A DNA stretch of 23,644 bases from Desulfuromonas sp. SDB (GTDB taxonomy: Bacteria > SDB-A), in contig LKUE01000393.1 in the NCBI GenBank assembly GCA_001412365.1, forward strand, positions 1-23,644. The letters are read 5' to 3'. Position numbers and translations under genes: made by a program. Positions within the stretch are counted from its first letter, which is position 1. Every line of letters starts with the position of its first letter. Below the pieces are notes generated by a model. The model saw nothing but the letters and a program-made list of their open reading frames with translations. It did not search any database and was not told the DNA's origin. Below are positions 1-23,644 of this stretch, piece after piece.

Positions 1-1
1 A

Positions 2-490
2 TTATTAGTAATAATATTTCTGATTAGTTTAATTATAAATTTTACTTCGCTGATTTTTTTACCCGATCAACTGGCCATACATTTTGGCAGTTCAGGCTAT
101 CCGGATAATTGGTCCAGTAAATATTTCCACTGCTTGCTATTTACCATTATTTTTACCGGATTTTTTCTGTTGTACTATTTTATCCCCGTAATAATTTTTA
201 AAATTCCCCATAAATATATTAATTTGCCCAACCGGAAATATTGGCTGGATGAAAAATATTATCAATTAACCAAAAATAAAATTTCCTCCATGCTTTATGA
301 AATGGGGATATCCTTATTTGTTTTTTTCTTATTGGTTTATTTTCTGGTGGCAAAAGCAAATTTATCTGATCCGGTAAAACTACCCGTATATCTTTTCCTG
401 CCCATTTTAATAGCTTACCTGTTGTACATACTGATTTGGCTGGTCAGATTTTTTGTTTATTTTATGAGGTCTACTCCCCCGGAAAATTAA
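2..490 (+). CDS. DUF1648-type integral membrane protein, 3' part
   Basis: An open frame enters from the left edge and ends at TAA 488-490; the true start lies outside the window, so the internal TTG at 134 is not the start. The visible part begins with a hydrophobic helix followed by a motif LPDQLAIHFGSSGYPDNWSSK-like in layout (positions about 59-120), typical of DUF1648, in which a Pro-Asp/His-Phe/Gly/Asp pattern links two membrane helices. Further on, an LPNRKYW segment matches the usual Asn-Lys-x-Tyr-Trp block of these proteins. Three more hydrophobic helices follow. The family is found alone or fused to SdpI-like immunity domains; its function is poorly known. It converges on the minus-strand gene that ends at 535, with one shared hairpin between them. 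Family call fairly sure, function unknown. Confidence 0.7.
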   Translation, partial: LLVIIFLISLIINFTSLIFLPDQLAIHFGSSGYPDNWSSKYFHCLLFTIIFTGFFLLYYFIPVIIFKIPHKYINLPNRKYWLDEKYYQLTKNKISSMLYEMGISLFVFFLLVYFLVAKANLSDPVKLPVYLFLPILIAYLLYILIWLVRFFVYFMRSTPPEN

Positions 491-511
491 TTTTTACCAA
501 TATCAACTTAA

Positions 512-536
512 AATAGGGAAGCTTAGCTTCCCTATT
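512..536. terminator. Bidirectional terminator hairpin between convergent genes
   Basis: A perfect 11-bp stem (AATAGGGAAGC / GCTTCCCTATT) with a 3-nt loop lies between the plus-strand gene ending at 490 and the minus-strand gene ending at 535, overlapping the latter's stop codon. On the plus strand it is followed by ATTTTA. The position and stem strength suggest intrinsic termination in both directions; the U-tract is short. Confidence 0.65.
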
Positions 537-3165
537 ATTTTATCAAAGTGATTCTATGAGATATCTGATGGTATCCTGAGGATATGGATAAAAAGTAAGT
601 TCCTGAAGCTAAGCCTTGTGCCTTGAACTCCAGTTGATGTTCACCTGGATTTACCGGTTGATCCATCAGCGTTTCCACTAGTCTTCCGTTAACATCGAAT
701 ACTTTAACTTTCAGATGAGTGGACTTTAACACCTCAAATGAAATTGTAGTTTGCTGTTCAAATGGTTCCGGATAATTTTTATTGAATCTGAAATCCGCAG
801 TAATTAATTCAGGTTCTTCTTCCACTCCAGTTGAACTGATATCAAACAGGTACATTGAACGTCCGTGGGTTCCGGATACAAGAATTCTCTGGTTTTGATG
901 CAGATCAATGTCAAATACAGGAACAATGGGGTGATCAGAGCCCATAACCTGCCAAATATTTCCTCCATCATCGGAATAGTAACAACCGAAATCGGTGCCG
1001 ATATAAAGCCGGTCAGGTATATCCGGATCGGGGAGGATATCGTTGACCGGAACATCTGTTAAATTGCCGCTGATATCAGTCCAGGAACTGCCCAGATTAT
1101 CAGTCTTATAGATATGAGGCAGCAATTCATCCTGTTTGTAACCGGAAAAAGTTACATAAGCAGTATTTTGCTGGTAAACGTCAGCAGTTACTCGAGTACA
1201 CCAGCGATCAGGCAGGGAAGAGGAGACCATATTCCAATTAGTTCCCCCGTTAGTAGTTACCCACACTCTGCTGTCATCGGTGCCCACCCAAATTACATCA
1301 GCATTGAGAGGGGATTGGCTGATGGTGGTTATGGTTCCGTAAGTCAAGTTTCCTCCCCCTGATCCTCCGGTTAAATCCGGACTGACTGGATTCCATTGGT
1401 TCCCTCCATTGGTAGTTTTCCATAGGCGTTGAGCACCGTAGAATAGAACTTGGTGATTATGGGGACTCATCACCACCGGAGTCATCCAGTTGGTTCTTTC
1501 CCCGTGGGAATAGTTGGTAAAAATTATATCCCAGTTATATCCCAAATCAGTTGATTTTCCCAGATAACCGTATTGAGCTTCGGCATAAATAATATTGGAG
1601 TTGGTGTAGTCAACAATGGTGTAGAAACCGTCACCGTAAAACAGTACATCCCAGTCATCCAATGCTCCGGTCAAGGTGCGGGGAGTGCTGTTGTCCTGAG
1701 TTCCTCCGTAAAGACGCTGGGGATTTAACTGATCAATGGTAATTGCATAAAATTGAGTAATGGGGAGAGTATTACATTTATTCCAGCTGTTGCCCCCATT
1801 AGTAGAAATATAAAAACCTCCGTCATTTCCTTCAGCCATAAAGTTACCCTGATCGGAGATAAACATGGCATGATGGTCAACATGCATTTGATCACCGATG
1901 GTATTCCAGTTCTGACCTCCATCGGTGCTTTTCCACAGGGACACATCCCCCAGATAGATAGTGTTGGCATTACCGGGATCGCACCAGATTTGTCCGAAGT
2001 ACCAGCCGAATCCGGAAAAACTGGAAGTTCCCGGAGAAACCAGTCGGGATTGCCAGCTATTTCCCCCATCGGTGGAACGCCAGATCCCCATCAAATTTCC
2101 GGGATGATCCACATAGCTGGCGTAGATTACATCGGGATTGGAAGGGGAAATAGCCAGACCTATGCGGCCATTGGTGGGGGAGTCAGGAGGCAGACCATTA
2201 GTGAGTTTGTTCCAGGTTAGACCATTATCGGTGGAACGCCAGATGCCTGAGGATAATCCTCCTACGCTTCGGTAATCAGGCTTTCTTATTCTTTCCCACA
2301 TTGCCGCAAACACGGTGTCCGAGTTGCGGGGATTGATCACAATATCTATGCAGCCGGTAGAGTCATTCAGATATAGAACCTTGTTCCAAGTAGCTCCCCC
2401 ATCGCTGCTGCGGTAAACTCCTCTTTCCGGATTTTTCCCGAATAACTTACCCATTGCTGCCACCAGTATAATCTGAGAATTTTCAGGATCTACCGCAATA
2501 CGACCGACGTGATGGGAATTGGGCAAGCCCAGAAATTCCCAGGTGACGCCACCATCAGTACTGCGGTAAACTCCGGTCCCGGAATAAGAGTCTCCGCTGG
2601 AATTTGCTTCTCCCGTTCCGAAATAGATGGTATCGGGGTTCTGAGGATCTACCGCAACATCACCACAGGATAAGCTGGGTACATCATCGGAAATCGGAAC
2701 CCAGCTGGATCCTCCATCGGTAGATTTAAAAACTCCTCCCAATGCTGCTCCCGCATAGATTATGTTGAGGTTATCCGGATGCACTGCTACCGCAGTAATG
2801 CGACCTCCCACATTGGTAGGACCGGCGGGAATGGCATTAAATTGATCAGTATTCATGGTAGCATTGCGAACTGCCACTGCTTGATTCAGTGCTCTTAGAT
2901 AAGCTTGATGAGGAATTTGTTCATAGGGATAAGCTCGGGATAAAGTAAACCATTCGGTTGGCTTTTTGCTGGGATCATCACCTCTCATCTGCATTTTATA
3001 GGACTGAAAGGCTGAATAAACTGAATCTTCAGCTGGTGGTGGAGAAGTAATGTCACCGGTAGTGATATTAACAGTGTTAATTGAAATCAAAGCAATTACT
3101 GATATTACTGCAAATAATATAATAATTAATATAGATTTTAAAGATTGGTTGCTTAATTTTGACAT
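535..3165 (-). CDS. Exported Asp-box (BNR/sortilin-like) beta-propeller protein with C-terminal sorting domain
   Basis: This 876-residue protein starts at ATG 3165 with a good AAGGAG site five bases upstream. Residues about 10-32 form a signal peptide or anchor. The body (about 110-770) holds at least 12 Asp-box motifs of the form S-T-D-G-G-x-x-W, the blade hallmark of sortilin/VPS10, YCF48-like and GH74-type propellers, some degenerated to S-T-N-G-G. Many are followed by D-P-x-N-x-D-x-I-Y, as in FCB-group surface propellers. The last 75 residues (NYPEPF, VFDVNGRLVETL, ASGTYFLSI) form a type-A-like Por/T9SS C-terminal sorting domain. I see no convincing catalytic residues, so it may be a binding or processing-dependent surface protein rather than a glycosidase. 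It is transcribed alone, away from its neighbour, with a repeat-rich upstream region. Confidence 0.85.
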   Translation of the reverse strand: MSKLSNQSLKSILIIILFAVISVIALISINTVNITTGDITSPPPAEDSVYSAFQSYKMQMRGDDPSKKPTEWFTLSRAYPYEQIPHQAYLRALNQAVAVRNATMNTDQFNAIPAGPTNVGGRITAVAVHPDNLNIIYAGAALGGVFKSTDGGSSWVPISDDVPSLSCGDVAVDPQNPDTIYFGTGEANSSGDSYSGTGVYRSTDGGVTWEFLGLPNSHHVGRIAVDPENSQIILVAAMGKLFGKNPERGVYRSSDGGATWNKVLYLNDSTGCIDIVINPRNSDTVFAAMWERIRKPDYRSVGGLSSGIWRSTDNGLTWNKLTNGLPPDSPTNGRIGLAISPSNPDVIYASYVDHPGNLMGIWRSTDGGNSWQSRLVSPGTSSFSGFGWYFGQIWCDPGNANTIYLGDVSLWKSTDGGQNWNTIGDQMHVDHHAMFISDQGNFMAEGNDGGFYISTNGGNSWNKCNTLPITQFYAITIDQLNPQRLYGGTQDNSTPRTLTGALDDWDVLFYGDGFYTIVDYTNSNIIYAEAQYGYLGKSTDLGYNWDIIFTNYSHGERTNWMTPVVMSPHNHQVLFYGAQRLWKTTNGGNQWNPVSPDLTGGSGGGNLTYGTITTISQSPLNADVIWVGTDDSRVWVTTNGGTNWNMVSSSLPDRWCTRVTADVYQQNTAYVTFSGYKQDELLPHIYKTDNLGSSWTDISGNLTDVPVNDILPDPDIPDRLYIGTDFGCYYSDDGGNIWQVMGSDHPIVPVFDIDLHQNQRILVSGTHGRSMYLFDISSTGVEEEPELITADFRFNKNYPEPFEQQTTISFEVLKSTHLKVKVFDVNGRLVETLMDQPVNPGEHQLEFKAQGLASGTYFLSISSGYHQISHRITLIK

Positions 3166-3290
3166 AATTACTCCTTATTAATAGAAGTTGCTCAGTTTTT
3201 TTATATTCTGCTAAACTATTGTACAGCTTTTACTCATTTATTGCCTGAAAATATTGCCTGAAAAATAAAACCGGAAGGATTCCTGGATAT

Positions 3291-3400
3291 TTCTCACACC
3301 AATCCACAAAGAGCACAAAGAATTATTCCCTCGATATCCCCTTAAATATGATTTTTTAATTTTATTCATCTCAGTGTTCTTAGTGTCTCCGTGTGATTAT
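3291..3400. repeat. Dispersed intergenic repeat, copy A
   Basis: A roughly 110-bp element bounded by short inverted ends (TCACAC at 3294-3299, GTGTGA at 3391-3396). Its first 43 bases (3295-3337) recur exactly at 3406-3448 in copy B. Its middle, CCTTAAATATGATTTTT at 3340-3356, recurs exactly in copy C at 9898-9914. CACAAAGAGCACAAAG near one end and GTGTTCTTAGTGTCTCCGTG near the other suggest an imperfect hairpin. Similar CACAAAG...CTTTGTG intergenic repeats are familiar from many environmental bacterial genomes; that link is from memory. Confidence 0.75.
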
Positions 3401-3402
3401 TT

Positions 3403-3510
3403 CCCCACACCAATCCACAAAGAGCACAAAGAATTATTCCCTCGATATTCAAACAACCATAATTCATTTTCATTCATCTCTGTGTGATTTATTATTTTCC
3501 CAACAACTAC
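3403..3510. repeat. Dispersed intergenic repeat, copy B
   Basis: The second copy lies 111 bp after copy A and shares an exact 43-base block with it (3406-3448). It is shortened in the middle, losing the CCTTAAATATG block, and ends with CATCTCTGTGTGATTTATT. The flank TTTTCCCAACAACTACA (about 3496-3510) resembles the flank of copy C (TTTTTCTAACATCTACA), so the repeat may extend to there. Confidence 0.7.
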
Positions 3511-3528
3511 ATTTTAAAATTATGAATT

Positions 3529-4155
3529 TTAGGAAAATAACCGTAGATCTTTTTCCTTGCAGTAATCTACTAAACCTTTTTCCGCTTGAGTAAGGTAGTC
3601 TTTTAAATTGTCTTTAGTTAATATTTCCAAATCCTGGAGGGGGGGCTGTTCATGTACATTTCTAACTGTATTGATAAAAGTTTTTGAAATAAAATCAATT
3701 TTCAATCCTTCCACATCAAAAGGCAGCTGGGGATAGTACTGAATTCCAAAAGTTTTATCATATAGGTTTTCAACGGGAATTTTGCTGAAATAATTCAATC
3801 TTTCCCAAATCTCGGATTTAAACTTTTTTTCATCCATTTGTTCAGGACGTTTGATCTTAAGCATTTGCCGGTTATTCTGGTCAAAAAAATCAAGCCATAA
3901 ATGGGTGAAATACCCAAAGGCAAATGCAAAATTGTCATCAGGTTGTGGGGATAAAGGTTTAATCTTTTCAACTAAATTATCCAGATCAATTTTTTTTTCG
4001 TGGATGAAATGAGATGATACAAATGCTTTTTGATCTTTGGGTTCAATACAATCGGGAGCAATATTGCCAAGTACAAAGGGATAAACAGGTAAATTAAATC
4101 CCTGTTTATTGGATAGGTTGTAACAAAACCAAATATGCAAACTAATTGGCGGCAT
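3529..4155 (-). CDS. Zinc-dependent phospholipase C-like (Zn_dep_PLPC) protein
   Basis: This 208-residue protein starts at ATG 4155, preceded by GAGGG with a six-base spacer. It shows the layout of the zinc-dependent phospholipase C/S1-P1-nuclease-like Zn_dep_PLPC family: an early His (H7), a G-N-I-A-P-D block (D35), S-S-H-F (H49) with H52 next to it, and the diagnostic F-x-F-G-Y-F-T-H-L-W-L-D (H85, D89). In the family these His and Asp residues bind zinc. There is no signal peptide, unlike secreted clostridial alpha-toxins, so this belongs to the short cytoplasmic branch of unknown substrate common in Firmicutes and anaerobes. The last third (LPFDVEGLKIDFI...) is not recognisable. It is a single gene, divergent from the exported-protein run that begins at 4292. 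Confidence 0.75.
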   Translation of the reverse strand: MPPISLHIWFCYNLSNKQGFNLPVYPFVLGNIAPDCIEPKDQKAFVSSHFIHEKKIDLDNLVEKIKPLSPQPDDNFAFAFGYFTHLWLDFFDQNNRQMLKIKRPEQMDEKKFKSEIWERLNYFSKIPVENLYDKTFGIQYYPQLPFDVEGLKIDFISKTFINTVRNVHEQPPLQDLEILTKDNLKDYLTQAEKGLVDYCKEKDLRLFS

Positions 4156-4291
4156 AATAATCCCTCAAGTTCAAAAGTATAGCATAACTAAAAATCATTA
4201 CCAGAAAATCTTGATTAATTTTTTAATATAGCATATTATATTAACCATAACAAAAAGAAAGGTGTGTAAAATTAAAACCATGGGGGCATCC

Positions 4292-5371
4292 ATGAAAAAG
4301 TTGTTTTTAATTCAACTAGGGCTGGTCATTTTACTGAGCTTAGGCTTAAATGGACAAAATTTATTAAATTTACCTGAAAGTGTGGTTTATGATTCTCTAC
4401 GCTGCAGGTATCTGGTGTCCAATTGGGGGGATGGTCATTTAGTTCAAATTGATTCAATGGGAGTTCAATCGTATTTCATTGAAAATGAACATTGCCATGC
4501 TGGATTGATTATTGTGGATACGGTAGTTTACGCTGCTTGTAGGGAATATGGAGTCAGAGGTTTCAATTTGAGTAACGGGCAAAAAATTTGTGATGTACCC
4601 ATTCCCGGTGCAGGTAATATCAATGATATCACCTCGGATACCTCCGGGTTTATCTATGTCTCTTATCCAACTGCAAGTAAAATCTACCAAGTTGATCCGG
4701 TTCAACAGACATATTCGGTTATACTTGATTACAATCTTAATACTCCCAACGGGATTTATTTTGATCCAACCTTTAACAGGATAATTATTGTTTCCTATCG
4801 AATTAACACTCCAATCCAAGCTTTATACCTAAGCGATACCACTATACAGACTATTAACTATCCCAATCTTCACAATCTGGATGGAATTACTTGTGATGAG
4901 AACCTCAACTATTATGTATCTTCTTGGTATACCAATGCAGTTCACCAGATGGATAGTTCCTTTAGTTCGGCGCAGGTTCTAGCTACTTTTGCTGATGATC
5001 CTGCTGATATCTACTACAATCCGGTGGATCAAATTATTGCGGTCCCCCTGATCTTCAGCAATCAAATTGAATTCATTCCTTTAACTACGCCGGTAGAGGA
5101 AATTGATCATGGTCAACTCCACAAACCTGATTGGCGGGTATGTTTCCAGGACGGATGTTTAAGGATTAATTTAACCCTTGAAGTAAATGCTGAAGTTGGT
5201 ATTGCAATATTTGATTTAACTGGTCGAAGTCTGAGTACAACTGAGACAAGACATTTAGAAAGTGGAGAACATTGTATTCAGCTTAGCTGTCCCCATCTTT
5301 GTACCGGTGGGTATATCGTCAGATTACAAGCAGGAGATGATATTTACTGTAAATTTATCCTGAATATATAG
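4292..5371 (+). CDS. Secreted NHL/SMP-30-like beta-propeller protein with C-terminal sorting domain
   Basis: I chose ATG 4292, which gives a clean signal peptide (MKKLFLIQLGLVILLSLGLNG) and has GGGGG six bases upstream. In-frame GTG 4262 and ATG 4280 would add a polar extension in front of it. The mature protein (to 359 residues) has repeated blades of the type P-E-S-V-V-Y-D-S, G-I-Y-F-D-P-T-F-N and L-D-G-I-T-C-D-E-N, as in NHL or gluconolactonase-like propellers that often bind sugars or lactones. From about residue 275 a divergent Por/T9SS sorting domain follows (VGIAIFDLTGRSL, CTGGYIVRLQ), rich in Cys for this class. The stop is TAG. It heads a run of four exported proteins on the same strand, with 74 bases to the next gene. 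Confidence 0.75.
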   Translation: MKKLFLIQLGLVILLSLGLNGQNLLNLPESVVYDSLRCRYLVSNWGDGHLVQIDSMGVQSYFIENEHCHAGLIIVDTVVYAACREYGVRGFNLSNGQKICDVPIPGAGNINDITSDTSGFIYVSYPTASKIYQVDPVQQTYSVILDYNLNTPNGIYFDPTFNRIIIVSYRINTPIQALYLSDTTIQTINYPNLHNLDGITCDENLNYYVSSWYTNAVHQMDSSFSSAQVLATFADDPADIYYNPVDQIIAVPLIFSNQIEFIPLTTPVEEIDHGQLHKPDWRVCFQDGCLRINLTLEVNAEVGIAIFDLTGRSLSTTETRHLESGEHCIQLSCPHLCTGGYIVRLQAGDDIYCKFILNI

Positions 5372-5445
5372 AATATTCTTACTATTTTTTATTTTTTAAA
5401 GTAAAATAATCCAAAACATTAGAAGTACACCTATAAGGGGAAGCT

Positions 5446-7122
5446 ATGTTAATTTTTACTTCAATTTTGTTATTTATTAATCTTTCCAATCAACTTTCAC
5501 CACTTCCTGATCAACGTGGAATTTGTATTACTCCGGTTATAAAGCAAAGTACTGATCAGTTAAATTGGGATCAGATCAGATTGGAAAACCGTGATTACCG
5601 GTTGAATGAAATGTTGAGGGTCAGACCGGTAGTTCAAGTTGGAGACACTAAGACATTTTGGTCCTGGGATTTATCAGTTATGCCCCCACAGTGGATACAA
5701 GTACCTGCCACCTGCCGTGCAGTTGGCGATTCATCCTACATTTTTGTTGCGGATAATTGCTGGAATGTTCATATGGATCAGGTTGATGTGGATACAGTGA
5801 TTGCCCATTTTGAGGATCATACTCTAAATAATCCTGATTGGGGGATAGTCCAGTTAGATGTCCAGCATTTTGGAGATATTCCCGATGAGATTGACAATGA
5901 CCGTCATGTATATATTTTCTATTCAGCATTGGGCAGCTATCAGGGGACTGCATTTGATGGGTATTTCTCCGCCTACAATCAGATGACTGAAGCTCAAGCT
6001 CAGGCGGTGGGTGCTCATTCCAATGAAGTGGAAATGTTCTACATGACCTGTTATCCTCTAAATCCCAGTGCCCCCCAGAGGTTAAGTGTATTAGCTCATG
6101 AATTAGAACATATGATTCATTGGAACATGGATGAAGATGAGGACATCTGGGTGGATGAGGGCTGTGCTGAAATGGCGATGTGGCTTTACGGTTTGCCCGA
6201 TCCCATTAGCGGCTTCCCCTCCCAGCCGGATAATGACCTTACTCAATGGGATCAGCAATGGGCTGACTACATTCAGACTTATCTTTTCATGATGTATCTC
6301 CATGATCAATATGGCGGATCGGATATGGTGAAGACCTTAGTCGCTGAATCCTTAAATGGCATTCAGGGGGTTGAACAGGCATTGCAGACCATGGGTTATT
6401 CTGAAAATTTCAAGCAGATATTTTCCAACTGGACGGTGGCAAATTTCATCAATGACACTCTCTACGATCAGGGTCAGTACGGATATTACAATTTAGTTTT
6501 GCCCAGTTTTAATTCAATACTTCATTCCAACTATCCGGTAGATGTATCCGGTGCGAAGGTAAATTCATGGGGAACTGATTATATTCACTTTATAAATGGA
6601 AGGGAACTTAGTTTTATCTTCGATGGAGCAGATAATACTGAATTCTCCATGCCAGTGATTATGTTTACCGCTGGGCTAGATAGTGTAATGGTTGTAAGCC
6701 TTGATTCAGTTAACTATGCACAATTATTCCTTCCTGGTTTTGGCAGCGAGTTTGACCATGCGGTGTTGGCAGTTTCCCGTACGTTAAGTTCAGGAGACAG
6801 CTTGTATGATTATTTTGCCGATGCATTACCGGTTGGAGTGGCTGAACAGCCCCCCCTTTATCGAACCAGTAGCTTTCATTATTATGTTAATGAAAATTCA
6901 ACCACTCTGAAAGTTCTCTGGTTAAATCCAGTTCCCGGCAACCTCCAGTGCCGAATAGTTGATGTATCCGGAAGAATATTAATCAATGAATTGTTTAATA
7001 TCCGAACAAGTGGCACTTACCATATTGAACTGAATATTGAAGATTTAACTGCTGGTAAGTATTTTTTAGTTTTAAATTTAAATAAAAGTATATCCACTGA
7101 ATCATTCAGTGTGGTCAGATAA
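5446..7122 (+). CDS. Secreted gluzincin-type metalloprotease (HELEH) with C-terminal sorting domain
   Basis: This 558-residue protein starts at ATG 5446 behind AAGGGG, with a short signal peptide (to about residue 20). Residues about 90-250 form the peptidase: L-A-H-E-L-E-H at 216-222 supplies the two zinc His and the catalytic Glu, and D-E-G-C-A-E-M (E238, E242) 16 residues on supplies the likely third ligand, a gluzincin arrangement as in M30/hyicolysin- or immune-inhibitor-A-like peptidases. Upstream, an I-V-Q-L-D...G-D-I-P-D-E-I-D-N-D segment is usual in these FCB proteases. Residues about 360-470 form a beta-rich domain of unknown role. The last 80 residues (LQCRIVDVSGRILINEL, LTAGKYFLVLNL) are a sorting domain. 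The peptidase call is strong; the exact MEROPS family is not settled. Confidence 0.82.
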   Translation: MLIFTSILLFINLSNQLSPLPDQRGICITPVIKQSTDQLNWDQIRLENRDYRLNEMLRVRPVVQVGDTKTFWSWDLSVMPPQWIQVPATCRAVGDSSYIFVADNCWNVHMDQVDVDTVIAHFEDHTLNNPDWGIVQLDVQHFGDIPDEIDNDRHVYIFYSALGSYQGTAFDGYFSAYNQMTEAQAQAVGAHSNEVEMFYMTCYPLNPSAPQRLSVLAHELEHMIHWNMDEDEDIWVDEGCAEMAMWLYGLPDPISGFPSQPDNDLTQWDQQWADYIQTYLFMMYLHDQYGGSDMVKTLVAESLNGIQGVEQALQTMGYSENFKQIFSNWTVANFINDTLYDQGQYGYYNLVLPSFNSILHSNYPVDVSGAKVNSWGTDYIHFINGRELSFIFDGADNTEFSMPVIMFTAGLDSVMVVSLDSVNYAQLFLPGFGSEFDHAVLAVSRTLSSGDSLYDYFADALPVGVAEQPPLYRTSSFHYYVNENSTTLKVLWLNPVPGNLQCRIVDVSGRILINELFNIRTSGTYHIELNIEDLTAGKYFLVLNLNKSISTESFSVVR

Positions 7123-7135
7123 TTTTAATCTTGCC

Positions 7136-7141
7136 AGGAGG
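7136..7141 (+). promoter_or_regulatory. AGGAGG ribosome site fixing the start at ATG 7148
   Basis: A full AGGAGG followed by TTGTTT places the start of the small coiled-coil gene at ATG 7148 rather than at the in-frame ATG 7109, which lies inside the upstream protease gene and would precede the signal peptide with a charged tail. Confidence 0.8.
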
Positions 7142-7147
7142 TTGTTT

Positions 7148-7414
7148 ATGTTGACTAAACTATGGATGGTAATCTTACCTCTGGGACTATTGTTTAATCA
7201 GGCAGCCGTAAACCGGCAAGTATCTTTTTCACCGCAGTTGGAGTTAATTGGAGATGATCATGTTAGGGTTCTGGTACTGGATTTGGAAAGAAAAGTTAAT
7301 GAGCTCCAGGATCAAGTTGTCCAATTACAGGAAGAAAATGAGAAGATCAGAGCTGAATTACAACAATTAGCAACTGAAATGGAGCAAATTAAGCAAAATC
7401 TGCAATCGGAGTAA
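7148..7414 (+). CDS. Small exported coiled-coil protein
   Basis: The 88-residue product has a signal peptide (MLTKLWMVILPLGLLF, cleavage near residue 20), a linker ending in LIGDDHVRVLVLD, and then an uninterrupted amphipathic coiled coil from about residue 38 to the end, with heptad Leu/Val/Ile positions and many Glu/Gln (VNELQDQVVQLQEENEKI). No known family is recognised. It starts 25 bases after the protease stop and lies 36 bases before the next gene, so it is probably co-transcribed with both. A secreted, oligomerising partner for the protease or for the next protein is possible, but that rests on position only. There is no sorting domain. Confidence 0.7.
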   Translation: MLTKLWMVILPLGLLFNQAAVNRQVSFSPQLELIGDDHVRVLVLDLERKVNELQDQVVQLQEENEKIRAELQQLATEMEQIKQNLQSE

Positions 7415-7450
7415 AGACATTTAAGTTAAAATATTGAACAGGAGGTGATC

Positions 7451-8578
7451 ATGAGAGGAATTATTATTTTAGCAGTGTTGATGGTGTTATCATTGAATTT
7501 AACCGCTAGCAGATTGGATTCAGCATTGATTATTGATCACCATTATGTCCATCCTGATCAAATTCCCTCTGCCTGGATTGATTCGGTTAAAGCTAATTGT
7601 AAATGGCATTATGCCCATACTTCCCACGGAGGGCAGTTGACCATAGGATTAGAAGATTTAGAGGTGATAAATTCTAATTATGCCGTGGATATAGGATGGT
7701 GTGCCTTACCCGTAAATCCTTCTGCCTTCTGCATTCACGACGGGCAGCTTTCTGAAAGCTACATCACCCCTGAACTTTACTGGCAATCCACTGCAGGAAT
7801 GAATACTACTAGAGCAGTGTTGAATGGGAATCCAGACTTGAACTACTCCGGCTGGTCTTGGTGCTGTCAGGTAAATTCCTATAATCAAACTCAGGTTCAG
7901 GAATATCTGGATTCTCTTAGTCAATTAGAGCAGGAATTTCCCAATGTCACTTTTATTTATATGACCGGGAATGCTCAAACTGATGGTTCAGGCGGATATA
8001 ACCGCTATTTGAGAAATGAACAGATAAGACAGTACTGTATGGACAATAACAAAGTATTATTTGATTTTGCAGATTTGGACTGCTGGTGGTACAACGACAC
8101 TACCGGAATGTGGGAGCAGAATACCTATAGTTACAACTCCCAAAATATCCCCCTGGAACATCCCGCATTTAACGGTAACTACGGAGGACATACCACCTAT
8201 GAAAGCTGTCTGCAAAAAGGATGTGCAGTATGGTATATGTTCGCAGTTCTCAGCGGTTGGCAGCCCATGACCGGAATTGAAGAAATTGACCAGGGAAATC
8301 ATTTGATAAATTTCAGTATATTCCCCAATCCCTTCACTACAGAAATTAAGATTAATTTTTCATTGTCCCGGGAATCCAGCATTCGTTTTGCCGTATACAA
8401 TCTGGCAGGTCAGAGGATTTATTCAACCGTAGACAGTAATTATGGCAAAGGTACTCATCAGTTAATTTGGTCAGGGCAAGATGATAGCGGGGAAATTGTC
8501 AACAGCGGCATATACTTTTACAAAATTTTAGTAAACGGTGAATTTAACAGTTGGGGTGAGTTAATTTTTATTAAGTAA
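7451..8578 (+). CDS. Secreted HTSHGG-motif protein, possibly SGNH-hydrolase-like, with C-terminal sorting domain
   Basis: The start is ATG 7451, five bases after AGGAGG; the GTG at 7445 is part of the ribosome site. A signal peptide (MRGIIILAVLMVLSLNLTAS) opens the 375-residue protein. Residues about 25-270 carry H-Y-A-H-T-S-H-G-G (H56, H59), F-I-Y-M-T-G-N-A-Q, N-E-Q-I-R-Q-Y-C and L-F-D-F-A-D-L, ending in an H-P-A-F-N-G-N-Y-G-G-H-T segment. I have seen this combination in secreted FCB and deltaproteobacterial proteins sometimes labelled SGNH/GDSL-like; the fold is plausible but the catalytic Ser is not obvious, so no reaction is claimed. Six or more Cys suggest disulfides. From about 280, NPFTTEIKINFSL and IVNSGIYFYKIL form a FlgD-like/type-A sorting domain. 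Confidence 0.65.
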   Translation: MRGIIILAVLMVLSLNLTASRLDSALIIDHHYVHPDQIPSAWIDSVKANCKWHYAHTSHGGQLTIGLEDLEVINSNYAVDIGWCALPVNPSAFCIHDGQLSESYITPELYWQSTAGMNTTRAVLNGNPDLNYSGWSWCCQVNSYNQTQVQEYLDSLSQLEQEFPNVTFIYMTGNAQTDGSGGYNRYLRNEQIRQYCMDNNKVLFDFADLDCWWYNDTTGMWEQNTYSYNSQNIPLEHPAFNGNYGGHTTYESCLQKGCAVWYMFAVLSGWQPMTGIEEIDQGNHLINFSIFPNPFTTEIKINFSLSRESSIRFAVYNLAGQRIYSTVDSNYGKGTHQLIWSGQDDSGEIVNSGIYFYKILVNGEFNSWGELIFIK

Positions 8579-8587
8579 TTTAACTAA

Positions 8588-8616
8588 TTAACCTTATTAT
8601 TGCTGAGGTTAAATTT
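8588..8616 (+). terminator. Likely terminator after the exported-protein run
   Basis: TTAACCT (8588-8594) and AGGTTAA (8606-8612) form a 7-bp stem with an 11-nt loop, followed by ATTTTATC, ten bases after the stop at 8578. The stem is weak, but the position fits the end of the exported-protein operon. Confidence 0.45.
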
Positions 8617-8680
8617 TATCATTAATAATTATAGTTTAATTGAAATACAACCATAAAAATAAATAAAAGGCAGGTAAAAA

Positions 8681-9805
8681 TTGAAGATGAAAGAGGTAAA
8701 ATGTCCCAACTGCGGTGCTTCTATAAAAATTGAAAGTGAATACCAAAGTACTGTATTTTGCGATTACTGTGACAGTTCATTTTATCTGCCCGATCTTTAT
8801 AAGAAAAAACAAACCAATCCACAAGTTGAACAATCTTCATATACTATAGATCTATCCGGATACCAAAAGACCGCAGCTAAGGCTTCAAGCATAGTTATAT
8901 CAGTGATTGCAGTATTTGTAATGATTTTAGTAGGGGGGATAGTTGCCTTTATTTTAACCATGTCCAATACCGGTAGTGGAGGAATGTTCGGTGAATCACA
9001 ACCGTCTTTTATCAAAAAAGTGTTAACCTTTGGAGAAGAAGGCTCAGGGCAGGGTTATTTTACAGATGTACGGTCAGTAGGAGTGGGAAGGGATGGTGAT
9101 ATATTTATAGCAGGTTATAGTGACCGGAGGATCCAAAGATTTAACTCTCAAGGTGAATTTGAAAAGTTATGGCTGGTGGATGAAGATATCTATATCCAGG
9201 ACATGGAAGTGGATGAACAAAATCAGGTATATATTGTAGGGAATGGAAAAATTTATGTCTATGACGGTGAATCCGGTGAATTTTTGGGCTTTTTCCAATC
9301 GGGAGAGGAAAATTATTTCATTGATGACATCGCTTTTGACCCCCAAGGCAAAATATGGGCAATTGTTCGGGGAGAAAATCTTATAAGATTTGACCGACAG
9401 GGGAAACCGGAGTGGTTTAAGGAAGGTTTATTTGAAAATACAACCGGAGACAGCGAATTAGATGGACATCTAGCAATTGACGGCTATGGCAATATCTATG
9501 TCAACGGAACCTTTAACAGTGTGGTGCTTAAATATTCCTCCCAGGGTGAATATGTTAATAGATTTGGGGGAGATGGAGATGAGCCGGGACAATTTAGAGC
9601 GATGCAGAAGGTTGCTGTAGATAATCAGGGCAGAGTATATGTGAGTGATTTCCGGGGTATCCAAATATTTGATGAAAACGGCAGATACCTGGATATCATC
9701 AAGCATAAAGGGGTAGCTTTTGGAATGACTGTGGATGATAAAAATTATCTTTATTCGGTAAACGGCACTTCTTTAATAAAATATAAAATTGAGGGCAATC
9801 CCTAA
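8681..9805 (+). CDS. Zinc-ribbon, single-pass membrane, NHL-propeller protein
   Basis: The 374-residue protein has three parts. Residues 8-31 are a zinc ribbon (C-P-N-C near 8-11 and C-D-Y-C near 27-30). About 65-92 is one strong membrane helix (SIVISVIAVFVMILVGGIVAF). About 110-370 is a propeller with NHL-type blades, for example F-T-D-V-R-S-V-G-V-G-R-D-G-D-I-F-I-A and a repeated V-D-x-Q-G-R-V-Y-V pattern near F-G-G-D-G-D-E-P-G-Q-F. The positive side around the ribbon puts the N-terminus inside and the propeller outside. TTG 8681 sits six bases after AAGGCAGG; ATG 8687 is the alternative. The gene is preceded by a terminator-like hairpin, so it is likely its own unit. Ribbon-TM-sensor architectures suggest a membrane-bound receptor or scaffold, but no function is known. 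Confidence 0.75.
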   Translation: MKMKEVKCPNCGASIKIESEYQSTVFCDYCDSSFYLPDLYKKKQTNPQVEQSSYTIDLSGYQKTAAKASSIVISVIAVFVMILVGGIVAFILTMSNTGSGGMFGESQPSFIKKVLTFGEEGSGQGYFTDVRSVGVGRDGDIFIAGYSDRRIQRFNSQGEFEKLWLVDEDIYIQDMEVDEQNQVYIVGNGKIYVYDGESGEFLGFFQSGEENYFIDDIAFDPQGKIWAIVRGENLIRFDRQGKPEWFKEGLFENTTGDSELDGHLAIDGYGNIYVNGTFNSVVLKYSSQGEYVNRFGGDGDEPGQFRAMQKVAVDNQGRVYVSDFRGIQIFDENGRYLDIIKHKGVAFGMTVDDKNYLYSVNGTSLIKYKIEGNP

Positions 9806-9817
9806 AAAGATTTTTAG
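9802..9817 (+). terminator. Weak AT-rich hairpin at gene end
   Basis: CTAAAAA and TTTTTAG form a 7-bp stem with a 2-nt loop starting within the stop codon region of the NHL-propeller gene. It is A/T only apart from its outer pair, so termination strength is doubtful. Confidence 0.3.
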
Positions 9818-9844
9818 ATTGTAATTCAGTAGAATTCTTGTTTA

Positions 9845-9961
9845 TTTCTCACACAAAGCCAAAAAGCGCACAAAGAATATTTTTATCCTCAATATCGCCT
9901 TAAATATGATTTTTCATTTCCATTCGTCTTTGTGTGATTTTTTTATTTTTCTAACATCTAC
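9845..9961. repeat. Dispersed intergenic repeat, copy C
   Basis: This copy has perfect 10-bp inverted ends, TCACACAAAG at 9849-9858 and CTTTGTGTGA at 9928-9937. Inside it shares CCTTAAATATGATTTTT with copy A, and its CGCACAAAGAAT resembles the GCACAAAGAAT of copies A and B. It sits between two convergent genes, more than 6 kb from the other copies, with no open frame. Confidence 0.75.
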
Positions 9962-10021
9962 AGTTAATATCGAAATGTTATAAAATTTAAATTTGAGATA
10001 TTTAGAATGGCGGACAAAGAA

Positions 10022-10046
10022 GGGCTAGCTGTTTAACAGCTAGCCC
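10022..10046 (-). terminator. Terminator hairpin of the candidate selenoprotein gene
   Basis: GGGCTAGCTGTT and AACAGCTAGCCC form a near-continuous 10-12 bp stem seven bases past the stop codon of the minus-strand gene. The downstream strand reads CTTCTTTGTC, a modest pyrimidine tract. Confidence 0.65.
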
Positions 10047-10052
10047 CTGATG

Positions 10053-11942
10053 TTATTCCACTGCAATTATTTTGTTCAATATCTGATGATTGGTAGTTTT
10101 CAAAGAGATGAAGTAAGTGCCTGAGGGGATTAGTTGACCTGAATTATCCCTTCTATCCCAGTTTACTGTTTGTTCACCGGGATTAATTTCAAAAGTTTTT
10201 ATCAAACGACCGGTTACATCGAAAATTTCCAAATTTGCCGATGAATTTAAGGGAACTTGATAATTGATTAGCAAATTTTTGAAAAATGGATTGGGTTGAG
10301 AACGGAGGTATAAGTTTTCCGGTACAGTATTGGCGATCGGTTCTTCTACGGACAGGGCATTCAAACCGAAAAAGCCCATAATTGAATCCAATAATGACGC
10401 CCGGGTAGAACCTCCTCCATCAGTTAGTCTTCCCAATTCAAAAGATAATCCGACAGTTCGATGTGAGTCGGGATTATTGGCTACTCCGCAGTTATAGTTA
10501 TTGTCGGCATCTCTGAATATTAAAAAACCGCTTCCGGTGGGATCAATATGATCTATATAGGAATTTTCCCCACCGTAGTTAAAATACATATTATTGGTAA
10601 AAACCCCAGTTTGACCCTGCACCGGTCCGCAATCACCTGCTCCATCTGCACTGGCATTAATTCCGAAAAGAGCATTGAAATTAAATCCTGAATTGTAGCT
10701 AGGATCGTAATACCAGACATCTCCTCCCTCTAAGAACATATTCCCGCCGTTGTTTAAATAGGCTTCCAGTGCCTGGGCTTCCGGGGAGGATACTCCGATC
10801 ACGTAGTTGCTGGAGTAAATGCCCACACAGACAAAAATTGAACTGTACATGGACAATTGCTCGGTAAAAGGAAGAGTAGTTGAGTAATTTCCATTGTAGC
10901 CAAGAACTTGCAGTAAACTGTCAATTACCGGTCCTGAAGTGTGATTGGGATCGGGATCCCACACCAGGTAGTGGTAAGATCCAATGATTATATCAAAACT
11001 GAATGTATCAGTGTAGCAAGTATTGTCGGTCACAATGAGGTTGCAGGTTGCTGCATGCCCCTGGGGAGCAGATGAATCAGCTCTGATTTCAAAAGGATCT
11101 CCGGTGTTGGTAGAAGTGCTGTCAATGAGCAGAGCACCAAAAATTCCGGAATTATCAGTGATGGTTAAATAAGGATCAGAAGTTTCCAAAGTGCCCCACA
11201 CCGTGGTGAAGTCCACTCCTCCTATATTGGTTATGGTAGCAGTTAAATTGACTGTTTCTCCGGGATCTAAATGCCCATTATTATTCCCTCCGCTGTCGTC
11301 AATATCTTTATCCACCATGGCGATGTAAGGATCGGTTCCGGTATAATTTAATGAGATATTGTCGGCTAAGACCTTAGCCGAATTGGTTGCCCCTCAACAG
11401 TAATAACAGGTGTCCAATAAAATAATGGCTACCTGGGAAATATCTAATGGATTTACACCGGGTAAGTTTACCAATTCGCTGTCTAAATTGAAGGTGTAGT
11501 TATTCCAGTTCTGATCAACTGCCTCAATTAGATGAGAGGTATTGGAACTATACCAGGGGCAGTAGGTGGTTTTACGGTAAATTCTGGTCAGTCCCAGGGT
11601 AACCCCGTTACTGTTCAAGTATTTAAGAGTTACCGATGCCCCGGACCAGGCGCTGCTGGTAGCAGCCACTTCAAATTTGGCGTCAACATTAAATTCCAGA
11701 TCAGTAGTGACGATATTAATTATCTGATAAATAAGTGCATAGCCGGATCCATTACCCTTATAAACCTGAACTTCGTAATCCGGATCAGGATCATAAGTGG
11801 TTGCCCTGTTTATAATAACGCTGGAACCACTGGAACTTTGGGTCCAACCCTGTGAAAGATCCTGTTCAAAATCACCGTTAGTTATAAGATGGGCATCACC
11901 GCTGAAATTTAAAACAAGCAATAATGCCAAAAATTGAATCAT
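10053..11942 (-). CDS. Secreted jelly-roll/Rossmann-like protein with in-frame UGA, candidate selenoprotein
   Basis: One frame runs from ATG 11942 (AGGAGGG four bases upstream) to 10053, broken only by UGA at 11396-11394, codon 183. Read through, it gives 629 residues: signal peptide (MIQFLALLLVLNF), a carbohydrate-binding-like jelly roll (about 20-200, NGDFEQDLSQGW to VLADNISL), a CARDB/Ig-like domain (about 205-315, D-P-G-E-T-V-N-L), an alpha/beta ThuA/GATase-like domain (about 318-525, YLVWDPDPNH, LNNGGNMFLEGGDVWYYD), and a Por/T9SS sorting domain. The UGA falls inside the jelly roll, just before its last strand, in D-T-C-Y-Y-C-UGA-G-A-T-N. The part after it (a separate frame could only begin at ATG 11318) has no ribosome site or signal peptide, so this is one gene. 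A SECIS-like hairpin follows the UGA. The alternatives are a nonsense mutation or a sequencing error; without Sec insertion the product ends at 11394. Confidence 0.7.
11362..11381 (-). promoter_or_regulatory. Candidate bacterial SECIS element
   Basis: On the minus strand the sequence TCGGCTAAG-GT-CTTAGCCGA is a perfect 9-bp inverted repeat; drawn with a four-base apical loop it is an 8-bp stem capped by GGUC. It starts 12 nt after the in-frame UGA (11396-11394). Bacterial SECIS hairpins lie within about 40 nt downstream of the UGA and carry a G at the start of the apical loop. The E. coli fdhF loop, AGGUCU in memory, is matched here exactly (A-GGUC-U), and its stem starts about 11 nt after the UGA. 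The bulged U of the E. coli helix is missing. The match is seen in sequence; function is inferred. Confidence 0.6.
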
Positions 11943-11972
11943 GCACCCTCCTTTTTTAAGTTGAGTTAACAA

Positions 11973-12177
11973 AAATTGGTTGAATTAAATATTATACTAA
12001 ATCCATTGCAATTGCAAAGGTCAAAATTAGTTATCTAGTTTATAACAAATTATACATACTTGTAATTTGTAAAAAACTGAATACCTTTTATATTGATATT
12101 AAATTAACTTTTAGAAAATCTATAACTATGATAAACTTGACAGCTAAATACTATTTTCAGAAAAAGGAGTTAATAAA
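11973..12177. promoter_or_regulatory. Divergent promoter region with TTGCAATTGCAA palindrome
   Basis: This AT-rich stretch separates the divergent starts of the candidate selenoprotein and the papain-like protease. A perfect 12-bp palindrome, TTGCAATTGCAA, lies at 12006-12017 and could be an operator. For the rightward gene, TTAACT at 12104-12109 and TATGAT at 12127-12132, 17 bp apart, make a fair sigma-70-like promoter. These are pattern matches only, and FCB promoters often differ from this consensus. Confidence 0.35.
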
Positions 12178-14643
12178 ATGAAACAGTTTGCATTATGGTT
12201 AACTTTGCTCATTGTTTCCAGCTCTATTATCTTTGCTGATCCTCCTGCCACTTATGATCTTAGAGATGTAGGGGGAGTAAACTACGTGACTTCAGTTAAA
12301 AGTCAGCAGGGAGGAACATGCTGGACTCATGGGGCGATGGCGGCAATGGAGGGGAATCTGTTGATGACCGGAGCCTGGACTAATGCCGGCGAAGTGGGAG
12401 AACCTAATTTAGCCGAATACCACCTGGATTGGTGGAATGGTTTTAACAAATGGAATAATGATGACTTGACTCCTCCAACCGGCAGCGGATTGGATGTTCA
12501 TCAAGGTGGTGATTACATGGTAACCACTGCTTACTTGAGCAGGGGAGAAGGAGCAGTAAGAGATATTGATGGACAATCCTTTGGAAGCGCTCCTCCCCGC
12601 AGATTAGACAGTTATCATTATTATTATCCCCGGGTAGTTCAGTGGTTTGCTACAGATTCGTTGCTGACTGGAATAAATATTATTAAACAAGCCATTATTG
12701 ACTATGGAGTTATGGGAACCTGTATGTGCTACGATAATGCCTATATCTCCAATTATATCCATTATCAACCTCCCACCAGCAGCGACCTTCCCAATCATGC
12801 TATCGCCATTGTGGGATGGGATGATAGTAAGGTGACCCAGGCGCCTCTGCCCGGAGCATGGCTGTGTAAAAACAGTTGGGGAGATGGTTGGGGCTTAGAT
12901 GGATATTTCTGGATATCTTATTATGATAAATGGGCAACCAGGGAACCTCAGATGGGAGCGGTATCTTTTCAGCAGGTAGAATACATGATATACGACACCA
13001 TCTACTACCATGACTATCATGGCTGGAGAGATACTAAAACTGATATCAGTGAAGCGTTTAATGCTTTTTGTGCCCAGGAATATCACACCATTAAATCAGT
13101 TAGCTTTTTCACTGCTGATGACAGCGTGGATTACCTGGTGAAAGTTTACCGCAACTTTAACAATGGTCAATTAACTGATTTAATAGCCGAGGATAGCGGA
13201 TTTTGCCAATATCGCGGATTTTACACTGTGGATTTGACTACTTCCCCCAGTTTTGATCCTGGAGACAGCTTTTATGTTTATTTGAATTTATCTCAAGGGG
13301 GTCATCCTTATGACCGCACCTCCGATGTTCCCGTTCTGCTGGGTGCAAGTTACCGTACTATTGTTGAGTCTTCAGCGGACAGCGGTCAAAGTTACTACTG
13401 GGAAGGTGGAGCTTGGAAGGATTTCTTTGACTGGTCTGGCAATCCTTACCCGGGTACGGGAAACTTCTGCATTAAAGCGTTAGCGGTGAATACCGGTTTA
13501 AACATCAATCCTCAAGAAGATTTCAGGGCAATAGGAGATTCGGGAGGACCATTTACCCCTGATCAGATGATCTATGCAATGACGGTTAACAGTGAACAGG
13601 CAATTAATTATCAGATTAGCATTAATCCCTCGGTCAATTGGTTGGATGTTGCCGGTGCAACCACCGGAACTATTAATCCTGATGATACCGTGGAGATTGA
13701 GTTAAGTTTGAACAGCAATGCTAACAGCCTTAATGACGGAGTTTACGTTGCCAATATTGAATTTGAAAATACTACTAATCAATTGGGAACAACCACTAAA
13801 CAGGTAATTGTGATTGTGGGGTCTCCTTCTGTAATGTATCAATGGACTTTTGACAATGATCCAGGATGGACTGCTCAGTCAGATTGGGCGTTTGGGGTGC
13901 CCACCGGGCAGGGTGGCTCTCACGGCAACCCCGATCCCACCTCCGGACATACCGGAAGCAATGTTTACGGCTATAACTTGAACGGTGACTATCCCAATAA
14001 TTTAGATGAAAGATACCTTACCACCGAAATCATAGATTGTTCAGGGCTTTACAACACCCAGTTAAGTTTCTGGAGATGGCTGGGAGTGGAGGCATCCAGT
14101 TACGATCACGCTTCCATTAGGATAAGCAATGACGGACAGAATTGGCACACCATCTGGTCAAATCCGGATAGTGAAACCGCAGATAACAGCTGGAATCAAT
14201 ATACCTATGATATCTCTGCTTATGCTGATGACCAGTCTTCAGTTCAGATTAGATGGGTAATGGGAACTACTGACGGAGGATGGACTTACTGCGGATGGAA
14301 TATTGACGATGTGGAAATTTTAGGAGTGGAGGAAGTCGGAGTCAATGAAGCTCCTCCCCAGCAACAATATGGTCAATTTTCATTGAATTTTGCCAGTGTA
14401 TCAAGTTCTAACACTCAGATAAGCTATGTACTGCCTTCGGCAGGGATGGTTAAACTTTCTGTTTTTGATGCCAGCGGGAGATTGGTTAATAATATAATCA
14501 ATGAACATCAACCTGCAGGTCAATATCAAATTAATTGGAACAGCACTGCAGGCAATGGAGCACAGGTCTCATCAGGAGTTTACTTCATCCGATTACAAGT
14601 GGACTCTGATAAACTGACTAAAAAACTTCTGATTACCAGATAA
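12178..14643 (+). CDS. Secreted papain-like (C1A) cysteine protease with lectin-like domain and sorting domain
   Basis: Start ATG 12178 follows AAGGAG with an eight-base spacer; the signal peptide is about residues 1-20. The C1 peptidase spans about 22-265: Y-D-L-R-D, then S-Q-Q-G-G-T-C-W (catalytic C48, oxyanion Gln Q43 or Q44, one residue closer than in papain), P-N-H-A-I-A-I-V-G-W (H207) and K-N-S-W-G-D-G-W-G (N232). All catalytic residues are present, and there is no inhibitory propeptide. Residues about 270-430 form a beta domain, about 440-545 a BACON/Ig-like domain (I-N-P-D-D-T-V-E-I-E), and about 550-720 a MAM/jelly-roll binding domain (W-T-F-D-N-D-P-G-W to W-N-I-D-D-V-E-I-L-G). The last 85 residues are a Por/T9SS sorting domain (LSVFDASGRLVNNI, VSSGVYFIRL). 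It is a single gene with a strong hairpin after the stop. The likely role is extracellular protein degradation. Confidence 0.88.
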   Translation: MKQFALWLTLLIVSSSIIFADPPATYDLRDVGGVNYVTSVKSQQGGTCWTHGAMAAMEGNLLMTGAWTNAGEVGEPNLAEYHLDWWNGFNKWNNDDLTPPTGSGLDVHQGGDYMVTTAYLSRGEGAVRDIDGQSFGSAPPRRLDSYHYYYPRVVQWFATDSLLTGINIIKQAIIDYGVMGTCMCYDNAYISNYIHYQPPTSSDLPNHAIAIVGWDDSKVTQAPLPGAWLCKNSWGDGWGLDGYFWISYYDKWATREPQMGAVSFQQVEYMIYDTIYYHDYHGWRDTKTDISEAFNAFCAQEYHTIKSVSFFTADDSVDYLVKVYRNFNNGQLTDLIAEDSGFCQYRGFYTVDLTTSPSFDPGDSFYVYLNLSQGGHPYDRTSDVPVLLGASYRTIVESSADSGQSYYWEGGAWKDFFDWSGNPYPGTGNFCIKALAVNTGLNINPQEDFRAIGDSGGPFTPDQMIYAMTVNSEQAINYQISINPSVNWLDVAGATTGTINPDDTVEIELSLNSNANSLNDGVYVANIEFENTTNQLGTTTKQVIVIVGSPSVMYQWTFDNDPGWTAQSDWAFGVPTGQGGSHGNPDPTSGHTGSNVYGYNLNGDYPNNLDERYLTTEIIDCSGLYNTQLSFWRWLGVEASSYDHASIRISNDGQNWHTIWSNPDSETADNSWNQYTYDISAYADDQSSVQIRWVMGTTDGGWTYCGWNIDDVEILGVEEVGVNEAPPQQQYGQFSLNFASVSSSNTQISYVLPSAGMVKLSVFDASGRLVNNIINEHQPAGQYQINWNSTAGNGAQVSSGVYFIRLQVDSDKLTKKLLITR

Positions 14644-14651
14644 CTTAATTC

Positions 14652-14677
14652 AGGGCAGCTGAAAAAACAGCTGCCCT
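14652..14677 (+). terminator. Terminator-like hairpin after the papain-like protease gene
   Basis: AGGGCAGCTG and CAGCTGCCCT form a perfect 10-bp stem with an A6 loop, nine bases past the stop. The following sequence is CCCCAAAAATTTATT, so the U-tract is displaced. It separates the exported protease from the signalling genes. Confidence 0.6.
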
Positions 14678-14717
14678 CCCCAAAAATTTATTCATTTCAA
14701 AACCGACCTAAACTAGT

Positions 14718-14723
14718 TATAAT
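14718..14723 (+). promoter_or_regulatory. TATAAT box placing a leaderless start at 14731
   Basis: A perfect TATAAT ends seven bases before ATG 14731, and there is no Shine-Dalgarno sequence upstream of that ATG. A transcript started from this box would begin at or next to the ATG, giving a leaderless or nearly leaderless mRNA. The -35 position reads TTTCAA, a poor match. Confidence 0.35.
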
Positions 14724-14730
14724 CTTCTCA

Positions 14731-16635
14731 ATGGAAGACCGAGAAGAACTTGAACAGAAATTATCCTCAATTAAGAATCCCCGGGAAAAACTTGATTTAC
14801 TGATAAAATTAGCCAATAAATATTTCCAGTATGACAATGCTAAAACTTTGAAATATGCTCAAGAAGCTATTGAACTGGCGGATAAACTAAACAATATCCC
14901 CCAGATGGCTTCTGCTTATGGGGCATTAGGAATGGTAAAAGCTTATCAGGGGGAGTTAAAGCAATCTCTGGAAATTTTTTATAAAGCATTGAAATTACTG
15001 GATGGTATTGATGATAAATATACAAAGAGTGATTTGTTTAACAAAATTGGTCTTAATCTTTTTTATTTAAGAGATTTTAAATCATCTATAGATTATCTTA
15101 AAAAATCGAAGAAAATTGCCACAGAAATCCAAAACATAGGGATTCTTACTAATGCATTGAGTAATCTAGGTTTAGTATATCAAGAAATCGGTCAATATCA
15201 GGATTCATTGAAATATAATATTGAGACTTTAAAATTAGAGAGAAAAAACAATTTTAATTACAATAGGATTGCATCATCCTTAGGAAATATTGGAACTCTG
15301 TACTCAATGCTTAAAAATCCTGATAAAGCGTTGGATTATTACCGGGAAAGTTTAAAAATGTATGTCGCTATAAAATTTACTAAAGGAATTGCAGGACAAT
15401 TATCCAATATTGCAGATATCTACGAAAATATCGGAGAAGATCATAAAGCCTTAAACTGTTATATATTTGCCTTAAAATATGCTGAAAAGATTGGATACCA
15501 GGAATACATAGGAATTATTAATAACAATCTGGGTATTTATTACAAAAAACAAAATCAAATTAATAAAGCTCTGTTTCACCTTCATAAATCATTGAAAATT
15601 AATGAGAGTATGTCTGATCTATATTCAATTGGTAACAAGTTGAATATTATTGCGGACATTGAAATTTGTCAGTTAAATTTCAAGAAGGCAAAAAAACTTC
15701 TGGATAAAGCATGGAAAATTGCAAATGAAATAGAACATTTGAAATTAAAATCTGAAATTGCTCAAACCTATTCAACTTATTATCAGCATAAACAGAATTA
15801 TAAGAAAGCTATTGAATATGAGAAGATTGCCGATCAGATAAGTGATGACCTGTTCAATGTAAATGTTTCCGAAAAAATTACTGAATTGCAAACCAGATAT
15901 GAAGTTGAACAAAAACAAAGGGAGTCGGAATTATTGAAGATGGAAGCTGAGATTCATAAATTACGCAATATTGAATTGACTGAAGCTAAAAAGACTCTGG
16001 AAGAGGAAAAAGAAAAATCGGAAAAATTACTGTTGAATATCATTCCTGCTAAAGTACTGGCTAATTTAAAAGCAGGAGAAGAAGTCAAACCTATGATGTT
16101 TCCGAAAATTACTGTTTATGTATCTGATATCGTGGGATTTACCAAAATTGCATTTGATATTGAACCGGAATTGTTGATTCAGGAATTAAATGTAATCTTT
16201 ACTGAATTTGATAATATTTTTCAAAACTACGGTTGTGAAAGGATAATGACTATTGGTGATGCTTATCTGGCAGTAGCTGGACTTTTTGAAGATGAAATTG
16301 AAGATCAGGCGGAAAGAATATGCCAAGGAGCAATGAACTGCTTGGATTTTTTAAACACCAGGAATAAATCTTCTAAATACCCCTGGTTGATGAGAACAGG
16401 AATTCATACTGGGTGGGCTTACGGAGGCATCATTGGTCAACATAAATATCTTTATGATGTCTTCGGGGAAGCAGTGGATATAGCACAGTATATTCAAACC
16501 CGAATTAAACCAATGCATTTTGGATTATCTTCACAAACCTACAATTTACTGTCATCTAAAAGTTCACTGAAAATAATTGATAAACATCATACTGAACACT
16601 ATCCCCAGTTGGAAATAATTGAAGCGGAGATGTAA
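14731..16635 (+). CDS. TPR-linked class III nucleotidyl cyclase, metal-site (C1-like) subunit
   Basis: The 634-residue cytoplasmic protein has about eight to nine tetratricopeptide repeats (about 20-375, with A-L-x-Y-Y-x-x-S-L-K-x-x-x blocks), a coiled-coil/transducer segment (about 380-450: LQTRYEVEQKQRESELLKME, then SEKLLLNIIPAKVLANL) and a class III cyclase domain (about 458-634). The two metal-binding Asp are present: D466 in V-S-D-I-V-G-F-T and D510 in T-I-G-D-A-Y. The purine-selecting Lys/Glu position is M506, D576 (Y-D-V-F-G) is kept, and the transition-state Asn and Arg are D583 and Y587. A homodimer therefore lacks a complete site, but one with the next gene's product would have it. 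Start ATG 14731 has no ribosome site. It abuts the next cyclase gene. Confidence 0.85.
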   Translation: MEDREELEQKLSSIKNPREKLDLLIKLANKYFQYDNAKTLKYAQEAIELADKLNNIPQMASAYGALGMVKAYQGELKQSLEIFYKALKLLDGIDDKYTKSDLFNKIGLNLFYLRDFKSSIDYLKKSKKIATEIQNIGILTNALSNLGLVYQEIGQYQDSLKYNIETLKLERKNNFNYNRIASSLGNIGTLYSMLKNPDKALDYYRESLKMYVAIKFTKGIAGQLSNIADIYENIGEDHKALNCYIFALKYAEKIGYQEYIGIINNNLGIYYKKQNQINKALFHLHKSLKINESMSDLYSIGNKLNIIADIEICQLNFKKAKKLLDKAWKIANEIEHLKLKSEIAQTYSTYYQHKQNYKKAIEYEKIADQISDDLFNVNVSEKITELQTRYEVEQKQRESELLKMEAEIHKLRNIELTEAKKTLEEEKEKSEKLLLNIIPAKVLANLKAGEEVKPMMFPKITVYVSDIVGFTKIAFDIEPELLIQELNVIFTEFDNIFQNYGCERIMTIGDAYLAVAGLFEDEIEDQAERICQGAMNCLDFLNTRNKSSKYPWLMRTGIHTGWAYGGIIGQHKYLYDVFGEAVDIAQYIQTRIKPMHFGLSSQTYNLLSSKSSLKIIDKHHTEHYPQLEIIEAEM

Positions 16636-16639
16636 TTTG
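16626..16639 (+). promoter_or_regulatory. GGAG site and TTG start coupling the two cyclase genes
   Basis: GGAG at 16626-16629 sits inside the end of the first cyclase gene, seven bases before TTG 16637, which lies one base after the upstream TAA (16633-16635). This decides the start of the second cyclase and implies translational coupling, consistent with making the two subunits in fixed ratio. Confidence 0.65.
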
Positions 16640-18538
16640 TCTGAAATTGAAAAATTAGAACGACAATTTTCAGAGGCAATTGACAATAAAAATAAAATTG
16701 AAATTGCTTTAAAAATTACTAAAGCATCTTATTTTGATGATTTTGAAAAATCCAGATTTTATGCCATTGAAATTATAACACTTTCAGTTCGTGAAAAAAA
16801 CAGATATTTAATGGCACGTGGTTTGAGTTATTTAGGCACTGCTCTAGGCAATATGGATATATTAAACAAGTCACTAATATGTTTTAAAAAAGCAATGGAA
16901 ATTTTTCAAGAGATTAATGATTTGGAAAAAGTCTGTTTTAGCTGTAATAATCTAGGTTATTCCTATCTGAGAACATCTAATTATAAAAAAGCATTATTAT
17001 ATTTTCAGCAAGGATTGGAGATTGCAGAAGAACATGAATATTTACAGATAGGAGCAGTCATTTTACAGAATATTGGTCAGTTATATGCTCATATCAGTGA
17101 TTTAGAAAAAGCAATGGATTACTACCTCAAGGCACTTAAATTGTATGAAACTGATCCTGAATATTATATTACAAATCTGGCTATAGTTTACAGTTCAATT
17201 GGTGGTTTGCAAAAAAGCTTAAGAAATTATGAAAAATCAGTGTATTACCATCAAAAATCATTAGAAATTTATCAAAAAATAAATGATGATCTGGGAATTG
17301 CGGGGCAGATGTGTAATCTTGGAAGTATATTTCATATCCAGAATAAGACTGATAAAGCAATTAAATATCTGAATTCAGCATTAGAAAAAGCAGAACAACT
17401 AAATAATTTAGAGTTTATTCAAGTTACATGTAATAATTTAGGCACATTTTACTTAAGTTTAAAAAATTATGATATGGCAATATCATATTTGCTTAAAGCA
17501 TTGCAAATAGCCGAAGGAATTGGGAACTTGTTAAGTTCATTTGACAATTATCAATTAATAGGAGAAATATATTTAAAGAAGGGAGATCTTCATAAATGCT
17601 CTGAATATCTCCACAAGGCTTTAAATTTAATTGGTAAAGTTAAGGATCTTGAATTTATCCAAAAATTGTACCGGAGTTTATCAGAACTAAATTACTCTAT
17701 GAAAAATTACAGAGAATCTCTGGACTATTTCAAGAAATCAATGGAAATAAAAGAAAAATATTTTGATGAAAGCAGAAACCGTCAGATAAATGAAATGGAG
17801 ATTAAATATGAAGTGGAAAAGAAACAAAAAGAAGCGAAGATAGCTAAAGCAGAAGCAGAGATGTACCGGTTAAAGAATATTGAACTGGAAAAAGCATATC
17901 AGCAAATTGAAAAGGAAAAAAATAAAACAGACCATCTTTTGCTGACCATTTTACCGGCAAAAGTAGCATTGGAATTGAAAAACTATGGATACAGTTTACC
18001 TCATTCCTATGAAAATGTTACTGTTTATATATCCGAATTCAGATTATTTGAGGACATACAAAGAAATTTCACAGCAGAGGAGATAATCCGCCATTTAAAT
18101 GAGATATTTGAGATTTTCGATGAGAATTTTGAAAAAATGAATTCGGAGAAAATAAAGACATTCGGAGATAGATATCTGGCAGTTTCCGGAATGCCCATGG
18201 AAGATGAGAATCATGCTTTAAATATTCTCAAGGCAGCCAGGAAAAACCTGGACTTTATTGATAAGCGTAATGAGGAATTAGGTTTAAATTGGGAGATAAA
18301 TATCGGGATCCATAGCGGTAAAGTAATCGGGGGAATTGTGGGAGTGAAGAAGTATCTATATGATATTTTTGGGGACACTATAAATACTGCTGCCAGGATT
18401 TTAGAGTATGGTCAGCCCATGAAATTAAATTTTTCCCATACTACCTATAATCTGGTATCTGATTATATAAAAAATCCTGAATTTAAGGAAACTGAAGTAA
18501 GAGGAAAAGGAAAGATGGGAATTTACTCGATTAGATAA
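16637..18538 (+). CDS. TPR-linked class III adenylate cyclase, substrate-site (C2-like) subunit
   Basis: The 633-residue paralogue of the preceding cyclase has the same layout: TPRs (about 20-375), coiled-coil/transducer (about 380-455: IKYEVEKKQKEAKIAKAEAE, DHLLLTILPAKVALEL) and cyclase domain (about 460-633). The residues that recognise ATP and stabilise the transition state are all present: K507 (E-K-I-K-T-F-G), D576 (Y-D-I-F-G), N583 and R587 (T-I-N-T-A-A-R). The first metal Asp is replaced by E467, and the usual D-I-V-G-F-T is E-F-R-L-F-E; the second metal Asp, D511, remains. This is the mirror image of the first gene's losses. Lys plus Asp predicts ATP, not GTP. TTG 16637 is chosen over TTG 16619 because of the GGAG site and because the resulting N-terminus matches its paralogues. 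Confidence 0.85.
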   Translation: MSEIEKLERQFSEAIDNKNKIEIALKITKASYFDDFEKSRFYAIEIITLSVREKNRYLMARGLSYLGTALGNMDILNKSLICFKKAMEIFQEINDLEKVCFSCNNLGYSYLRTSNYKKALLYFQQGLEIAEEHEYLQIGAVILQNIGQLYAHISDLEKAMDYYLKALKLYETDPEYYITNLAIVYSSIGGLQKSLRNYEKSVYYHQKSLEIYQKINDDLGIAGQMCNLGSIFHIQNKTDKAIKYLNSALEKAEQLNNLEFIQVTCNNLGTFYLSLKNYDMAISYLLKALQIAEGIGNLLSSFDNYQLIGEIYLKKGDLHKCSEYLHKALNLIGKVKDLEFIQKLYRSLSELNYSMKNYRESLDYFKKSMEIKEKYFDESRNRQINEMEIKYEVEKKQKEAKIAKAEAEMYRLKNIELEKAYQQIEKEKNKTDHLLLTILPAKVALELKNYGYSLPHSYENVTVYISEFRLFEDIQRNFTAEEIIRHLNEIFEIFDENFEKMNSEKIKTFGDRYLAVSGMPMEDENHALNILKAARKNLDFIDKRNEELGLNWEINIGIHSGKVIGGIVGVKKYLYDIFGDTINTAARILEYGQPMKLNFSHTTYNLVSDYIKNPEFKETEVRGKGKMGIYSIR

Positions 18539-18547
18539 ATTATAGTC

Positions 18548-19681
18548 ATGGATAGTAAGTCTTTAGATAAATTCAATAAATTGCAGGGAACAGTTAAAGT
18601 AGATAAACTGATAGATTTAGCTGAATATTATTTTGACTAGGATGTCCACCGATCAATAGAATTTTCTCAACAAGCAAAGGAATTAGCTGAAAATATTGAT
18701 TATTATAAAGTAAAATTTAAAATTCTGATTTTTCAAGGTAAATGCCAGGCAAGAATTGGAAATTTCGATCAAGCATTGAAAATCATGACTGCTGCAATTG
18801 AATATTGTCATGCTGGAAGTAGGGAATTAGCTGAATTATCTAAAGATATTGGCTTAATTCTCTACCATCTTAGCCGATACAATGAAAGTATTGAACATAT
18901 TGAAAAAGCCATTGAAATCTCTCAGAGAAATAAATATCAAGATGCCCTGGCCAAAGCTTATAACAATCTGGCGATGAATCTCAACTGTCTAGGAAAATAT
19001 GACCAAGCGTTAAAGGACGCATTTAAAGCATTGAAATTGAAACAGGATATTCCAAATTTCTCTGAAACCAGTATTGCAAACACCTATACAGTTATCGGAG
19101 ATATTTATCGAAGAATGAATAAACTATATGATTCAATTGATTATCACACCAAAGCTTTAAAAATATACAATAAACAAAATAATATTTCGGGTAAAGCTGG
19201 GCAAATCTGCAATATTGGTTCAATTTACTATCATTTAAAAGAATTCAATAAAGCGATGGATAATTTCAAAGAAGCTTTAAAATTATCTGAGAAATCCGGA
19301 AATAAAGAATTTACTGCTAATATTATTTATAACTTAGGTAGTGTTTACCGAGATATTGGAGATTTAAATAGAGCACTTGAAATGTATAACAAATCAATTT
19401 TAATGAATCGAGATATGGGTGATATAAATGCAGTTGCAGATGCCTTAATTGAAATTAGTATAATCTACAGTACTCAAAATAACGATGATAAGGCATTGAA
19501 GACAAACATGGAGGCTGAGAAAATTGCTAATAAAATTAATGATAGAAAACTGCGTAAAAATCTGCATGAAAGATTTTATGAGATTTATAAATCAATGGGA
19601 CAATTTGAGAAATCACTATATCATTATAAAATTTACTTAAAAATAAAACAAGAAATGTCAATAAATATAGAATCATCCTGA
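18548..19681 (+). pseudogene. Truncated TPR paralogue of the cyclases, interrupted by an amber codon
   Basis: A frame starting at ATG 18548 (M-D-S-K-S-L-D-K-F) matches the N-termini of the two cyclases, then meets TAG at 18638-18640 (codon 31) and continues in the same frame, without any shift, to 19681. The stop falls in A-E-Y-Y-F-D-TAG-D-V-H-R-S-I, where the first cyclase has N-K-Y-F-Q-Y-D-N-A-K-T, so a Tyr codon probably became TAG. The rest is TPRs only (A-L-K-I-Y-N-K-Q-N and similar) and ends before the coiled coil and cyclase domain. The longest intact frame starts at TTG 18776 without a clear ribosome site. TAG is an ordinary stop at 5371, so readthrough is not expected. A decayed third copy is the simplest reading; a surviving TPR-only regulator from an internal start is possible. 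Confidence 0.7.
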
Positions 19682-19747
19682 TTTTTTCTAAAAATAATGA
19701 ATAATAAATAAAATTTCCAAGTACAGTTATTATAAATTGGAGGAAAT

Positions 19748-20476
19748 ATGAAGTCTAAATTAAATTTAGGGATAATATTGTTTTTTGTTATTTTTTCGTC
19801 TTTAGAAGCATCAATCTTAGGTTTTGATCAATATGAAATTGATTTTAGGGTAGATTCCAGTTTAACCGGTTTAACCTATTCGGATAATTTTCAATTAACT
19901 GAGAGTAATCTTGTCTATGCAAATCCGGGGAATGAGTACGCCTGGATTAAAACGGCAGTTTATCCGGTGGGATTGGCTTTCAGACCACCGAGGTCAGTAA
20001 GTTTAAACTTGGATATCCAGGGACAAATACCAGACAGTATTTATTGCTATGTATATTACCGCTATAGCGCAGATAAAGTGCATTGGTCGGAATGGGTAAA
20101 TTTGCCCCCAGAGGACAGCGCCCGGCAGGATTTTCTTAGATCCAATTCTTTTCAGATAATAAGACCACGCAATGTAGATTTGCAATATCAGCGGCTGATG
20201 GAAGAATGGAGAAAAACCGGACCGGTTTGGATTTGTGATGAGGATGCCTTATGCCGGTGGATTGCCCTTCATAACCCTGAATACTTCTCCTGGGAAATCC
20301 CCTTTATCGGCTTTGTCCAGTTTTACATTGAATTTCCATATCTCTATGAAAAAATTTCTATTGAAAAAATTAATACTTCTGCAATGTGGGGAGTTAGCGG
20401 ATTGACCACTCTGCCTACCGATGGTTCTGAGGGGGATACCTATTCATCATGGCATTTTGATTTAAATGAATACTGA
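19748..20476 (+). CDS. Exported protein of unknown function
   Basis: Start ATG 19748 follows GGAGG with a five-base spacer. The 242-residue product has a signal peptide (LGIILFFVIFSSLEAS, cleavage near 22) and then a beta-rich, aromatic-rich sequence: Y-V-Y-Y-R-Y-S-A-D-K-V-H-W-S-E-W at about 96-112 resembles the strand pattern of Ig-like or discoidin-like domains, and the tail holds I-P-F-I-G-F-V-Q-F-Y-I-E-F-P-Y. Two near Cys (W-I-C-D-E-D-A-L-C) may form a disulfide. There is no sorting domain, and no family is recognised. It lies between the cyclase array and the DRTGG operon with 66 and 188 bases on its sides, so it is probably a single gene. Confidence 0.65.
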   Translation: MKSKLNLGIILFFVIFSSLEASILGFDQYEIDFRVDSSLTGLTYSDNFQLTESNLVYANPGNEYAWIKTAVYPVGLAFRPPRSVSLNLDIQGQIPDSIYCYVYYRYSADKVHWSEWVNLPPEDSARQDFLRSNSFQIIRPRNVDLQYQRLMEEWRKTGPVWICDEDALCRWIALHNPEYFSWEIPFIGFVQFYIEFPYLYEKISIEKINTSAMWGVSGLTTLPTDGSEGDTYSSWHFDLNEY

Positions 20477-20633
20477 GATTATTGTTAAGAATTTTTACAA
20501 CCAGTAAAATATTTTACAAACTAAAAAAAGAATTTTACCTCGCTGATAAAATCCTGTTAAAATTAAATTAGTGATTTTAATAGTGATTATATTTCTTATA
20601 CTTGATATAGAAGTGTTAAAAATTTCCCTTGTT

Positions 20634-20639
20634 TATAAT
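20634..20639 (+). promoter_or_regulatory. TATAAT box upstream of the iron-sulfur sensory operon
   Basis: A perfect TATAAT lies 25 bases before ATG 20665, leaving room for a short leader holding the GGGAGGGG ribosome site. No good -35 hexamer is seen at 16-18 bp. The region from 20477 also has a 14-bp palindrome, GTAAAATATTTTAC, at 20504-20517, which might be the end of the upstream transcript or an operator. Confidence 0.35.
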
Positions 20640-20664
20640 TTCAACCAATATTAGGGAGGGGTTA

Positions 20665-21207
20665 ATGCCTGAAGGAGATTGTTTACATGAATGGAAGATG
20701 ACCGATGTAAACTACGGTTTCATAGTTACTGAAAAATGTTTTCACTGCGGGAAAATTTCTAATTATTTCACCGGAGAGCAGAAACCGCCGTTTGAAGAAT
20801 ACCGGGAAGGCGAACACTTTTGGAATTTTATGGACAGCTATCAGACCTTCCGATTCAGCTTAAAATGCTCAAAATGCAGTAAAATAATAGATTACCCTGA
20901 ACTAGCCGGGCTTAAAATGTGCATAGATTGTGATAAAGATTGTAAGGTGTCCCAAATGATGAATAACCAAACTGCAGAAAAAATTTGGTACTACATAGCT
21001 TTTGGTTTTCTCCCTCAACAAGAGAGAAAATATTTAAATCAACAAAAAATTAAAGAGTTGGAAAATTATTTCAATCAGAGGAGGAAGAACTCAAAAACCA
21101 AAATTGTTATAGTATCTCAGGATTTGGTTAAGAACTTTAACCGTTGTTATTCGGAATCTATACTGGATAAGGATATGCTCTCATTAACCGTTCCCCAGGG
21201 AAATTAA
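20665..21207 (+). CDS. Cysteine-rich (zinc-ribbon-like) protein heading the DRTGG/hydrogenase-like operon
   Basis: ATG 20665 is preceded by GGGAGGGG at four bases; the longer frame from 20629 lacks any site. The 180-residue protein carries four Cys pairs or part-pairs: C25-F-H-C28, C68-S-K-C71, C86-I-D-C89 and C93, plus C6. These could bind one or two zinc ions or an iron-sulfur cluster. Residues about 100-130 contain an aromatic helix (W-Y-Y-I-A-F-G-F-L-P), and the C-terminus is basic and helical, then carries T-K-I-V-I-V-S-Q-D-L. No known family is recognised. It is 21 bases upstream of a DRTGG gene, so it is likely co-expressed with the sensory module; a redox- or metal-sensing role would fit, but position is the only support. 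Confidence 0.65.
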   Translation: MPEGDCLHEWKMTDVNYGFIVTEKCFHCGKISNYFTGEQKPPFEEYREGEHFWNFMDSYQTFRFSLKCSKCSKIIDYPELAGLKMCIDCDKDCKVSQMMNNQTAEKIWYYIAFGFLPQQERKYLNQQKIKELENYFNQRRKNSKTKIVIVSQDLVKNFNRCYSESILDKDMLSLTVPQGN

Positions 21208-21228
21208 ATTACGGCAGGAGGAATTATT

Positions 21229-21561
21229 ATGCAACTTAAGGAGATTTCTGAAAAATTAAATCTCAAGCCTTTAACTAATTTTGAGGACAGAGAGGTGCAG
21301 GGAGTTTTTATTGCAGATATGATGACTGATTTGATGACCAATGCCCAGGCAGGAAATCTTTGGTTGACTATTCAAACTCATAAAACAATTATCTCCGCTG
21401 CTAATCTGGTAGATATTTCAGCCATAGTCATAACCCACGGCAAAACTGTTCCTGAAGAAACTTTAGAACTTGCCAACCGGTATAATGTAGTAATACTTTC
21501 CACTGAATTATCCACTTTCCAATTGGTGGGAAAGTTAATTGAAATCGGATTAACCACCTGA
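21229..21561 (+). CDS. DRTGG-domain protein
   Basis: ATG 21229 has GGAGG seven bases upstream. The 110-residue product is a stand-alone DRTGG domain: M-Q-L-K-E-I-S-E-K-L-N-L opening, then V-Q-G-V-F-I-A-D-M-M-T-D-L-M-T and N-L-W-L-T-I-Q-T-H, with a V-I-L-S-T-E-L-S-T-F-Q-L-V-G-K-L tail. The DRTGG fold is a small ligand-binding module first noted in phosphotransacetylase and CBS-PPase proteins, and similar stand-alone copies occur with [FeFe]-hydrogenase-like genes in Clostridia and Thermotogae. The bound ligand is unknown. The gene ends in TGA-TAA and is followed directly by a second DRTGG gene. Confidence 0.85.
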   Translation: MQLKEISEKLNLKPLTNFEDREVQGVFIADMMTDLMTNAQAGNLWLTIQTHKTIISAANLVDISAIVITHGKTVPEETLELANRYNVVILSTELSTFQLVGKLIEIGLTT

Positions 21562-21579
21562 TAACGGGAGCAGATTATC

Positions 21580-22383
21580 CTGAATTCAGGTAACATCAGC
21601 ATTGCTAAAATTAGACAATTATTAAATGCAAAAGTTTTTGGTTCCCAGGATTTTCAAAAACAACAAGTTACTGAGATTTATGCATCAGATTTAATGAGTG
21701 ATGTTCTCGCCTATGGGAAATCTGGCTCTGCACTGCTAACCGGCCTTAACACCATCCAGGCGGCAATTTCAGCTTATATGGCTGAATTTAAATTGATAAT
21801 TTTTCTTCGGGGAAAAGAGCCAACCGAAGATATTCAAAAATTTGCTGCGGAAAAAGATATTATTTTATTTTCAACTACCGATGATATGTTTCCTGCTTGT
21901 ATTAAATTAGCTCAATTAGTGGATAAAAGTATAAATGTAGAAATTGTTGATGATGAAGATAAAAAAAATATTACCATCCATAAATTTAGCATTGACGGAA
22001 AAGATTTTGCTCATGCGGGTATGGTTTCCACCCAGATTAAGACAATATTGAAAAAAATTGGCTATGATCCTCAGTTGGTCAGAAGAGTGGCTATTTCCAC
22101 TTATGAAGGGGAAATGAATGTAGTGATGCATGCAAAGAGCGCAGAAGTAACTTTAAATGCAGGTGATCAAGAAATTAAAGTGATAATCAAGGATCAGGGA
22201 AAAGGTATTCCGGATATTGACAAAGCGATGAAAGAAGGTTTTTCCACCGCTACTGAAGAACAACGGGCAATGGGCTTCGGATCAGGTATGGGATTACCCA
22301 ACATAAAAAGAAATGCTGATGATTTAGATATAAAATCAGAAGTTGATAGAGGAACCACTTTGATCATAAGGTTTAAGGTTTGA
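21580..22383 (+). CDS. DRTGG domain fused to a serine-kinase/anti-sigma-type ATPase
   Basis: Residues about 5-105 are a second DRTGG domain (I-A-K-I-R-Q-L-L-N-A-K-V-F, then I-Y-A-S-D-L-M-S-D-V-L). Residues about 135-267 are a GHKL ATPase of the RsbW type: N-box E176-G-E-M-N180, D205-Q-G-K-G-I and G-F-G-S-G-M-G-L (232-239). The first ATG in this frame, 21694, would cut the DRTGG domain in two, and no ATG, GTG or TTG precedes it back to the stop at 21562. CGGGAG at 21565-21570 is followed by ATT, ATC and CTG codons; I placed the start at CTG 21580 (nine-base spacer), with ATC 21577 as alternative. The ATPase may phosphorylate or sequester a partner in response to the hydrogenase-like sensor; no target is visible. 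It overlaps the next gene by four bases. Confidence 0.8.
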   Translation: MNSGNISIAKIRQLLNAKVFGSQDFQKQQVTEIYASDLMSDVLAYGKSGSALLTGLNTIQAAISAYMAEFKLIIFLRGKEPTEDIQKFAAEKDIILFSTTDDMFPACIKLAQLVDKSINVEIVDDEDKKNITIHKFSIDGKDFAHAGMVSTQIKTILKKIGYDPQLVRRVAISTYEGEMNVVMHAKSAEVTLNAGDQEIKVIIKDQGKGIPDIDKAMKEGFSTATEEQRAMGFGSGMGLPNIKRNADDLDIKSEVDRGTTLIIRFKV

Positions 22384-23644
22384 AAACAGCAGATAGTTTT
22401 TATCATGCCCACCGGGTGATTAACGAAAGATGTAACGGAAGGATGAAGTGTGTTAAGGCATGCCCCACCAAAGCAATCAGGTATCGCCAGGGAAAGGTTA
22501 CCTACTACTCGGATCTTTGTATTGATTGCGGTGAATGTCTTAATGCTTGCCCTGAAGATGTTTTTGTGCCGGTGATAGATGAGATTAAGGACTTCAATCA
22601 TTTTAAGTATTTAATTGCCCTGCCCTCCCCAGTTTTATACACCCAGTTTGGTCTGGATATCAGTCCGGCGTTGATTCATCAGGCTTTTAAAAGGTTGGGG
22701 TTCAACGAGGTAATTGATCTATCCGATATGAGTAATGAATTGAATTTCGCTTTATTTCATCATGTCATGCATCATGATGAAAAAAAACCGATGATAATAT
22801 CTTATTGCCCCACCATTATCAGGCTGATACAGGTTCTATATCCGAATCTGGTTAAAAACATTGCTCCCTTTGATGTTCCCCGGGAAATTAAAGCTAAAGA
22901 AATTAAAATGACCTATCCTCAAAAATTGAATCTTAAACCGGATCAAATCGGAGTAATCTATGTTACTCCCTGCCCTGCAAAGATTGTCTCTATCAAACAG
23001 CCTGCGGAAAAGGAGCGATCCTGGATTGACAGCGCAATCCCGGTTAATGATATGTACAATCTTCTACTTCCCGAGATAATGGAGCTTCAAAAAGAGGAAT
23101 CTGAATATAATTTTGATAACCAGAAATTCCATTTCTCCCGGGGATGGGTGGCATTGGGGCATGTATCTTCCAAAGATATCTGTCCGGAAAGATGTTTAAC
23201 TGTTTCCGGTTTGGATCATGTGAAAAAAATATTTGATGATATTGAGAATTCAAAACTGCGGGATATTGATTTTGTAGAAGCATTAGCTTGCATACAGGAA
23301 TGTCTGGGGGGAGCATTTTGCGTTGAAAATCCTTATCTAGCCAGGCATAACTCAATTTTATTGCAAAAAAAATATGGAGTGATGGATAATTTAAATGAAG
23401 AAAAGATAATTAAAAGATACCAACAGAAATTTTTCTTTATGGAACATCCTGTTCTCCCTCGACCTACCCGTCATTTTGACACCGATATTGCCACCTCAAT
23501 TAAAAGGATGAGGCAGAAAGAGAAAATTTACCTGAAACTTCCACTTAAAGACTGTGGTTTGTGCGGGGCTCCCACCTGTGAAACTTTTGCTGAAGACTGT
23601 GCCCGAGGTGATGCTGATCTCACCAACTGTGTGTTTTTTGCTGA
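22380..23644 (+). CDS. [FeFe]-hydrogenase-like iron-sulfur protein (HsfB-type), 3' end outside the window
   Basis: A TTG start at 22380 overlaps the upstream TGA (TTGA). The visible 421 residues run without a stop to the edge. Residues 18-58 are a two-cluster ferredoxin: the first has C18, C24 and C28 but R21 where a fourth Cys is usual; the second, C47-I-D-C-G-E-C-L-N-A-C57-P, is complete. The H-cluster region follows with altered motifs: S-Y-C143-P (canonical T-S-C-C-P), T-P-C198-P-A-K, and A-C304-I-Q-E-C308-L-G-G-A-F-C314. All four Cys that hold the H-cluster core have counterparts, but surrounding catalytic residues differ, as in sensory hydrogenase-like proteins. The end is an FeS domain with C392-G-L-C395-G-A-P-T-C400 and C417. 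Likely a redox or H2 sensor rather than an enzyme. A PAS or further domain may lie beyond the edge. Confidence 0.85.
   Translation, partial: MKTADSFYHAHRVINERCNGRMKCVKACPTKAIRYRQGKVTYYSDLCIDCGECLNACPEDVFVPVIDEIKDFNHFKYLIALPSPVLYTQFGLDISPALIHQAFKRLGFNEVIDLSDMSNELNFALFHHVMHHDEKKPMIISYCPTIIRLIQVLYPNLVKNIAPFDVPREIKAKEIKMTYPQKLNLKPDQIGVIYVTPCPAKIVSIKQPAEKERSWIDSAIPVNDMYNLLLPEIMELQKEESEYNFDNQKFHFSRGWVALGHVSSKDICPERCLTVSGLDHVKKIFDDIENSKLRDIDFVEALACIQECLGGAFCVENPYLARHNSILLQKKYGVMDNLNEEKIIKRYQQKFFFMEHPVLPRPTRHFDTDIATSIKRMRQKEKIYLKLPLKDCGLCGAPTCETFAEDCARGDADLTNCVFFA

Follow-up and report, generated by a model that had tools for sequence, protein, structure and literature searches.

A very probable new selenoprotein family built on a predicted jelly-roll domain in uncultured bacteria

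The gene and its predicted product

The window, by which we mean the whole 23,644-nucleotide stretch of DNA analysed, carries on its minus strand a single reading frame (11942-11397 plus 11393-10053) whose sole break is a UGA at 11396-11394. The initial annotation had claimed that two minus-strand frames are joined save for this UGA and that readthrough yields 629 residues, and both points held. The gene (10053-11942, minus strand) read through in this way encodes a 629-residue protein with the UGA as residue 183 (U183), in the context D-T-C179-Y-Y-C182-U183-G184, and homologues share the matching layout. TGA also terminates genes in the usual way in the window (4 of 16) and is therefore not globally reassigned.

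The product comprises, in order, an N-terminal hydrophobic signal, a jelly roll bearing the selenocysteine (Sec) position (residues 18-203; 11334-11891), an Ig-like beta domain (residues ~206-322; 10977-11327), an alpha/beta, Rossmann-like domain (residues ~323-528; 10359-10976) and a type A T9SS sorting domain (residues 550-626; 10065-10295), all on the minus strand. The Ig-like domain is assigned from the secondary structure of a full-length structural model, which also predicts the alpha/beta domain. The sorting tail exceeded the cut-offs of both TIGR04183 (37.4 bits, cut-off 23) and PF18962 (30.1 bits, cut-off 27), and from this tail and the signal we infer that the protein is exported as T9SS cargo.

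Tails of the same type occur on several neighbouring genes of the window. The adjoining, divergently transcribed gene (12178-14643) encodes a papain-like C1 protease with a lectin-like domain and a T9SS tail. Beyond it, 14731-18538 holds two tandem TPR proteins of similar sequence, of which the first also has an adenylate/guanylate cyclase domain (PF00211); a shorter TPR protein comes next.

Conservation of the UGA and its hairpin

Twelve nucleotides past the UGA (spacer 11393-11382) stands a hairpin, UCGGCUAA-GGUC-UUAGCCGA, at 11381-11362 of the minus strand. The initial annotation had read this element as a SECIS with a GGUC loop; its position and loop were confirmed, and the stem, described there as nine perfect base pairs, has eight, as the following pair would be U:C. 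With a loop of 4 nt, a stem of 8 bp and a UGA-to-loop distance of 20 nt, the hairpin satisfies the published bSECIS model (loop of 3-9 nt, stem of 4-16 bp, G in the first two loop positions, a distance of 16-37 nt to the UGA and MFE <= -7.5; PMC13188914). A claimed likeness to E. coli fdhF also held: both loops read AGGUCU, and in the fdhF sequence that we fetched for comparison the loop lies 18 nt from the UGA. The window hairpin is more stable than dinucleotide-shuffled sequences (z -2.6 to -2.9), a result that is modest and not decisive by itself; the decisive evidence is comparative, namely the presence of both UGA and hairpin in 119 of 120 domains. Rfam, searched at a relaxed threshold, returned nothing relevant at this site. 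A covariance model (R1) had one strong match in the window's genome, this gene itself (next matches E ~0.1), and the SECIS type is therefore family-specific there.

Homologues were found in 57 genomes from the window's phylum, WOR-3, Eisenbacteria and, in a single genome, Acidobacteriota; these are uncultured organisms, represented almost entirely by MAGs. Four genomes of the window's phylum were searched with the N-terminal domain, yielding one copy in G001 and three in G003. These copies are ~50% identical, and every one contains a single in-frame TGA with the hairpin after it. A scan of GTDB genomes added 32 further loci, and an alignment search of 147 WOR-3 genomes found domain copies in 50 (loci L027, L028 and L029, recorded as Cloacimonadota or Latescibacterota, were counted under WOR-3 in the collection used). 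The gene was also present in 3 of 47 Eisenbacteria genomes and in 1 of a sample of 396 from Acidobacteriota. Homologous domains are 36-54% identical to that of the window, with conservation on both sides of the UGA.

After removal of identical copies, 120 domains were readable at the site, 119 with an in-frame UGA and one with Cys, making Sec nearly obligate in the jelly-roll family. The initial annotation had proposed looking for Cys in place of the UGA, and this single case (L104; G025:C1, ~2500100-2500670) has lost the GGUC hairpin. We regard it as a natural Sec-to-Cys replacement; its alignment at the site includes a one-residue insertion, and the other eight of nine domain matches in the same genome all retain an in-frame TGA. 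A far relative (L049) has Glu/Gly at the Sec position. Another copy (L107; G006:C196:4674-5246) contains two in-frame TGA codons within one domain.

All 119 UGA-containing domains have a hairpin that fits the bSECIS model (MFE <= -9.2). The loop is GGUC at 108 of these sites and GGUU or AGUU at the others, and the distance from the UGA is 14-26 nt, mostly 20 or 17. The 14-nt values (six sequences) are a script artefact in which hairpins with an AGUU loop were mislabelled GGAA; by eye these have the same stem, GGCGGA/UCCGCC.

Compensatory changes in the stem, a further check suggested by the initial annotation, were found. Over the first 39 aligned sites, we counted 25 double-changed cells compared with 4.2 in shuffles, and the signal was lost when the pairing partner was slid out of register. 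On a tree built without the hairpin columns, stem pairs 2, 3 and 6 showed 10-15 changes per strand; on supported independent branches the partner made the matched change in 6 of 6, 5 of 5 and ~4 of 5 cases, never the opposite, such that pooled over the three pairs it changed the same way in ~15 of 16. The residues flanking the loop Val are coupled (K with F in 61 domains, E with S in 40 and R with L in 6), and so are their codons: AAG is found with UUC or UUA (K-F, K-L), GAG with UCC (E-S) and AGG with CUC (R-L), with UGG-UAC (W-Y) and CAG-UGU (Q-C) as further combinations. Because the amino acids track base pairing, the RNA dictates the residues flanking the loop, and protein constraint alone cannot account for the matched changes in the stem.

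Selenocysteine decoding and novelty of the family

The genome from which the window derives contains selA, selB, selC and selD, all of which the initial annotation had suggested seeking there. selA (E 1.9e-135) is clustered on one contig (C305) with selB and a tRNA-Sec gene bearing a UCA anticodon. selD occurs twice (L181 on C432 and L182 on C363), with an in-frame UGA in one copy, which we take to be the known Sec form of SelD. Together, these genes and the UGA-bearing selD imply that UGA is decoded as Sec in this genome, which encodes at least one selenoprotein besides the jelly-roll protein. The SelD without a UGA is part of an open frame of 737 residues that may be a fusion, and the same pair of SelD genes is found in G001. 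A second match to the tRNA-Sec model (L003; G000:C365:12690-12776; 52 bits, cut-off 47) is perhaps a long-arm tRNA of another type.

Across the 147 WOR-3 genomes, selA was detected in 46 of 50 carriers of the domain versus 15 of 97 non-carriers (Fisher p = 2.6e-20). Four carriers lack selA. Two of them (G113 and G128) have full-length selB; in a third (G091) selB is split into two pieces, one of which lies at a contig end, and selD bears a UGA; and the last (G027, 1.3 Mb) has only weak selB fragments. Incomplete assemblies adequately explain these four absences.

We conclude that selenocysteine is very probably inserted at the UGA at 11396-11394 and that the gene represents a new selenoprotein family that uses an established decoding system, a conclusion drawn from comparison, with no measurement of protein or selenium. 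The comparison also gives good support to a working SECIS and to a single product of the locus. The central claim of the initial annotation, that the UGA is read as Sec by way of a SECIS, thus held, with UGA and hairpin kept in relatives and the machinery present. The observations named there as refuting it (a sense codon at the site in reads or close relatives, absence of Sec machinery, or homologues lacking both UGA/Cys and the hairpin) were not met. The system resembles that of E. coli FdhF in its in-frame UGA, a hairpin just downstream, the loop sequence and the presence of SelA, SelB, SelC and SelD, but the protein has no relation to FdhF in family, fold or export route, and the jelly-roll Sec is not the Mo/W ligand of formate dehydrogenase.

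No matching entry, and none with T9SS or jelly-roll features, appears in a 2026 catalogue of 119 prokaryotic selenoprotein families (PMC13188914), in line with the earlier statement that no exported T9SS-type jelly-roll selenoprotein was known. NCBIfam release 20 (June 2026) gave matches only to the T9SS tail or weak, unrelated ones and has no model for the family, and our searches of the literature on secreted bacterial selenoproteins and related subjects found no description of it.

Fold, partner thiols and possible function

AlphaFold2 predicts the Sec domain to be a jelly roll (pLDDT 93.9, pTM 0.90) with Sec in the loop between its last two strands, in keeping with the earlier claim that the two frames join inside one jelly-roll domain. 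Foldseek matched the predicted structure to CBM30, CBM22 and CBM16 chains (E 5e-7), and VIA-align gave Z scores of ~11-14 to CBM chains, including a porphyran-binding CBM (8xmz; Z 14.1, rmsd 2.5 over 135 residues). The fold is thus predicted to be a CBM-like beta-sandwich; there are no carbohydrate-binding data. With CBM4/9, CBM16, CBM22 and CBM30 the domain shares the beta-sandwich jelly roll, on which the predicted structure aligns, and an N-terminal N-G-D-F-E motif, but identity to the superposed CBMs and related sandwiches is only 10-19%, no family cut-off is reached, and in the new family Sec occupies the last loop. CBM_4_9 (PF02018) scored 14.7 bits against a Pfam cut-off of 25.9, no Pfam or NCBIfam family scored above cut-off for the Sec domain, and a profile search of PDB sequences returned nothing significant. 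Searching folds with the full-length model (pTM 0.49) returned only multi-domain beta-sandwich matches, which were uninformative for the middle domain.

Invariant or near-invariant residues are N22, F25, W33, Q73, G117, W146, E156, Sec183, A189 and V191, the last two encoded within the SECIS. Downstream of the Sec domain lie Ig-like and alpha/beta domains (as in the window), other beta modules in place of these, or the sorting tail alone (L045, 301 residues). Given these varied partners, the Sec domain is the common denominator and is mobile.

The C-x-x-C beside Sec that the initial annotation had pointed out is present in the window gene and is not conserved: position 179 is not Cys in sister genomes, and the residue preceding Sec (Cys182; 11397-11399) is Cys in 71 of 119 domains and is replaced by Gly in 31, by Thr in 10 and by others in 7, with Ser and Asp among the replacements. 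Cys182 was therefore rejected as an obligatory partner of Sec. The comparison drawn with the GCUG tail of mammalian thioredoxin reductase is likewise local only, resting on a shared Cys-Sec-Gly; there Sec sits in the C-terminal tail of a flavoenzyme, whereas in the window gene it is internal, in a jelly-roll loop, and the adjoining Cys is replaced in 48 of 119 family members. Another candidate partner is Cys128 of a C-P-W motif (11559-11561), which is Cys in 84 of 119. A Cys at 182, 128 or 98 (window numbering) is present in 118 of 119 domains, the exception being a fragment, from which we infer that a partner thiol can be placed near the selenol in three alternative ways; no spatial distances were measured.

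The neighbour of the gene in several WOR-3 loci is a lipoprotein with a T-D/E-D-x-U-x-F-C motif that itself contains an in-frame UGA. It is followed by a TlpA/AhpC-type thioredoxin, by DUF6029 and by a membrane 4Fe-4S protein, and Omp28-like T9SS proteins lie upstream, an arrangement that we interpret as a redox neighbourhood outside the cytoplasm. It is confined to some WOR-3 loci and is absent beside the window gene. The lipoprotein (L019:10312-10894, L021:10444-11151, L024:8569-9151, L028 and L039:11341-11932) has a DsbA/Omp28-like thioredoxin fold with its UGA in a UxxC, and scored 44.8 bits to NCBIfam NF045500 (cut-off 200); we consider it a divergent second exported selenoprotein, distantly related to Omp28_seleno of NCBIfam. 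The Omp28-related selenoprotein (NF045500; GOS_C in PMC13188914), a relative of which thus neighbours the gene in WOR-3, differs from the jelly-roll protein in its thioredoxin-like fold and UxxC and has no homology to it.

In the mechanism we propose, the GGUC hairpin 12 nt downstream of the UGA would recruit a SelB-tRNA-Sec complex, Sec would be inserted, and translation would run on to the 629-residue protein, which would be exported by means of its type IX sorting tail. The selenol might then cycle with a Cys at one of the three alternative positions and be reduced by thioredoxin-fold partners. Our confidence in Sec insertion and in the family does not extend to this redox step. That the selenol forms a selenol/disulfide redox centre at the cell surface is an inference, with no substrate or catalytic residue established, and could as readily prove wrong as right; it remains our best reading, evenly poised against ligand or structural roles.

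The strongest alternative is that Sec is inserted and binds a metal, serves as a site of covalent attachment or forms a structural Se-S cross-link, the protein being a carbohydrate-binding or adhesive one at the surface. Its fold is that of a carbohydrate-binding module rather than a redoxin, the flanking Cys is not strictly kept (Gly, Thr, Ser or Asp instead) and the domain is shuffled among architectures. Against this stand the near-universal Cys at one of three positions (118 of 119), as expected for a Se-S pair, and the UxxC selenoprotein, TlpA-like thioredoxin and 4Fe-4S protein beside the gene in several WOR-3 loci, and we place this alternative slightly behind the redox reading.

A second possibility, that the UGA mainly terminates translation and is read through only in a regulated or leaky manner, so that a short jelly roll is made along with a minor extended form, is highly improbable. 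In its favour, release factor always competes at Sec UGA codons. However, the short form would lack both the sorting tail and the last strand of the domain, and because of that missing strand we infer that function does not reside in the truncated product; in addition, conservation after the UGA equals that before it, and the hairpin is a standard SECIS that co-occurs with selA. Reading of the UGA as a standard amino acid such as Trp or Gly, through a reassigned code or a suppressor, is supported by the open frame alone and is virtually ruled out by the 4 of 16 window genes that end in TGA, the lack of Trp or Gly at the site in 120 readable domains, with Cys the sole replacement, and the tRNA-Sec gene and SelB in the genome. 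Nothing speaks for a nonsense mutation, gene decay or a sequencing error, and all three are refuted by the same UGA in 119 distinct domains from 57 genomes and four phyla, with compensated hairpins.

Sec insertion in a new family, our preferred reading, bears on how selenoproteins are found. In nearly all known selenoproteins, Cys relatives far outnumber Sec forms (PMC13188914), and finders of the deep-Sep type rely on Cys forms and admit missing families without them (PMC12013277). Here the ratio is reversed (119:1), and Cys-dependent finders therefore miss the family; standard gene calling also splits these proteins at the UGA, exposing a blind spot of selenoprotein discovery. On a bolder reading, for which we see the case as balanced, the family is a mobile exported Sec domain with a CBM fold, in which Cys can hardly ever take the place of Sec and which would perform surface selenol chemistry beyond the reach of Cys, together with other exported selenoproteins, across four phyla of uncultured bacteria. 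With 119 Sec forms to one Cys form in a non-redoxin fold predicted to be exported to the surface, the family offers a clean system for determining what Sec does beyond Cys.
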